This document shows, one piece after another, positions 1 through 64,000 of a DNA stretch of 64,000 nt; positions within the stretch are counted from its first letter, which is position 1, and each line of letters starts with the position of its first letter. Origin of the DNA: Bolinopsis microptera (Eukaryota; Ctenophora; Tentaculata; Lobata; Bolinopsidae); the NCBI RefSeq assembly GCF_026151205.1, contig NC_087077.1:4712001-4776000 (forward strand), in the 5' to 3' direction. A program made the position numbers and the translations under genes. The notes under the pieces were generated by a model. That model was not told the DNA's origin. It made no database searches and saw nothing but the letters and a program-made list of their open reading frames with translations.

Positions 1-33
1 AAACTGGGTGATACAGTCACCAAAAAAAAATAC

Positions 34-127
34 TAAGTATGATAAGTTAATAAATTAAATGTGGTCTATAAAACTACCACTAAGTATAATAGGTCAATAA
101 ATTAAAAGTGGTTTATAAAACTACCAC
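34..127. repeat. Two tandem copies of a 47-bp unit in the LINE 3' region
   Basis: Positions 34-80 and 81-127 are about 87% identical and both end in ATAAAACTACCAC. The pair lies just downstream of ORF2, so it is probably part of the 3' UTR, where LINEs often carry short tandem units recognised by their reverse transcriptase (inference). Confidence 0.8.
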
Positions 128-262
128 TGTGGGAACCCCTTCTCCAGTTAAAACATGTCAGTCATGTGCAAAATCAATCAGAATGGTAAGGTGGTAAAAA
201 AGGGAATATCTTTTCGATACATCAATTATATATGCCTCAGATTTAAAAGAATTAGAAGTTAC

Positions 263-3238
263 TTAGTTATCGGCGACTATGATTGCAGTGTAAAATTTGT
301 CATATGAATTGTCGACGGTATAATTAGGGTCTGTTGTTATAGATGATAGTAGCTGTTTCTTATACGAATCACTAAAGCTTTTAACATCGGGCAGATTTCG
401 TAGATCTGTTGGAACATTATTCCAACATTTTGCCCCCAAGTATTGAAAGTTTTTATGTGATGTTGATCTATTGACATAAAGGTTGCAGCTTTCGCCGCTC
501 CTACTACCTCCTGATATGTAACTAAATTTGTTCATAAAGTTTGTAGGACAATTGTCATGGATGATTCTAAACATATAATTTGACAGATGGAGTTGTCGTC
601 TAAGATGGAGTGGTAACCATTTCATGTCTCTATAAACATTAAGGCTGCTCTCTGTTTTTGGAACGTTGAGAGCTATTTTGGCTACCTTTTTGTACAGAGT
701 GTCAAGTTCAGCAAGTTTTGTCTTGCCAGCTCTACAATAGATCGTGTCTAAATAATCGAATTGTGGCAACATGAGTGCATTGGCAAACATTTTCCTATAT
801 TTAATGGGTAGCAGTGCTTTACTTCTATACATGGCACCAATTCTCTTCATGACCTTCCTAATAATATAATCTACATGGCTTTTGAAGTTTAATTTACTAT
901 CTAGAATGAGGCCAAGATATTTTGTCTCTTTGCACTCCTTGATTGTGAAAGTTACCTCATTACAATCAATGGTTATTTCATCATGTTGGTCAACAGAATC
1001 AAACAATAGGAATTCAGTCTTCTTTTCATTGAGTGATAATTTATTAACACTGAGCCATTTAAAGATTGTCATAAGTTCTATTTTCATGTTTATAAATGTG
1101 CTTCTGCAGGTTTGATCAAAGAATAGTGCACCATCATCTGCAAATAGATAGGGCTTAGATAGGTTACAGGCATAAATGATGTCATTTATGAAGATACTAA
1201 ATAATATAGGCCCAATGATGCTTCCTTGTGGTACACCACTCAGAACTTCTAAAAATGAGCTTAGATTGCCATTGATCCTAGTGCATTGATATCTACAAGA
1301 TAAGAAGTTCTTAAACCAGGTTAAAGCAATGCCACCAATTCCATAATATGCCAATTTTTGAAGCAATATTTCATGATTCACTGTGTCAAAGGCCTTCTTA
1401 AGATCAAGAAAGATGATTCCTGGTTTATAAGACTTAGATTTACTCATATATATTTCGTCCATCAGATCGTACATCAGATAAGTTGTGGAGTGATTTTTCC
1501 GAAAGCCATATTGATGCCGGATGAAAAGTTTGTTCTCTTCCATGTAATCAGTGAGTTGCTTGCCGACAAAGTATTCTATAAGTTTTCCTACAAGTGGAAG
1601 GATGGATATTGGCCTGTAATTATTAGGATCATCTTTCATTCCTGCCTTATGGATGGGAGTTACTCTAGCTTTTTTACAAAGGGTTGGTACAACACCTGTA
1701 TTAAGGCTCAGATTGACAATGTGGGTCAGTGGCTCAACTATGTGTGGTACAGCTTGCTTAAGTAAAAATAGAGGCACATTGTCATATGAGGCCTTGTCAT
1801 TCTTGAGCGTTTCGACATACATTAGGATATCAGTTTCATTTATTTCTTGGAATCTATCAAATGAGATATTAGAAGTTCTAGGAGGTAAAAAATCAGTAAA
1901 ACTAACTCTTTCAATATTGGGGGCCTGATTTTGTAATCTTGATCCAACATTTGCAAAATGAAAGTTAAATAGCTCAGGATCATTCTCATTGATAGTTTGA
2001 CAATTAGTTGTACCAGGGGTCATATTTGATGCCAGTTTGATAGTTTTCCATATCCCTTTAAGATCATTCTTGGCACTTTTAACTTGTAGATCATCGATTA
2101 CATTAGCCTTTTTGCAGGTTTTAGCTAATTTATTTCTAATATTTCTCTGAATCTTGTAGCAATCCCAGGCCTCATTACACTTTATACATTTGCTACATGT
2201 ACCACATTTATTGCAATTTCCATTGTCTCTCTTATCCTTCTTTTTACGGAATTTCTTTAGAAGAAAATGTGTATGATTAATGGCATATAAAAGTTCAGTA
2301 GAAGGTTTATGTATGAACTTTTCATGCCTTTCTATGGTCTTGCAAGGGAAGAAGGTTGCATATGCCTGTTCAATATGATGACAAAGGCCAGCTGTGATAG
2401 CTTCAACATCTGTACTTTCCAATAGTGGACTGTAATCAGAACAGGTGTCTAGATAGTCTAAGAATTGTTTAACATTACGTTTACAATGATTTCTAATTTC
2501 AACCTTATCAAATTTAGGAGCTATAGGTACTTTACAATCTATCTCACACATAATAGCTTGATGATCTCCAATACGTTCATCAAGAACAGAAGATTGGACA
2601 AAATCTGCATAACAGTTAGTGAATATTACATCAATAGTAGTCTGGGTAACATTGTCTCCACGTTTAGCAACTCTAGTTATCCCTTGAATGGTTTGAACTA
2701 GATTGTAACATCTCAAGGTCATATCTAATTTTTTGTACTGGGTGGATGAGATATTATTCTGGTCAATGTTTATATCCCCAATCCAGATAACCTTTTTCCC
2801 ATTCAATTTTTTCATGCAAAAATGAATGTATTCAATAAAGTTATCAACACTGCAATAATTTCCAGAGCGATAGAAGCAGCAAACATTGATCTTGCTATTC
2901 TTAAGCTTCACCCATAATGCTTCAATGTTATCAAGCTTACTATCCATAACTAATTCTGTGTAAGCTAGTTTTTTGTTTATCATTAAGCCATAACCACCCC
3001 TAGAACTGTTTGGCCTGTCGCATCGCATAAGGTTGAAGGAGGAAGGAATATTTATGGTGTCTGTGTCAATAGTATCATTAAGATTCATCTCATTTAGGGA
3101 AAGTATGTCTAATTTATGATCTCTAATAAGTTGGGAAAGTTCATTACTTTTAGCTAAATTGAGAAGCCCTCCTTGAATGTTACAATGACCAATGCAGAGG
3201 TTGTGAAACCTATCAGCTGCATTATTAAAATTTGTCAT
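263..3238 (-). CDS. LINE ORF2: APE endonuclease and reverse transcriptase
   Basis: A 991-residue polyprotein that nicks target DNA and copies the element RNA there. Residues about 10-230 form an apurinic/apyrimidinic-type endonuclease: an N-terminal Asn in HCNIQGG, a catalytic Glu in SLNEMN, IGDIN in the middle and GDHQAI at the end. A cysteine-rich stretch CNKCGTCSKCIKCNEAWDC follows near residue 345, an unusual placement between endonuclease and RT. The RT domain (about 500-790) has the fingers motif VTPIHKAG, the GVPQGSIIGPILFSIFIND block and the catalytic FADD box. The C-terminal part (KWLPLHLRRQ, then PTDLRNLPD near the end) is typical of CR1/L2/Crack-type LINEs. There is no RNase H. The start is the first ATG after ORF1. 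The frame is uninterrupted. Confidence 0.96.
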   Translation of the reverse strand: MTNFNNAADRFHNLCIGHCNIQGGLLNLAKSNELSQLIRDHKLDILSLNEMNLNDTIDTDTINIPSSFNLMRCDRPNSSRGGYGLMINKKLAYTELVMDSKLDNIEALWVKLKNSKINVCCFYRSGNYCSVDNFIEYIHFCMKKLNGKKVIWIGDINIDQNNISSTQYKKLDMTLRCYNLVQTIQGITRVAKRGDNVTQTTIDVIFTNCYADFVQSSVLDERIGDHQAIMCEIDCKVPIAPKFDKVEIRNHCKRNVKQFLDYLDTCSDYSPLLESTDVEAITAGLCHHIEQAYATFFPCKTIERHEKFIHKPSTELLYAINHTHFLLKKFRKKKDKRDNGNCNKCGTCSKCIKCNEAWDCYKIQRNIRNKLAKTCKKANVIDDLQVKSAKNDLKGIWKTIKLASNMTPGTTNCQTINENDPELFNFHFANVGSRLQNQAPNIERVSFTDFLPPRTSNISFDRFQEINETDILMYVETLKNDKASYDNVPLFLLKQAVPHIVEPLTHIVNLSLNTGVVPTLCKKARVTPIHKAGMKDDPNNYRPISILPLVGKLIEYFVGKQLTDYMEENKLFIRHQYGFRKNHSTTYLMYDLMDEIYMSKSKSYKPGIIFLDLKKAFDTVNHEILLQKLAYYGIGGIALTWFKNFLSCRYQCTRINGNLSSFLEVLSGVPQGSIIGPILFSIFINDIIYACNLSKPYLFADDGALFFDQTCRSTFINMKIELMTIFKWLSVNKLSLNEKKTEFLLFDSVDQHDEITIDCNEVTFTIKECKETKYLGLILDSKLNFKSHVDYIIRKVMKRIGAMYRSKALLPIKYRKMFANALMLPQFDYLDTIYCRAGKTKLAELDTLYKKVAKIALNVPKTESSLNVYRDMKWLPLHLRRQLHLSNYMFRIIHDNCPTNFMNKFSYISGGSRSGESCNLYVNRSTSHKNFQYLGAKCWNNVPTDLRNLPDVKSFSDSYKKQLLSSITTDPNYTVDNSYDKFYTAIIVADN

Positions 3239-3394
3239 CTTGTGAATCTTATTAATTCACAATGGAATGAATAAAAGTTGTAAAGTTGTGTTTAAACTAA
3301 AAAAACAGAATAAAAGCAGGTTGTATTTGTCTGGATGTCGTACTGTAAAAATAAAACTGATGGTAGGAGTGTTATGTCAGTATTCAGCAGTATT

Positions 3395-5047
3395 CTAATG
3401 GTGTGCATGATACTTCAAGTGCCTTGCTAATTTAACTATGCCATAATCATTGAGATGGACATTATCCTCTCCATAACTACTAAAAAATGACGATTTTCTA
3501 AAGCCTTTCTTATCACTAAACAAGAAACGATTTGTCTCGGTTGAGAGCAGTTTTACATAGGTGTATTTTCTTTGCAGATTTGATATACACTCATTGATAT
3601 CAGTTATAACCTTGTTTCTGGAGAAACTCTCCCGAGGTAATAAGTTAACAATTTTAATATCAGCTCCAGGTGCCCACTTGTGAAGGAAAAGTACAAGTTT
3701 TTCAATACAATTGTTTGTAAAGTCAAGAGCTCTAGCATCACCAGAAAAACTATCAGGGCACAGAAGTTTAGTCCTCATGTTGCGAGGGCTGTTCAGGATA
3801 GAGTCCACGTCATTTGTACCACACATAAGTACAATGCTTTTCACATTATTGGTATTAAGAGTGTCTTTTCTTACATCTGATTGAAACCGTTCATTGATTG
3901 CATTGGCTGTGGCACCAGGGTAGCTGAATACATGTGCCTCATGATGTTTGGACGATAGCTTTTCTCCCTCTAATTTGGAGAACATACTAGAGCTAATGTA
4001 GACACACGAAGATTTACCAGAATGTTCTATTGATCTAGTCTTAGGGGCCGAGGGTTCGGTGTTCTTAACTTGACTGGAAACATCAGACAGAGTAGATAAG
4101 GTTGCGCTGCCATCAATTAGGCGCAGAGTAATGCTTATTCTCATGGTTTCAGACTTGTCCTGGATGAGGCTGTGTTCAAAGCTGGTCTGGGATTGTCTGG
4201 TCATATTCATTATGTCACCATGGGAGAGGGTGAGGTCAGCAATATGAGCTCTAAGTTTGGATCTGAAGCTTAGGACTCTAGTAGCCCCTAAAGAGATGGT
4301 GGAGATCATGGAGCCTGGTGAAATTGACCTCTCGTCATCCGAGTGAAAGGGAATTCCTTGCTGACCATTTCTATACTTGGTAATCATAGCACTATTGAAT
4401 TTCAATTTTGGGAACTGTGAGCGTAAGCGTTCTAAAATAGACTTTAGGTATGGATTGTCTGCTACTGGCCTTGTGTTATGAAAGCCTCCATTGTAAGCGT
4501 AGGGAAAGTCCCCGTAATATGCAACTGCCCTATTCTCAAACTTATGAGTATAGTGGGTTTCTATATCTAACTTGGCAGTGTCAACAAACTGAAAAACTCC
4601 TCGACTCAAATCTTGGTATGGATTGATAGAGTTGGTCACATCATTGTCACCATTTACAGAGTGTTTGGGATTTTCCAAATTGATAATTTCTGCTGAATGT
4701 TCACTGTCTTCTGCTAATTTGGATAGCTCTTGGGTTAACTCAGAAACAAGATGCGAGGATGACCTATTACTGAGGGGAACATTGATAGACTGTTCACAGT
4801 GATCAGGTACCTGGGGCAACACAGGGATAAGTGAACCATCGCTGAGGGGAACTTTGAGTGCACTGTCACTTTCTGATAATTGTTTATAGAGAAAAGAAAT
4901 TTGCCGACGAAGACTATCATTCTCTCTTAATAGAGTTAAACAATTTGAACATTTATCAGTAGGACAAGAGCCGTTGCTGGGGAATTTAACAGAATTCCCT
5001 CGATATCTCAGATTGTAATGTCTTGAGCCAACTGGTATTCTAGACAT
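3395..5047 (-). CDS. LINE ORF1: AlkB-like dioxygenase plus SGNH esterase
   Basis: A 550-residue ORF1 product. Residues 28-60 have a CxxxxCxxC cluster (CPTDKCSNC) and a short heptad-like helix. Residues about 150-312 match the AlkB family of 2-oxoglutarate/Fe(II) dioxygenases: FHSDDE supplies His235 and Asp237, FEHSL supplies the distal His292, and RISITLR (303-309) is the RxxxxxR motif that binds 2-oxoglutarate and substrate. AlkB enzymes remove methyl groups from nucleic acid bases. Residues about 348-550 match an SGNH hydrolase, a known ORF1 module in CR1-type LINEs: Ser354 in ISSSM (the usual Gly-Asp before Ser is Ser-Ser), a Gly in SYPGAT, GTND with Asn412, and a final DNVHLN supplying Asp and His. 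Demethylation of element RNA or cDNA is inference. Esterase activity is uncertain because of the altered first block. Confidence 0.92.
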   Translation of the reverse strand: MSRIPVGSRHYNLRYRGNSVKFPSNGSCPTDKCSNCLTLLRENDSLRRQISFLYKQLSESDSALKVPLSDGSLIPVLPQVPDHCEQSINVPLSNRSSSHLVSELTQELSKLAEDSEHSAEIINLENPKHSVNGDNDVTNSINPYQDLSRGVFQFVDTAKLDIETHYTHKFENRAVAYYGDFPYAYNGGFHNTRPVADNPYLKSILERLRSQFPKLKFNSAMITKYRNGQQGIPFHSDDERSISPGSMISTISLGATRVLSFRSKLRAHIADLTLSHGDIMNMTRQSQTSFEHSLIQDKSETMRISITLRLIDGSATLSTLSDVSSQVKNTEPSAPKTRSIEHSGKSSCVYISSSMFSKLEGEKLSSKHHEAHVFSYPGATANAINERFQSDVRKDTLNTNNVKSIVLMCGTNDVDSILNSPRNMRTKLLCPDSFSGDARALDFTNNCIEKLVLFLHKWAPGADIKIVNLLPRESFSRNKVITDINECISNLQRKYTYVKLLSTETNRFLFSDKKGFRKSSFFSSYGEDNVHLNDYGIVKLARHLKYHAHH

Positions 5048-5300
5048 AGTTTATCACAAAAAGATGCTACTGTTCGAAATTTAGTTAATGATTACAGTAC
5101 CTTTGTAGCACTCCGGAGGATAAGGATAAGTGATGTCTGATAATCTTTAGGTGATAGATGGGAGTAAACTGCTTTAAAAACCGATGTCTGATAGTCCTTA
5201 GGATGTCTTTAAGATAACTTTATCGTGCAACAACCATTTACATTGACATACAACCTGTAATGGTCGTTACATTTACCGAGGCATTAGTTCCCACTGGGGG

Positions 5301-6849
5301 TCCTCAATAAATGTAATAGATTTGTAGTGTTGTAATTAGTTTAAAACTAAAAACGATAGATGGGTCTCATGTTTGGTCATTGGTGTCCACCTTTTTTCCT
5401 CGGTACCCTCTTAGAGCAATAAAAGTTGTTTTCAACATTGCAAATTTTATCCTCGTTCTCACATGCACTAAATAACATTTAAAATTAAAAGTGTTTTAGT
5501 ATAATGTCTCTGTTGATATGAATAGGGAGTTTGAATAGGTAATAAGTATCATAGCACAGCAACAATCATTTAACAGCACTTGTTCGTCCATTAAAACCAA
5601 ATTATTTGACTTTTTAGAATAAAACCAGCCCACCTCATCATGGTTGCAATTCCTCAAAATTGATCAGTCCATGACGCTTGTTTTAATGTAATAAAGGAAG
5701 GATAAAATTATTATGTCAAATACCCTGTCAGAACTCAAGTTGACTCAGAGGGCTTTATCATTGCGGGTTTAAATAATGGCGGGTTAAAATATGGCGTAGT
5801 TTCCGAAAAACTGCCAAATTTAAACCGCTATAATTAAACGAACTAAGGTAGGTACCCTTGATAGTATATAATCTTTGCTTTACTAGTAAAGCAAAGATTT
5901 TAATACATAATGTATTAAAGGAAGTGATTTCTCTCCGTGGAGACGAAGTGCAAGAAAGAACTTCGTTAATATTAGAGAGTGGGGGGGGGGGGGGGGATTT
6001 AGGGGGTGCCAAATCGTCATATGAATATTGGACAATTTTGAAAAACTTAAATAAAACACTAGCTAAACTGTGCGTTTTGTTCTAGAGATTTTTTCGAGAT
6101 TCTACTGGCTTATTCTCTAAAATCACCTGATTTGTCCAATTTAACGTTTCCAATATGAGGGGGAAGGGGTGCCAACAGGGGGTGCTTCTTTGGCAGGGGG
6201 GTGTCAACATGCAATGTTATGACTTATGCCATTGCCATCTAAAGATTGAGCACTTGTTTGGGGCGACTGCGGCTGCATACTATCATTACTGACTTGTTAA
6301 TTTCATAATAAACGTCAGCTAACGCTCAAGTGCTCTTAATTTTACACTCAAGAGCCATGCAATTGAACTGAACCCATGCATGTTAAGCCCTATTTCGGGA
6401 ATGAAATGGCCGCAGTAATTGGGGTTGGCTATAAATTGGGGCTTGGTATATCAAGCCTCAAAGTTTTACTGTACTATGATTGATACAAGGGGAAATAAGA
6501 TATCTGAATGGGGATTATCAAATTAGACATTGACATTTTTTAAAAGGGAAAGTAAATTGATTTTTAGTAGTATGAAAGGTTCTGAAAGATTATACCCAGA
6601 CTTAAACAAATATTATTATCAAAGTTTATTTACTAGGCACTAGAATGTGAGATCTGGTCATGATATAGAGGGTGAATGGAGTGGGGTTCAGGATGAATTC
6701 TGAAGACTCAACAGCCCCTAACAGCCAATTTACTTTTCACAGGTAGCTGCTGATTGATATTGTTTTATTGATATACTTTACTGACCTGCAAGAAAGTATT
6801 CATCCTGTTTCTTCATTTGCTTTGACTGTAAACAACAAAAATGTTCCAG
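5301..6849. other. Spacer between LINE and NEURL2-like gene
   Basis: No convincing coding exon was found. It holds the probable 5' end of the LINE, a GCGGGTTTAAAT / ATTTAAACCGC inverted pair (about 5762-5836), two palindromes (5870-5917), a poly-G run (5981-5996) and GGGGGTG-rich sequence to 6210. The missing first exon of the NEURL2-like gene is probably here or further upstream, but no donor with the required phase could be chosen confidently. Confidence 0.5.
5870..5917. repeat. Two adjacent perfect palindromes
   Basis: Positions 5870-5899 form a perfect 30-bp palindrome centred on ACTAGT. Immediately after it, 5901-5917 (TAATACATAATGTATTA) is a second palindrome around a single central base. 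No loop, tract of T or gene boundary suggests a transcription terminator. They may be remnants of a foldback element. Confidence 0.85.
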
Positions 6850-9800
6850 AATTCACGGATCCAGAATACGATTGAGCAATAGCAGTAAAACAGCAACCAG
6901 GCTTGAAGCAGCAAAGTTCTACGATAATGGAGTTGTGTACTCTGCCCTACCACTTTCAGGACATGCTAAATTTGTTGTCCAGGTATGCAGAGAAGTATCT
7001 AATGTTTTACTGAAACTTTTGTTTTATAAATAAATCTATCTAAAATTACAAATTTATGTGTTTCTTTCTAAAATTATTAAATCATTCAAAATGATAAGTT
7101 ATTTTATGTCCAGGCCCAAGAACTTGCAGTTGGATGGAGTGGAAGTTTTAAAATAGGAGTGATTCTCATTTCACCCGAGGTCTTCAAAGATGGTTTCCAA
7201 CCACCAAGGTATGATAAATGTTTTAAGTTTAGTAACCAAATGGTATTCCTAACACATCTTAGGTTCCTGGGGATTTGAGATTATTTTTTCATGATAATGG
7301 CCTGGCATAACCACCTTCTGTTTAACAGCCCAATCTAATTGTGATTAGTATATCGTCTCAATGTTTCCCACCGTAGTTCATCCAGTCGGTATTGGTTGAC
7401 ACAAGAGCGTTTTGTAACTGAATGTTGCTTCCCCTTCCTTCATCGGTACCGGTAACTAACTCGCTCACCTCACCAGCCATTGTACATTGTATATTGTACA
7501 TTGTATATTGTACATTGTACATTGTATATTGTAGTACCATTACCTTTCTGTAGATGTATACTGTATAGTTGCAAAGTGCGCTAGTAAACATTGCGGGGTA
7601 TGTTGCACTGCTTACTTTCTTATCCATGCATTCTTACTCAGTTTCACTGTTCACTCAATGCATCATAACCTAGTAAATGGTATAGTGGTTGGAGCATGAG
7701 CATTAAGTTTACTATTTGTAAATAAATACTCATTTCGAAGCATCTTATGTGGGAACTTAATCTGTAATTTATGCTATTGTCATGGCAGCCAAATACTAAA
7801 CCTGTATGATCCCACATCCAGAAAGTTTTAAATTTCCTCACAGTTTAATGTTTCCCCAAAAAAATGTACAAAATTTCGGCCACAATCCAAAATTTCGCCT
7901 TCTGGATGTGGGTGTATGACGTTTGGTGGCTGTGCATGTGTTATTATATCATGTTAACAGCATGTAACAATGCTGGAAGCAGCAAGGGTGTCCAAACCTT
8001 TAAATATAGGATTAACTGTCTTGCTAGTTGCTGGGAACATTGAAAGTATTTAATAATTTCATAAGAATGTTACATCAGTTGCTGTCTGCTGGGTTTGTTT
8101 TTAGTAAATATAACTCGGCTGGCAGGGAGGTAATATGCACATTTCTATGCAGTTATTCCTACTTTTAGCGATCTGAACTTAATAATACAGGGTGGGCCAA
8201 AAGTCAGTACCCATACGTTGGCCTTTATAGCTCAGTCACTGAGTGCCCAATTTAAATACTTCTTTCTGGTATGACTTAGTACCACCACTGGTTCGAGGAA
8301 TTTGTCAACTCGAAAAATATTCGCGTTCATTTTTTTCAAATGGAGGTTCATTTTCACATTTAATTGATAGTTTGGATAGTCGGATCAAGCTAAATGTTAT
8401 TGAATTGTGTTTGGCCATTCGAATTACGTTTTTCCTGAAGGAATTAGAACTGTAGCTTCTCAGATGACCGAGATATGAAGCATAACGAGTTTATTCATTA
8501 CGTGTGATCAGGTGATTGGTTTACCTAATCACGTGATAAGGTGACCCCGTTAACTACCCCGTTAAACATTATGGGAATTGTTAAGGGTGCCCAATTAAGG
8601 TGTCGTGTCACGGTGTCACATAATCACCCAGTCAATTTTGTTAACGAGATACAGAAAATGCTTGATAACTTCGTCATTTCTAATCCGTTTTGCCTCATGT
8701 TTTTAGATCATATGCAACATTTGATAATCTACAGTCTCTGGAAAAATTAGGCGTTCAGCATGTTCAGAGAAAACAATATAGGTGTTTTAATATTGAATGG
8801 GCGTGGTCTAAAATATTCGAATTTTCAAATTTTGACGACGGAATCCTCGAACCAGTAAGTACAGTATGCCATCTGCAAAGCAACAGCTCTCAAATATGAA
8901 ACACGGCGGAGCTATTAAGGCCAATGTATGGGTACTGACTTTTGGCCCACCCTGTACATTTCCTCAATCCTCTATAATCTACAAAATTCATATACAGAAA
9001 TCAGGTTTCTTTTCCCATAAGTCGGTCTCTTGAAATGACTATTGGGGCTGCACTGTTAATATTAGTATGATTCTTTTTCCATTAGTGCTCCTTCACTGCA
9101 ACAACATAAAATCAATTAAAAAACCTCAAAGCTGAGAGCAGATAAATAAATAACACTCATTTAAAAGTTTACCCAACAAATGTGCATATCCTCTCTCTCT
9201 CTTAGCATTACGTCACATGTTAGTTACATGATCACTCCAGGTACTCTCCAGCTATGCCTCACTCGTGGGTCTGGAGCAGTCTGTCACTGCATGTCGGACA
9301 GGACCTCAAGATATCTTACGGGTCTGTTAACTTGGAGGATCTCAAGAAGGTGGGTTTAACAATTAAATGTTACATTTCAGAGTGATATCTGATATCTCTA
9401 AATTTAGAGATACGTGATAATGTGAAATTTGAAGATCATAACGAAATGATAGAACTCACTACTCAGAAGTCAGAATACACCATTAAAATGTAATATACTG
9501 AACTGTATTAGTGTATTTATCACAATACTGGGTATCTCTTGTTTGAATTACATTAAATTAACATACTTATGTTCACTTGTTACGTGCAGTAGGAAATATA
9601 CAGGGGGGCCGGGGGCAAAAGTCAGTGCACTGCAGTGTAGGTTGTCTTGTGGAGAAACGTGTGCTATACTATTAAAATAACCAATTAAATACATGATCAC
9701 AAACTTAGCATTAATGTGTATAACCCTCGTTTTGTCGTCAAGTAATGTAGTTTATGAAAACTTACTGTATCACTTAAAATGCTCTATAAATATTTCACGG

Positions 9801-12800
9801 TATCCTTCGTCAAATAACCTTTCATTTTTATGGCCTTAGTATTCTCACTATTCAGTAAAAAGACCTCACTATTCGCCACAGTTAGTAGAGACCTCACTCC
9901 ACATTCAGTTATAAAACTTGGTGTCCTTAACTTGCATTGGTGTTCCACATTAACAGATAGACTACATTGTACATTCTACATTGTACATTCTACATTGTAC
10001 ATTCTACATTCTACATTCTACATTCTACATTCTACATTCTTTACGATGTTTTTGTACGTTTCGTATGCGGTCAGCTGAGTGACGGTATCATTACAGACAA
10101 TGCCACTAATTCTTATCACATGATAGTTTTATACCAGCTAGTAAGGTTATTTAAACATAACATCAAACATTGAACAATTAGGTTATGTAATTATTACGTT
10201 ATGTTAGATAACCGAAGTCCATGTTTAGGTATATGAAATGGTTAATTTTCATATTAATCTTCTACCAATTTCCCTGCCCATGTACCATCCTTACAACAAC
10301 TACGGTATAGTTATTCACTAATAATATAGTTTTCCAGCGTTACAATTGGCGATAACAAAGATATGGATAAAATGTGTGTTTTAAAGTTAAAACAATTACT
10401 TGACCTTATTTGTGGTCCAACATGTATTTTAATTTAATTACAGAAATTGATCGAATAAGACGATAATAATCCTGACAATTTACTACTCAGCTGATTATCG
10501 TAACACAGCGTCCCTATAATACCCTAAACTAACTGTGCACTACTAGTTCTTCGTTTAGCAGGTTACCGTGCATAATGGCACTGTAAACCCAGTTAACAAT
10601 ACGCATAATATGTACCATTTACAATATAATATTATGTACTATGAATATTGCACTGTACATCACCAAATACATTAACCACACCGGATTTCGCATTAGTACT
10701 GCATTGCTATTGACATTAAATCTACACTGATAAACATCAAATATGGGTGTGTTAATTGTGTATTATCAGTAATAACTGTTAATTGTCTCTTATCATAACA
10801 ATACCTTATCAGGGTGATAAGTTGGGAATGGAGATAAGCCGAGAGGGAACACTACAGTTTCTAGTAAACGACAGGAGCCAGGGTGCGGCAGCTACTAATG
10901 TCTACTCTACTGACAAACTGGTTTACGGGTTCGTGGACCACTACGGCCAGGCTGTGACCAGTACTATCGCTGAAGGTCAGTAGCTTTTACAGTAGCTTTT
11001 GGACTGTTTCTACTGAGATTACTGTTTATTTAACTCATTTCACAACGTTACAAATCTAAGACTCGCCAAATTCGTGCTCACACGCAGTGCGTATGGGCAC
11101 TATTTTTTCTTGCAGACAGTTCTTACGTGGAATGAGTTTATTCAACGACAATTAGCTGTCACAATCAACAATGAAAATCAAAAACAAAGTTCCCGACTGT
11201 TGAGTGTTGCCATGTTTCCGAAGAGATGTGCCTCGCCGTTCCACAGATAGCAATATCTCCCATTATACAGTTATACCTGTATTTGGCGTTGTGTTACATT
11301 GATTATTGTGCGCTAATTGTTCTGGACTCGCCTTCTTACCAAGGTGTGACACAATATCAACAGTTTACTATATTGTGGGTTATGTAATCACTCAAAACCA
11401 ATTTACAGTCTAGTGATCTAATACAGTCACACAACACTCAGCACATTTCACAATTAAGAGCTGAATCCTGTTTCTACTATGTTATTACTGTTATTGGCGA
11501 CCCTTCAATAGATTATCTCCAATTGGTCAATAGTGTGTGTGTTCAACCTAACTACACACTGCACTGTACACACCGTGCAACTGACGCAATGTGCAGTTAG
11601 CAGCACACTTTGTCTGGCCAATGAGTTAGTTATTTTGCTTACATGTACAACTGTCTGCGACTTGCGTGTGTATGTGTTTGTGTGTGTAAGCAGCGGGCAT
11701 TTGTTGTCTGTAGGTGTATTTAGTGTACTGCGTGTACTTCATCTGCTATTCCTCGACCAAATAACATGAAATATGGAATACAGAATGTATTGAGTATCCT
11801 AGTGGCTGTTCTCGTGGAAACATGCACACATGTAATTGCCCCTGTCATATAAATGTAGTGGCGTAGTATTGGACACAAATGTCTTGTTAATTAGCAGTGT
11901 AGCTGTTCCTTACATTTAATAGCACTGTTCCGCGCGAGTAGAAAATTGAGAACAAATGACAGGTTCAGCAGTTTAGATTAAGAGACAGCTGAGTTAATTG
12001 ATCCTAGAATTTAATTAGTAGAAGCAGTGGCGTAACGCCACTGAGTAGAAGTAGACACACCGGGGTAGATTGAGGTCGGGTTTTGGAGGGATTGAGAATG
12101 ATAAAAGACCGATGGAACAGAACGACATATAGTTGCTAAACTGATGATTTTAGTTTCGATAAGGTCTTATTTCTATATCAGTCTATTGTCTAGCATACCA
12201 TTGTCTTGATAGTTGATCATGACAAACAGGGGTTTCCTTACCCTGTCCACATTTGACTACAACACCTATACCAGACACTGGGTATCAATGCCAGTTAAAG
12301 TGACAACAGTCTGTTTGCTTGGTTGGATATGCAAGTGTGTCACCCCTTTTCAGATCGGAAATCTAGATTTGAAATTAATATCCCGCACGCGCATCGCCAA
12401 ATGACAAATTTGAGTGCTGCAAAAAGTCAGCCTACATTTTAAAACGCCGCGCATTGCACATCATTTTGCACATTCGCGTGATTGATGGTACGCATGTTCC
12501 GATTTGGCAGTATGATTCCCAAAATAGATTATTTTGGCAGTGTATTTCATACTTCGTGTTTCTTGAGTAAACAATTAACCGTTGCTGTAATACTACACAC
12601 CCACCATGACAATCACGCGATACTATTTATAAAATGTTCTCTATTACCGAATCGTTAAGATCATCTCAGGGATCTTAGCTCGGTTACCGGAGTTTAATGA
12701 TTTTTAGATCGTAATCTCCCGGTTTATGTTAAAAGTTAAATCTGAAAAAATGTCATTTCAGCGTTCGTGAATCCCTTCTCACTACAACATCTCTGCAAGA

Positions 12801-12889
12801 GGAAAATCCTAACGGGGCTAACGAGCAATGTGTCCAAATTGGAGCCTTATCTACCAACTCCTCTCATAGCTTTTTTAGCGGACACCTGA
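6850..12889 (+). CDS. neurl2: NEURL2-like protein (NHR domain plus SOCS box), 5' incomplete
   Basis: A substrate adaptor for a cullin-RING E3 ubiquitin ligase. Five exons join in frame: 6850-6982, 7114-7208, 9241-9349, 10813-10975, 12762-12889, giving 208 residues. Exons 1-4 make one neuralized (NHR) domain: IHGSRIRLS, then FYDNGVVYSALPL, VGWSGSFKIGV, SPAMPHSWVW, FLVNDRSQG and YGFVDHYGQAV, all at the expected places. The last exon is a SOCS box: SLQHLCKRKI fits the elongin-binding BC box (LxxxCxxxI), and LPTPLIAFL fits the LPxP cullin-5 box. One NHR plus a SOCS box is the NEURL2 (Ozz) architecture; human NEURL2 has 285 residues. Exon 1 begins after a TTCCAG acceptor at phase 2, so at least one upstream exon with the start codon is missing. 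Introns 2 and 3 carry a transposon and microsatellites. Confidence 0.9.
7486..7542. repeat. Short tandem array of ACATTGT/ATATTGT units
   Basis: Alternating TGTACATTG and TGTATATTG units in intron 2 of the NEURL2-like gene. A related ACATTCT/ACATTGT array sits in intron 3 at 9963-10040. Confidence 0.85.
8188..8954. mobile_element. Non-autonomous Tc1/mariner-like element, copy 1
   Basis: A 767-bp element flanked by TA on both sides. Its ends are inverted repeats of about 45 bp beginning CAGGGTGGGCCAAAAGTCAG, with only about two mismatches. A second copy of the same length lies at 37457-38223, about 97% identical by eye. TA target duplication and the CAGGGTGG terminus are typical of Tc1/mariner. 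There is no transposase: the longest internal frames (about 70 codons) have no DDE motif. It sits in intron 2 of the NEURL2-like gene. Confidence 0.92.
9963..10040. repeat. Microsatellite of ACATTCT (7 bp) units
   Basis: About ten units, the first ones alternating with ACATTGT. Located in intron 3 of the NEURL2-like gene. Confidence 0.9.
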
Positions 12890-13491
12890 ACGCGACAATA
12901 TGTTTTTGATTTTGTTATTTATTTGTAATTTAAAGAAACCGGTGAATTTGGGGAAATGAATTAGCGAACCGCATGTCATATGTTTTTTATGTTTGATAGA
13001 TTTTATACTTTTGGATGGTAAAACGTTTTTGCTATCTTTATTTTCTCCAAATAGACCATGTTGCTGGTAACTCTGGAAAGTAGGTAGATCAGGGAACTTT
13101 TAAATTTATTATAGAGAGTTTAAGATTGATTTGTAATGGAAGTGAATTTGTTACAACAAGAAAAAACGTTTTGTGTCTAATTTTGAACCAACGATATAAG
13201 TAGCTAAAACTACGCCGCGCACGTCATTTTGGGGATGTGCAACTACTGAAAAGAACCTGTGTTAATGAAGGAGCACAAAGTTCATATTCCAAAGGAGCAC
13301 CTTCTGCTAATTACCCTGACAACCACCAGCCTTTAAATACCCAGCACTAGGCAAAAACGACCTTTCCCTAGTTCTTTTCACACTGTTTACACTTGCTATC
13401 AACTAAAATCTTTCGATTTGCTTGCGATATGCTGTCAGTTAAAAGTATTAAATCAGTTTTCTGCCACAGGAGGAATCCTGACCGCGTGTAC

Positions 13492-13911
13492 ATGATGGAG
13501 GATGACAGGAAATCTCGCAACTTTCTCTCACGAACCTCAAAAGCACTCGGCTTCAAGCCGAGGAAGAGGAAGTACAACCCGGACAAATTCGATCATATTT
13601 CTGGTACTTCTGTAGTAAAAATACAAACAGCTGTCCATGTCCAAACTAAAGTTTTGTCAAAAATCTCACTAGATACCGACGACTCAGATTTTGAAGATGA
13701 GTTGGACTTGGAGATAATCGACGTAGAGGTGGAAGTACCTCGCGACGACAAATTAGGAGATCAGGAGGAACCTGAACCACTTATAATAGCCTTTGAATAC
13801 CCGGAGGAGGAGATGCCTGTGTGGTTCCATCTTGGATATGGGTGTGACCCTCCAGAGGTAGAGTTTTCATGGTTACGTTTTTTTGGTTTTAAGTCAGATC
13901 ACTTTGTTTAA
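13492..13911 (+). CDS. Possible acidic protein of unknown family
   Basis: An open frame of 140 codons from the ATG at 13492, after an in-frame stretch open back to at least 13393 with another ATG at 13429. A CTGCCACAG acceptor just before (ending at 13469) could also make this a 3' terminal exon. The protein starts basic (FKPRKRKYNPDKF), becomes strongly acidic (DTDDSDFEDELDLE, then EEPEPL and EYPEEEMP) and ends in an aromatic tail (WLRFFGFKSDHFV). I recognise no domain. The basic-then-acidic layout and Pro-Glu content look protein-like rather than random. It lies 0.6 kb after the NEURL2-like stop on the same strand and could belong to a longer unseen gene. Confidence 0.45.
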   Translation: MMEDDRKSRNFLSRTSKALGFKPRKRKYNPDKFDHISGTSVVKIQTAVHVQTKVLSKISLDTDDSDFEDELDLEIIDVEVEVPRDDKLGDQEEPEPLIIAFEYPEEEMPVWFHLGYGCDPPEVEFSWLRFFGFKSDHFV

Positions 13912-13950
13912 ATTTTCGTGGCCACAAATTTGTTTTATGATTAAAATTCG

Positions 13951-14307
13951 GTAGGGTGGGTTTACTTGGACAACAAAACATTTATGACGAACCTTTGGGG
14001 TCTGAAGTCGTTTGAGTTCAAGTAAACAGGCTTTAGTTTCACATTCAATTTATTGACACAGCTGAGGGTCGGTAAAAATTTTAAATTTGCTAGGGTGGGT
14101 TTGCTTGGACAACAAAACATTTATGACGACCCTTTGGGGTCTGAGGTCGTTTGAGTTCAAGTAAACAGGCTTTAGTTTCACATTCAATTTATTGACAGAG
14201 CTGAGGGTCGGTTCAAAATTTTAATTTGCTAGGGCGGGTTTGCTTGGACAACAAAACATTTATGACGACCCTTTGGGGTCTGAGGTCGTTTGAGTTCAAG
14301 TAAACAC
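13951..14307. repeat. 139-bp tandem repeat, about 2.6 copies
   Basis: Copies begin at 13952, 14091 and 14230 (TAGGGTGGGTTT / TAGGGCGGGTTT) and differ by a few bases. Each holds ACAACAAAACATTTATGACG, the direct pair TTTGGGGTCTGAGGTCGTTT and a GAGGGTCGGT segment. The array starts 40 bp after the stop of the preceding open frame. Confidence 0.93.
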
Positions 14308-17161
14308 GTTTCTTTAAAAACGGGTATACAGCAGACTGTCAAATTTTGAAATAATTCGGGGATAAGGGGTACTAACATTTCAGTTAAAGAATAAAAAGAT
14401 CCTTGAAGACGAACACATTCATGGATTAATGGTATACTGCAATCAAGGTGAATATTATTTCAATTGAGTTTTATCATTTTATTTTTCTTCCCTTTCTTAA
14501 ATTATTTGACCATTAGTAGTCGGGTGCCATGTCTTTGACATTTTCTTCCTTTATTTATAATATAACAAACTGACTTTTAACAAAGGTTGAGGATACATCA
14601 GCTAACTGTTTTACAAATTCAGGTGGAAACAGAGGGACGAAGAAGCTGGAGAGAACAATGACATGACACACAGAGAAGACAAACTAATTGAGAAGACATC
14701 GGCCGTACGGCAATTTGAATATTTTGATAAAACAATACTAAAACAAATCATTTTCTACCTTTCCTCATTTTACAAATATGTCGTCTCTTACTTATCTAGT
14801 TATCTATGATAGTTGACTATTCAAAGTTAAAAAACTAAGAAAACAACAAAACTAAAATCGTCGAGAAATGCTTGATAATATCAAAAAATTCCGTATTTTA
14901 ATTTACTTCATTTTATATTCCTGTGCATGTGGGTCCTTAATTTCTTTCCTCGGCTCTCCAACCAACTTGTCCTATCTAGATTCTAATTAAGCACCTCCAA
15001 TTCTCCTAACTTCTTTTCAGTAACCGTCTTACCTTTCGTTATCTGATCTAGTTGGTTCTGGCCGAGATTCCGACATGGAACAGTTTGACACTTGACAGCA
15101 TGTTTGAGAATATCATATAACTGCACCCATAAGGCCGAATGGTCAGTGTTCATTTTCTAAAACGACGGTGTCCTCAGAGTGATGAAACTAGATCGGTGCC
15201 GAACAAATTTATACGTTAAGGATAACTCCATTGAGTCATTAACGTCATAGTGGACAACTCATACAGTAAACAGAAAATATTTGAGTGGTACAGTAAGATC
15301 ATTTGATCATATATTAGGTTTCAGGCGCAGTAAATTGTTTTCACAGTGCAGGAGACTTTTTCCGTACGAGGCTGGCCAAATGTTTGGACAGAAAATCATC
15401 AAGTGAAGCCTAAAAAGATTGCAGCACTAGGTTGTGATTTTTGCCTTTTATTTGACAGCTGCGGTTCTGGCGGTTGGCTCTGTAGTTCATGTAAACCACG
15501 TCCTATACTAATGCTGCATGCGTTACTCAGTGAGACGTGAGATGATGTGAACAGCATTCCAGATCACACTTCGGTCATGCTCATCTTCCTGTTATCGGTT
15601 AATTTAATTCATTCATCAAACCCCACATTGTCAAAGGTTGATTTGCTAGCCTGTGTCATAAAAGCATTGCCTCCCTTCAACTTCAAGACAAATACGGAAG
15701 AAATACACTTGTCATGTGCAGTGCTTTGTTTGCTTAACCGTATAAATTTGTACACTGCACCTTTTACACGACTCTAATATGTAGTAAGTCTTGTAGTCTA
15801 TATAACTTGATTTGCTCATGTTTAATGTCATAGCTTCGGCCCTTTGTATCATTCCGTGATGTTAGCCTGACGAATGACTAGCGAGTAGTGGTGTAACTGT
15901 AACAAAATACAAATAGTAAATGGATTTATCAATGAAACAGCTGCATTGATTCACTTAAGAGCACTTATTATTACCTTCACACTTCAATCCTCCTGTTTAA
16001 GTCCAAGTTCATGTTACAACTGTACAACAGATACGTGTAATTTTTAGAAACCGTTTCGGCAGTGTAAATTTTGTAATCGTTATATGCGGTGTCTACAAAG
16101 ATCGAAATTTAAAAGAAGTTCTGATTTCTTTGAAGACCATGTTTCTAATTGCGCTATCAAAGACTTTATTTTTCTAAAAGTACTGTTAAAGAGTTACTAC
16201 TACTATGTACTGATATTCTATTTCTATTCCGACAAGTATTTACAATGAATTCAAATTTCTTTGTTACCTAGTTACTTTTTGCTTTAAACGAAACAGCATC
16301 GTCGATTTTGGTTTAAGCTTTGACTTGCAAATATTATTCCTAAGCCAATTTATGACTAAAACCAGGAATTTGCATAAGTTTACAGTTTACAGTTTACAGT
16401 ACTGAGGATGATGGTTTAAGTCATAAATTGTCTACAGTCTACAGTCTACATGTATAACACTAGACTATCATGTGACTAAGTTTGACACGCTCTCTAAATG
16501 GTTCTGATGGACAATTCGAAACCCTAACACATAACACTTTACGAGACTACTCTGATCCATACCCAACCTTTAACTGAAGTATCTGATAAAACACTAATTA
16601 TAACGAGAAGTTTGACCTACTCCCTTACATGGCCATGTCACGTGATCAAAATAGTTTTTTGCCGATAACCAGTATTTTAACACTGTGTTATGTGCGGTGA
16701 TTAAAAAACATGACGTTCAAAAATACATGAACATCTATTCAACTTCAAGTTGGTTTCAACCAATATAGAAAAATCTCGAAGGTCCAGTGTAAAGTGATTC
16801 AACACGCTCGTTACTGTAACCCAACTTGGTGCCCAGAAATTGAGCTGATGACGTTACGTTCAATATTAATAAGTTTTCAAGTTCTAATGTCTTCACTTCC
16901 CCTGATTCCATGGAAATCCACCCACTACGTCAATAGTCAAATATCTTACATGTCCTAACACAGCTGTTTCAACTATCAAGGTTCTCTTAAATTATAATTG
17001 TGATGTGAATGTGTTACAACAGATGCTGTACCCTCCTCTATTTGAACGTCATTGCTGGTTTTAAATTTCACTTTGTTTGTTCGTTAAAGTGCACACGACA
17101 CAATAATAAACATGATTTACATTATCTCTGCTAAACAATTTAACCTGCTCACGTGATCTAG
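14308..17161. other. Intergenic stretch without recognised genes
   Basis: Only short frames without family signature were found. It contains AGTTTAC (16379-16402) and AGTCTAC (16430-16450) trimer runs and, at about 16630-16760, a diverged relative of the Mutator-like miniature element described at 45931 (shared CACGTGATCAAAA.AGTTTTTTGCC and TTCAAAAATACA blocks). Confidence 0.5.
16625..16770 (+). repeat. Diverged fragment of the 375-bp Mutator-like miniature element
   Basis: The order of blocks (GTCACGTGATCAAAA, GTTTTTTGCCGATAA, GTGATT, GTTCAAAAATACA) follows the inner right half of the elements at 45931 and 54825. The termini are not recognisable, so this is an old decayed copy. Confidence 0.6.
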
Positions 17162-18492
17162 GTATACAAGTATAAAAGCTTTGTCGTTTGGAGGGGCAGC
17201 AGAAGAACCCTTACTATTACGAGCAGCAGAAGTGCAGACCGTGGAATTCCACGATTGTTTCGACAGCAGTCGTGAAAATTTAGTGAATAACGAGAAAAAA
17301 CCACCACAAAATAAGATCGAAGAAACAGTCTCTAAGTTAGTTGGAGAACATTCCCTGCCAGTCCCTACCTCCCCAACAGCAGCCGGTCCTAGCAAGAGTC
17401 TTAGCTTATTAAGAGCGATCAGTAGGGAATCACAAGAATTAGAGGAGGTGAAAGTGAGGAGGATGTCAGACAGGGTCAAGTTCCTCGAGCACCAGGATGA
17501 CAGGAGTAATGGGTCACGTGATGGGTCACGTGATGACCATCTCAATGAGGAGGGCCAGTACTTCTCTGACAACCAGATGAAAGTTTTTGAGACTATATTT
17601 CAGGTATATTTCATGTTCAAGTAGTTTCTTTACAAAACTTTTCATCATTCCTACATTGCAGTTTCAAGTTTCTTGATTACATCTTTCATTCGGCCGTCTA
17701 ACTTGTTTTTGTTTCAGAGGCTGGATATAAACGGAGACGGTCAAGTCTCACCATCTGAATTGAGAAAAGCCTTGAAGTTCATGGACATACGGGTAGATAA
17801 GGCAGTGTGCGCTAGAATGGTCTACGATTTTAACGAGGATGGATTCCTGGATATCGACATCTTCATGGATATGGTAACAGAATTATTCAGAAAAGGCTAC
17901 CTCGATCCAATAACGGTGAGATCTAACTACAAACCGTATTTAGCTAAAATTTAGGAATTACTTATCACTAAAGTTCAAAGTTTTACAATTTCAATTCGCC
18001 ACCAGAACTAACAACCTGCTTTGTTGACAGTACAACATTGAGTTGGCTCAAGATCAGAAGAAAAAGAAAGTTATAAACTCTGCAGACGATCTCTTGCGGA
18101 TATTCCACAGTTTTGACCAAGACAACTCAGGTAAATTAAAAATAGGATCTTGCCAAAGTACATTATTAACAGATAGCCTTATGATATGATTCTCTATAAC
18201 ACTTCAATTTCAAAATATTACACGTAGTCAAAAACTTCATTTTTTGGAATCGGTTCTGGAAATTTAATAAAATCTCTCTTTTGTCGATCAGTTCTATTCT
18301 TAATTTGTTCACACTCAATTTGTAATCGCAGGAAACATCTCTAAATCAGAGATAAGGTCGATAGCAGGTGACCTGGGACTACCAATGTCAGATCTGGAAA
18401 TTGAGAAGTTCATGGAGCGTGCAGACAGGAATGGTGACGGGAGCATCGACCAGGATGAATTCTTAGAATACTTTGGAACTTTGTTGTTTTGA
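17162..18492 (+). CDS. Calmodulin-like protein with four EF-hands
   Basis: A calcium-sensor protein; partner unknown. Exons: (17162 or upstream)-17603, 17718-17915, 18031-18130, 18332-18492, with in-frame junctions of phase 0, 0 and 1 and stop at 18490. Four EF-hand loops follow one another: DINGDGQVSPSE (canonical), DFNEDGFLDIDI (position 12 is Ile instead of Glu/Asp, so probably weak or silent), DQDNSGNISKSE and DRNGDGSIDQDE (both canonical). The end is EYFGTLLF. The first exon encodes a non-homologous, Ser- and charge-rich N-terminal region of up to about 145 residues. The start is unresolved. Either an upstream exon joins at the GATCTAG acceptor (17161), or transcription starts at the TATAAAAG box (17171) and translation at the first ATG (17463), giving a much shorter leader. 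Confidence 0.85.
17171..17178 (+). promoter_or_regulatory. Possible TATA box for the EF-hand gene
   Basis: TATAAAAG stands about 290 bp before the first ATG of the EF-hand frame. It would be an ordinary TATA box if the first exon starts here, but the same bases are also readable as codons of an upstream-spliced exon, so the call is tentative. Confidence 0.3.
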
Positions 18493-19586
18493 ACATTTTA
18501 TTGAATATTATCTAATATATCGCTAATATGTTCCCTGGTATCACGTGTAGTATCACGTGTAAAATAAGAGCTGACACAGTTCTTGCAGTACTGGCTGGGC
18601 TACAGCTTACAGAATATTACTTTATGGGACAAAGATAAATGTTGCTATAAGAGTTGTCTATGTTTTTTTTCTTCATAAATTTGTAATTTTTGCCGATAAT
18701 TGTTACAATTTTTCGTTATTTTTAAAAACCCCGAAATAAAATTACTGACATGACATGAAAGTATTTAAACAAAACTTTGGGTGGCCAAATCTTTAATAGA
18801 AAAAATTTTCCCTCAGTGAAAAAATTGGACATTTCAACAATTTTAATGCGTGCCTAAAAAAATGAAATATCATCAATTTCTACCAATGTGAAAACTTATG
18901 TGGCAGAAAAGATAAAATTCGTACGACAAAATTTTAAAAAGGTTTCACAATAATTATTGTGCTGGTAACAAATGTCGCGCAAGGTAAGTGGCTCAACGAC
19001 TAATGTCTGGTACATTTTCCTGATTAATAACAGCAAGGTATGATACTCAATAGAGTAATAAGTACATGTTGTGAAATTCATGTTATTTACCATCACATTA
19101 ACTCCTACATACAGACCACAGAGTCTTAATGACATTCTAATACAAAACTATCAAATTAATAACTTAATCTCAAATGTTGAACACAAACTGTGATATATAT
19201 ACAAAAATAGAACATTAACTATACTACGACAAAAACTTGACGCTCCCCACACCATGTAGGTGGAACCAAAGGTAAATCAGTGATAAGAATGGTAATAAAT
19301 CCACTTACGTAATTGAATTGATTTTTCATTATGTATTCGTGAGTTGTGAATGAAGCAGAATTCACAAGTAAAAACTTCACTGCATAACTTCACAATATCT
19401 GAGGGTAAAAACATTTCACTATCCAGAGTCCAGATGAGAATTTCCAACGTTATACACCCATACAGACATACAGATTAGTAGTGAGTGTTCAGATTTAACA
19501 TGATGCTAATTCTAGGGAGGCGTCACGGGCTCCTTCCTAACTCTGATAACAGTTTCTCTTTCTGCGATGATAAAAATCATTTCGTT
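18493..19586. other. Spacer between convergent EF-hand and SPT2-like genes
   Basis: The plus-strand EF-hand gene and the minus-strand SPT2-like gene end towards each other here. An AATAAA poly(A) signal at 18735-18740 lies about 245 bp after the EF-hand stop. No further coding sequence was seen. Confidence 0.55.
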
Positions 19587-22500
19587 TTATCTTTTCATCT
19601 TTCGTTTTTTCTCCCTCTCCTCTTCGGCGAGAATCTTTTTCAGCTCGTCGGCATCTTCCTTCTTTGCTAAACGTGCACTGAAAATTACACGCTATAATAA
19701 AATTCATTCACGTTTAATGGCATCATACTAAAGTATCAATATTAAATACTCATTGCTGTTCATTAAATACAAAAACAGTTGCCTTGTAACTCCAGTCAAT
19801 CGTATAGATTATGGATGTAGAAGTAACCAGTAATAGTGATTATGCAACTAATCCACTAATAGGCTAACTAATAGAAAACTAATAGGCTAACTAATAGGCT
19901 AACTAATAGGCTAACTAATAGGCTAACTAATAGACTAACTAATAGGCTAACTAATAGGCTAACTAATAGACTAACTAATAGGCTAACTAATAGACTAACT
20001 AATAGGCTAACTAATAGGCTAACTAATAGGCTAACTAATAGGCTAACTAATAGGCTAACATACCTTCTAGCCTCCTCCTGAGCAATAGTCCTGTAGTCTG
20101 TCTCCATGTTACGACAATCATCCTCCTCGTCTCTATACTTCCTCTTGTCATACCCAAATATATTCCTGGTGAATAATCCCCAATGCATAAACCATTAATT
20201 AATGTTAATACCTACTTCTTGAACTTTAATATTTCCTTTAATTATACAGTGTTAAAATGTGAATATTTAACGAACCTGACAGCCTTCGACACATCTATGT
20301 CCTCACCATCACTCACAACAAAATCATCCAGGTCGTCGTCCATGTACGGGTTAGCGTGCATCTTCTGAAGAGGAAATGTTAAGAATGCGCCCTTATCTAA
20401 TATCTCCTCTCTCATTAATCTATTATTGATTATTAGAAAACAGTACTTACCTCCTGTCTCTTTAACTATTATAATTCAGATATTATACTTTTAAGTTAAC
20501 AAGACAGGTACATTTTGTTCCAATCGTTCAAATTCATTCATAATCAATTGATTGATCTGATAGTCTAAATCTGCCCATAATAAGCTTGCCACTAGTGACT
20601 TTAACTTTGAAATAGACGACGGCATTTGTAGAAAGAAAACCAAAATTTGCAGTTACATCAAAGTTATTTCAAAATTCAAATTAGGTCAAAACACTTTAAA
20701 AAATGCCTGAACAAGCATATTTTTTGTTAAAAAAGACTACCTCTAAAATGTATTCCTGCTTTAGATACTAATCTCAATGAGTGTAACCTCAACTCTTGTT
20801 GAATGTTTATTTACAGTTCCTATTGCTCAAGCGGAGTCCCTGTTGTCTCCCTCTTTATAAAAAAAGCAAACACAGATGTAATGATCAACACACCTTGCAT
20901 TACAACTATAACAAATACAGGATTCTCCTCGTACGCATAATGTATGGCAAAGGAAGCAGTAATACTTGAGATGCTGTAGCACCCGCCTAGAATACAATTA
21001 GTGAAAGACCTGACTGATGTAGGAAAAGATTCGCCAGCAATTACAAATATTAACCAGCTCATAACGGCTAAAGCTCCCCTGGTGATTAACAAAACGGTCA
21101 AGATAAAGTCTGTGCCCACACAAATGTAAAGTAGGGATAACAACAATGTGGGAAATACAGAGGTGAAAATAGTGAGTTTTATTCTCCCAATCCAGTTAAC
21201 GAAGAGTAGAGCTAGAAGAATACTGAAGGGTTCAGCTAGACCAAGAACGCCGAGATCAAACAGGACGGCGTTATCAAATGTGCAAGACTCCTCCTCTGTA
21301 TAGGTACTTGAAGAACAATATCCCTCATTCATGAAGCGAGGGGCCGCATAAAGTATGCACATGTAAGCAAACTGACCGGTAAAATTCACACATACCAGGA
21401 TCCAGAAATCAGAAGCATAGCCTGTTTCTTGTATTACTTGATAGCTCTGACAAAACGTACTGATCTCTTGTTCAGCATGGGGATCCTCAGTTATCCTCAG
21501 ATTCTCAGTTTGTTCTCCGGTACAATTTAATTTGGACAAAATCTCTATAGTTTTCAGAGCCCCACTTACTTTCCCAACTTGAACATCGTGTCTTGGAGAT
21601 TCTCGGATCAAGATGAGTATGATCAAGAAAGGAGAACAGAACAAAGCTAGGGCTATAAGAAACCCTCGCCACCCAAGTGGCTCTATCGTTACGTACGCCA
21701 GTATGCTACTAAAAGCAGTTCCAATCCCCCAACCCAGACCATTGGAAGCCAGTCCGAGAGCTCTGTATTTAGTAGTTGGAATTTCAGCGGAGTATGCAAT
21801 GGCAGGGCCGAACCCGATACCAGAGCTCGCTCCGATCACAGCCCTGCAGATAAGGAGTTGCCACAATTGCGTGCACATACCTGACAGAACCCCTGCTAAC
21901 ATGGCAACTAGAGTTGTGACTATCAGTACTGGCCTTCTTCCGAGAGTGTCTCCAAGATTTGAGAAACAAATGCTAAAGATTGAAGAGAAGACCATGCCAG
22001 TTACTTGCAGGACAGACATTGAAAATGTTGACATTTCCCACTCACAGCGCACCATCAGACTGACTATTGTCATTACTGATATTTCAGCACCGACCGTTAT
22101 CATGACTCCATAGGGCCCCAAAGCGTACAGAATCGTCCCAAAACCACAACCAACACGTTCTATGGCCTCTCCAACAGTCACAAACTCGGTGGAGGTGGAG
22201 GTAGCAGGAGTGTTTGCTGTTGCTGTGAGGCGGGTTTTCTCGCTTTCTTTTGATTTCAGTTCCATAACAGTCTGAACTATAACCTTAAACATGTAGGTAA
22301 CGTTCAGATATTTTAATTGACTTGTTAATAACGAATAAACATTAAGATTAACCAGATTTTCTCTGACAAGTGTCGTGCATTACAGCCAGAGAACTTTAAA
22401 AGAATTTTTCTAGTTTTAACATAATATGTGATAGAGCTGCTGGAGACGACCGTCGAACAAGTTGGGGAAAACCGTATAAAAATCTGACATTGCGTTCCTG

Positions 22501-25500
22501 AGATATTGCGCGCCACTCTCTAAAAAGAGTGATTTTCAATGAATTTGGGGTGAACGGTATGTATAAGGTTCACGGTATAATGTTTATATACGATTACAAT
22601 AAAACCCGATTTACTGCGCACCGATTTACCGCAAAGTGTAAACCCTGATTCAAAGCGGGCATTTCCTCTCCCCGAATTTTTCTTCAAAATAAGCCTGCAG
22701 TTTTTTCCATAAAAATTTAAATTTAAGGTTTTCAAAGAGACAAAATTTTAACATTACGGATCGTTCACATATTACGTAATCATCTAGAACCCCCACTCAG
22801 GGATTACGTAATATGTTATCTTAAAATACGAAATTTGATACACTCTGGAGTCTGGATAAGTAAAGTCACTAAAGATATTTAAAGTTTAAAGTATTAAATT
22901 TATCGAACAGTTCTTTCTTCAATTGTTTGTTATCTTCTCACTTATATTATTGCTTCATGATGATGTATGTATCTTAGAGATCGTTTTTATACTGTATTTT
23001 TACTAAAAATAGATCTGAATTTGGATATCTCAAATTTTCGTCAGTTCATTACATTTTTTATTTTTGATTGTATGCATTTGTATTTTGTAATTAAGACATT
23101 TCTTGCTTTTCACAATTTTGAGATATTTTTGAAACTTGCTTTAGAGATTCTTGTTATCTTAAATGTAGATTTGATATTTGTTAAAATTAACATTAACTGA
23201 CTACATAAAATCTTGTTAGCCGGCTAATGTTAGCATTAACAGTGCTATGGATTCTATCAGTCATCACCCCGGGTAGTTGCTCAAATTGTTGGATTCTTTT
23301 GAACGATACTGCTGGACTCAACAACTTTGACATCAAGCTATACCCTGGTAAACTGCTAAATGGAATTATTACGATTGAAGGTGTTTTGAATTTAGATCAT
23401 GCCCCTGCATCAAGTGTGCGGACTCACAAAGATCTCTTGAAGTTTGTTGGAGAGGACGACTCTAATGATGCTCCAATCTTAGAGATTGAAACCCAGGTCC
23501 ACAAAAGTCAACAGTGTATGTATGTTAAGGGGACTCTGTATGATACTGACAGTAACAGAGTATACACGTATCCAGAAAATATCCGTGATGTAGAGTCCAT
23601 TTGTCAAGTAGATAAAAACGGTAAGTCAAAGATCTCCAAAGGCAATCTAGTAAACCTTCAACTATCAAATATCGACTGTGAAAAGATTGCTGGCTATGAA
23701 ATGAATCTAGGTGGATTTTCTAAACCAGTAAAGCGTTTGATCAAATATGCATCTCCAGAGAACTGGCAGAAGTTTGAAAAGAGAAGGATCGATGGCACCA
23801 GAGCAGAAGAATAGTAAATACTTGCGAACAGGTCTGTCATCTATCATACACCAAGATATCCGTCTGTTCAGATCCACAACCTAAGCTCCTTGATAAAATG
23901 GATGTCCAAGTTGTAAGAGCAGAGCTTGGAAGTACCTACACTCTGTCTTGCTCAGCCTCTGGAGCACCTTATCTTGGTTCTGAGTGGAGAGACAAGGAGA
24001 ATAGCATTATTCCTGGTGATGATGAGTTTTCTTCTGACGGAGCAGAATTCCGCATCGAGTCAAAGTTGGTGATATCTGATGTAAACACAGAGAACGCTGG
24101 CGATTACACCTGCAAGGTTTTCAGCAAAAACTTTAGGAACTTTGGAAACGCAGTTGAAAAGCGTGTAAGTCTGCAATATTTGAATTTTACAGCACCACAC
24201 TCGACATACAGCTTTACGCAGGGTGAAAGTACACAACTAGTATGGACTGTTAAAGGGCATCCTCTTCTTGAGGTGAGGTTAGATTGCAAATCTGAGTTGG
24301 GAGAGTCAGTTCCTTTCTACCGACGATTAAAATATTCACCTCCTAGAGTAATCTTTACTCGTGAATTCGTCAAAGATGCTCCTGCGTTGCTTAGTTGTGA
24401 CCTTCTGAATGGGCTTGAGCTTCGTGGTCACGAAATCTTTAGGAGGGAGAATAAATACGTCCGCCCAGCCTCATTCTATATAATATTGATCAATGGTATA
24501 ATTATTACTCTAATATTCTTGAGTATTTTAATCATGGGTAAGAAGAGGGTCAAAACTTACTTGTACTTACTGTACATGAAAAGGTCTCCTCCTAGTCGTT
24601 GGAGTGGCCTACACCACACAGTAATTCCTTTCTCCGGTGTATTAGACCTCTTCAGTGAACCCTGTCTGTAGCTTGTTGTTCTGCATCTGCTATCGTGATG
24701 TTATCGACACCTGTGAAGATTGCTGCATCCTCCCGGACACATGACAACCAGTTTTTCCAAGAGGTCTACCTCTTGACCTTTTACCATGCTTTGGGATCCA
24801 GTGCAGAAGATAGTTTGGTATTCTTTCTTCTGACATCCTCACCACATGGCCAAACCATCGGAGTCTAGCTGCTCGTACGAAAGTATCAACAGGGGCGATG
24901 TTAGCCCGCTTAAGTACATCAGCATTAGATACATGATAAAACCATTTGATTTTTGAAGAGGGTCAAAAGAGCTTTAAATATCAATTTTCAATATCTGACG
25001 AACTTTTAACTATAGTGCGTGAATAGGAAAGGTCTAGAAGTGGGCATCTTATCAGAACATATTCATAAGTTTAAAATTTGTATTTTAATTACGAAAGATT
25101 TAATGTTAATGTACCATCGATTACATGTGTTATCATTTATCACATTTGACTACACTTGAGTTCATTTTTTCCCATCAACTTTTTATTTTTTAAAAAGCAT
25201 AAGATGGTTAAAAGTGGTAGGAATTGAGGATGGGTATAGTAAGTAGGTTTTTAACATTAATATTTACAACAACGTATATCGATAGGTTTTGTATCATCAA
25301 TTCATTGAGTCCATGGGACTCCTAATAGTAGGTAGGTAGGTTTTTCGTATGGTGTCACGTGTCAGCCGTCAGGTGTCACAAAGGAAAACATGTGCTCCTT
25401 CATAAATTCGCACATTGCGTAAAATACGGATGTTGGTAATGCCGCGCCTTACGTTCAAGCTAGGTTCGTGGAATATAACTTAATTTGATCATAATAACAA

Positions 25501-28500
25501 TGAATTTAGTATTTCATTATTGTTACAGTAAGCGAAAAAATCTCGAAAACACTTGCAATTTGAAATTACGGAGCCAAATATAAAAGAAATTTTGATGTTT
25601 TATCAACTAGTCGCAACCAAATCCAAGTCCAACATATTTACGAAAATAATAACGTTGAATCTTAAAGAATGCTGCTGAATTAAATTACAGTACAACTTAA
25701 ATGTAGCAGTGAAACTGAAAGGCGTTGCGGCTATTTCCATTGATTCGTAGGGATTTGATTATTATTTGCGACTTCAAACCATTTAAGATTTGTCTATTAA
25801 AGCTGAGTCTTAATTTTTGTGACAAAGTACTGAACATTGAACTAGATTTCGAGAATTGCTGAAAATATATGTTTGGAGAAGCCATCACCGAAAACTGTTA
25901 AAATCAACACACAACTGTGCACATATGATAAGGGGGGGGGGGGGGGGGGGGGCTCATGTTTTTTTGTCCGTCTTCAGAAAATAGGGTATCGCACGGACAA
26001 AAACGGACACAAAACATTGTCATTGGTACGCCTCTAAATATGTACCGATCTCAGATCTGTATAGTGTAAAATTGTAATAATATGTTATTGTGTGCATTTC
26101 GATCAACCTGCAAGTTTCAGTGTCTACTCACATAACGTAATTTAAATTCAATTGGCCAAGTCAACTCACGGTTTGTGACGAGTCATCCAGATAGGTCAAT
26201 TTATTAAAACGTATCAAGTCAGCTGGTGAGAATAACGCAGGTAATCAGTGGACGGACTGTGAATTAATCGCGATGCATATTTTCGAACAAATTTTGTTAA
26301 GCATTCGCATTGTGATTGAGTAAGACTCGGAATAAGCTGTGATGTAGATTGTAGATTGTTCATTGTAGCATAATCGGATATCTTGAACTTTAAAAGGCAG
26401 TTAATGGAAATCTAGCGTCTGCCTAGTGCCTATATGTGGCCTAACGGGCGCAATTCTTGTTGATATATTTTTTCTAGAAGTTAAGTTTTCCAAGAGTGCT
26501 CATCGAGGTTTTTATTTTTAAACTGAGTATGGTGTATGTAATTAATAATAAATTAGTCCATTATAGACACTCCCTTACGAGGGGCTTCCAATCAATCAAA
26601 TAAATTTTTGTCGTTTATTTATAATGCTCAGAGTCATATAATATGAGTTTCCTGTTTAAGTGTGGCTATAATAATGGTTTGCGGCGACGAAATTTTAGTG
26701 GAAACATCTTGCATACAGTGTTTTTAAAAACACAAGGTCAGATTTTGATACGGTTGTCCCTACTTGTTTGTCTCCAGCAGCTCTATCACATATTATGTCA
26801 AAACTAGAAAAAAAAAACCTTACAAATAACTTTCTAGCATTGGCCGATCAAAACTCAAAATCACTGTCATGTGTCAAAACAAACTAAGCTAAACCTCCTT
26901 ACTAGTGTCCAGAGCTATAACTTAAAAACACAGAACTTAAAACCATATCACAATAGTGGCACTTGTATACAAACAACTTCAATTGTACGACAATGCTGGT
27001 AAACTACAACTCTACAATGTACTGTGTGACGCTATGATTATTGTCCAATGGTGTTCAATAACGTTAAACTCATGAGGCAACAATATTGAACGGCATCAGA
27101 CACATACATTAGCGATGTGTTGTTCTTAGCAGGTTTTGCAGCTGGTCCCATACTACTATACAGTATAGTATACATCCGCTATATTAATTACGATAAACTC
27201 AAATAACTGCAAGTTGTGAACTCAAGTTGAAATAATGAATTAGGATAAAAACAGACAGAAAAACGCAAAATAAACGAAACGTTCATTGTTCTGACTATTT
27301 ACTATTTACAAACTGTGAAACTTAATTCGCTATCTTATTAAACTTGAGCTGGAGCAGTGCAATATCGTAACATGTAAACGACTCCTAACTGTATCATATA
27401 CATTATACAACAAGTGGAACATAACGTCGACACTGTAACAACTGCGGGTCCAGTGTGCAAACAGTGTTCCACTTTTCCAGTATTCCAATTTTCCACTTTT
27501 CCAGTGTTCCAGTATTCCAGTGTTCCAGTGTTCCACAATGGAAGCGTGACTAAAGCTACCTCATTTAAACAGGGTCTAATTACATTCCATAGCTCACAAA
27601 GATAGACAACACACAATAAACACACAACAAACTTTCTCGATAAAGTGGAGGGTGAATAGTTGAGCGAGATGGGGAGAGTAGAAATGAGCTACACTTGTTA
27701 GAGAACCCGCTTCCTTTACTGAACAGTATAATCCGAGGAAAATTCAACATTGGTTATCGTTTGACACGGATCTACCTTCTCGTCAGAGTGTACAGAAGAG
27801 AAACAACGGGGCTCAGATTTTAAACAACAAAGGCTATTTTGCTGCTTATTTTCAGTTCGGTCTTAAATTTCGTGTTTTTTCCATTTTGAGTATCATATTT
27901 AAATACAGCGACTTCACCGTGCATTATCACCGTGATTATGAGGAATAAGATTATGCCCGACCCATGTTCTTATTCTTCAATCAGAATAGCATATTTCAAG
28001 GCCATTTTTTGTTTCATTCATGGTTGAACTATTTTATACTACACAAATTAAGAACAATAGCCAAATCTCCACAATGCCCATAAGTTCAAACTATAAATCT
28101 AACGTTTAGCCCAAATGTATGCATTTACCTTCTTAGGTTTTTCTGGTCGCCGTTTAGCCTCTTTCAATCTCCTATGTTCCCGCTCTGTGTCACTGCCTTT
28201 TTGCTCCTTTCTATGCTCCTTTCCCCGCTCCTTACTGCTCCTGTCTTCTCGATTTACTGGTTTAAGACTTCTGTCAAGAGGTTTAGAGGACGGTCGAGGA
28301 GGTGGTTGTTTCTGTTTTGGTGGTGGAGGCGGTACTGTTACCTTGAAATTCTGAAATTTAAAGTTCGCATTTAATTGTTGTTCCCACTGCAGCTTGACCT
28401 GATCATACAGAAAAATGGCGGAAGAATCGGCGGAAAAGCAAAATTGAATCAGTAAAGTGAATTAGTGTCAATAACACTTTTACCAACCAAAAACTGCTGT

Positions 28501-31500
28501 TTTTCTCTTTCTCGTTGTGCTTCCTTTTTCTTTTGTTCCCGAAGTACGTCCTCTGGTTTTCTAATAGAGGACCCAAAGGTGCCCTGTTTTGAGTTGTTTT
28601 GTGCTAACATCATCAACTCTTCAAAGGATCCTGACCCTGGTAACAAAGGGGTAAGGAGATGTTCAGGTTGATATAAACCGTGAGTAGTAAATTATTTGAA
28701 ACACTAGCAGTAAACCCACGATGGGGTGGCATGAGCCTCAATATGATATTAAATACATTTGTCACATATTCAAACAAACTAACCTGTAGGGTCAGGTTTT
28801 GGAGCACTCATCTTTTTCCTTTTGTTTGGATGCTCAGCCGATCCATTTGATTTAGGTATCTTGAAGCTTTGTTTGCTTTCCGATAGTTTTGCGTTCGGTC
28901 GCCTGTGAGCGTCTGTTTGCTTGTTTGAATGTTTTTCAGCACGTGGTTTATCAATCTCGGCTGTATTCTTTGGTATCCTGTTCTTAGCACGCTCCTCTTT
29001 CTTTTGTTCTTGGTTCCTTATTTCTTAAAAAGAAGTTGAAGTTATAAAGCGGATAACACACTATGATTAACTTGAGAAACACTTTCCTAATAGTTTGGAC
29101 CGGGAATGTTTTGACAACTCTAAAGACCAAAATGAATCAAAGATAACCTTTGAAACATTTAAGAATATTTTCTTGACTGCAGCAGCAGCAACTGCGGACA
29201 CCACGGTAAAGGTATGTACGATTCAGTCTCCTGTAACTGCAATATGTATACTGTACATGTACATTATTTTCATATAAATCAACGACAATAGTGGAGCTTA
29301 CCTTCTCTTCGTCTCTGTTCTTGTCTTCGTTTCTCTGCAAAGTAAATTTAGATCAGGTAACTGGTAGCTTTAGTAACCGCAAGGTAAAATTATCAGATTT
29401 ATGGACTGACCTCAATTTCCCTTTCTATCCAATCTGTAATCTCCTTGTATACAGGACAGGAGGATGTATATTGTATATTGTATGTTATGATGAATGAAAC
29501 TCACCCTTTTCCTGCTCTAGCTCCGCTTCTTTTCTCTTCCGCTCCATTTCCTCTCGGAGCATCTTTCGTTTTGCCTCTTTTTCTTTTTTCTGTAACTGCA
29601 CGTTTTGTTCTCTCTGAAAAAAAGAATTGTGTAAATTCTGAGAAACTAGACGGCTCTAGATTAAGAAATGATTTAGAATATCCGACATCTGATAACGTAC
29701 ACCTTTATGGAGGAGGTATTTTTGGAACTATCTCTCCAGTAAAACAATGTTGTCAATGTCAAACCTGCTTTTTCAGTTCTAGCTCTTTTTTATTTTCCTC
29801 GCCTTTTAGTTTAGCCATAGCCATTATCTCTTCAAAAGTTTTAGGTTTGTCGGGCTGTTTGGTTTCTTCCACAGTTTCATCATATTCTTTGTGGTCATAA
29901 TCCGACAGCGAGTCCGAAGAGTAGTGTTTATTCTTCTTGCGGGAAAGTTCCTGCATAATTGGTGTAATTATTGTATGTGACAGCTGAGTTATGATCAATA
30001 GATGAGCTTGTTTGAGAACTCAATTTAATTCGGAGTTTAGGTAAGGGTACGTTACATACTTTCAGTTTGTTCCTCCTTTCTTGAGCCTTCTTGGCAGGAG
30101 AGTCTTCTTCTTCTTCTTCTTCTTCTTCATCTTCCTCTGATTCATACTGTTTCTTTTCCGTTTCTTCCTCAGAATCACTCTTCTTTTCCTCACCCTCAGA
30201 GTCAGTGTCACCGAACAGTTCTTGTAACTTTTCCTGTTCTTTTTCTTTCCGCGGCGGAGATTTCTGGAAAAATAAATTAGTCGCATTCCAGCTCACTATT
30301 AAAGTTTTATAATTCCATACATGCAATAACAGGGAGAATACATTACATATAAATAGAAACTGCCATAGTATCGGCTATGAAGGACAATTCTAAGAATTAA
30401 TACCGTTATCTTTGATAAATTTCACGCTCTTCACTTGATTAGGTGGTGACAATAACTGTCTTTGCTGTACACGGTTATGACGCTGACAAACAGTTCATGC
30501 TTCATACACATATAAATTGTATTACGACGACCTATAAAGTGGCTGAAGTACCCCTGAACAAATCTACAAAATTCCTTTAGTAACTGTCGTGCTGCGCCAT
30601 GCTAGCAGCATAATGGACATGGCGCGCTACGGAAACGACCATTGCCACGGACACATTGCGCGCACTCTAGTGTCTAACTTATAGCTCTTACACTTAGCAT
30701 TTACACTCATATCTCTCAATACTCTCACTTCTCTCAATACACGCCAATTAATAGTGCAAGCACCAAATTGGACCACTACTCAACTTGTAATGGTTTTGTT
30801 GTCATGAAGTTAATTTAATGGAATGACTAAAGCTTAAATGCAGCAGCGAATAAATCAGCCAGCAGAGCAGCGAATCAAATCTAAATTTTCCAGCGATTAG
30901 CCGTACCCAAAAACGAGCCTCGTTCGCCTTCTCTTCACTTGAAACGGACAATAAACGCTTCCTTGATTTCCTCTGCTCAGGTTCACTATCTTGGTCGCTT
31001 TCTATTTCTTCGCTATCTGACTCATTATAATTTACCTCATTTTGATTGGGCGTCTCCGGGGTCATCTCACAGTTCATTTCGGTTTCATTTGGAGTCATCT
31101 CGATGATGTTTTGTTTAGGTGTTGCCTCGCAGTACAATTCTGTTTCATTGGACGGTAACTCGTTTGGCTCATCACGAGCTGGGGTCATTTCACAGTTCAT
31201 CTCAGTTTCATTAGGAGTCATCTGAACTGGTCGAGCAGGAGTGTAACAAATGTGCTGCTCTTCTCCATTGAGGGGCTCTGGTACATACTGGGGACATGGA
31301 CTGTAGTGGATATTACTGTCCACCGTTCCAGGCGAGTATTGTGACTCATTTGGGCAGGGTTTTGAGGGAGTGTAACTTGTTTCTGTTTCGACCGTTTCTG
31401 GGGAGTATTTTGTTTCGGTTTCTAAACCCTCTTGCAGAAGTGATCGACTATTTTCTATTTCATTTTTATTGGGTGAGTTATCTGTTTCCAAATTAACGGA

Positions 31501-34500
31501 AGACGTTCTATTTTCTGTTTCAATGGTGTTCGGTGAGTATTTAGGCTTCTCTGGTGAGTATTGAGGTTCTCCCATTTTCTCTGGTGAGTATTGAGGTTCT
31601 CCCATTTTCTCAGGAGAATATCTGGTTTCACTTTCTAACTGTTCAGTTTGCTCTGGCTGATCTCTGGTTCCCAGCGGATCTTTTGAAGTTGGGCTTTTAA
31701 GCAAATCAATTTCAGTAGTTTTTAAAGGGGAGTAACAGAAGTTATCCAACGAAGGAGTGATTTTAGAAGGAGAAAATACGAACTGAGAGGGACTACTAGT
31801 CACAGTTTCAGAGACCAAAGTCTCAGGTTGGTGACTGTCCGGACTTGGTTCAGTAGTCCATGTAGCAGTTTGGGGAGGAAGGGCAGCTGAAGGACTGATA
31901 AAGGTCTCTGATTGCAAGTAGGCTGATGTGTAAACTGTATCTGATAGAAGTGCAGCGGGACTGGATGTAGGTATGGGGTTTGGACTGTAAACAGTTTCCG
32001 ACTGTAACGTACAAGGACTACGGAAGTCTTCAGAAACAGGGGTTTCGGGTTGTGGTGAGTAATCTAAGTTAGCTGATATAGCCATTGGTGCAGGTGAATA
32101 TTCCATGTTGTTGTCGAGTGTAGTCCCCACTGCAGGAACATATTCCATGCTCTGAGTCTCTGAAGTAAGCATTTCTCGTGTAGGGGTATAATCTACTGTC
32201 ATGTAGCGGGAGGGTCCAGGTGTGTACGCTATACTATCTAGTGCACTTTCATTCACACTTGATGGAATGTACTCTATACTTGTTTTCATATCACTGAAGT
32301 TTTCAGGGCTGTACTTAGCGGGGATTACAGACGGGGAGTAAGAGAGACAGGGTGTCGCCTCCCCAGTTATATTCCGTGGACTGTACGTGGTCTCTGATAC
32401 CAGAGTCTCCTTGAAAAGGGAGTCACTGGCTCTGGGAGTGTTAAGGGTCTGGGAGGACAGAGTTTGTGAGGTTGGAGTTTGTGAGGCTAGAGTCTGAGAG
32501 GTTAAACTCTCTGAGAAGACAGAGTCTAGAGGGCTGTACTGCAGTTCAGAGGTAACGCTGGATGTTGGTTTAAATAGTGGAGCCAGGGCCGCGTGTTGTG
32601 GAGACTGATTATTCTGCTCTTCGTGACTGTCATACTCTGCATCACTCATCTCCTGAGGAGAGCAATACTTCAGACAAATATATTTTTACTAATCCTCCAG
32701 TTTTTTATGGGGGGTTCCGACCTCAATTTGCCTTTTTTGGTGCCCAAACAAGGCAAATTGAGGTTGGAACCTCCTTTTATTCTCGAGTGGATTTTTTGAC
32801 GAAAATTTGAATATTGCTCTCCTCAGTTTACAAAACATTTAGATACATTTAGATCCAGCTGAAAGCATGCTTTGAAATTAGGCGAGTCATTGTATCAGTT
32901 ATCTTTTGCAAGATTCTACACGTTTTGAAAGTGATACATGTAACAGTGGTCGAAGCGTTACAATAGCAAAATTGCGATGTTTTACAAATCAAAGTTGACA
33001 CACAAAACATGCTCATATGAAATGAGTTTAAAAAAAGAGTTCTTTCAAAAAAAGGGGCGAAAAGGCTATAAAGAAATGTGATACACATCACAAATTTAAG
33101 TAGTAACTAACTGCGATTGGTCCTGAGGGATATTTGATGAACTGATTGAGCGCTGCGGACAGGGCGGCTGTGTTCACATTACCTCCCAGTATATCAGATA
33201 CCTGCAATATTACATTAGTTAGATGAAAGAGACAAATAAATTACCTTCATTACCTTCATTACCTTTTTCAAGCATATGCTGCATTTAATTGTTAAGTTTT
33301 AACACAAAACATTAAAGGTTTAAATAAATGATCAAACCTTTGGTTTATTACGAGAGGTTGAAGCTGCAGCAGCGTTATCCTCATCACCATTCTCCATGTC
33401 TCCGTGGTCACGCTCTGCACTGACAGACCGTCTATCATAGCTCTGCTGTTTGTAGCTGCTGTTTGGAGTGTCACGTGTTGTGCTGTGAGAGGACTCTCTT
33501 CGTCTGTGTTGGGGAGCTGCTTCCTCGTCCTCACTCGAACTGCTCGTCTCAGCCCTGAAACACGTGGATGTGACACGTGACTAATGACACGTGACTAATG
33601 ACACGTGACTTGGATCACGTGACTTGGATAATTCGTTATGGTCGCTGACGTTTAGATTACTTCAATGCTCAGATGAATCTGCAAAGTTTCTCTTCTGTGA
33701 TCAGCGAAGAATAATTAATGCGCTTCTGTGCATTTGTTTCACCCAAAAAATATAAGTTGCTTTTCAGGAACTCAGTGCCTTTATTTTTGAGTCAAAAAAT
33801 AAAAAATAAAATCGTTGATCATTGTGTTTTACAGTTAATGTTCATTTATTTTGAATTGTAGTTGACGAAGTGAGAGTCTCCACTCAGTGTGTTGAAACAT
33901 GATTCTTTGTCGACGTTTCTTTGTCGACTAAATGTTCATTTAGTTTAAAACGAAAATAGTAAACAAATAATTTTTCTGAAAAGAAGAGCAATATTCGGTT
34001 TTTTCATGCACTCAATGCTCATATTTTGATTAAACAAAGTATCCGATTTAATATCTATTGAATTGTACACGTCATCCAATTTCGATCAAAAACCGTGTTT
34101 TAAGGAATCATGCGATACTTTGAATTCTATCTAATCAAGCAAATCAGGATTTTAAGAAAAAAAATTGAATTCTAACTCTATAATAGAAATAAGATTGATA
34201 GATGGATGATTACAGGAGTGACTAGGAGAAGTAATTTTGACAGATAATTACGACTACTGTATCACGTACCAAGAAAAGAGGCTAAGTTTTTGTAGAGAAA
34301 ACTAAAGACAAACATGCACTTTGTGGGACCTGGATTCAATCTGAGAAGCACGTCTTAATCTCATTTCTTTCTTGAGTCCAGCTCTCTTTTCTTCCTTTGC
34401 ACTAAAGACCAGTTTTTTACTACTAACCTTGTACCACTTTAATAAATTTCATATTGCTCCCGGCTTTCAAGTTTTTTAGGGAAATTCCTGACAATATGAG

Positions 34501-36797
34501 GCTTAAAATATAAATAGACACTTATTATCTATGTTTCAGCGAAAAAATGTTTTCTCACCGATATGAATTGTCGATTTTTCCTTCATAACTTACACAAGAA
34601 GCTCAGACAAATTTGGGATCAAATAGACTGTAGACCTGACTTAAGTAACATATAGTAAGTACTAAGTAAAGTAAGTACTAAGTAAAGTAAGTACTAAGTA
34701 AAGTAAGTACTAAGTAAAGTAAGTACTAAGTAAAGTAAGTACTAAGTAAAGTAAGTACTAAGTAAAGTAAGTACTAAGTAAAGTAAGTACTAAGTAAAGT
34801 AAGTACTAAGTAAAGTAAGTACTAAGTAAAGTAAGTACTAAGTAAAGTAAGTACTAAGTAAAGTAAGTACTAAGTAAAGTAAGTACTAAGTAAAGTAAGT
34901 ACTAAGTAAAGTAAGTACTAAGTAAAGTAAGTACCAAGTAAAGTAAGTACTAAGTAAAGTAAGAACAAAAAAAAGTAAGTACTAAGTAAAGTAAGTACTA
35001 AGAAAAGTAAGTACTAAGTAAAGTAAGTACTAAGTAAGTAACTCCAGACTCAACGCTTACCGTTTCCTATCGTGATAAGCCGACTCCTCGATGTCCAGTA
35101 GTTTAGATGCGCTAGAGGAACTTGTTCGTTTCTTAGTTTTCTCAGGTGTACTAGCTTTACTTGGAGACCCTGTAAACAACACGTATAATAAAACCGCTAA
35201 AAGCTGGTCGCCTAAAGCACAAAACCCCAATATAATAACACTAAAAGCTCGAAACATTGAAAGGCAAACTTTTCGTGGATCTGGTTATGTAAACCATGAA
35301 GCATAAAGTATAGAAAATTATGGAGAAGAAAATATAAACGCAAGAAATAACCTCGATTGTCCATGCTCTTAGACAAGGACATGGCAACTTTTTTCGCATC
35401 TTCCCTAATTTTCGCCATCAGTTTCTCCTTATCCCGATCCTTCATACCACGTTTGTGCTCTTCTCGTCTCCTCCAAATGTCATCCTTCTTTCGCTCATCG
35501 CGTCTCCTTTTTTTCTCATCAACTTCCCGCTGGCGACGTTTGAAAATGTCATCATCGTCGTCTATAAAGTCTCCGAACCTCTCTCCTCCTTTCCCCTTAC
35601 CACACCGCTTCTTCTCTCTTTCCTCCTCTCTTTTGTTCTCCTGTTCGTGACGCACTGCATCTCGTTTTGCTTGTTGTTCTGCTTCCATCTTAGCCTTCCT
35701 TTCTTGAGCTTCCTGTTAATAAGGCAAAACATTGAAAGAGTGAAAATGCAAAACATTGGAAATGTGAAAATACCCCTATTAGCTAATGTAACTAGTAATA
35801 ATAATAATAATAAATTGAAATTTAATAACACCGCTTTTAAGATAAATCTTATACTCAGCAGTGTTTGAACTAGTCATCCCAGAAAATATCATGAATACTG
35901 AGCTAAAAAATAACAGTAGTAAATAGGCTTAGTAAAGAAACTGAAGTTCTTATTTACTATTTAGGCTTGTGTTTTGCAAAATATTAAAAATTCGAGCGTT
36001 TAATTTTGACCTTGCATATTTGGTCGAGTCTGTCCATCTTCTCCTGCTCCTCTATCAGTTTCCGCTCGTGTTCAGCCATCTCGTGTTCCATCCTTGCTAG
36101 CTTCTCTCGTTCTTGTCTTCCGAATCGTTCTGAGGAATTCAAAGAATCTGTTACTGTTAGAATTCATTTGAAGGGACTGTCAAACTTCGACTGACAATTT
36201 GATCCCCAAAATGGCGAAACTAAATAAGAATGGTTGAGATTATCTGCTATATATTTTACATTATGACCGGTATTAATTTTCACGAACAGTTACAATTTCC
36301 AAAGAAACTTTCGTATATTTAATCGATAGTTAATACTTTATAGATTATCTCACCTTCTTCAGCGATCTTTCTTCGTTTCTCCTCCTCTTGCTTGCGGACC
36401 AGTTCAGTTCTGAGTTTCTGTGTAGATCGAGCTGGCTCCAGGTTGCAGGGTTTCTTTGGTTTCTGAGGAATTTAAAGCTAGAACAGCTTGTTCTTGCATA
36501 ACTCAAGTGAAGTACTTAATAACTCAAAAATATCTGCTTTAATTACGATCTTACAAATTTACTAGCTATTGATCACTGTTAAAATGCACAGTCAACACAT
36601 CAGATCATCAGATGGTATTAGCAGAGTAATGCCCCAGGGTATAACTTTATTATTTTCCATAAATAACCAATAATTAGCAACTTTAACAATACAAGGAGTG
36701 CCTGAGGGAGGGGGTAATTGAGAGTAAAGAGAAAATATACCTTTTTTACTTGCTCTTCATTTGCACGAGCTTGAGCCATCAGTGCATCGAAATCCAT
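19587..36797 (-). CDS. spty2d1: SPT2-like histone chaperone with Tyr-Ser-Pro repeat region
   Basis: SPT2 proteins bind histones H3-H4 and act in chromatin during transcription. Exons on the minus strand: 36797-36741, 36462-36354, 36129-36011, 35712-35352, 35169-35061, 33554-33338, 33201-33112, 32652-30907, 30263-30060, 29950-29765, 29613-29505, 29334-29302, 29023-28784, 28636-28488, 28350-28129, 20364-20276, 20165-20064, 19677-19587. All 18 join in frame to 1,410 residues. The start MDFDALMAQA resembles the SPT2 N-terminus; TFEEIMAMAKLK and SFEELMMLAQ resemble its inner motif. The last three exons are the conserved C-terminal SPT2 domain (MDDDLDDFVV, RNIFGYDKRKYRDE, CRNMETDYR, LAKKEDADELKKIL). 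Charged coiled-coil stretches lie between. The 582-codon exon 8 (residues 355-936) has about 15 YSP motifs and is the reason for the doubled length (human SPTY2D1 has 685). The N-terminal and C-terminal halves could be two genes, but the phases favour one. Confidence 0.82.
19855..20060. repeat. 12-bp minisatellite (GGCTAACTAATA), about 17 units
   Basis: Nearly perfect array with a few GACTAACTAATA variants. It lies in the last intron of the SPT2-like gene and ends 4 bp before the donor-side boundary of the exon at 20064, so it nearly abuts the 5' splice site. Confidence 0.95.
20820..22292 (-). CDS. SVOP/SV2-like major facilitator transporter, single exon
   Basis: A 490-residue, 12-helix membrane carrier of the major facilitator superfamily, probably for a small organic solute; substrate unknown. 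After a Thr/Ser-rich cytoplasmic leader comes VGEAIERVGCGFGT, matching the VxxAIxxxGFGxFQ entry of SVOP-type carriers. LMVRCEW fits the loop after helix 1. The loop between helices 2 and 3 carries NLGDTLGRRPVL (family motif G[DN]xxGRR). EPLGWRGFL and IRESPRHDV (versus LPESxRYDV) lie at helices 5-6. The loop between helices 6 and 7 has the sequence ALKTIEILSKLN. ESFPTSVRSF precedes helix 11. The length is normal and the frame intact. It has no introns and lies inside the 7.8-kb intron of the SPT2-like gene on the same strand, which suggests an old retrocopy that stayed open, or a naturally intronless paralogue (inference). Confidence 0.86.
   Translation of the reverse strand: MFKVIVQTVMELKSKESEKTRLTATANTPATSTSTEFVTVGEAIERVGCGFGTILYALGPYGVMITVGAEISVMTIVSLMVRCEWEMSTFSMSVLQVTGMVFSSIFSICFSNLGDTLGRRPVLIVTTLVAMLAGVLSGMCTQLWQLLICRAVIGASSGIGFGPAIAYSAEIPTTKYRALGLASNGLGWGIGTAFSSILAYVTIEPLGWRGFLIALALFCSPFLIILILIRESPRHDVQVGKVSGALKTIEILSKLNCTGEQTENLRITEDPHAEQEISTFCQSYQVIQETGYASDFWILVCVNFTGQFAYMCILYAAPRFMNEGYCSSSTYTEEESCTFDNAVLFDLGVLGLAEPFSILLALLFVNWIGRIKLTIFTSVFPTLLLSLLYICVGTDFILTVLLITRGALAVMSWLIFVIAGESFPTSVRSFTNCILGGCYSISSITASFAIHYAYEENPVFVIVVMQGVLIITSVFAFFIKRETTGTPLEQ
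22404..22490 (+). repeat. Left arm of an inverted repeat pair flanking the Ig locus
   Basis: About 87 bp (TCTAGTTTTAACATAATATG, then GATAGAGCTGCTGGAGACGA) that recurs inverted at 26725-26812 with roughly 85% identity. The pair spans 4.4 kb that contain the Ig-domain frames. It may be two copies of a dispersed repeat or the ends of one element. Confidence 0.7.
23227..23814 (+). CDS. Secreted N-terminal part of a broken Ig-domain receptor
   Basis: A 195-codon intronless frame beginning with a signal peptide (MLALTVLWILSVITPGSC). The mature part has Cys-containing mixed sequence (SNCWILLNDT, QQCMYVKGTL, VESICQVDKN, SNIDCEKIAG) and ends KRRIDGTRAEE at a TAG. I recognise no family. The next frame, 84 bp on and in a different reading frame, continues with Ig domains, a membrane helix and a cytoplasmic start. 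Together they look like one type I receptor whose reading frame was broken near 23800-23900, or a receptor whose short intron I cannot see. The locus is opposite in strand to its host intron in the SPT2-like gene. Confidence 0.6.
   Translation: MLALTVLWILSVITPGSCSNCWILLNDTAGLNNFDIKLYPGKLLNGIITIEGVLNLDHAPASSVRTHKDLLKFVGEDDSNDAPILEIETQVHKSQQCMYVKGTLYDTDSNRVYTYPENIRDVESICQVDKNGKSKISKGNLVNLQLSNIDCEKIAGYEMNLGGFSKPVKRLIKYASPENWQKFEKRRIDGTRAEE
23898..24671 (+). CDS. Ig-domain membrane protein part, tail replaced by LINE sequence
   Basis: Open frame of 257 codons; the same frame is open upstream of this ATG through DPQPKLLDK, which looks like the first Ig strand, so the ATG is probably not a true start. 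Ig domain 1: YTLSCSASGAP, SEWRDKE, then VNTENAGDYTCKVFSK. Domain 2 is weaker (STQLVWTVKGHP, VRLDCKSELG, ALLSCDLLNG). A membrane helix (FYIILINGIIITLIFLSILI) and a basic stop-transfer KKRVKTYLYLLYMK follow. The last 29 codons (from about 24583) read antisense through a LINE fragment, so the original cytoplasmic domain is lost. Receptors of the Ig/IL-1R or Ig/kinase type have this layout, but no cytoplasmic signature remains to decide. Confidence 0.6.
   Translation: MDVQVVRAELGSTYTLSCSASGAPYLGSEWRDKENSIIPGDDEFSSDGAEFRIESKLVISDVNTENAGDYTCKVFSKNFRNFGNAVEKRVSLQYLNFTAPHSTYSFTQGESTQLVWTVKGHPLLEVRLDCKSELGESVPFYRRLKYSPPRVIFTREFVKDAPALLSCDLLNGLELRGHEIFRRENKYVRPASFYIILINGIIITLIFLSILIMGKKRVKTYLYLLYMKRSPPSRWSGLHHTVIPFSGVLDLFSEPCL
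24585..24940 (-). mobile_element. 5'-truncated LINE fragment
   Basis: On the minus strand the translation includes RLRWFGHVVRMSEERIPNY and then KHGKRSRGRP, the hallmark of the C-terminal tail of many LINE reverse transcriptases. Downstream reading has stops. It truncates the Ig-domain receptor frame from the other strand. It is a different LINE family from the one at 263-5047. Confidence 0.8.
25932..25952. repeat. Poly-G run of 21 bases
   Basis: Uninterrupted G tract, followed by GTCCGT and ACGGACAAAAACGGAC segments. One of four long G/C homopolymers in the window. Confidence 0.95.
26725..26812 (-). repeat. Right arm of the inverted repeat pair
   Basis: Reverse-complement match of 22404-22490, sharing CATAATATGTGATAGAGCTG and the surrounding bases. 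Ends next to an A-rich tract. Confidence 0.7.
27464..27537. repeat. Short tandem array of TTCCAGT-type units
   Basis: Units of about 8-10 bp (TTCCAGTA, TTCCAGTG, TTCCACTT) repeated across the tract. Short frames over it are translation artefacts. Confidence 0.85.
33561..33627. promoter_or_regulatory. Cluster of four to five CACGTG E-boxes
   Basis: CACGTG occurs at about 33561, 33574, 33588, 33602 and 33616; three lie in a 14-bp tandem (ACACGTGACTAATG). CACGTG is the core site of bHLH-zip factors (Myc/Max, USF, MITF). The cluster starts 7 bp upstream of exon 6 of the SPT2-like gene, so it may be only a small tandem duplication. Binding is inference. Confidence 0.4.
34654..35038. repeat. 16-bp minisatellite (TAAGTACTAAGTAAAG), about 24 units
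   Basis: Highly regular array with a few substitutions near 34930-35000. It lies in intron 5 of the SPT2-like gene, about 20 bp from the exon 5 donor. There are no spacers, so it is not CRISPR-like. Confidence 0.97.
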
Positions 36798-37456
36798 GAT
36801 GTTTTCTTTTTAGGCTATCAGTAGGCATTATTTAGTCGCAAGTGAATATGGAGTTAAAATAAGTACAACAATGGACATGCCAATATAAATTATAAAATGT
36901 AAGGAGATGTTATAATTTGATATTTTTAACTCTTTTCAATTCAATATAAACTCAAATGAATAACAACAATTTAGTCAAAATTAAGAATTCAATTCATATA
37001 GTTAGTACCGAGAAATTGACATACATTTTACACAGAAATAGGAAATTGATTAGGTATCTAAAAATGCATTAAATTATCAATAAGATCTGAAATATCAAAA
37101 AAATCAGTACAAACATAATCTGAGTAATTTTAGAATAATTTCTCAATAATAATCTCAAATGAATAATTTCTCTTATCTGGTTTAGTAGAGATTCTATTGC
37201 AACCTATTGCTTATATTAGAGTAACTTGTTGACCTTGACAAAATGTAGTATACTATCAGAGTTCAATGGAATACATCCTGTCCTGTGTCCATGCAAACTT
37301 GTGCGACCCAAAAGAACTGATTATATTAATAAAATCAAAATAAAAGATAATTGGACCTATAGAAGTGAATACTAACTACCACTCTGAAACCAATATTATT
37401 GCCAAACATTTAATAAAACTGACTGAAATTACAATAAATAACAATCAAAATACATA

Positions 37457-38223
37457 CAGGGTGGGCCAAAAGTCAGTACCCATACGTTGGCCTTAATAGA
37501 TCAGTCACTGATTGCCCAATTGAAATAATTCTTTCTGGTATGACTTACTACCACCACTGGTTCGAGGAATTTGTCAAATCGAAAAATATTCGCGTTCATT
37601 TTTTTCAAATGGAGGTTCATTTTCACATTTATTTGATAGTTTGGATAGTCGGATCAAGCTAAATGTTATTGAATTGTGTTTGGCCATTCGAATTACGTTT
37701 GTCCTGAAAGAATTAGAACTGTAGCTTCTCAGATGACCGAGATATGAAGCATAACGAGTTTATTCATTACGTGTGATCAGGTGATTGGTTTAACTAATCA
37801 CGTGATAAGGTGACCCCGTTAACTACCCCGTTAAACATTATGAGAATTGTTAAGGGTGCCCAATTAAGGTGTCGTGTCACGGTGTCACATAATCACCCAG
37901 TCAATTTTGTTAACGAGATACAGAAAATGCGTGATAACTTCGTCATTTCTAATCCGTTTTGCCTCATGTTTTCAGATCATATGCAACATTTGATAATCTA
38001 CCGTCTCTGAAAAAATTAGGCGTTCAGCATGTTCAGAGAAAATAATATAGGTGTTTTAATATTGAATGGGCGTGGTCTAAAATATTCGAATTTTCAAATT
38101 TTGACGACGGAATCCTCGAACCAGTAAGTACAGTATGCCATCTGCAAAGCAACAGCTCTCAAATATAAAACAAGGCGGAGCTATTAAGGCCAACGTATGG
38201 GTACTGACTTTTGGCCCACCCTG
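37457..38223. mobile_element. Non-autonomous Tc1/mariner-like element, copy 2
   Basis: Exactly 767 bp, as copy 1 at 8188-8954 and in the same orientation, flanked by TA. The inverted ends start CAGGGTGGGCCAAAAGTCAG. The two copies differ by scattered substitutions with essentially no indels, indicating relatively recent spread of one family by a transposase acting in trans. Confidence 0.92.
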
Positions 38224-38689
38224 TATTATAATAGCAACGGAATTAAATCTGAAACGTCTGTAATTATAAACTTAACCTAACAAAACTTCAAGAATCTAAA
38301 CATTATCAATTAAATAGCTGAACGCCCCTTTCTATTCTGACACATGGTGACGCACCTTGTGTAATTCTACAGCAGATGTTGGAGTAAATAGTGTAGGTGC
38401 CGCCATTAAGTAGCCCCCAATGCTATACATTCCGTGTTATAATAAAAAGGGATTAAACTGATTACTTTCAACTAACACATTACATTATTATATACTATAT
38501 AGTTAACACTGTAACTGTGACACTAAACGTGCCGTTATTTATCCGTCTATCTGTACTAGGTCTGAGATTTAATTAATTATTTTCAACTCTGTTAAATATT
38601 AACTAACTAAATTCTAACTAAGAGACAAACTGATCAATCAGGACCTCTGAAACCAGGCCACTGGATGACTGGAAGGTCACCACAAAAAT

Positions 38690-38716
38690 ACACTACTACT
38701 ACAGTACTACTACAGT

Positions 38717-38765
<49 letters not shown>
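38690..38765. repeat. TAC trinucleotide microsatellite
   Basis: Mostly uninterrupted ACT/TAC triplets, with one early imperfection (ACAGTTACT). Confidence 0.95.
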
Positions 38766-38766
<1 letters not shown>

Positions 38767-38930
38767 TACAGTATACAGTACTAATAATAGAGTAGTTACT
38801 ATTTAGTCCCCTGAGTATTGAAACTTGTTAAGGAGCTACTGTTACTTTCACTTGTTACTGTCAGCTCATGTTCCCAGTAGATAACGAACCATTAACTTGA
38901 GTATCTACAACTCTATTTCTTACTTCTTGT

Positions 38931-41591
38931 TCAGCACACAGTATGTTCAATGTAATCTGTCACGTGCTGCAGTACTTTTTTAGCACTGGGAGATATGGAG
39001 TGTAGCAGGAGGTTGTCATGGTAACCACTTAGTTCACGTATGAAGTGTACTGGTACTCTGTTGTATTGCAGCCACTCCGCAAAGTACCTGAATATGAAAC
39101 TTATTACAAAAGTGTCAACCAATGTTTTGTTATTATCTTAAGTGATGATAAGACCAAATAAAAGGACACAGAGGGATCTAACCACAATCCTGAATTCAGG
39201 GCTATTTTGGTCGAAATTCCATTAAAATCGTTAACTTAATGAACGAGAAAGAGAACATGATAATGAGCTAAACAAGTCACCTGGAATCATCGAAGCTCTG
39301 ATCCTGGACATATCCCACTATCAAGGAGCTGGGCAGCCCGCTCGGATCAGCACACATCAGTGGGAACGCTAGCTCGTTCCATATTCCCTCCACACTGGGT
39401 TTAAGTTCAGATATTGGATCACGTGTTTTAACCGCGTCATCTATTAGGGATCCCCAGAACTTGGGGTACTCATCTGTAGCACCTTCTACTGCTCCTGGTT
39501 TCACGGTTAGGGTAGTTAGAAAAATACACTACTATTATTACTACTATAGTACTAATAATAGAGTAGTTACTAGCTCCTGGTGTCACGGTTAGGGTAGTTA
39601 GAAAAATACACTACTATTATTACTACTATAGTACTAATAATAGAGTAGTTACTAGCTCCTGGTGTCAACTGTCAAGGTTAGGGTAGTTAGAGGAACTTTA
39701 CTTCTGCTTTATTGTGGAGTAAAACATCAAGTTTTCAGATTGGTCCTTATTTGGCCCAATAAGTTTAACAATTATTACAATGATTTTAAGCAAAGTTTAT
39801 GTCTGTTCAAACCTAGAGTTGACGAGAATGATGGATTTCCTGCAATGTAATAAGATAGATACAGCGACTTGTGTTGCACTGTTCCTTTATTACTGGGGTT
39901 TAAGGAGCTGTTTTCACCGTACGAGAATCCTTGTAGAACAGGATGAATCAGAATCTGAACAATTAGGGAGTAAAGTGTCTCAATCAATAACAAATCAGTC
40001 TGGATACAACAATAATGAAGATATTATAATAAATAATAACAGAATTTCTACAACACTAGTACGACAGTTTATTAAACCAACTATCCAACAAAGTAGAATG
40101 TAAGATGTATTACATAATTTACATTCCAACGTTACCTGAGCAGCTAGAGGTGGTTGAAGGTCAGCAGTGCTGTCCAACAGTGACTTTCCCTGGTGTCTCT
40201 GGTGAAGTATAGCCACTGCTGAGGCCAGCGCTGCCCCACTTCCATCCCCCATCACTATTACCCTTCTTTTGTTAATACTGAGGGTTGTGTCCTGTGTCTG
40301 GACCCAGTTTACTACCTGGAAAACTGGGTAAGTGGTGTACAATACAGACGGAGGCACATAATGTTTAATAGATGATTATTTGTAATTAATATTTATATTG
40401 TTTTCAGTATCAACTATAGTCAAAATATACGATGTAACCTAATAACTCATAAGTCTTGAAGTTTTTATTTGAAAGCAAATTAAAATTGGTCAATCCCAAA
40501 AGACCAATTATATTTGATTCACATAGCATTAACATTAATATTAAGAATTAGTGGATATTTCACCTGGTAAGCTTCAATAACTGCGTTAGGGAAAGGGAAC
40601 TCGGGGGCAAGCTTCTGACCACACAAAATAACCTTACACCCATTTGTTATTGCTAATGTATACATAAGTGTATGGTACATAGCCTGACTGTAGTAACAAA
40701 ACATCCCTGAAATTATTGTGATATTGAGATCCATAAATTCCTTTAGTGTGCTCAGAATGTTTATATAATTGAAAGTAAAGTTGAGTGTTGTCAATTAATG
40801 TACAAAAACAATGTGCTCACCTCCATGATAGTAGACGATTACAACGTCTGATTTGATAACTGATGGAGTATAGATCCGTAAAGGCACATCTTCTAGTATC
40901 TCTGTTCTGTAAGAACATGTTTGAAACGGTTTATTTGGGACTAGAAGGAGCAACTTTGTGACTGACCTGAATACCTGAAATTATGAAAAGTCAAGAAATA
41001 CAAAATCTTTCAGACTGAGATTTAGTTAACAAGCCAAATGGAAATTATGTATATAATATGCTTCGGCATGCATTTATATTGAAATTAGAAATGAAGCTTC
41101 AAGAGTGAAGCTGATCTTTAACTGCCAGCTTTTTATCTGTCTTCATAAGAGATGGAAATTAACTGCAGATTCAGTTCTAAAGTTATGAGGTAATTTAAAT
41201 TTTACTTAAACAAAAAATCCAGGCACAGGGGTATATTTCAATTGTCAGCTGTGCCTTGCTTTAAAAAGAACTACCTAATAGTATCAAGGAGGGGACTGTG
41301 CTGTAAACTGACCCTATGATAAGGTGCCAGCCTCAAAGTTGAGATCAGTGTTGCAGCTGCAGTTGCCAGAGATGTGATAAAGTGGTAGATGATAAAGTCA
41401 TATGAGACAGAAGAAAGTTTAAACATCTTGAACAAAATAGAGTTTATCATCAGGACCCCCAAAAACGAAACTGCAACGTATAAGTATAGTATTCTGTCGT
41501 TGCATCCAACCAATATCAGGCTGACGATTCCAAGCCATGATCCAACTGTTAAGATGGGGTTGACTCCCAAATCAACTTTAGCAGCTGCCAT
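38931..41591 (-). CDS. AADAC/NCEH1-like alpha/beta hydrolase, nucleophile Ser replaced
   Basis: Arylacetamide deacetylase/neutral cholesterol ester hydrolase type of the hormone-sensitive lipase group, membrane-anchored. Exons on the minus strand: 41591-41275, 40966-40821, 40706-40564, 40315-40136, 39954-39813, 39494-39281, 39087-38931. They join in frame to 432 residues (family about 400). Two hydrophobic helices open the protein. Then come VVIVYYHGGMF (HGG oxyanion motif, third Gly now Met), KLAPEFPFPNA (family YRLAPE..FPA), ILIHPVLQ, LIVGYVQDQSFDD (catalytic Asp region) and LSGYHDNLL (catalytic His). At the nucleophile elbow the family has GDSAGG; here the bases at 40232-40249 read Gly-Asp-Gly-Ser-Gly-Ala, so the Ser position is Gly and no GxSxG remains. 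The rest is well kept, so this may be an inactive homologue or use the neighbouring Ser. Confidence 0.88.
39491..39690. repeat. 82-bp tandem repeat duplicating a 3' splice site
   Basis: Units start at 39491, 39573 and 39655 (the last partial), each beginning GCTCCTGG. On the coding minus strand this is the CCAG|GAGC acceptor of exon 6 of the hydrolase gene, so the acceptor and first bases of the exon are present three times in a row. Units also carry an ACTATTATTACTACTATAGT segment. Confidence 0.92.
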
Positions 41592-42719
41592 AAAGACCTA
41601 ATTCAGATATTTAAGAATATTTATGTTTGTTACAAAAATATTACTATGACTGAAAGGCTATACATTCCTAATTAAATAATATTGGTGTTTATTCTGGTTG
41701 AAGAAATATGAGATCCTGGAGAGGTTCGCTGTTTATCAGTCTCATGATAAGATATTGATTCAAGGGATAATATCCGGTAGTAAAGACTAAGTAGGACAAG
41801 TGAAACAACTAGTGTTTCCTCCTAAATTGTAGTGAAACAAATTTAAAATTTTATCCTTTATTTTACAATCATAATATAATAATATTTATAAGCCTCTGTT
41901 TTGAAAGTTTTAAATTTTAATATATCCACATTTCTATTTAAAATTCAATTTTATGTATAATTCAATAACTGGCCGCCAAAGCCGCGCATTCATGAAAACA
42001 GGAATAACTTGTTTATAGTTATACGACAAAGTAAATTAAAAGAATAAATTTTTTAGAATAAATTATAATTTTACCTAAATCCAAAGCCAGCTTTGTAAAA
42101 TTTACAATTAGATCATAATATATCGTCAATTCTAAATATTTACAATGCAACATTTCATTAATCTATACATAATAAACAAGCGTACTCCAGCCCCTACACG
42201 CATCCATTCTTATCCATTCACGCACGTATTATTTTATACTTTTTGCTTTCTAATAAATATATGGTCAATGTGTACGTCTAAATGTTCATGTTTTGTGTAA
42301 ACTGAATCCAATTGAGACTAGTGACAAGGATGAGGACCCAAGTGCCTGTACGGCTTTTTCGGAGAAGTAGTTTCACTTGTCCTACGAGATAGAAGAAGTA
42401 GTTTCACTACTTAGTCTCTACTACCAGATATTATCCCTTGAATCATTATTTAATTCTGGTTCCGCAGACATAATTACTATTTTATTTTCTATCATGAATC
42501 GAATAATTTGCTCACTAATTTCGATTGTTTCAATAACATGCTCATGCTAGTCAGTGTTTCTATGATAGAGCAAGCTTGCTACAATGTCAACACAAAATTA
42601 ATTTTTGCATTTAAAATGCTAAGTGTTGGCTCCCCCTTTAATATTACGAGGATTAGCTGCTTAATTGAAAATTGTTCAAACAATATATACAAATAAATTC
42701 AGCAATGGTTATTGTCTAA

Positions 42720-42720
<1 letters not shown>
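41592..42720. other. Spacer upstream of the hydrolase gene
   Basis: AT-rich sequence without coding signal. It contains an inverted-repeat element at 41757-42444. Confidence 0.55.
41757..42444. mobile_element. Miniature inverted-repeat element, 688 bp
   Basis: The left end GATTCAAGGGATAATATC is matched inverted at the right end up to 42444. Similarity continues through GGTAGTA(A/G)AGACTAAGTA and, after an extra 25 bp in the right arm, GGACAAGTGAAAC. ATT on both sides may be a 3-bp target duplication. No coding capacity. Confidence 0.8.
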
Positions 42721-42756
<36 letters not shown>

Positions 42757-43740
42757 ACCACTGTCCATTTTGTCTTTGTCTTTTTTTACATTTTTTTGTG
42801 AAGGACAGTGTTTTGGGGACAAAATGGACAATACTAGGGACAAATGGGACAAAAGGGACAAAAATTTTGGATAAATGAGACTAAAAATAAGACAAGCTCA
42901 AATGTAGAGAATGTATATATTCTACTCGACATCAACAATTTAGATTTTCATGTCAGTGTTTTGCTGTGCTTAGAATCAACTGAAACCACTGAAGGGACTG
43001 AAATAAGCAGAATTCATCAACGTCATCACATAAATAAATGTGTACACGGTTCAGTCAATATTTCATTAATCCCAATAATCATGTGGTGATATCAAAAAAG
43101 TCATCATCTTTTAATATCATAACGCTCATAGCGGCCAGAAGCAGATACCCAGACCCACACAATTACTTTTCCATTAACAATATATGCCGACAATATCGAG
43201 CTAATGGGTATTTGCTTTTTCCTATGAAGTAGGAGAAAAAGCATGCTTTCTGAGTGTTGTTTGCAATGCAAGTTCAGCTCAAACGTCAAATGTGAATCAG
43301 TGAGCAGGCATATCGGACTAGACCAAGTTGTCTTGAATAGTGAGTACACTAAGGCTGATATATAACCAAGATTGACTTTACTGTTCTGTCTGAATTTACC
43401 CAACTTATTAGCTTGTTGGAACTGTGCCTGAACTTATTTTTTGCATTTCAACGTATAATTGACCTTATTTTCTTTACTGTCCATTTTGTCCCTGTCTATT
43501 TGTCTCGTTTATCCCTGTCCATTTTGTCCATTTTGTCCATTTTGTCCATTTTGTCTCTGTCTTTTTGTCCATTTTGTCCTTTTTGTCCCCGTCTTTTTTG
43601 TCTTTTTTGTCTTTTTTGTCCCTATTATCTTTTTTGTCCCTTTTGTCCCTCTTGTCCCTTTTGTCCCTTTTGTCTTTGTCTTTTTTCAGTTTTTTTGTGC
43701 AGGGATAAAATGGACAGTGGTACCCCCCCCCCCCCCCCCC
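42721..43740. mobile_element. Inverted-repeat element with poly-G termini, 1020 bp
   Basis: Starts with 35 G (42721-42755) and ends with 18 C (43723-43740). Inside the runs the arms match: TACCACTGTCCATTTTGTC on the left and its inverse on the right. TCTAAC at 42715-42720 and 43741-43746 is a direct 6-bp repeat, consistent with a target duplication. The right half holds a 200-bp array of TCCATTTTG / TTTTTTGTC units (about 43480-43690), which generates spurious Cys/Phe/Pro- or Lys/Asp-rich frames. No transposase. Confidence 0.8.
43480..43690. repeat. Minisatellite of 9-12 bp TCCATTTTG / TTTTGTCCC units
   Basis: Pyrimidine-rich units inside the poly-G element, apparently grown from its terminal repeat GTCCATTTTGTC. 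Confidence 0.85.
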
Positions 43741-45350
43741 TCTAACAATAAGGTCAGACACCTAAATGTAAACTTCTGTCAATAAATTAATATAAATTTG
43801 AATTCGAATCGAGTAAAAATCTGAATAAAGATCAAAGTACTAACTTCCTTCAAACTTAAATTCATGAATCGAGATCAAATCTTTTGAAATGTGTTTAATA
43901 TCAATATATGCACTTGTATAATTTACTTAAAATACTTTTGAAAGATATTACATAATAACAAGCTCACAAACACTATTGTCTTATTGGTAGCGATTAGATT
44001 TGGACCATTCTGTGTACATTTGTAAATGCTAATTTTGATTTTTTGGTAAGTATATAAAGTTAAAGTGCACAAAAATGACTTTCATGCAAAGTAATAGATC
44101 TTATTCGAAATTAGCACAAAAAGTAAATTATTTTATTTTTCATTAAAAATCATAATAGTTTGGGTAGCTTTTGTCAACAGTCAAAATAACTCAAAAGTTA
44201 TTTTTTACAATTCCCCGTTAAATTTAAGTCCGCGGTTAAACCACGCACGATCAATTTTCCCTACCATGTCCTTGTACCATTATGGCATTAATTCTTTTGA
44301 GTGAAAAGTGTGACTGGAAAAAAGTGCACCATATTTACATGCTATGTTTTTTATAAATGAGTGGGATTCGTGCATGGTAAAAATTAATGATTTATTTGAC
44401 CAGTGCAGCGCCGCGCATCAACAATAATTGAATCCAGAAAATTGCGGAAAATAACGTTGCGAAGGAGGAATTTCACTGTAATTAATTAACACATGGCCAG
44501 CGTCGCGCGCAGCATAACAGACACTTCCTATACACTTAATTATAGGGGAGTGGTCTATATTGCGAAGGAGCAGACTTTTGTCGAAATCGTAGGACCGTCG
44601 AGCCACCTCATGTATCTAAACCCGATTACTTATTCCCTACGATCTTTTTGCCTTCGGCAAGATCAGGGGGAAAAAATCAAGCAAAGTATAATTAACATAT
44701 TTCATACCAATCAAATTGGATTTGGTTTTGGTAAAAATCAAAATATAGCGCACGACTTTTGAAAAGATTTAAGGTTGGTTGTGGTGAAACGGGTGATACT
44801 CGTAAATTTTTGTACATTGTAGGAAACCTACAAGTTTTGCTCTAACCAGAGCCCTCTCGCTTGCAGTAGCGCGCGACCGCGCTTGTGGCTTGTGAAACAA
44901 GCGCGTCACGCAGTACGCGTATACACATGGCTATGTGACCTACAAGTTGTGGTTTGACCATTGTTAATGATCTGGCCCGGCGCGCGCTACTTCGTAGCTC
45001 GTGCCGTCAGGCCATTTCGAGAAGAAAGCAGCGCGCGCTACTTCGAAGAAATTTAGACGAGTAACATCCGTCAAGTTGTGGTTCATCGTTGTGAAAAGCA
45101 TTATTGATGCGCGGCTCAGTAGTGTGTTGCTCTGACAACAAACAATAATTTATAATGTTTAATTTTATGATTTTTGAATTGTATATATATATGATGTCTG
45201 TATTGAGAAATTCAGTTTCAAGAGTGCTCTACGGCCGTGCTATCTACCTATACCCGGAAGAGGAGCGTTGTAAAATAAAAACAATATAAATTTTAACGGG
45301 TGATACTCGTAAAATATCTGTTCCATATATTGACCGACGGGTCCAACTCC
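43741..45350. other. Gene-free tract with GC-rich dispersed repeats
   Basis: 43.75-44.75 kb is AT-rich with nothing recognised. 44.78-45.32 kb holds GC-rich dispersed sequence: AACGGGTGATACTCGTAAA occurs at 44788 and again at 45295, and CGCGCGCTACTTCG-type blocks occur at 44980 and 45032. Related blocks recur at 58083, 60369 and 61650-61740 (GCAGTAGCGCGCGA, CAAGCGCGTCACGCAGTACG). They probably belong to one repeat family that the CCAGGAAACC element has inserted beside. Confidence 0.6.
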
Positions 45351-45611
45351 CCAGGAAACCTTACTGGCTAGCGATATTACTACAGGGTGATCGCCTTTTC
45401 AAAGCTTGTTGAGCTCCGCGCGCGCTCGTAAGTTCATTGCATTTGCACGCTTCAAACATTCCAAAGATGCAATTGTACCGCGTACCACGTGATACGATTC
45501 AGCCAATCAGAGAACAACAATCTGCAAAGTTATAGCTGCGCAGTTTTATAAGGCCTAAAATATGACTTTTCGCGATAATTAAAAATCTACGTTGTTTTTA
45601 AGTTTCCCCCT

Positions 45612-45653
<42 letters not shown>

Positions 45654-45748
45654 AACGTTATTTTTACAAGGCGAACATTTTGTTGAAAATCCGACGTTTC
45701 TATCTATTTTACTTCCAAAGTTAGGCCCCTACCAGTAAGGTTTCCTGG
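45351..45748. mobile_element. Miniature element with CCAGGAAACCTTACTGG ends, copy 1
   Basis: Perfect 17-bp terminal inverted repeats CCAGGAAACCTTACTGG. Copy 2 is at 60923-61285 and is nearly identical. Copy 1 is 35 bp longer, all of it explained by expansion of an internal G tract from 6 to 41 (45612-45652). No open frame. Flanking target duplications are not clear. Confidence 0.92.
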
Positions 45749-45930
45749 GGTTACGGGAGGGAGAAGTGCCAAGACTACTCATTATCACTGATAATGAGTA
45801 GTCTTTATCAGTTTGTCCTTGAAGTCAGAATGAGCGAATTGGAATCCCTAGCTCTGTGGTGGGTGACTTCGATGGGGCCTGAAAGCTAAAAGAGAATTTC
45901 CTGGTGATTTAATAGGTGCTTAGAGCTAGG

Positions 45931-46304
45931 GCTCTTACTAATTCGCTCGCCCAAAAATTTCACGTGACTTTGGTTTTTATGGTTTTGCAGCCGTACAAAA
46001 CGGTTTTAAATAAACCCTAATCCCAACCCTAACCCTAACCATAACCCCGAAGCTATCCATAACCCTTACCACAACCCTTACCCTAACCCGAGCCCTAAAC
46101 AATCGAATTCATGTTTTACTAGCCTGTCACGTGACCAAAACGGTTTTTTGCCCATAACTCTCCAGGGAAGCATTTTTACCCTACGTCATGGGGGGTGATT
46201 CGGAATCAGCGTTCAAAAATACACCGATTGAGATCAATTTCATACCGAAAGGTCCTTTTCACAAGAATTTTCTTAACATTTGGGCGAGCGATTTAGTAGA
46301 AGCG
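45931..46304. mobile_element. Mutator-like miniature element, copy 1
   Basis: About 374 bp with 22-bp imperfect inverted ends: GCTCTTACTAATTCGCTCGCCC on the left and the inverse of GCTTCTACTAAATCGCTCGCCC on the right. A 10-bp target duplication TAGAGCTAGG lies at 45921-45930 and 46305-46314. Duplications of 9-11 bp are characteristic of Mutator-like transposons. The interior carries CCCTAACCCTAACC telomere-like repeats (about 46015-46100). A close second copy lies at 54825-55199. Confidence 0.9.
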
Positions 46305-46913
46305 TAGAGCTAGGTATCTGTGTCTAACGTGTCTTCATTTGTGCGTGTACTATTTTGTAACCTGATATCTGATATGGGAACTTTGCGTTGGCAAGTCCCA
46401 ACCTTTGTACTTAACAAGAGAGCACACCACCCGTTAGTGCCAACCAGGCCACACCACCTGGAGGTTCGGAGAGGATTTCCTGACCCTATTTATTGTTTTC
46501 ATTCCGGTGATTTTTAAATATTAAACTGTAGACATTGTTCAAAGATGTGGTTGCAGGAAACTAGTAGTGTAGAAGTTTAAATACATCTCAATGTATCTTA
46601 AATTGCGAAAGTGAGAACAATAACTTCAATTTTGATATGATTTCTAACCAAATTATTCAAAAATGTGTATTAAACAACTGAATTACATCTGATTTGTAGT
46701 AGACGTTCACTAACAATGGTTCTTTAGAGTCCGCAAACAAGACTCCGCTGAAAGTATATGACTGGATCAACTGCAGCAAAAGTGTGCATAATTATAATTG
46801 TTACCGTGTGTAATTTCAACATATTTTTGAATTGCTCTGTCTCATCCGTCTAAATTAAAATTTATACAGCAATTTCTATAGCGGAAAATAGAATTTGCTA
46901 AATGATGTGTCAG

Positions 46914-47947
46914 GTTCAATTGCTGGAGTATGAGACGGATTTCGCCCGGCAGGCTTTGTGGTATAATTTACATCCTTCTCGCCTACTTCTATTGTCTGAA
47001 TATAGTCAGTCTACTATATTGGCGATCTTTACATAAAGCTGGATTTTCTTAGCTCTCAATTTAGTCTTAGTTCTCAGTTGATCGATTAGTCGCCAGAGCC
47101 ATCAGAAACACAAAAGCTGCATTTCATATTGACGGTTAATAAATATTATAGATACAACATGTGTACAATGGGTCTAGACTGTTAATTTTAGTTCTGTGGC
47201 TGCCCTTGATCGCGAAACTGATCCTATATGATTATTTCATGTGGGTTTCACGTGAATTTGCATACTGATTCGGAATCAGTATGCAAACATACATCGATTC
47301 AGCAGGACAGCACGCGTGGCAAAGCTTCAAAAGTATAATTTTGTTTAGATCACATAGAGTCGCGCCTCTTGTGAGTGAAATTCGGCACACAATAGGAGTT
47401 TTGATGGATGGTGCCTGGCAACCACGCTGACTGGCAATTTGACAGAATACGTACTGTCCACTTTTGACGAAAGAACCAGGGTCTCACAATCATACCTTAC
47501 CTGGGATCTCCGGCTTCAGTGTTCATAGATTGAATATATGGCGGAATGGCAGGCGCCGCTCAATAATCCATATACCACGTACACTGTACAATTTTACATT
47601 TTTTTTGTGTGAATATAAGCTAAAGATTAGTTCAAACGTGACTTTATACAACTTATAAAAACAATTATTAATCCCTTTCAGACCGGAGCGTCGCTGTACT
47701 TGTAGACTGAAGACAGGTAAATTTAGATAAAAGAAAAACTGTCCGTCACGTCTACTGATGATCGCTGGCGAGCTTTTAGTAATATTACTTTGATCATAAG
47801 ATCATAGGCCGGTTCATTGTAATGTGTTATTCCGTTGATCGCAGCTGGGAAATGAATTATTGAGAATATATTTAAATGCTTTTTTTAAATGTCCGTATTC
47901 CAGACTGATAATCTTCCCGTCTCATACTCCAGCATTAGCAATTGAAC
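46914..47947. mobile_element. Candidate 1-kb inverted-repeat element
   Basis: GTTCAATTGCTGGAGTATGAGACGG at 46914-46938 is matched in inverse at 47916-47947, where six extra bases (CTAATG-type) interrupt. No transposase and no clear target duplication. Confidence 0.6.
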
Positions 47948-48127
47948 AAGCGGGCCATGAAAAATACAGCAGCGTTGCTATTTGTACTGTCCCCCGCTGG
48001 GTCTCCCCATTGCTAGGGTACAGTGATTCATGCTAAATTAGAAAATTACTATTGGCGAGGGGCACATTTCTAGCCTTTTTAAAAGTGCGGACGAATATTC
48101 TAAAAGAGAGTCTTTGGAAACGCCTGC

Positions 48128-48150
48128 ACACTGACTTATGGCCCACCCTG
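48128..48150. mobile_element. Solo end of the mariner-like miniature element
   Basis: ACTGACTTATGGCCCACCCTG, followed by TA, matches the right end of the 767-bp elements with one or two changes. The other end is not recognisable. Confidence 0.65.
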
Positions 48151-48496
48151 TAGCTGTAATTCAGATAGATCCTCTGAGTAGGAGCCAAATAAAATATCAG
48201 TCCGGAACACGTACAGAAGAATATTGTGGTCCAGTCTGGCTTCATTCTCAAAATAGGGGGTCAATACACGGACTACTCAAAATCAACCGCACTCAGATCA
48301 GCATTTGGCAAGTTGAACATCAAAATGGTTGTATTCTCTAGTTTATTTTGCTCATATTTTAGTTAAGGTATCGTTTGTTACTGTACGTTATCTGGTCAAT
48401 CAGATTCAGGTCCAGTCTGATCAACCAGATCTTTATTGTTGACCCAGTTTGTTCCTATTAGAAATTGTCGTGCACCATAACGTTGCACCGAGTGAG

Positions 48497-48530
48497 GTTG
48501 GGGTTAGGGTTAGTGAGGTTAGGGTTAGCT
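48497..48530. repeat. Degenerate interstitial telomere-like repeat
   Basis: GGTTGGGGTTAGGGTTAGTG followed by AGGTTAGGGTTAG. Same sense type as the telomere-like cores of the Mutator-like elements, from which it may derive. Confidence 0.6.
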
Positions 48531-49728
48531 GGTAAAGATTGAGATAATCTTTCTGGGGCACGAGGTTCTATAAGGCAGAACAACGGTCACAGTGCAGATT
48601 CAGTAATATCCACAAAATTCTATCACTGCACTGTTGTGCTACTGTTGCTCGATAACATATGACTGTTATATCAAATATCTGTAGACAATAGACATCATAT
48701 ACCACGAAAATTAACTGTTCATAACCACAATACTTGGTATCTGATTCAATTAGATTTAAGCCTTTGTAATTCAAATATTTAGCTTTGAATTCAAATAAAG
48801 AAATAACTTCCCATAGCTTCTCATGATAAACAGTTGTTCGCGAACAGGGGTCGGGCTATCTAGATATACTGCCACGGGATATAATCTTTTTTTGTGAATG
48901 ACCCAGGCTTTTACTAAAATGCGCCAGCGGCACAATACAAAACTATGCGTATTTCATCATGATAAAAACGTGCTGAATTTTCGAGGTTGTCACTGAATTG
49001 TTGTCTGAATTGTCTTGGAATTCCACTCTTTACAACTTATTACCAAACGCTGGTAATTTCAAATAGTTTACCTCTTAAAGTTGGCATTGTTCGATTGGCT
49101 GCTTTGTAAATTGTCCGTGTCCAACTGCTCTGTTTCTTGAAATGTTAGCTTGTATTGGTTTGTTTGGTTATTACCTTTTGTTTAATACTTTCAACACTAC
49201 TATATAAAAAATAATTTGAGCAGGACTATAGCGATGTAGATTGTTCTACGAAGAATTCATCTTGAGTTGTTTGTCTAATTCAAATTGTGTGTCGCGTGTC
49301 CCCTGAAATTACTTCTTCCCTGAAATTACTTTTTGTCGATGTATTTCTTTGTAGTGGAAACGGGAAATTTCGAGGAGAATGAAATAGAACTATTGATAAT
49401 AATTGATTTAACAACAATGTAATAACAATAAATGGCGTCGCCTAGAATGTATATACAAATGCCAGAAGCATGCATACAGCCTTTCCCGAGTTGACAAGGG
49501 CGACCGCCAAGGTCGACCGAAAGTTGCAAATTGATAAAATTTTTCTTTACAAGAAAGGACACTTTTAACCCAAGCAGAAATATTGAAAGTCTTGCAAAAT
49601 ATAAAAATATAAAAATGCCCCTTCCTCATAAAGAAGCTTTGAGGAATGATTTTTTCTAAACTAATTCATTGCATACTCATGATGTATAAGTAGTGTTTGA
49701 AACACTGTTTCTAGGAAGCCCCTATTAA

Positions 49729-51078
49729 GGGGGCATACCCTAAATTTGTCCAGACCAAATGACCTCATAGGCAGTTCAGTGACCTTCTAGCGCACCGTTT
49801 CCACACCAAAAAAAATTATTTTGAGAATACCCATTTTTGTAATCGAGCATTTCCTGGTTAAGAGTGCAATTTTCGGAAAAAATTATTTTGTGGTTGAGAC
49901 GCTATAAGTTAATCATTTCTTGCGGTATCGGATTGAAATTTTGCTCGCCGTTTATTCACATCTATGTCAAGGTGTGTGTAAAATCTTTATATCGTATCTA
50001 AAAAGGCTGGTGTGTTTTGAATTTTTAAAGTCAAAAAGCTAAAATTGTCCTTTTCAGGCTTATTTTAACAAAAAGTCAGTCAGGGAAGATCGGATTATTT
50101 GATGCTTGACATCAAATTGTTCTCTGAATTCTGGCGCAGTTTTTGATGCCCTCAAAAATGTTTTTACTCATTCACCTTCTGATCTATTGGACCTCAAAGC
50201 CAAACAACAAATTTAGGCACATTTTTCGTTTTTAATATTTACTGATTTTTCTAAAATTTTGATAGGAATGTGCTAGTGAATTTTTGAAGGGTGCAAAATA
50301 ACCGCAACTAGCACATTTATATATGAGTTATGAACAACAAAACACCCTAAAATGCTTCCCTTTGAAGTTATGGGAGAAAATGTGATTTTTTGGCTTTGCA
50401 GATAAAAAATCACATTTTCTCCCATAACTTCAAAGGGAAGCATTTTAGGGTGTTTTGCTGTTCATAACTCATATATAAATGTGCTAGTTGCGTTTATTTT
50501 GCACCCTTCAAAACGTCACTAGCACATTCCTATCAAAATTTTAGAAAAATCAGTAAACATTAAAAACGAAAAATGTGCCTAAATTTGTTGTTTGGCTTTG
50601 AGGTCCAATAGATCAGAAGGTGAATGAGTAAAAACATTTTTGAGGGCATCAAAAACTGCGCCAGAATTCAGAGAACAATTTGATGTCAAGCATCAAATAA
50701 TCCGATCTTCCCTGACTGACTTTTTGTTGAAATAAGCCTGAAAAGGACAATTTTAGCTTTTTGACTTTAAAAATTCATAACACACCAGCCTTTTTAGATA
50801 CGATATCAAGATTTTACACACACCTTGACATAGATGTGAATAAACGGCGAGCAAAATTTCAATCCGATACCGCAAGAAATGATTAACTTATAGCGTCTCA
50901 ACCACAAAATAATTTTTTCCGAAAATTGCTCTCTTAACCAGGAAATGCTCGATTACAAAAATGGGTATTCTCAAAATAATTTTTTTTGGTGTGGAAACGG
51001 TGCGCTAGAAGGTCACTGAACTGCCTATGAGGTCATTTGGTCTGGACGGCACAAACCACTGTTTTGGTGTATGCCCCC
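49729..51078. mobile_element. 1.35-kb foldback element (near-perfect palindrome), TTAA flanks
   Basis: Two arms of about 670 bp are inverse copies with few differences, separated by a spacer of about a dozen bases (GGCTTTGCAGAT region near 50400). Outer ends are GGGGGCATAC on the left and GTATGCCCCC on the right, and TTAA lies directly outside both (49725-49728, 51079-51082). TTAA duplication is used by piggyBac, Kolobok and Sola3 transposons; the family is not decided. About 15 bp near the left tip are missing relative to the right arm. No coding frame of note. It lies 240 bp upstream of the adhesion GPCR start codon. Confidence 0.93.
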
Positions 51079-51315
51079 TTAAGAGGTCCTTAATTAAGAT
51101 TATTTCAACTTTCCTCTTACGAAAAAGTATGTAAAAAGTATGTAATTGATCGGTAGTTATAATTATATCTGATAATCTGTCTGAAGAATTAACTTACTCA
51201 TTTATTTGTACAGAGCTTTTTTGTTCCCTTTTAGCGAAAAGATAAATAGAGGAACAATTCAGCGGTTGGTATAGCTTATGTTGAAAGGTGTTTACTCTCG
51301 CGATCTGTGACGGCC

Positions 51316-54300
51316 ATGTTGGTTTCCACAAGATATCAACTGATTATCGTCTTTCTTTTGAGTGGAGCTTGGGAATGTAAGTATGTTTGATTGTTTGGAA
51401 ATATTTTGCATTTTTTGCTACAATTTGTCGTGTTGATATGGTGATCCAATTCCAAACCAAATTTTGTTACTACAAATACAATATTATTCATATTTATCCC
51501 AGGTTTGTCCGATCAGTGGTTATCGCCCATGTCCTCGAGAGGTAGTTATGATTGGATCTCCATTATCAAGGACAACATCAACAAACACGACTACGAAGTT
51601 AAAGCTAATGGTAGTTTTGTCTCTGATCTTACTCTAGATATGAACTTTAGATATAAAGTTGCTTCGGATTGGTTGAGCATTGATTGGAAATGGACATTGA
51701 GCACGTCGGATTCTCTGTTGCACTTTAGAATGGGAGGAAGTGCTAGCTTCATGGAAAGAGAAGGGTGCCTCTTTGAGGGGACCTTTAACATCGCATCATC
51801 CCCCTCCGCAACCCCATCAATATGGAGATTCGGCAAAGACTCCGCCCAACTTTATGTTCTAAGAAATGGAGAAATTGTTGGTAACGTTTCACGAGCGTCA
51901 CTTGCCTGTCTAGATGACGAAGAATGGGGGGAAATAGCAGGGACTTACATTAAGCTTATCAGCGAAAAGAGCGATACAAAAGCTTCATTATTTTATAGGA
52001 GAGGTTTGGACAGTTTTAATTATAGTTATTTTAGTGTGGTACTATTTAAAAGTGCCAGTCATTAAGTCCACAGGATGTGACGTTCGAAATATCACAAACC
52101 GACAGTTACAAAATATATACAAGTTTCCATGCCACAACCTAACCAGCATACTGATATCACAATGATGGAATAATTTCAGTTTGCAGTGTCTCCGAAGATG
52201 CAGACGAGAACTCACTGCAATGCGTAAAGTGTGACGAAGGAACGGTGCATGCAGATGCAGAGGGAACAGAATGTATCGGTCAGTGATACATTAAAGCTTG
52301 TGGTTGAGTGTTTGTATCAAGAGAAAGCTGCAACTTGCACGATAATTCTATAAAAGTGTTATACCTAAACTTATAAACACCGCTGGGATACCGCTATAGA
52401 AAATAAAGAGCGGCGTTATGAATTAGCGTCACTAGACAGCCAGCGAAATTTCACACACAAATCCCGAGTCCAAACTTTACACTGTAATAATAAAAAAGAA
52501 TAATTAGGGTGTGCTCGCGCCATCTGCAGATTGCAGATGATGTGTAGAGTTGTCTTAAAGAGCTTAGCATCAATCTTAGAGTTAACATGATTGTCCGCAA
52601 CTGCCCTGAAATCAAGGAAGAGGGGCAGCAATCTCAACAAACATGAATTTATAACACTTGCAACCATAGTAAATGCACTAACTAATTTATAACACTTGCA
52701 ATATGTTTTCATAAATAAATAATGTGTAGATGGGACCAAATACTTTACACTTTTCAATGGCCTCCAATCGTTTGATCACCCAAGGCCAAATGTATTCTTG
52801 TTTTCAGCTTGCAGGGCTGGGACCTACAAAACGTCCGGCATGACAAATTGTTCACCTTGTCCAGCTTACGCTTTTAGTACAGAAGGTTCCGCTAGCTGCA
52901 CAATCTGTTCAGAAGGAACTGCTGCCAACGAGCAAAGAACGAGCTGCAAAGGTCAGTGAATTGGTTAAATCCAGCTGTAAAACAATATACATTTTCATTA
53001 TGTTTATTAATTCTGATTATTTTTCATTCATTTTTATTAGTTTTCATTAGTTTACATTAGTTTACATTAGTTTACATTAGTTTACATTAGTTTACATTAG
53101 TTTACATTAGTTTACATTAGTTTACATTAGTTTTCATTAGTTTTCATTAGTTTACATTTGTTTTCATTAGTTTCCATTATTTTTCATTCGTGTTCTTTGA
53201 CCGTCGTTTATGAATTCTTATTTTTAGCATGCAGTGCTGGAACGTTTAAAACATTTAATATGACGGAATGTGAGCCGTGTCCAATAAATACGATCAGCCC
53301 GGAGCCCGGAGCGACTAAATGTTCAAAATGTCCTGCAGGAACTTTTCCTGATTTTCCAACGAAATGTGACAGTGAGTAAAACATCGATCCAGATTGAAAG
53401 ATGTTTAAATTCTGCTTAAACCGAGCCAGCCACAAGCTCACAAGGCTTCTCTCAAATAAATCATCACATTAACAGAAGCACGATATAATTAATTGTGTGG
53501 GAACTAGTTGGGTGTAGTTATTGACCCATTCCACCTTTTTAGATTGTGGCGCAGGGACCTACAAAACCTCTGATATGACAACATGTGAACGGTGTCCGGT
53601 AAACACGATCAGTTCAGAAAAGGCGACAAGCTGCACAAAATGTCCTGAAGGAACTGGCGCTCTCTTTAAAAGAACAGAATGTGGTAATTGCACTTAAACA
53701 TGTCACCACATTTATTTAAATGTCCTGATTTAACGTACGCACAATTGATATTGAAACAAAATTTGCATAAACAAAGACGAATATCGTAAAATAAAAAACT
53801 GATTTTCCAATTTCTTTCAATTTTTCACGTTTAGTGTGCTTACTAAAAAATGAGCATGATAAAGTGTACGGAGACTACACCTGGGGAAATGTTATACTAG
53901 GAGAAATGGGGGAACTTCCTTGCTTCCATGATTTCAATGTGAGTCAAATTCAAATTCTAACATATAAATATATCATTGCGGTATTTGAAATAAATAAATT
54001 TAAATCAAAGTTACCGAAGGTATAAGTCTTATAAAAAATCCCGAGCTAACTTTTGACGTGTCTTTCATTAATCTAGCTTGTATTTTTGTATTATTTAGGA
54101 CAAGTTCATGGCCCGCAAATTTTGTTCGGAGGATGGAATTTTCAGCAAGACTGATTATACAGACTGTACCACCTCAGCAACAAACAAACTGGACGACCTT
54201 TCTAAGGTATTTGTTTAAATTAGCGCATGTGCGATTTCATGATTAATAAGGAGTCTAATTTTGCACCAATACCAGAATTTGTAATTTTTCGTGCTGGTTA

Positions 54301-57300
54301 AACTATGATTCTCGAGAAATTATTAAATACTAACATGTTAACACTTAAGCAATATTTACATTTCAGAAAACAGAAAACAGCTCAATGTCGGAATCAGATC
54401 CAGACACCCTATCAGAATTACTCAAAGAAGCTTCGGAGCAATCAGGCAACGAACTAAGCTATAATGAAGTGATGAAAGCATCTGAAATCATGGAGTCACT
54501 TTTTTCACAAGGAGATCAGAATACGACAAGATCGGAGCTCTTCTTAGATAATATGATCAATTCTATTGATAATATCCAGAGAAATGCGGGGAGTGGGCAG
54601 ATTCGTGGAACAGAAGTCAGCTCGAAATTGAGAGATGTTTCTGTAGCAATAGCGAGCAATCTTGTGAGAGGATCTGATCCGACTACAGTCATCATGAAGG
54701 AGTCAATTGGTTTGTATTTAATGGAATTCTTGATATTATTGAGACGATTTACGGCCACATCAATAAGTTGATAATTATATACTTTTAAGGCAATATCAAA
54801 CTCACCATATATGGGCATCACGCGGGCTTTTACTAATTCGCTCGCCCAAAAATTTCACGTGACTTTGGTTTTTATGGTTTTGCAGCCGTACAAAACGGTT
54901 TTAAATAAACCCTAATCCCAACCCTAACCCTAACCATAACCCCGAAGCTAACCATAACCCTTACCACAACCCTAACCCTAACCCGAGCTCTAAACAATCG
55001 AATTCATGGTTTACTAGCCTGTCACGTGACCAAAACGGTTTTTTTGCCCATAACTCTCCTTGGAAGCATTTTTACCCTACGTCATGTGGGGTGATTCGGA
55101 ATCAGCGTCCAAAAATACACCGATTCAGATCAATTTCACACCCAAAGGGCCTTTTCACAAGAATTTTCTTAAAATTTGGGCGAGCGATTTAGTAGAAGCG
55201 CATCACGCGTCTTATGTGATTTCAAATGTTCTCTGAACCCGATTATAATATTGCCAGCTGTTGATGATCAGTTATAACATGTCGATTTTTCCGGATTTCA
55301 ATTGGACTTTGTGGTTTTGCAGGTTTTGGTGTTGCCAAAAAGGAAAAGGAAAAGAATGTGCTAACTTTAGCGGGTGATAAGAAGGTCCAGTCAGCTGATA
55401 CTGATAGTGATAACGTATACTTTTCGGTAAGCATCAATCATGTTACAAAACGATTAACAACAGCATTATGTAGCAACAGCTATAGTATTACTTAAACAAG
55501 GAGGGAATTATCCCTACTGGAAACTGTATCTCCAGACAAGTGGCAAAAGTTACTATGCATTGGTAATTTGGTTGCTCTTCAAAAAGGTTAGCAAAATGAT
55601 AACGAATTGGAACCTGATAGACTTTTGGAAGAGATTCATCGACGACATATTTGGAGTGTATGGGGACAGTGAGACAATTTACAATGTTTGTTGAATTGTT
55701 GAACAAACTGGCTGAACCATATGGAATCAGGTTCGCAGACCAACGAATTGTGTCATCTGTTAACTTTTTAGACCTTACCTTGAGCAATTGGACTCAGAAA
55801 ATCAGATCCAGTACAAGCTGGGTTCTGGGACCTGGGCGAACTAAAGGATGATCTTGCCAGATGTGGACACAACGGTGACAAACTTGAAAAAATCGAACCG
55901 AAAGCAGTACAAAGGTCTATTGAGAACTCAGGGAATGAACTTAATCCGGATATTAAGAGGTTATGTGGGGATGTAGGGATAGTATTCGCCACTAGGAAAC
56001 ACCCTTCAATCGGTAATACACTAGTGAATAATCGACAACTGGGACAACTGGAGAACAGAGGTGCAATGGACCTGGCTGTGTGCCCAAAAGCATTATAGTA
56101 TTACTTATATTGTTCCGGCACGCCCTTAAAAGTAAAATGAGTTTTATCCGACCCATTTCCATTGCCATTCATATCGCCTTTCAAATAATTTGTGCTGTCA
56201 TATGCAGCTTGCTCGATTTAACGTCTGTCCTCCTCAAGGCTGAATTGGAAACGCCAGAAGATCTGGTTGCCACAGCGGTGTTTCATCAGTCAGACAAACT
56301 TTTTCCGTCCAATCTGACATGGCAGATGAGCAGTTCTGGCTCTTCAGAGAAAGAGGAGGAAGCAGTCTTTAAAGATCTCACAGATAATATTCATGAAGCG
56401 AAACAGGTACTTTTAATAGCTAAAATTTGAATAAGTGTGATCTGGCAACATCTCATTGAATTTTTTAATAATCAACTATATGTCAGAATTAGGCTGAATC
56501 AAGTAACTGTGTGAATAGAGATCTCTTTATTTTGAACATGATATGAGTAACTGTGTGTGAATGATATGATAATATCTCAGGAGGTCGCGTTTGTGGCTAC
56601 TATCATTACGGATATCAACATAATAGACACAAAGACTTTGAAATTGTCAAACTCGCAACTAGAGCAAAATATAAGTATGAACTTCGCAGTCACGGTAAGC
56701 AGATTTTAGTTGCGTATCCTTATTAATAGTCATTAATTGATGCAAGACTAATTTTAGTTAAAGGATCAGAAAAAAATCCTACCACAGATGATCAGATGAT
56801 GGTCGGATTTCTTCAAGAGTTACCAATTAAGCTTGTACTAGGATGTTAAAACCCCAAAGTTTATCAACACAACTATAGTTCAACTTCTTAACAATCCCAG
56901 GACTTTGTTTCGAAAGTACATACCAGAACGAAACGAAAAAATGTTGTTCACCATCACCTGGCTTGTAAATTCTACAACGTTACACGTGAGCAAAATGATT
57001 TGCAACACCATTTTTGTATATTACTGATTCCTACAAGTTATGGAAGGCGATCGTGTTACAACTAGTGCTACACCACTACACCACCCGGCAGATATTGTTT
57101 TATCAAAACAGTTTCAATCCATAAAATAGTCGTATTTTAGTAAATGATTGGAGTGAACAAGGGTGCGAGACAAGGACGGTTTACAATGAAGAGAAAGGAG
57201 TTTATGATGTGACCTGTTTGTGTGATCATCTCACTAGTTTTGCGGTTCTCATGGTAAGCTGTAACTAAACCAATGGTCTTATAATGAATTCTAAGAGAGC

Positions 57301-59671
57301 AATCTCACGAGCCAGAAGAGTCGAAGAAGAATATTAATTTACGCAACAATTATCTTTTTATCTAAAATTATATATTCCAGTCATTTTCGAGCGAATCAAA
57401 CGAAGCTGAGGAATCTGCGACGCTGATTTTACTAAGTGGCAGTTTAGTCTGTTTGGTACTTACTCTGCTGGCTACCCTTCCTATCAAGTGAGAGCTTGCG
57501 ATATTATAGTATAACAATAACTACTGTAGTACTACTACAATGCCAGTATATACTATATTATACATAAACTATTGTTATTAATAGTAGTTATTAAAATACT
57601 ACTATTAGAGTAGTACTATAATACGAGTGTAGCTATAATTATAAATAAAATAATTAATAAATATTTATAAATAATAAATGTTCACCTCAGAATCTACATG
57701 GGTGTTGCATTGTTTAAGATCGATAAATGTTTATGGTTGTTATTTGTTCACATTATAAATGTTCAGGCAACAACAAAGAAGAGAGCACTCGAAAGTGAAC
57801 ATGATGCTCACAACTTCCCTTATATTGTCCATTTCCTGCTTCTTTTTAATGGACACCTTTGTTTCCACGGAACCTGAAGCGACCACTCCTTGCTTAATTG
57901 TGAGTTCACCTAACGCTAGGACCTCTATGAACGTCCGTTTAAATAATATCCAATAAGGTAGATATCAGGTATGTGCGGATTGTCGACATAATGATCCAAC
58001 CTAAAAATGCATTCTGATCATGGTAACATATTAGTAAAGCTGCCTGACTAATCAACCAAGCCACAGAACTGGTATTCTTCGGCGGTCGTGCGCTACTGCA
58101 AGTTAGAGCAAGATCTGCTGACTAACAACCCCCACAGATAGCATTCCTTCTGAACTACTTTTGGCTGTGTCAACTAGGCTGGATGGTTGTAGAGGCGGTG
58201 ACTATGTATAAGGCACTAGTCAGGGTGTTTGGGACTGCTATTGATAACGCTTTGTTGAAGTACTGTTTGGGCGGATGGGGTGTTCCGATAATATTCCCGC
58301 TCATTGGACTAGCTTGGGGTAATGTCTCACAGTATGCTGATCCTAAAACGTAAGCAAAATTTAATCCTATCTGAGTCTCTCAGTCTTAAACATATTGCAT
58401 CTCTTGTACTTGATAGTTTTGTTACATTTAAATAAAACGCCTCGATTTATCGTGCCCCTATTTACCGAGGATATTTCCTTTCCCCGCGGTAAATAGTTCA
58501 CTGCACTAAATTAGGTGTAACTGAACTGATAAAATCACTTGTAAAACTATTGCAGGTGTTTTGTAAGGTACCCGTACGGGTTAGCATCATTCTACGGCCC
58601 AGTTGTTCTGGGGGTGCTCACTATTTGGGCTATGTTCTTCTCTATTGCAAAGGTTATTATGACAGCTAGTGCCGCTAAAGCCAAGTCAAAGGGCGATTCT
58701 ACTGTCACATTGAGACGGGTATGTAAAGTGTGATAAAATACTGTAAATAGTCTGTAAATAGTCTGTAAATAGTCTGTAAATAATTTGTAAATAGTCTGTA
58801 AATAGTCTGTAAATAGTCTGTAAATAGTCTGTAAATAGTCTTTAAATAGTCTGTAAATAATTTGTAAATAGTCTGCAAATAGCCTGACTCTCTCCTTCCA
58901 TAACTATTCCGGCTCTCTCCTGTCCCAGATTAGTATCATCTTATCATAAAATTCACCCTGACAAATTGCCACAGGATATGTTAAATGTCTAGAAGAATGG
59001 TTATCAATTACAAACTTTATTTAAATCACACATATCAAACTTCCTTCAGAGACAACTACTTTCTTCATTTGCTGTGTCAACCCTGCTGGGTCTTGGTTGG
59101 ATTGTTGGTTTCTTTCTGCTGATGAATAACTCAAACTACGGTCAAATCAATACTGTCATGAGATGGGCTTTTATTCTCCTCAACGCCCCTCAGGTAAAAA
59201 CATTTTTATGTTATTATTAATTTTCAACAATATCACTGACCACAGTTTGTCACTGATGATCAAATTGTTCTTTTTTCAATTATCCATAAGTATTTTAAAC
59301 GACAATCCAACAACTTTTTAATCCAAATTGTTTACAACCAGGGTATATTCATATTCGTGATGTACGTCATCATGAGCAAGAAGATAAGAGGATACTGGAT
59401 AGACAGGTTGCTGTGCAGACAGTCTATTGACCCTGACGTTACTGGAGTCTCCCTCGCTTACACCACTCACTCTACAGCTGACAATGGGTTGCGTATGCCT
59501 AGAAGTCCAGTACCAGCACCTCGGAGTCCCAAACCACCCGCTGGAACAAGACTGACAACCGGAGCGCCAACTCATGGTAGAAGCAGAACTCCTAGCCCTT
59601 GTAGGGGATCTAGAAATCCCAGTCCCAGAAGAGCATCTGACAATGTGCAAAGACTTCGGGTGATGAGCTAA
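51316..59671 (+). CDS. Adhesion G-protein-coupled receptor with four Cys-rich repeats
   Basis: A 1,105-residue surface receptor. Twenty exons join in frame: 51316-51376, 51503-52003, 52180-52278, 52808-52951, 53228-53371, 53543-53683, 53835-53938, 54099-54206, 54367-54709, 55323-55426, 56239-56406, 56581-56694, 56901-56985, 57141-57253, 57381-57487, 57767-57899, 58138-58349, 58556-58718, 59050-59193, 59342-59671. Signal peptide 1-20; unrecognised ectodomain 21-187; four modules of the GTYKTxxMTxCxxCPxxT type 188-363 (GCC2/GCC3 or TNFR-like); HRM domain 364-434 (DYTWGNV, LPCFHDFN, DYTDC); GAIN region 435-743 ending in a GPS (DWSEQGCE, CLCDHLTSFAVLM) with the HLT cleavage triad; seven helices 744-1015, with NYFWLCQLGWMVVEA in TM3 and GGWGVPII in TM4; Ser/Pro/Arg-rich tail. 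HRM-GAIN-7TM is the adhesion GPCR layout. Ligand unknown. Confidence 0.95.
53035..53165. repeat. 10-bp minisatellite (AGTTTACATT), about 12 units
   Basis: Located in an adhesion GPCR intron, about 60 bp before the exon 5 acceptor, with AGTTTTCATT variants at both edges. Confidence 0.95.
54825..55199. mobile_element. Mutator-like miniature element, copy 2
   Basis: About 375 bp, roughly 96% identical to 45931-46304 by eye. It is flanked by its own 10-bp duplication GCATCACGCG (54815-54824 and 55200-55209). The different flank confirms independent insertion. It lies in the intron between exons 9 and 10 of the adhesion GPCR, within the GAIN-coding part, and carries the CCCTAA-rich core. Confidence 0.93.
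55490..56085 (+). mobile_element. Degenerate Penelope-like element reverse transcriptase
   Basis: Three frames together show Penelope-type RT: WKRFIDDIFGVYGDSE (catalytic IDD), PYGIRFADQRIVSSVNFLDL, then IQYKLGSG and VGIVFATRKHPSIGN. Several frameshifts and stops separate them, so it is dead. It lies in the intron between exons 10 and 11 of the adhesion GPCR, same strand as the gene. Confidence 0.78.
58736..58880. repeat. 11-bp minisatellite (AGTCTGTAAAT), about 13 units
   Basis: In the intron after exon 18 of the adhesion GPCR, starting about 18 bp after the donor. Variants AATTTGTAAAT and AGTCTTTAAAT occur. Confidence 0.95.
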
Positions 59672-60922
59672 GAATAAGATTAGCACTGTGCCGCCAGAGT
59701 GCCACCATATTATATAGTGCCACCATTGCATAGTGCCACCATAGTGCCGCGACAGTGCCGCGACAGTGCCATCGGGATCCGAATGTATGAGCGACTAGAT
59801 GAACTATAAAAACCATTTAGATAAATATAAATGTGTGGAAACTGCAAGCTTGTGTTTTGCAATATGTACTGTACATGTACCAAATATGTGACTGTTTAGT
59901 GTTTAACTGAGTTTGAAATTAAAACAATCTGTAATGTTTTGAGTCAAAAATTGTGATATATCAAAGTAGCTAAATTAATATATATTTAATTTTAATACTT
60001 TCAACACTAGTACTACCATATTAATATAACAAATAATTTGAGGCTCTAATGATGTAATTTTACGAAGATTTCAAGCCTTACGTCGCGTTATGTGTTTCCC
60101 TTCGTGTTCAAAAGCATTACAAATTAATATAATTATTATTCGTTTTATCTAAACATAATTTCGGCTTAACTTACTTTTGTGTTTTGCACTTCTATTGAAT
60201 TTTATTTATACATTATAGATAAAGGATCAAATGTGTTATCTCGTTATATCAACTTAGACGTTTATTTTTTATTGTTTGACTCATGTAACTGTATGCTGTA
60301 TGTTGGAACTAATGATTTGTTTTTATTCTGCATAACTATCATCAATCTTGTCTATTGTTAATGGAATAGCCCGGCGCGCGCTACTTCGTAGCTAGCACTT
60401 GCCTCGGGCAAGCGCTACATGCATCGAGGAAATTAAGACTAGTAACATTTGTAAATCATCAGTTGACGCGTAGCAGGGTATTTTGGTTCAAGACTTTAAA
60501 TTAGAATCGCAAAATTAGCCGTATTATTCCTCCAAACTTACGACTTAGATGGACTGAGATTAGCCCTTAAAATACAGCTTACACTTTTTACCTTATGATT
60601 GGGTCGTTATTCTAAAAAAATTTGTCAAGAAGTGTGGCTCACCGGTCACTTAATGTCACTCAATTATAGCGACCAAGGTCTGCGACTGGCTGCAACAGGT
60701 GCATATGATCTGTGACACGAGATATCCTTGTGTTTGGCTTGTACTAACTCTAATTGGGTATTTCGTCACAAGTCATGCGACTCGATATACATAAAACCAA
60801 TACAACGAGCAGTTTAAAGACTTTCGGTTTCATTTTTAAAAGCATCCACTTTGACAAAGCATAACTCGCCATCAACCCCCCCCTCCCCCCCCTCTTTGCA
60901 GCTTCTCGGCTATCTCATAAAC
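59672..60922. other. Downstream flank of the adhesion GPCR
   Basis: Begins with tandem AGTGCCACC/AGTGCCGCGAC triplets (59690-59770), probably 3' UTR, then AT-rich sequence. A CCCGGCGCGCGCTACTTCGT block (60369) is shared with 44977. C-rich tract at 60878-60893. No gene recognised. Confidence 0.55.
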
Positions 60923-61285
60923 CCAGGAAACCTTACTGGCTAGCGATATTACTACAGGGTGATCGCCTTTTCAAAGCTTGTTGAGCTCCGCGCGCGCTCG
61001 TAAGTTCATTGCATTTGCACGCTTCAAACATTCCAAAGATGCAATTGTACCGCGTACCACGTGATACGATTCAGCCAATCAGAGAACAACAATCTGCAAA
61101 GTTATAGCTGCGCAGTTTTATAAGGCCTAAAATATGACTTTTCGCGATGATTAAAAATCTACGTTGTTTTTAAGTTTCCCCCTGGGGGGAAACGTTATTT
61201 TTACAAGGCGAACATTTTGTTGAAAACCCGACGTTTCTATCTCTTTTACTTCCAAAGTTAGGCCCCTACCAGTAAGGTTTCCTGG
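60923..61285. mobile_element. Miniature element with CCAGGAAACCTTACTGG ends, copy 2
   Basis: 363 bp with the same perfect 17-bp inverted ends as copy 1 (45351-45748). The central tract is CCCCCTGGGGGG, apparently the ancestral short form. Confidence 0.93.
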
Positions 61286-61404
61286 GTCGGCGCGCGTCCT
61301 GGTAGGTTGTAAACCTACAATATAAATAGTAAGTTATTCTAACACTGATTGCGTTTGCAAAAAAATTTAAGTTTGTAGAATCGTTGTTTTTCTTTGCGCG
61401 GTTT

Positions 61405-61970
61405 TTACTAATTCATTTACCCAAACACAAAAAATATTACGTGACTTTTTTAATAGTTATGTAGCCGAAAAATAGTTTTACATTGCATTAACCCTTGCTT
61501 TGATTCACGATGTCAATCCTTCGCAGCTCGGTGAGGCACAGTGGTGCATTTCGCCGATCTACCGAAGAGAAGAATTATTTGATGCGCGGCGCGACCCAGT
61601 AGTGCATCGCGCTACAAACCCTTGCTCTAACTATAACCCTTTCGCTTGCAGTAGCGCGCGATCGCTGAAGGCGGCACAGGAGGTCTATTCTACTTGTGAA
61701 ACAAGCGCGTCACGCAGTACGCGTAGACACATGGCTATGTGAACATAAAACCTTATCCCAACCCTAACCCTTTGTGCTTTGCGGTGAAACAAATTAGCCC
61801 TAAACAATCAAATTCGTGTTTTAGTTTTACAAGCCTGTCACGTGTCAAAACAATTTTTTTCCATAACTCTCAGGGAAGCATTTTTACCCTACGTCGCGTC
61901 ATGGGGTTGGTAATTCGTAATCAGCGTCTGAAAATATATAGAACCAAATTACTTTCATACTCTTAGTATA
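61405..61970 (+). repeat. Diverged Mutator-like miniature element with nested repeat
   Basis: Shares ordered blocks with 45931-46304, including ACTAATTC at the left end, ACGTGACTTTTTTAATAGTT, the CCAACCCTAACCC core and GTCACGTGTCAAAACAATTT. The block between 61500 and 61740 is foreign to the family. Confidence 0.65.
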
Positions 61971-62238
61971 GGGTTCACCTAACCATGTGCTTTCGCGCCA
62001 CTGCGGGCGCGCTTGTTTCACAAGTCAAGAATGGGCTCTTCGTACAGAAATGCATAAATATTTTCCTCCTTGCTGACACCTGTGTGAGCTTGGAGAAGTA
62101 TTATAAGCAGGCATTGCCTGGTAACTGGTTATCCCGTGAATGGAAGCTTGTATAAACATAACTAAAATACAGTTACCTGGGGACCTTAGGCTATCATGTT
62201 CATAAACATATTCATAAAAATATATATATAAAAATATA

Positions 62239-62272
62239 GTTAATAGTTAATAGTTAATAGTTAATAGTTAAT
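62239..62272. repeat. 8-bp microsatellite (TTAATAGT)
   Basis: Four tandem units within AT-rich sequence, bordered by TATATA tracts. Confidence 0.9.
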
Positions 62273-63664
62273 ATATATAATTATAACAATAGTGAACCAA
62301 GTGTTTTAAATTTTTTTTATATATATTATGTCTGTCACATTACGACGGCTGACGGAAAGAGCCAAAGTTGAAAAGACCACTTTGGGCATTGGCCAATAAA
62401 GGGATTCATTGTCTCCTCCACCACGAGGCTGTATATATCCATTTCATTGTGGTAATTGCTCTCCTGCATTGCATAAGTATGCCTTATCATATAGTAGTTG
62501 AAATCATGAATAATTACATTTTTGCTAGGTCTTTGTACCTAGCAATTTAGTTTAATTTATGAATTTTTGATTTATCAGATATGGCTCGCTCCACAATCGC
62601 TAGTATTAAAAGTTTGAGCCATATCTCTACTCCTTGATATTTTTGAACAATTCCGATACGAATTATGTAAGTTCAATGAAACAAGAAATCTTTCAATGAA
62701 ACAAGAAATTTAATTTTTAGCACATTTAATTTTTAGCACACATTTAATTTTTAGCACACATCTATTGAAGGGTTGGGAGGGGCAGTGATTTCTATGCATT
62801 AAATGATCTTACTTATAATTCAGAGAATTTCCTTGTACAATGTACACTGTACGACCGCCCGCGCCCACGTGCAAATTAGGTGAAAAGCGAAAGGTTGCAT
62901 AGTAACCATGGTATAACGAGGGTTTTTACACGCACATGCACGTGTAAATATTGTTAGAACGGCATTTTTATTGGTTTTGTTGATATAACGTTGTGTTTAG
63001 TGCAAGAAATATTTTTATTGGCTGTATCTTTTTATTTAATTTATTCTCTGGTTAACAGATTTCAAATGTTTAATTAATTTGTAGTATGACAGTAAGGTAT
63101 ATAAGAAGTTACTTAATTTTGCTTGGGCTATTATATTGACTATTGAGGTTTAATGATGATATGGAATTTGAATTCTATATAAATTTACACTATGTGGTTG
63201 GGGCATTTTGCATAGTAAATATGGTTACTACTCCTATATATCATATTATTTGATTGGTATTCGATTTCTGATTATTTCTCTAGGAATATGATTATTATAT
63301 CTCAATTTGACTTTAGGTAGGGTGCCCCGCTAAAAGAACTGGATTCTTCCAGGAAGCATCCCGTGCACAGACCTTGGTCTACATATATATTAAATTATTA
63401 ACCATTCATTCTGTATGTGCACGAAAATTTATTTCAAATCAAATCTTCTGTTGTGTAGTATATTTTTTGACGCGATTTAAAATTACTAACAAAAATACTA
63501 TTAGCTTCCTCCTTGTGACCACAGGTTTTCTAGTTTATTATAAAATACAAATATTTAACCTGTATTTTAAAATTTGGCTGTTAAACCCTATTATATTTAT
63601 TAGCTGGTTTAAGGTGAGAAATTCACAAGGCAGTTCAATGTGGTTTCACTGATAAAAAGGCTCA

Positions 63665-64000
63665 ATGGCACAAAGTGTTACAATCTGCAATCTTCTATCA
63701 TATGAGATCAAAAGAGTAGACCTTGAAGATCTAAAATCTGATAACATTCGTTCAAAAATCATATCTTACTTCTCAGACCTTAAAGATAATGAAAGGCTCA
63801 AGATATACATACTGTATCACAGTGGTTTCCTTAGGTCTTTGGGAGATACAGATTTCATCAAGTTTTCATCTCTGAAAAGCTACAATGATATCAAGCTAGG
63901 ATCCAATGTGATCATTTTCGATCTTTTTTTGATTGGACAGTCTGTCTTGAATCAAGATAGTTTTTCTGCAAATAATGTTGTAAAGTTCGGAACTTCTGTA
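63665..64000 (+). CDS. Start of an unidentified protein, cut by the window end
   Basis: From the ATG at 63665 the frame stays open for 112 codons to the last base. The peptide (MAQSVTICNLLSYEIKRVD...) is rich in Leu, Ile, Ser, Asp and Lys and looks like a folded protein (LKIYILYHSGFLRSLG, then LGSNVIIFDLFLIGQ). Base composition is less T-rich than upstream, which supports coding. I recognise no family. It could be a first exon or an intronless gene. Confidence 0.55.
   Translation, partial: MAQSVTICNLLSYEIKRVDLEDLKSDNIRSKIISYFSDLKDNERLKIYILYHSGFLRSLGDTDFIKFSSLKSYNDIKLGSNVIIFDLFLIGQSVLNQDSFSANNVVKFGTSV

Follow-up and report, generated by a model that had tools for sequence, protein, structure and literature searches.

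The window analysed here is a 64,000-nucleotide stretch of contig NC_087077.1 of the ctenophore Bolinopsis microptera (positions 4,712,001 to 4,776,000 of the forward strand). Its minus strand carries an intact LINE with both ORFs open, the parts of which are listed in Table 1. ORF1 runs from ATG to TAG over 550 codons without a break, and ORF2 gives Pfam matches to Exo_endo_phos (E 7e-7) and RVT_1 (E 3e-36). The 5′ boundary is common to many copies of the element, whose similarity to the window ends at ~5353-5342 (upstream positions 1195-1206 of the copies), and the 3′ end was placed from the window sequence alone. Elsewhere in the window, a separate 490-aa ORF (20820-22292, minus strand) resembles an SLC22-like organic-cation membrane transporter.

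Table 1. Features of the LINE, in window positions.
Feature	Position	Strand	Basis
Whole LINE, ~5.3 kb	20..5353	−	5′ end from copies; 3′ end approximate, ~20-60, near the window edge
5′ UTR, ~300 bases	5048..5353	−	Copy boundary
ORF1, 550 aa: N-terminal CxxC/coil, AlkB, linker, SGNH	3395..5047	−	ORF, Pfam, alignments
KCxxC followed by predicted coil, ORF1 residues 32-59	4871..4954	−	Alignment of families
AlkB (2OG/Fe(II) dioxygenase) domain, ORF1 residues 170-312	4112..4540	−	Pfam, profile to ALKBH3, fold
His235-Ser-Asp237-Asp238-Glu239: two iron ligands, and Glu239 at the AlkB-Asp135 position	4331..4345	−	Alignments
His292, third iron ligand	4172..4174	−	Alignments
Arg303-x5-Arg309, 2-oxoglutarate binding motif	4121..4141	−	Alignments
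SGNH esterase domain, ORF1 residues 346-546	3410..4012	−	Pfam; profile matches 2hsj, 4c1b
Ser354, nucleophile of SGNH block I (SSS-M instead of GDS)	3986..3988	−	Alignments
Asn412, SGNH block III (GTN)	3812..3814	−	Alignments
Asp528-x-x-His531, SGNH block V	3455..3466	−	Alignments
ORF1-ORF2 spacer, 156 bases, ORF1 stop to ORF2 ATG	3239..3394	−	ORF positions
Inferred recombination breakpoint, sister families A/B	3030..3180	−	Sliding comparison with L071
ORF2, 991 aa, endonuclease and reverse transcriptase	263..3238	−	Pfam
3′ UTR with two copies of inverted repeat GTGGTAGTTTTATARACCAC	20..262	−	Sequence

The element is repeated in the genome. Searches were run over the 264.65 Mb assembly, and all match counts given below are lower bounds. 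At the DNA level, at least 43 matches were detected, mostly 97-100% identical to the window, and ORF2 gave 46 matches, with frames mostly open. Full-length ORFs of subfamily A1 differ from the window at 0 to 10 of 1653 bases. Among the matches listed, both ORFs are open in at least 15 elements of family A, at a constant spacing, and in 8 elements of the sister family B. This LINE family is young and has been active recently. A first-pass annotation, made from the window sequence, had described the unbroken ORF1 and named in it His235, Asp237, His292, Arg303, Arg309, Ser354, Asn412 and a DxxH box (Asp528/His531); all of these were found where it had placed them. It had also proposed that its reading would fall if no AlkB match was obtained, or if copies disrupted these residues: an AlkB match was obtained, and the AlkB and SGNH catalytic residues are intact in 30 of the 30 copies examined, wherever the positions are present. 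A single aberrant copy or a fused pseudogene is ruled out by the multiple copies with open ORFs and conserved residues.

The AlkB assignment was made at several levels. Pfam 2OG-FeII_Oxy_2 matched ORF1 residues 183-309 with an E of 4.1e-19, and a phmmer search of the PDB with ORF1 returned human ALKBH2 at 4e-13. With a profile of the transposon AlkBs, the matches were ALKBH3 (4e-29), ALKBH2 (2e-23), E. coli AlkB (3e-10), ALKBH8 (1e-9), ALKBH1 (6e-4) and ALKBH5 (0.03), and FTO was absent among the matches listed. Residues 171-312 were predicted to adopt the AlkB fold with a pLDDT of about 81-91, from an alignment that drew on 16 viral-contig AlkB loci found by an AlkB-domain scan, which also served as tree outgroups. 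The predicted domain matched ALKBH2/3 with a Foldseek E of 2e-13 and a VIA Z of 22.4 (rmsd 1.9-2.1 Å), and ALKBH5 with a Z of 17.8; overall, m6A-eraser folds scored 17-18, versus 22 for ALKBH2/3. Judged by profile and predicted fold, the ORF1 AlkB is of the ALKBH3/ALKBH2 type and not of the ALKBH5/FTO type. Chance similarity or a motif artefact is ruled out by the E-values, the fold and the conservation among copies. The view of the first-pass annotation that this LINE ORF1 joins an AlkB to an SGNH module thus stands, by Pfam and by profile, and for AlkB by predicted fold as well, with ORF2 lying 156 bases downstream.

The active site is conserved well beyond these copies. The iron triad His235/Asp237/His292 is unchanged in all copies and families examined, Arg303 and Arg309 of the RxxxxxR motif are invariant across the families aligned, and both sets hold over families that are only 22-37% identical in AlkB. 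From these residues, the domain looks catalytically competent. Four residues past the first iron histidine, every aligned family has a Glu (Glu239), as does human ALKBH2; at this position E. coli AlkB has Asp135, which gives selectivity for 1-meA/3-meC (PMC2800194). A difference was seen at residue 223, where both A and B have Thr and most relatives Asn (LINRY to MITKY), so that cofactor or substrate handling may differ.

On the C-terminal part of ORF1, Pfam Lipase_GDSL_2 matched with an E of 1.6e-4, weaker than AlkB, and an SGNH family profile matched the PAF-acetylhydrolase-like protein 2hsj at 1.7e-7 and the zebrafish ZfL2-1 ORF1 esterase 4c1b at 0.005. The SGNH blocks were found at Ser354, Gly378, Asn412 and Asp528/His531, and are invariant in alignments A1 and A4. 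Folded alone from a single sequence, the domain reached a pLDDT of 45 and matched GDSL esterases and PAF-AH at E 3e-3 or worse, which is suggestive only. The module is therefore called a putative SGNH esterase from its motifs and weak profiles. At the other end of ORF1, K32, C33, C36, L39, L46, R48 and L53 are invariant in alignment A1, Cys33 and Cys36 being retained in families 31-33% identical, and a helix at residues 44-59 is present in the predicted model with low confidence.

The first-pass annotation had asked for other LINEs with this pair of domains, and these exist in the same genome. The AlkB Pfam model gave at least 151 genome matches, mostly outside families A and B, and groups of AlkB ORFs of 593, 676 and 707 aa were among them. 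Families A, B, C, D, L052 and F were read directly. In families C and D (L061 and L049), ORF1 is 31-33% identical to that of the window over the whole protein, and is followed by an endonuclease ~50% identical to the window's. At L052, on the minus strand, a PHD-AlkB-SGNH ORF1 (L052:901-2658) is followed by a PHD-endonuclease ORF2 (L052:3-953); PHD fingers are thus present in both ORFs of this LINE. Family F has AlkB-coil-SGNH ORFs of ~780-850 aa, then an EN-RT ORF2 (12 AlkB/ORF2 pairs matched by position), and its RT is 26% identical to that of the window. A further group of 630 aa matches L061 at ~44% over the AlkB-SGNH span, as read from the search match alone. The AlkB and SGNH pair therefore recurs across several deeply diverged LINE families of one genome. 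A tree unites the transposon AlkBs with weak support (45/46), so that neither a single origin of all of them nor several captures is shown. Among the viral contigs, no relative with the full ORF1 was found.

The genome also contains abundant repeat SGNH ORFs of 478-523 aa with no AlkB nearby among the matches listed, which argues, provisionally, that AlkB was added to an esterase-ORF1 background. Other arrangements of the two domains were encountered. Eleven low-copy loci have the reversed order, with SGNH ahead of AlkB, and their ORFs reach 3388 aa; in these loci (L043, L053, L057, L060, L062, L067 and L068 among them) SGNH is followed by a Pro/Ala-rich stretch, AlkB and tandem repeats. At L067, no ORF longer than 110 aa was found in the 6 kb downstream (L069), so that this locus is not an obvious LINE, and the SGNH-first giant ORFs are possibly a host gene family made of the same two domains. 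At L041, an ALKBH3-like ORF of 296 aa (1063-1950) is followed on the same strand, after a gap of ~700 bases, by a separate SGNH ORF (2662-3438).

Comparison of the window with family B (L071) revealed two very different histories for the two ORFs. ORF2 is 98% identical between them (dS 0.095), whereas ORF1 is 66% identical, with a dS above 1. In a sliding comparison, DNA identity was 52-83% on the ORF1 side and 97-99% on the ORF2 side, with a sharp step at window ~3030-3180, near the ORF2 start. Divergence so much greater in ORF1 than in ORF2, with a step at this place, indicates that ORF1 was exchanged by recombination. AlkB-SGNH was present in the incoming ORF1 as well. Within ORF1, amino-acid identity between A and B is 85% for AlkB, 66% for SGNH and 39% for the N-terminus. 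The dN/dS of AlkB is 0.087 between A and B, which makes AlkB the most constrained segment of ORF1, and 0.11-0.27 between A1 and A2, where synonymous counts are few. AlkB is under strong purifying selection.

What would a LINE do with such a domain? We propose that the AlkB of ORF1p rides on the element RNP and removes methyl groups of the Watson-Crick face that block reverse transcriptase, the esterase acting separately, and we give this account about an even chance of being right. ORF1p would be a modular RNP protein, made of a zinc-finger/coil-like N-terminus, an ALKBH2/3-type AlkB and a type IV-like SGNH domain. On the RNP, AlkB would oxidatively strip alkyl lesions such as m1A and m3C from the element RNA template or from the nascent cDNA, and because these methyl lesions stop reverse transcriptase, their removal would yield full-length target-primed copies. 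A LINE must copy its whole RNA, so that an RNP-bound eraser of m1A and m3C would be a gain. The R2 LINE reverse transcriptase of OTTR is hindered by m1A, and capture improves after treatment with AlkB (PMC12140624). The esterase would most likely serve the association of the RNP with membranes or lipids, as proposed for ZfL2-1, which has an active esterase that binds acidic lipids (PMC3905857). The choice of m1A/m3C over m6A as the probable substrate class comes from the ALKBH3/2 relatives and the acidic Glu239, and an ALKBH2/3-like sequence may be compatible with m6A or another substrate too. Against the proposal, the SGNH repeats described above as lacking a nearby AlkB also thrive. To our knowledge, LINEs elsewhere have no AlkB-type domain, which means that AlkB is not generally needed for retrotransposition.

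Other functions were weighed. The first-pass annotation had suggested that the element strips m6A, its RNA thereby escaping silencing by host RNA methylation. MT-A70 (m6A-type) methyltransferase genes are indeed present in the host, and the AlkB of an orchid Ty3/Gypsy element has proven m6A demethylase activity (PMC9289625). The domain nevertheless groups with ALKBH3/2 by profile and fold (Z 22 versus 17-18), reaches ALKBH5 only at E 0.03, and retains the acidic residue of m1A/m3C selectivity. Moreover, in human cells L1 is helped by METTL3 and repressed by ALKBH5 (PMC7873242), which weakens a simple m6A-escape story. We do not favour m6A erasure, and consider it unlikely; the other option offered in the same annotation, m1A or alkyl damage of the cDNA, would fit the sequence better. 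A related idea is that AlkB acts on DNA, either fixing alkylation in single-stranded cDNA or in the nicked target, or erasing a mark such as 6mA from new insertions, which would thus avoid silencing. ALKBH2 and ALKBH3, the nearest folds, are both DNA repairers, and an RNP-bound ORF1p would presumably sit near the cDNA during target-primed synthesis, but ALKBH3, the best profile match, acts on RNA too, and the ORF1 proteins of LINEs bind chiefly element RNA; action on DNA also seems improbable to us.

We are more doubtful still of a reading in which the chemistry of AlkB on the nucleic acid of the element is irrelevant, the domain being retained to bind nucleic acids or for structural reasons, or having host RNAs or proteins as its targets in trans. 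Non-enzymatic RNA-binding domains are used by other ORF1 classes, and the protein persists despite an SGNH nucleophile block that reads SSS and not GDS. However, a module that served for binding alone would not be expected to keep all three iron ligands and the two 2OG arginines invariant across families as diverged as those above. Returning to demethylation on the RNP, we tentatively extend it: AlkB-SGNH may be an ORF1 class of its own in this lineage, passed as a unit from one LINE clade to other, unrelated ones, and the demethylation that it encodes, most likely directed at lesions that halt reverse transcriptase, may work in the retrotransposition cycle. This wider picture is plausible, though we would stop short of calling it probable. 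In any case, the RNP protein of active LINEs contains a likely RNA/DNA dealkylase, which selection has kept in several families and which is no isolated oddity. Two questions become open to direct test: whether retrotransposition is limited by chemical methylation of the template RNA, and whether mobile elements evolve a countermeasure of their own. The domain would also be nature's counterpart to the laboratory practice of adding AlkB to aid reverse transcriptases, including a LINE RT, on methylated RNA.

Among known systems, the closest are the type IV (esterase) ORF1s of CR1/L2-group LINEs such as ZfL2-1, in which an SGNH ORF1 precedes an EN-RT ORF2 (PMC3905857, PMC4120745), and whose zinc-finger/leucine-zipper segment the N-terminal Cys/coil of the window resembles. 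Judged on ORF1, the window esterase would be of this CR1/L2 type IV kind, with EN and RT adjoining downstream. Unlike type IV ORF1s, the ORF1 described here has an AlkB dioxygenase between coil and esterase. AlkB is unmentioned in the ZfL2-1 and ORF1-class papers (PMC3905857, PMC4120745), and the described LINE ORF1 classes do not include it (PMC4120745), in agreement with the first-pass annotation, which knew of no standard class with both domains. In the open-access literature, no report of AlkB in a LINE was found, though an earlier notice may exist elsewhere, for example in Repbase Reports. Eukaryotic AlkB proteins are reportedly covered by Iyer, Zhang and Aravind, 2016 (BioEssays). The domain resembles human ALKBH3/ALKBH2 in profile, in predicted fold and in the HxDDE...H...RxxxxxR residues (~24-33% identity), but these are free-standing host repair enzymes, whereas the AlkB here is joined to an esterase within the ORF1 of a retrotransposon. 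The orchid Ty3/Gypsy element is likewise a retrotransposon with an AlkB-family domain, whose iron ligands are intact; it differs in being of LTR type, with an ALKBH5-like AlkB in a separate ORF, demonstrated m6A activity and a narrow, recent lineage (PMC9289625). Plant plus-strand RNA viruses, mainly Flexiviridae, are also selfish RNA-based elements with AlkB in a multi-domain protein, but there it is a replicase polyprotein, without reverse transcription and without esterase (PMC544882). AlkB was thus already known in plant RNA viruses and in one orchid LTR element; what appears to be new here is its addition, under selection, to a LINE ORF1 of the esterase type, and its recurrence across LINE families of one genome.
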